Shown: positions 1-7,827 of the stretch, piece by piece
Layout: each line of letters starts with the position of its first letter
Numbering within the stretch: the first letter of the stretch is position 1
From: Nitrospinae bacterium RIFCSPLOWO2_12_FULL_45_22
Lineage (GTDB): Bacteria; 2-12-FULL-45-22
Reading direction: 5' to 3'
DNA: 7,827 bases
Assembly (NCBI GenBank): GCA_001803565.1
Contig: MHDQ01000148.1
Location: forward strand, 1 to 7,827
Position numbers and translations under genes: made by a program
Notes under the pieces: generated by a model
Told to the model about the DNA's origin: nothing
The model's database searches: none
What the model saw: the letters and a program-made list of their open reading frames with translations, nothing else

Positions 1-46
1 TTACTTTTCTACCGTAGACGAACTTACTTTTCTACCGTAGACGAAC
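1..46. repeat. Perfect 23-bp tandem duplication at the window edge
   Basis: Positions 1-23 and 24-46 are identical 23-mers (beginning ttacttttctaccg, ending tagacgaac). Since 23 is not a multiple of three, the two copies are read in different frames. In the second copy the frame of the downstream barrel gene reads YFSTVDE. The same peptide in the first copy lies one frame away and hits TAG at 38-40. It is either a real slippage-type duplication that inactivates the gene or an artefact of a contig end. Confidence 0.9.
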
Positions 47-459
47 CGCTCGGGCAAGATGGAGTCACAAAAAAGGATTGGCTCTTGAGCGCTATTGCCT
101 TTGAGACGTATTGGTTGAAGGGCGAGCTCTGGTCATTATTGCAGATCCAGCAATGGCAAGTCTTTGGTTACAACCACAACTTGCGCAGTATGGGCAAACT
201 CCAAGAAGAGGATGAATGGGTCTTTCTCCTGGGATTTTCTAAAGATTTTAAATTTACTGATGACCGGTTAGGTGTCAACTGGACCAGTGCCTTCTTTGAT
301 GATGGGTCTGGTTTGCAACGCTATCAGATTAAATATATCATCTCCGATTATCTATCCTGCTGGGTGCGCTATTGGGGCTTTTATGGCCGTTCGGATGATA
401 GATTCGGCATGTTTAAGGATCGGGATCAGATTGAGTTTGTCCTCACTTATGAGTTTTAA
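1..459 (+). CDS. Outer-membrane beta-barrel protein, C-terminal part (DUF1302-like), 5' end outside window
   Basis: The frame is open from the window edge to a TAA at 457-459; the natural-looking protein starts at about position 25 (YFSTVDEPLGQDG). The visible ~145 residues alternate polar and aromatic residues as in beta-strands (WVFLLGFSKDF, RYQIKYIISDYL, CWVRYWGFYG). They end in FGMFKDRDQIEFVLTYEF, with the terminal Phe and alternating pattern typical of the outer-membrane insertion signal. The FG-x-F-x-DRD ending resembles DUF1302 barrels, which are often encoded beside DUF1329 proteins; that match is from memory, not a search. The gene is convergent with the DUF1329-like gene 443-1498 and overlaps it by 17 bp. 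The TTG at 85 is very unlikely to be the true start because the frame continues upstream. A 23-bp duplication at 1-46 breaks the frame, so the gene is either disrupted or affected by an assembly-edge error. Confidence 0.65.
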   Translation, partial: LLFYRRRTYFSTVDEPLGQDGVTKKDWLLSAIAFETYWLKGELWSLLQIQQWQVFGYNHNLRSMGKLQEEDEWVFLLGFSKDFKFTDDRLGVNWTSAFFDDGSGLQRYQIKYIISDYLSCWVRYWGFYGRSDDRFGMFKDRDQIEFVLTYEF

Positions 460-1498
460 TGGCCAGTATAGGGCTTCTAGGGGAGGGTTTTTCTGGCAAA
501 TCAGAAGCATCATTGATCGGGGGTATGGAGCCGCCTTTTGGTAAGCGCCATTGATATTGCTTTATTATCTGGCTGGGCACAAAGAAATCATCCCTAACCT
601 CTTGATCAAATATCCAATCATACAACTGAACGATGGTACGGCTATTGGTAATGATATTCAGACCGTTCCATTCTTCTCTTACCCAGTAGTTCCAGGGTTT
701 GATCTGGCGCCACCGGTTCTCGATGACTTTCCAAAGCTTCCCTTGCCGATCAAACTGCTCCTCATGAAGAGTTAAAAAATTGTCCTTTTCTATCCATGAT
801 AATCTCTTTCCCAGATAATAAAGAGGATCCTGGTTTATACTTTCTACTATAAAACATTTCTGACCATTTATAGTGTCTTCGCCGATAATGCGGTGATATT
901 CTTCCCAGGGTTCATATAGACTAAAATCATCCCGGGTCATCTCTGAACCAATAAAGTTATCCTTTTTAGGACGAGAAGGGGAACGTCTAACCTTTCTTAA
1001 ATCGGGCGCCCAGATCCAGGTATCCTCCAGCTTAGTCTGTTCTTTAGAGGTTAATAATCTATGCCAAACTAGACCCAGCCCCCATTCATTGGGTGGGCTC
1101 AAATAAATAACCACCCTCTTTATCCGGACATCCCCAGGTTTAATATCGCTATAGGTTAAAAGAGAGCGGTAGTTATTATAATAATATTTGTCCCTCTCTA
1201 GCCAAGTTTTGATGCTGATAAGACCATTAGCCCCTACCCGGATAAAGCGACAGACCGCGTCATTATCCTTGGTCCCGGGATAAAGGTGGGTATCGGCATA
1301 AGTCATTAGTTCTAGCCCGGTGTAACCATATTTTTTCAGGTCCAGCTTTTCTTCTGGTGTTAGCTCCTTTCGGCCCTGCTGGAGCCGGGCAACCCAGGGA
1401 TCGCCAATTAGCTCCTTAGGATTAATCCAATGGGCTGCCCAAGAAATAGAAAAGAATAAGGGGCAGAAGAAAAGAAATGTTATGAGCTTCGTTATCAT
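443..1498 (-). CDS. Secreted DUF1329/LolA-like periplasmic protein, short paralogue
   Basis: A 351-residue protein with a clear signal peptide (hydrophobic LITFLFFCPLFFSI, likely cut after SWA), so it is exported to the periplasm. Numbering below counts from the GTG at 1501. The core resembles outer-membrane-lipoprotein-sorting/DUF1329 proteins: TWIWAPDLRKVRRS near 161-174, TRDDFS near 189-194, IIGEDTINGQKCFIVES near 205-221, YYLGKRLSWIEK near 228-239, and LHEEQFDRQGKLWK near 245-258. All of these blocks recur in the upstream gene, so the two are tandem paralogues. The start was taken as ATG at 1498; the GTG at 1501 directly before it is possible, and the Shine-Dalgarno is weak (gagaaag). The gene begins about 10 nt after the upstream stop, so the two are co-transcribed. 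It ends at TGA 445-443, inside the 3' end of the opposing barrel gene. Probable role: periplasmic carrier of a lipid or other hydrophobic molecule. Substrate unknown. Confidence 0.75.
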   Translation of the reverse strand: MITKLITFLFFCPLFFSISWAAHWINPKELIGDPWVARLQQGRKELTPEEKLDLKKYGYTGLELMTYADTHLYPGTKDNDAVCRFIRVGANGLISIKTWLERDKYYYNNYRSLLTYSDIKPGDVRIKRVVIYLSPPNEWGLGLVWHRLLTSKEQTKLEDTWIWAPDLRKVRRSPSRPKKDNFIGSEMTRDDFSLYEPWEEYHRIIGEDTINGQKCFIVESINQDPLYYLGKRLSWIEKDNFLTLHEEQFDRQGKLWKVIENRWRQIKPWNYWVREEWNGLNIITNSRTIVQLYDWIFDQEVRDDFFVPSQIIKQYQWRLPKGGSIPPINDASDLPEKPSPRSPILAIKTHK

Positions 1499-1510
1499 CA
1501 CGTCTTTCTC

Positions 1511-2965
1511 TTATTCAAGGTTCTGGTATTTGGTACCATCGGCCCAGCCCATAGGGTCAAACCCAGCCCGGGCCTTCCACATATCCTGAGTAGCTTTGAA
1601 TTTGGCTTTGACTTTTGGGTCAAGCCGCTCTATCCCAAGCCGGTCTTTATGCTTCTTCTCTTCATAAAGCAGGGGAAGGGGGGGAAAGTGCTCAGCTTTG
1701 GTCACAGGCCGAATCTTTAGCGGCGGACGCCAGAAATATTCCTTAGACAACTCAGGTATAGTATACTTGCTCTCTGGGATTTTAACACCAAATTTGTAAC
1801 CACCAAGCCACTGAAATCCCCAATATTCCCGCTTTGCATCTCCGAATATCATGGTAGTCTTTCCCCAAGAAAACCTTCCTTTATAGGAATTAGGATAGGG
1901 CTTCCAGGTAGAATTTCCTAACCCCAACCGGTAAAGGTTACCCTGATGGTCAAAATGTTCTTCCCGGAGGTGTAATTTGGTATGCTTCTCTATCCAGTTG
2001 AGGATATATCCCAGGTAATAATTAGGGTCTTTAGGGATAACCTTAACTACCCAGCACTCTAGTCCACCATCGGCCCGATAAGGATTCATAGCATCTCCCC
2101 AGACCCCTTCGCCCGGAAAGACTGGGTTATCTGCAATTACCTTTGGGTCTCCCAAGATGCCATAACCCTTCATGCCATTAACTTCGTAGATGGTATCTTC
2201 ACCAATGATCTCATAATTGAACTCCCAGACCTGTCGCTCCCCAAAATCATCATTAGTTAAAGGGAAACCCAGGGCATCATCCTGGCGGTCACCACCGGCC
2301 GAGCGCCTCACCCGCCTCAAAGCCGGTACCCAGATATAGCGGTCTGGGTCTTTCCATCTCCCTGGGGCATTATTATACTTAATTTGTAGCTGGGCCAGGC
2401 CTCTGGTTTCTGGGGGGAAATCAAGAAGAGTAAAGGTTTTGAGCCAGATGGCATTGATCCCCTTCTTATAATGGACTATCTCATCAAACCGCTCCCAGTT
2501 CTGGGTCCGCATGAGATAGACATTTCTGTTAGTAACCAAACCCCGGCGGTTAATGGTAGGGAGATAGGTAAGGTAGTCCTGGGTTATACCTCCCTCACCA
2601 TACCAAAAGTTAAGCTCCCGAAACCACATAAGCTCCTCCCCAGTATAAGGGACATCGCTCCGGGGCCAGGATGGCTTGAACGGAAACTTATCTCTGGGCA
2701 TCCAGGGATATTCAGGATGACGGTGAGCCGGGTCGGTCCAGTCCTTTATTGGCTCTGCATAAGGAGTCCAACCTTTAATGTTTGAAGGTGCAGGTGCATA
2801 AGGGTCTATCTCTACCCATATACTTTTTCCCCTCTCAAATTTAATCTTCTTACCTTCCAGGGCTAATGCTCTCGAAGGATTAAACCAGCAAAATACTAGA
2901 CCCAGCAATAAGGCAACTTTATAACTGACCCTCTTCCTCTCCATAAGACACGCCCTCCTCTCCAT
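1511..2965 (-). CDS. Secreted DUF1329-like protein, long paralogue
   Basis: A 484-residue exported protein. Its basic N-terminus (MERRACLMERKR) precedes a hydrophobic stretch (VALLLGLVFCWF) and a likely signal-peptidase site at ALA-LE near residue 36. The conserved core is YIWVPALRRVRRS at about 210-222, LTNDDFG at 236-242, EIIGEDTI at 252-259, YYLGYILNWIEK at 316-327 and LREEHFDHQGNLYR at 333-346; the Trp/Arg-rich motif followed by DD is typical of DUF1329. Compared with the shorter downstream paralogue it has a longer N-terminal region rich in Trp and Pro, and an insertion of about 40 residues (near 260-302) rich in Gly, Pro and Asn. The ATG at 2965 is well supported by GGGAGG (2978-2973) seven bases upstream; the ATG at 2944 also follows a purine-rich stretch. 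It lies 81 bp after the putative selenoprotein gene with no clear terminator between them. Likely periplasmic partner of an outer-membrane barrel. Exact function unknown. Confidence 0.75.
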   Translation of the reverse strand: MERRACLMERKRVSYKVALLLGLVFCWFNPSRALALEGKKIKFERGKSIWVEIDPYAPAPSNIKGWTPYAEPIKDWTDPAHRHPEYPWMPRDKFPFKPSWPRSDVPYTGEELMWFRELNFWYGEGGITQDYLTYLPTINRRGLVTNRNVYLMRTQNWERFDEIVHYKKGINAIWLKTFTLLDFPPETRGLAQLQIKYNNAPGRWKDPDRYIWVPALRRVRRSAGGDRQDDALGFPLTNDDFGERQVWEFNYEIIGEDTIYEVNGMKGYGILGDPKVIADNPVFPGEGVWGDAMNPYRADGGLECWVVKVIPKDPNYYLGYILNWIEKHTKLHLREEHFDHQGNLYRLGLGNSTWKPYPNSYKGRFSWGKTTMIFGDAKREYWGFQWLGGYKFGVKIPESKYTIPELSKEYFWRPPLKIRPVTKAEHFPPLPLLYEEKKHKDRLGIERLDPKVKAKFKATQDMWKARAGFDPMGWADGTKYQNLE

Positions 2966-3046
2966 CTTTATACCTCCCTTCTAGGACAGATGCATCTCAT
3001 CTCTCCCAGGTGAATGGTCACACTCATGAATCGGAACTTAGTCAAT

Positions 3047-4273
3047 CTAGTCTAGCATTTCCATAAACTCTTCTATCCTATCCAGGTCTTGTTCTCGGCT
3101 GGCCCGGTGTCGTTCATCGCAGAGGTCGCCATCCAGGATTAATGAGGGGATGCCCAAGTCTCGATGAATAATATCCTTCACAGCCAGGTTTTGACCCCCT
3201 AGAACCCGGCAGCCCCAATGAGATAGGATAACCAGGCCATCTATTTTGTATTCATCAATAAGTTTCTTGATATAGTTGATCCTGAGCGGTAGATAATCTA
3301 GGTAGGCAAAGTTATGAATCATCCTCCTGGCCCAGCTCTCAGCGGGATGATCTGGGTCTAGTCGGCCGCCGGCCCATCCTATATCCAGGTCTGCTTTCAC
3401 CAGCACACCGCCAAAATCCTCAAAATAATTGAACAGGCCTATGTCATACCACCATGCTGGTCCGCCCACTAATAACAGCCGATGCTTCTCCTCATCTATG
3501 ACCCCTCGACCCTTATTGACCCGTTCTTGCATCTCGTTCCTAACCTTTTGCAGGAAATGGGTTGCCTCGGGGGTGCCTGTCAGGGCCATAGGGACAAACA
3601 GGCTAACAACTTCGTCCATAGCACCAGAAGGACATGGAATAGCCTTTTTCAATTCAGAAATATCACTCCACAGTTCCAATGCCTCATTGGTCATACAGTA
3701 AACATCCCTCAGTCTATTCATATCCAGTTGCTCGCCAGTTTGCTGTTCCAGAAATTCAATCATCTCATTATATTGATAGGCAAAGTATCTTACACTCTCC
3801 TCAGATATTTTAAGCTCGCCCTCCTTAGATAGGCTGAATCCCCCGGAAATATCTATCATAAAGAAAGGCAGTCCTAATTTTTCCGCGATGACCTCTCCAG
3901 ACTTACCCGCACTATCACAAAGGCAACCGAGGCCTACCACAAAATCTGGCCTGGGGTACATGATCTCCTCCTGAGACAATAGGGCCCCGACGAAGCCCCG
4001 GTGGAGGGCTCACGAGTCCCTGCCGTAGCCATGGGCTTCTGCCAGGAGCAAATAAGGCATGCCAGCCCCGCCTTTGGCGCTCATCTGGGCCGTAAAACCC
4101 TCACAGAAAATCGGGACAATATCCATAGCAAGCAATAGTTCCCTGGGTGTACCGCTTAGATGCCAGCATACTGGTCTACCCTCCTCTTTCTTGCGCCGGG
4201 CCTTAACATGATAGTCCTTTATTAAGGGCCAGAGCGTGCGTGTTGCTTGCAAGCCATATCTCTTTACAGCCAT
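3047..4273 (-). CDS. 2-hydroxyacyl-CoA dehydratase/benzoyl-CoA reductase-type subunit with in-frame UGA (probable selenocysteine)
   Basis: Read through one UGA (4012-4010), this frame gives 408 residues, about the normal length for the HgdB/BcrB/BcrC superfamily. ATG 4273 follows AGGGAGG by seven bases. The N-terminal domain (1-87) contains PRELLLAMDIVPI, the usual entry helix of the fold. The UGA is residue 88 in GYGRDS-U-ALHRGFVGALLS, matching the family pattern D-x-C-S-x-x-R-x-x-x-G; the upstream paralogue has NICSFIRSCLG here. The other expected cluster ligands are Cys119 (GLGCLCDSAGK; Cys117 also present) and Cys355 (LSHWGCR). The C-terminus has the family ending GIPSLILDGDLCDE...REQDLDRIEEFMEML. 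Family members carry a [4Fe-4S] cluster and transfer single electrons to acyl-CoA substrates in the cytoplasm, as dehydratase or aromatic-ring reductase. The substrate here is unknown. Alternatives are a nonsense mutation of TGC/TGT, or separate translation of an 87-residue peptide and a downstream protein from ATG 3961. A standard annotation would split this gene in two. Confidence 0.8.
3959..3972 (-). promoter_or_regulatory. Strong internal ribosome-binding-site-like sequence before ATG 3961
   Basis: AGGAGGAGATC precedes the in-frame ATG at 3961 with five bases between GGAGG and ATG, a near-ideal Shine-Dalgarno. It could allow re-initiation after the UGA, giving a 304-residue protein that lacks the N-terminal domain and the first cluster ligand. 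The same bases encode the QEEI stretch, and GGAGG is also the 3' arm of the putative SECIS lower helix, so it may simply be fortuitous. Confidence 0.4.
3967..4007 (-). promoter_or_regulatory. Candidate bacterial SECIS stem-loop just downstream of the UGA
   Basis: In the mRNA an apical hairpin GGGGCUUC-GUC-GGGGCCCU (3999-3981) forms eight pairs (several G-U) around a GUC triloop. The first loop base, G, lies 19 nt after the UGA. A lower helix CCUCC/GGAGG (4007-4003 with 3971-3967) can close it, leaving an internal loop. Bacterial SECIS elements are recognised by a short apical loop with an early G roughly 16-37 nt after the UGA, which this fits. No clear bulged U is visible in the upper stem, and no folding energy was computed. 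Confidence 0.5.
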
Positions 4274-4329
4274 GATTTTCCCTCCCTCTATTTTTACTTC
4301 GTGCTTCTTTTTTAATTCCAACCTATTGC

Positions 4330-4353
4330 GTAGGGGCAAATGTCTCTGCCTAC
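4330..4353. repeat. Small imperfect palindrome in the leader between the two dehydratase-family genes
   Basis: GTAGGGGCA pairs with TGCCTAC (two-base bulge) around a loop of about eight bases. It lies in the 132-bp gap between the two Fe-S subunit genes. It resembles short dispersed hairpins found in repeat-rich genomes; no U-tract follows it on the minus strand, so it is not a convincing terminator. An mRNA-processing or stability role is possible. Confidence 0.35.
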
Positions 4354-4405
4354 CCTTAGTGGGTCTGTTAATCTCTTTTTTTATCTCCTTTATCCCTGGC
4401 AGGCA

Positions 4406-5533
4406 CTATGGCCGAGAAAGCATCTCTAAGAAAGCTTGAACTCGGGTCTTGACCTGTCCAATACTAAGTGAAGAGTGTTCTATCTCTAGCTCTAATGTAG
4501 GGATGTCATATCTCTTGAGCATATCTATACATTCCGGGGTGTCATAGACAAAATTGTCACAAAACTTTATAAGGAAGATAATTACCCCATCTACCTGGAA
4601 TTCCCGGGCCAAATTAATGATATGCTGAAACCGTTTTTCCCGGGGATGGATAAAAGGACAGGGAATTCTTTCCAGATAGTGGTTAACAAGGGCTTCAAGA
4701 GGATCTTTGTCCAGCTTAACTTGATCCCAAAAATACCGGCTACCCATACACAAATCATCACTTACGACGATGGCTCCTGCATCCTCGACGGCTTTTATAA
4801 ACGCCGGGTTATCAATCATGCTGCCAGTAATCAATATCCTTGGCTTTTTATCTGAACTGATACTTGGACTGCCTTTCAGTTTATCCAAAAGCCCCTTGAT
4901 CAGGGAGCTGCTCTTCTCTTTTGGCAATATCATGCTAGAGCGGACCACCTGGGCCACCTCATGCCCCCATATCTTTACCCCCCTTTCCTTATTACGCCAT
5001 TGATAAACTTCCTTTAAAAGGGCACGGTTTTCGTTACATAGCCTTATAGCATGCCTCAATGCCTCAGAAGAAATTTTAACCTTGCCGAACTCCTCCAACT
5101 CAAAGATAAACCTCTCTATTTCTTTTTTATAATAACTATGAGTAAAATCCGATATCCGGTGAGGATGATCAATGACATACATAAAGGGAACCTTACTATA
5201 TAGCTCCCATACATCGTGTAGCTTACGCATCTGGCCACAACTCCGGGCTGTAATCAATCCATCCAGAAACTGGTACCTACCTTCCAGGACTTCTCCTAAA
5301 CAGCTCCGGATAAAAGAACAGATATTGACCTGTAAAACAGATTCGCCTTTATGACTTCCGTTTATACCGCCAAAGACCCTTATAGGTAGCATATCTGCAG
5401 CATAAATGATCTCTTCTGGTACATAGAGACAGGTATACCCCATAACTTTTTTGTTCCTAGACTTCCAACCCGCTATCTCTTCTTGAGATAGTAAGGTCAA
5501 CCTGGCCATATCAAACTCTTTTAAAATATCCAT
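4406..5533 (-). CDS. 2-hydroxyacyl-CoA dehydratase/benzoyl-CoA reductase-type subunit (HgdB/BcrB-like), all-Cys
   Basis: A 375-residue protein from ATG 5533, with GGAGG upstream; the GTG at 5536 is equally acceptable. In-frame starts as far up as 5635 exist but precede the predicted transcription start. Family signatures: LYVPEEIIYAADMLPI (about 36-51), which opens the superfamily fold; NICSFIRSCLG with Cys72 and Cys78; ITARSCGQMRK with Cys99; a Rossmann-like second half (PRILITGSMIDNPAF, about 231-245); IIFLIKFCDN with Cys325; and the C-terminal IPTLELEIE...TRVQAFLEML. Cys72, Cys99 and Cys325 are the expected three ligands of a [4Fe-4S] cluster. It is the first gene of the minus-strand unit, 132 bp before the UGA-containing paralogue, and the two probably make a heterodimer. 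Such enzymes act in the cytoplasm under anoxic conditions and need an ATP-dependent activator, not present here. Dehydratase, ring reductase or another substrate class cannot be decided from sequence alone. Confidence 0.85.
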   Translation of the reverse strand: MDILKEFDMARLTLLSQEEIAGWKSRNKKVMGYTCLYVPEEIIYAADMLPIRVFGGINGSHKGESVLQVNICSFIRSCLGEVLEGRYQFLDGLITARSCGQMRKLHDVWELYSKVPFMYVIDHPHRISDFTHSYYKKEIERFIFELEEFGKVKISSEALRHAIRLCNENRALLKEVYQWRNKERGVKIWGHEVAQVVRSSMILPKEKSSSLIKGLLDKLKGSPSISSDKKPRILITGSMIDNPAFIKAVEDAGAIVVSDDLCMGSRYFWDQVKLDKDPLEALVNHYLERIPCPFIHPREKRFQHIINLAREFQVDGVIIFLIKFCDNFVYDTPECIDMLKRYDIPTLELEIEHSSLSIGQVKTRVQAFLEMLSRP

Positions 5534-5635
5534 CACCTTTTCATACCCTCCTTCTTTTTTTCTCCGATAAGTTTTGCTGACTGCTGCCACCTGACGGCTG
5601 GACGCTTGCCTATTTTTCATTGGCCAATTGACCAA

Positions 5636-5664
5636 ATAATATATAAAAAAAGAGGAAGAGTCAA
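5636..5664 (-). promoter_or_regulatory. Sigma-70-type promoter for the dehydratase-like/DUF1329 operon
   Basis: On the minus strand TTGACT (5664-5659) and TATTAT (5641-5636) are separated by exactly 17 bases; each box matches consensus at five of six positions. Transcription would start near 5629, leaving a leader of about 95 nt before ATG 5533. It sits at the edge of the repeat island, immediately inside the operon side. Confidence 0.6.
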
Positions 5665-5691
5665 AGAATTTTTGTAACGGTTCAGGTTCTT

Positions 5692-5767
5692 TGTCATTTC
5701 GAGCGCAGCGAGAAATCTTTCCGAGACCGGAGGTAAATAAAGATTCCTCCCTTCGGTCGGAATGACA
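5692..5767. repeat. 76-bp imperfect palindromic repeat of the TGTCATTTCGAGCG type
   Basis: The left arm starts TGTCATTTCGAGCG and runs through GAGAAATCTTT. The right arm is its imperfect reverse complement, AAAGATTCCTCC...GGAATGACA. This is a widely dispersed bacterial hairpin repeat. Translating it on the minus strand gives the familiar spurious peptide VIPTEGRNLY...FLAALEMTKN, which should not be called a gene. Confidence 0.75.
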
Positions 5768-5780
5768 TTCATTTTCGATA

Positions 5781-5891
5781 GGGTGTGGCTATTCTTTGTC
5801 ATAAAGTTGGTGTAACTCGGGGCTTTAGCCCTGATTGGTCAACCCTGAAGGGTTGAGTTACGGGTCTCTCTGACAGAAAATAGCCACACCC
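5781..5891. mobile_element. MITE-like element, copy 1
   Basis: This 111-bp element has terminal inverted repeats GGGTGTGGCTATT(C)TTTGTCA and its complement ending AATAGCCACACCC, 19 of 21 bases matching. It is flanked exactly by ttttcgata (5772-5780) and ttttctata (5892-5900), an 8/9 match that looks like a 9-bp target duplication. It contains no transposase gene. A second copy with the same ends in the same orientation is at 7572-7702. It would need a transposase supplied from elsewhere. Confidence 0.65.
5812..5861. repeat. Palindromic core of MITE-like copy 1
   Basis: GTAACTC (5812-5818) and GAGTTAC (5855-5861) enclose two smaller hairpins, GGGCTTTAGCCC and AACCCTGAAGGGTT. This 50-bp unit resembles an independent dispersed repeat and is absent from copy 2, which has a different core at the same place. 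Confidence 0.6.
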
Positions 5892-5930
5892 TTTTCTATA
5901 GGGGCTGAACGGTTACGAATTTTTTAAGGG

Positions 5931-5965
5931 AATTCCTATATGTTTAAATTTATTGCCTAGGAATT
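5931..5965. repeat. AT-rich inverted repeat after the radical SAM gene
   Basis: AATTCCTA (5931-5938) and TAGGAATT (5958-5965) form an 8-bp stem with a 19-base loop directly after the TGA at 5969-5967. No clear U-tract follows on the minus strand, so a terminator role is weak; it might stabilise the 3' end. Confidence 0.35.
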
Positions 5966-5966
5966 T

Positions 5967-7526
5967 TCATTTTAATAATGCGGTTTTGTGGTAGTCGCCT
6001 GCCTGTGACCTGGCAGACAGGCAGGCTTTAGCCGGCGTTAATTTTTTTAGCATGGTAGTTTGTAACTCCGAGAGAGAAGCCTCTAATTGGGGCAATTTAT
6101 GGGTTTTCAAGGTTAAGGATAATGCCTGTTCAAAACCTTCTATGACCAAGCAGTTCAGCCTCTTAAATATCTTTTCTTCTTCTGGCGTGCTGTCAGACAT
6201 ATCCAAATCCCTGCCCTGGACATAAGCCAGTACTCTACGAGAAACCTCCGCCTGGTACTCATATAAGAGCTGTACCCTGGGCTCAAAAGTATCGAGCCCA
6301 AGGAAATATTCCGAGCCGGTTTTTTGCCTGATCATGCAGTAAAGGGGATGGCCCCAGGAGATGAAGGTTGGGTGATAAAGGACATGACAGGTAGTAGTTG
6401 GGGTATGGAGGAGTTCCTGCTCTTTAAGGAACCGGAGATTCTCTGCTATATCTTCTAAGTTAGAAAAGGGTGCAAACATAATAAAACCGGTAGAGATATT
6501 CAAACCATGTCTCCGGCAGAGTTGTAATGCCTTTATACTATCCGTTACCCTAATATTTTTCTTCACCCTATCCAGCCACCGCTGGCTTCCACTCTCTATG
6601 CCCAGGAATATATAGCGTAGCCCCGCCTCGCTCAGTAATGCCAGGGAGCTCTCTTGAATATCATTGACCCGGGTTTCAAAACCAAAGACTATCCCAGGGG
6701 CCTGCTCTTTTATTAATCGCGCCAGCTCCATAGCCCGCTGTTGTCCGAACAACCCGGGGCCAAAAAAGTTAGGATCAGCAAAATAAAAATGGGATTTCAG
6801 TGGCTCTTCCAAAAGAGTTATAATTTCCCTGACAATATTCTGGGGACTGCGGCCCCGCCACCCTGCCTGATAACCATAAAAGGGATTAATATAGCAGAAA
6901 AAGCAACTGTTATAACAACCCCGACTCCCTTGAATATAAGTAAACGTTGAATCGGTTTCAGATTGGATACGGCAGGGGAAAGGTAAAGAATCCAGCTCCA
7001 TAATAGGCGATTGATAAGCCCCTTTAATAATGTTACCAGTAGTATCCCGATAGGCTATACCAGGAAACCCTTGCCAGCTTTCCTTTTTTCCCAGGGCAGT
7101 GGCTAATTCAGCTATGGTAATCTCCGGTTCTCCCAGGGTAATAGAATCTATAACCGGGTATTGGGAAAGGATTAAGTCATAAGCAAAGGTAGGATAATAA
7201 CCGAACAGATTGATATGGGCCGTGGGGTTTATATCTTTAACCTCTTTCAGCGACTGGATTATCTTGTCGGTATTTTCAAAACTATATATCAGTTGCAAGG
7301 ATAAGAGGTAAGGCTCCTGGCCCATAAGGTTAGCGATGCAGGTTGGTATCTCAGCCAGACCCCAGCCCTTCTGTTGGGCATCTATCAGATAATGGGATAT
7401 GCCGCGCTCTTTCAAGACTGCTGCTACATATCCCGGCATAAGGCAGGCTGTCAGGGGAGAATCTACTACTACATCATAACTCTCGGCAGTCCAGAACCTG
7501 GGATAACTTAGTATTATTACCGACAT
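5967..7526 (-). CDS. Radical SAM protein with B12-binding-like N-terminal region
   Basis: A 519-residue protein from ATG 7526, preceded by a G-rich purine tract (AAGGGAGTGGGGGAGG); in-frame TTG 7568 extends it by 14 residues but is less likely. Residues ~1-160 show the alternating strand/helix order of cobalamin-binding domains (SPLTACLMPGYVAAVLKERG, then LFGYYPTFAYDLILSQYP and TLGEPE) but lack the DxHxxG B12 ligand motif. The radical SAM core carries CYNSCFFC (Cys204, Cys208, Cys211), the CX3CX2C loop that binds the [4Fe-4S] cluster and S-adenosylmethionine. It continues with GFETRVND and LRYIFLGIESGSQRWLDRVKK (Elp3/MiaB-like core) and GFIMFAPF. The C-terminal ~120 residues are not recognised, and the last ~20 are encoded by a palindromic repeat. 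It lies between two MITE-like copies and is separated from the Fe-S operon by the repeat island, so a shared pathway is not implied. Reaction unknown; methyl transfer, methylthiolation or rearrangement are all possible. Confidence 0.8.
   Translation of the reverse strand: MSVIILSYPRFWTAESYDVVVDSPLTACLMPGYVAAVLKERGISHYLIDAQQKGWGLAEIPTCIANLMGQEPYLLSLQLIYSFENTDKIIQSLKEVKDINPTAHINLFGYYPTFAYDLILSQYPVIDSITLGEPEITIAELATALGKKESWQGFPGIAYRDTTGNIIKGAYQSPIMELDSLPFPCRIQSETDSTFTYIQGSRGCYNSCFFCYINPFYGYQAGWRGRSPQNIVREIITLLEEPLKSHFYFADPNFFGPGLFGQQRAMELARLIKEQAPGIVFGFETRVNDIQESSLALLSEAGLRYIFLGIESGSQRWLDRVKKNIRVTDSIKALQLCRRHGLNISTGFIMFAPFSNLEDIAENLRFLKEQELLHTPTTTCHVLYHPTFISWGHPLYCMIRQKTGSEYFLGLDTFEPRVQLLYEYQAEVSRRVLAYVQGRDLDMSDSTPEEEKIFKRLNCLVIEGFEQALSLTLKTHKLPQLEASLSELQTTMLKKLTPAKACLSARSQAGDYHKTALLK
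5997..6026. repeat. Palindromic repeat inside the 3' end of the radical SAM gene
   Basis: GCCTGCCTGT (5997-6006) and ACAGGCAGGC (6017-6026) are perfect 10-bp inverted arms around a 10-base loop. The repeat is read as coding sequence for the final residues (CLSARSQAGD). The pattern resembles a dispersed repeat that extended or replaced the original C-terminus. Confidence 0.7.
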
Positions 7527-7571
7527 AACCTCCCCCACTCCCTTCTTCTGAGTAAGTATCCTAACCAATTT

Positions 7572-7702
7572 GGGTGTGGCTATTCTTTGTCATAACGCCC
7601 ATATAATATAATTTGTAGTGGTCGAGCTTGCTCGACATTCCCAGCAGAGCAAGCTCTGCCACTACAGGGTTAATGGGCGCCTGACGGGAAATAGCCACAC
7701 CT
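7572..7702. mobile_element. MITE-like element, copy 2
   Basis: This 131-bp element begins with the same GGGTGTGGCTATTCTTTGTCA end as copy 1 and finishes ...AAATAGCCACACCT. Inner arms ACGCCCAT/ATGGGCG extend the pairing. Flanks are aaccaattt (7563-7571) and aaataattt (7703-7711), 7 of 9 identical, consistent with a decayed 9-bp target duplication. It sits 45 bp upstream of the radical SAM start codon, so it may carry or displace that gene's promoter. No coding capacity. Confidence 0.6.
7614..7666. repeat. Palindromic core of MITE-like copy 2
   Basis: TGTAGTGG (7614-7621) and CCACTACA (7659-7666) flank two small hairpins, GTCGAGCTTGCTCGAC and GCAGAGCAAGCTCTGC. It resembles a common dispersed hairpin repeat and has no similarity to the core of copy 1. 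Confidence 0.65.
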
Positions 7703-7827
7703 AAATAATTTTAACAAACTGATTATGATAGATAAATGATAACTTTTCAATTCTTTCCATCTCATTTGCCCCTTCTTGGTGACCTGGTGTCTGAACGGTT
7801 CCCATTTTTAAATAGGCTAACCGTAAG
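7703..7827. other. Gene-free AT-rich end of the window with a partial repeat
   Basis: No convincing coding region is seen. ACGGTT (7795-7800) and AACCGT (7819-7824) form a short inverted pair. The sequence CTGAACGGTT followed by an A/T run matches the right arm of the outer repeat at 5905-5924, so this may be the start of another member of that family, cut by the window edge. Confidence 0.35.

Follow-up and report, generated by a model that had tools for sequence, protein, structure and literature searches.

An in-frame UGA in the gene described here is almost certainly decoded as selenocysteine (Sec), at a position where homologous proteins carry a cysteine ligand of the catalytic iron-sulfur cluster. 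The gene (3047-4273, minus strand) lies in a 7,827-nucleotide window from the genome of Nitrospinae bacterium RIFCSPLOWO2_12_FULL_45_22, an anaerobe that is uncultured. By prediction it encodes a catalytic, substrate-binding large subunit of the HGD-D family, 408 residues long with Sec at residue 88. Taken together with the gene beside it, it likely specifies a two-subunit CoA-thioester-type reductase in which Sec would be the first ligand of the catalytic cluster.

The frame runs from an ATG at 4273, with a purine-rich GGGAGGG ahead of it, through 409 codons to a TAG at 3049-3047. Its sole interruption is the TGA of codon 88 (4010-4012, minus strand), and re-reading the strand confirmed the single UGA that the original prediction had placed there. 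Read through this codon, the frame matches PF06050 (HGD-D) with 220.2 bits against a gathering score of 28.4. Cys119 and Cys355 were found where they had been reported and, like the residue 88 column, are invariant in a 34-row alignment; U88, C119 and C355 are the predicted cluster ligands. A search of the genome itself, a single metagenome-type assembly of 3.67 Mb in 321 contigs with 85% completeness, gave 49 sequences that match the window protein. After profile alignment of 51 HGD-D segments, 45 paralogues reach the residue 88 column, which is TGC or TGT in 42 and TGA in three, and invariantly Cys in the Cys homologues. Only these three TGA codons occur among the 18,675 aligned codons of the 51 segments. 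The genes concerned lie on three contigs: the window gene, a gene on contig C53 that is 59% identical to it and reads GRDS-U-SLHRG around the UGA, and a divergent gene on contig C231 that reads ARDL-U-SYLKN. Given their 59% identity, the first two are not independent cases.

The presumed partner of the Sec subunit is a small subunit of the BzdN/DCCP type (4406-5635, minus strand; PF06050, 325 bits). It has all six double-cubane cysteines (C69, C106, C133, C296, C326 and C359, equivalent to the [8Fe-9S] ligands 36, 73, 100, 263, 293 and 327 of BzdN), as do the partners of the C53 and C231 Sec proteins. Its best curated profile is that of the double-cubane reductase, at 239.9 bits and below the cut-off of 350. 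It has both the six-Cys set and the best curated profile in common with DCCP (PDB 6eno, 7yyl), from which the window differs in pairing a double-cubane-type subunit with a separate Sec-type large subunit. By alignment, the window pair also resembles BzdNO, with a three-ligand [4Fe-4S] site in the large subunit and six double-cubane cysteines in the small one. Measured against the bzdO, bzdN, bcrB or bcrC equivalog cut-offs, the large subunit scores 89.7 of 448.6 bits and the small subunit 194.3 of 453.8; neither reaches its cut-off, and we therefore do not file the pair as a benzoyl-CoA reductase. The C231 pair scores 400.8 of 448.6 and 433.6 of 453.8 bits against the class I benzoyl-CoA reductase equivalog cut-offs.

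A real Sec protein that is a 2-hydroxyacyl-CoA dehydratase (HAD) instead of a reductase seems to us rather unlikely, although parts of the large subunit favor it. HadBC, the 2-hydroxyisocaproyl-CoA dehydratase (PDB 3o3m), shares the fold and the large-subunit cluster coordination, with Cys instead of Sec. An AlphaFold2 model of the window protein (pLDDT 92.1, pTM 0.91) lies nearest to HadB (Z 46.2, rmsd 2.0, 387 residues aligned) and somewhat further from BzdO (Z 43.6, rmsd 2.3, 398 aligned). Identity to BzdO is only about 20%, and the equivalent of BzdO His131 is missing, its place being taken by Ala122; HadB also has Ala there. The best sequence profile of the large subunit is likewise HadB, yet at 131 of 750 bits it stays far below the cut-off. 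The small subunit speaks for a reductase: where HadC carries Pro and Ala, in two of the six double-cubane positions, the window protein has Cys, so that the reduced Cys set of the HadBC type, with its [4Fe-5S] site, is absent. A complete double-cubane set where HadC lacks two members points to a reductase over a dehydratase, and the best curated profile of the small subunit, the BadI-like crotonase beside the C53 paralogue and the clear relationship of the C231 paralogue to BzdO all weigh the same way. The window pair is thus probably a reductase, and one of the class I benzoyl-CoA reductase/double-cubane type. Enzymes of this kind should have an ATP-dependent activase; a motif search of the loci examined found none.

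The substrate may be sought in the neighbors of the sister loci. A BadI-like crotonase, a CoA-transferase and a succinate-CoA-ligase-like subunit are encoded near the C53 gene, and UbiD-family decarboxylases near the C231 gene; from these we see about an even chance that the substrate is an aromatic or alicyclic acid. In the window, a B12-binding-like radical SAM protein (5967-7568, minus strand; PF04055, 68.6 bits) is encoded upstream of the reductase pair; it resembles BchE/HpnJ-type enzymes and reaches no curated equivalog cut-off. Downstream lie two genes for LolA-like/DUF1329 proteins, the first a periplasmic or outer-membrane protein (1511-2965, minus strand; PF17131, 61.2 bits), the second (443-1501, minus strand; PF17131, 108.6 bits) closed by an ordinary UGA stop. 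A partial ORF at 1-459, with a weak match to DUF1302 (E 0.11), converges on these two genes, and together they could possibly represent an outer-membrane pair beside the reductase genes.

How residue 88 relates to the cluster can be read from two enzymes. In BzdO the catalytic [4Fe-4S] cluster is held by Cys95, Cys128 and Cys380, with a water or hydroxide as fourth ligand toward the substrate, and HadB coordinates its cluster in the same way (PMC11971306). U88, C119 and C355 of the window protein align with these three cysteines, so that the Sec proteins have UGA where BzdO has Cys95. The earlier proposal that the UGA falls on a conserved cluster cysteine thereby gains a structural footing, this column being a crystallographic cluster ligand in BzdO (PMC11971306). 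The window protein also has an equivalent of BzdO Glu65 (Glu58). Correspondence is closer for the C231 protein, which matches BzdO over the whole fold (E=1.6e-111, 42% identity; model Z 56.6, rmsd 1.3) and places U98 on Cys95, Cys131 on Cys128 and Cys382 on Cys380, as counted along the alignment. Glu65 and His131 both have equivalents in it, and its gene follows a BzdN-like gene. We infer Sec to be a cluster ligand because the homologous column holds the cluster; as an argument from homology, the case is strong for the C231 protein and good for the window protein. If Sec is inserted, Fe-Se ligation would very likely follow. Sec could instead be a separate redox or nucleophilic residue, with the cluster lost or altered, since selenium ligation is read from Cys homologues only. 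We consider this quite improbable, as no Sec form has lost the cysteines equivalent to C119 and C355 and the C231 form resembles BzdO throughout.

Insertion of Sec requires a signal and a machinery. Bacterial SECIS elements are modeled with a stem of 4-16 bp, a loop of 3-9 nt with G within its first two positions, a spacing of 16-37 nt and an MFE of at most -7.5 kcal/mol (PMC13188914). The window gene has a putative SECIS hairpin that fits this model, GGGGCUUC-GUC-GGGGCCCU (3981-3999, minus strand), with an 8-bp stem that starts 11 nt 3' of the UGA, G first in the apical loop and 18 nt from UGA to loop. The C53 hairpin reads GGGGCUUC-GUG-GGAGCCCU at the same spacing of 18, and that of C231 AGAACC-AGUUA-GGUUCU at a spacing of 16. 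When hairpins behind the homologous codon were scored alike in all 45 paralogues, the three UGA genes took ranks 1-3 (-11.1, -10.3 and -6.2 kcal/mol, with the window gene second); the best hairpin of a Cys gene reached -5.2 kcal/mol, and 21 of the 45 had none that qualified. The chance of this ranking is 1/14,190 if the genes are independent, and less extreme than that in truth because two of the UGA genes are related. The C231 stem alone is weaker than the guide value of -7.5 kcal/mol; its 40-nt fold has -8.7. Neither the window nor the two sister contigs gave an Rfam match to a SECIS family, and the whole post-UGA region, folded against shuffles, was not significant (z about 0), so that the SECIS evidence rests on the model-specific comparison across paralogues. 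The machinery is complete: SelA and SelB are encoded together on contig C264, a tRNA-Sec with anticodon UCA (75 bits) on contig C247, and SelD on contig C19, with an in-frame UGA of its own in an HGGG-U-ACK motif. Together with the homologue column, these genes support the original prediction of a probable selenocysteine.

The UGA might nevertheless be a true stop, leaving a pseudogene or an 87-residue product with a separate start downstream. In keeping with such a reading, the genome otherwise uses UGA as an ordinary stop (in the window at 445-443 and 5969-5967), and a TTG start is available at 3979, shortly 3' of the codon. We find it scarcely credible, given that the aligned codons include TGA three times, always in the same invariant Cys column, and given the matching hairpins and the complete Sec machinery. 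Codon positions 1 and 2 are moreover conserved relative to position 3 both 5' and 3' of the UGA; in the window/C53 pair, divergence 3' of the UGA is 0.34, 0.19 and 0.59 for positions 1, 2 and 3, as expected of translated sequence. On these signals Sec insertion at the UGA appears highly probable. Sequencing or assembly errors that turned TGC or TGT into TGA are conceivable in a draft of 321 contigs, but the chance is negligible that the same codon went wrong in three genes on three contigs, exactly those with the best SECIS-type hairpins. Genome-wide reading of UGA as Trp or Cys is rejected, as had been argued earlier from the two ordinary UGA stops: TGG is used 294 times, and within the aligned segments UGA occurs at this column only.

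To account for Cys and Sec in 34 large subunits, a maximum-likelihood tree requires two exchanges of one for the other, and its starred branches force at least two. These switches, as reconstructed from the sequences, would have happened at least two times, independently. The Cys sister of the C231 Sec protein is encoded in the same genome (contig C153, 224-1501); it is BzdO-like and 60% identical, carries GFARDVCAYMRN and is without a qualifying SECIS-type hairpin. The C231 and C153 proteins are a natural Sec/Cys pair in one genome.

We propose that SelB, with Sec-tRNA(UCA), would decode the UGA at the downstream hairpin. The small subunit (4406-5635) would store electrons in an [8Fe-9S] double cubane, and the large subunit (3047-4273) would bind the substrate and hold a catalytic [4Fe-4S] cluster on three protein ligands, of which U88 would be the first. 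The most likely effect of the selenolate would be to alter the potential, the hydrogen-atom-transfer reactivity or the oxidative robustness of the catalytic cluster. One could speculate further that a Se-ligated catalytic [4Fe-4S] cluster forms a functional class of its own, with Sec recruited at least twice for the energetics of hydrogen-atom transfer at Fe-Se, enabling reductions, or reversible operation, beyond those of an all-Cys cluster; we think this unlikely. The reaction of class I benzoyl-CoA reductases, a biological Birch reduction carried out at a [4Fe-4S]-OH2 cluster, is among the hardest reductions that enzymes achieve.

Other selenoproteins have been connected with this kind of metabolism. 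Selenium was reportedly linked by Peters in 2004 to benzoate metabolism in Desulfococcus multivorans, and BamF of class II benzoyl-CoA reductase contains Sec. These are likewise cases of selenoproteins in anaerobic aromatic metabolism; class II benzoyl-CoA reductase is tungsten-dependent, and BamF falls outside the HGD-D family. Of the 119 families and subfamilies in a catalogue of prokaryotic selenoproteins from May 2026, none is HGD-D, benzoyl-CoA reductase or hydroxyacyl-CoA dehydratase (PMC13188914). Searches of open-access papers yielded no report of Sec in the HGD-D family; the enzyme family is known, its Sec form likely undescribed. The same catalogue does include a DUF523 selenoprotein subfamily with the motif SxSUG and a nitrogenase component I alpha selenoprotein, annotated in GenBank, with RxU (PMC13188914); by analogy, both may be further instances of Sec near metal clusters. 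The TudS fold forms one domain of the HGD-D family (PMC11971306). Unlike the HGD-D large subunit, the DUF523 selenoprotein is small and has one domain. If DUF523 is, as we assume, TudS, then that subfamily may likewise have Sec at a related cluster site.

Beyond the addition, if true, of one more family to the selenoprotein catalogue, we see practical value in a cluster ligand that has apparently been replaced by selenium more than once while Cys sisters were kept in the same genome. It offers a ready-made Sec/Cys comparison for the effect of selenium on an iron-sulfur catalyst, and 77Se would give spectroscopy a handle on the cluster. In BzdNO, exchanging the cluster-ligand cysteines for Ala gave unstable variants (PMC11971306), which makes a natural swap of ligand useful. 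Automatic annotation is likely to truncate UGA-containing genes of this kind.

About 780 other genomes were sampled and gave no UGA homologue, a result limited by sampling and thresholds. The source genome aside, 386 domain-wide genomes gave a single match at E<=1e-60, without an internal stop; 393 genomes of the class Dehalococcoidia gave 42 matches to a BzdO-type query, none with TGA; and the sole other genome in the phylum, from the same order, has 20 HGD-D matches, none with an internal stop. PLSDB plasmids returned only distant matches, of about 27% identity at most. Scanning genome contigs with the window protein recovered only two homologues, about 29% identical, both Cys-type and from Dehalococcoidia.

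Two contigs of the source genome deserve mention. Contig C19 carries, at 5853-6779 and 9123-10289, the UGA-containing selD and a Cys-type paralogue that is among those closest to the window protein. Contig C215 (213-761) encodes another N-terminal segment like that of SelB, with 60% identity to the C264 SelB across 169 residues. Its frame then enters unrelated sequence and stops; it could be a second SelB, a remnant or a contaminant. With 49 HGD-D matches in 3.67 Mb, the 2-hydroxyacyl-CoA dehydratase/benzoyl-CoA reductase family is unusually expanded in this genome, and two Dehalococcoidia genomes of less than 2 Mb have 31 and 36 such matches.
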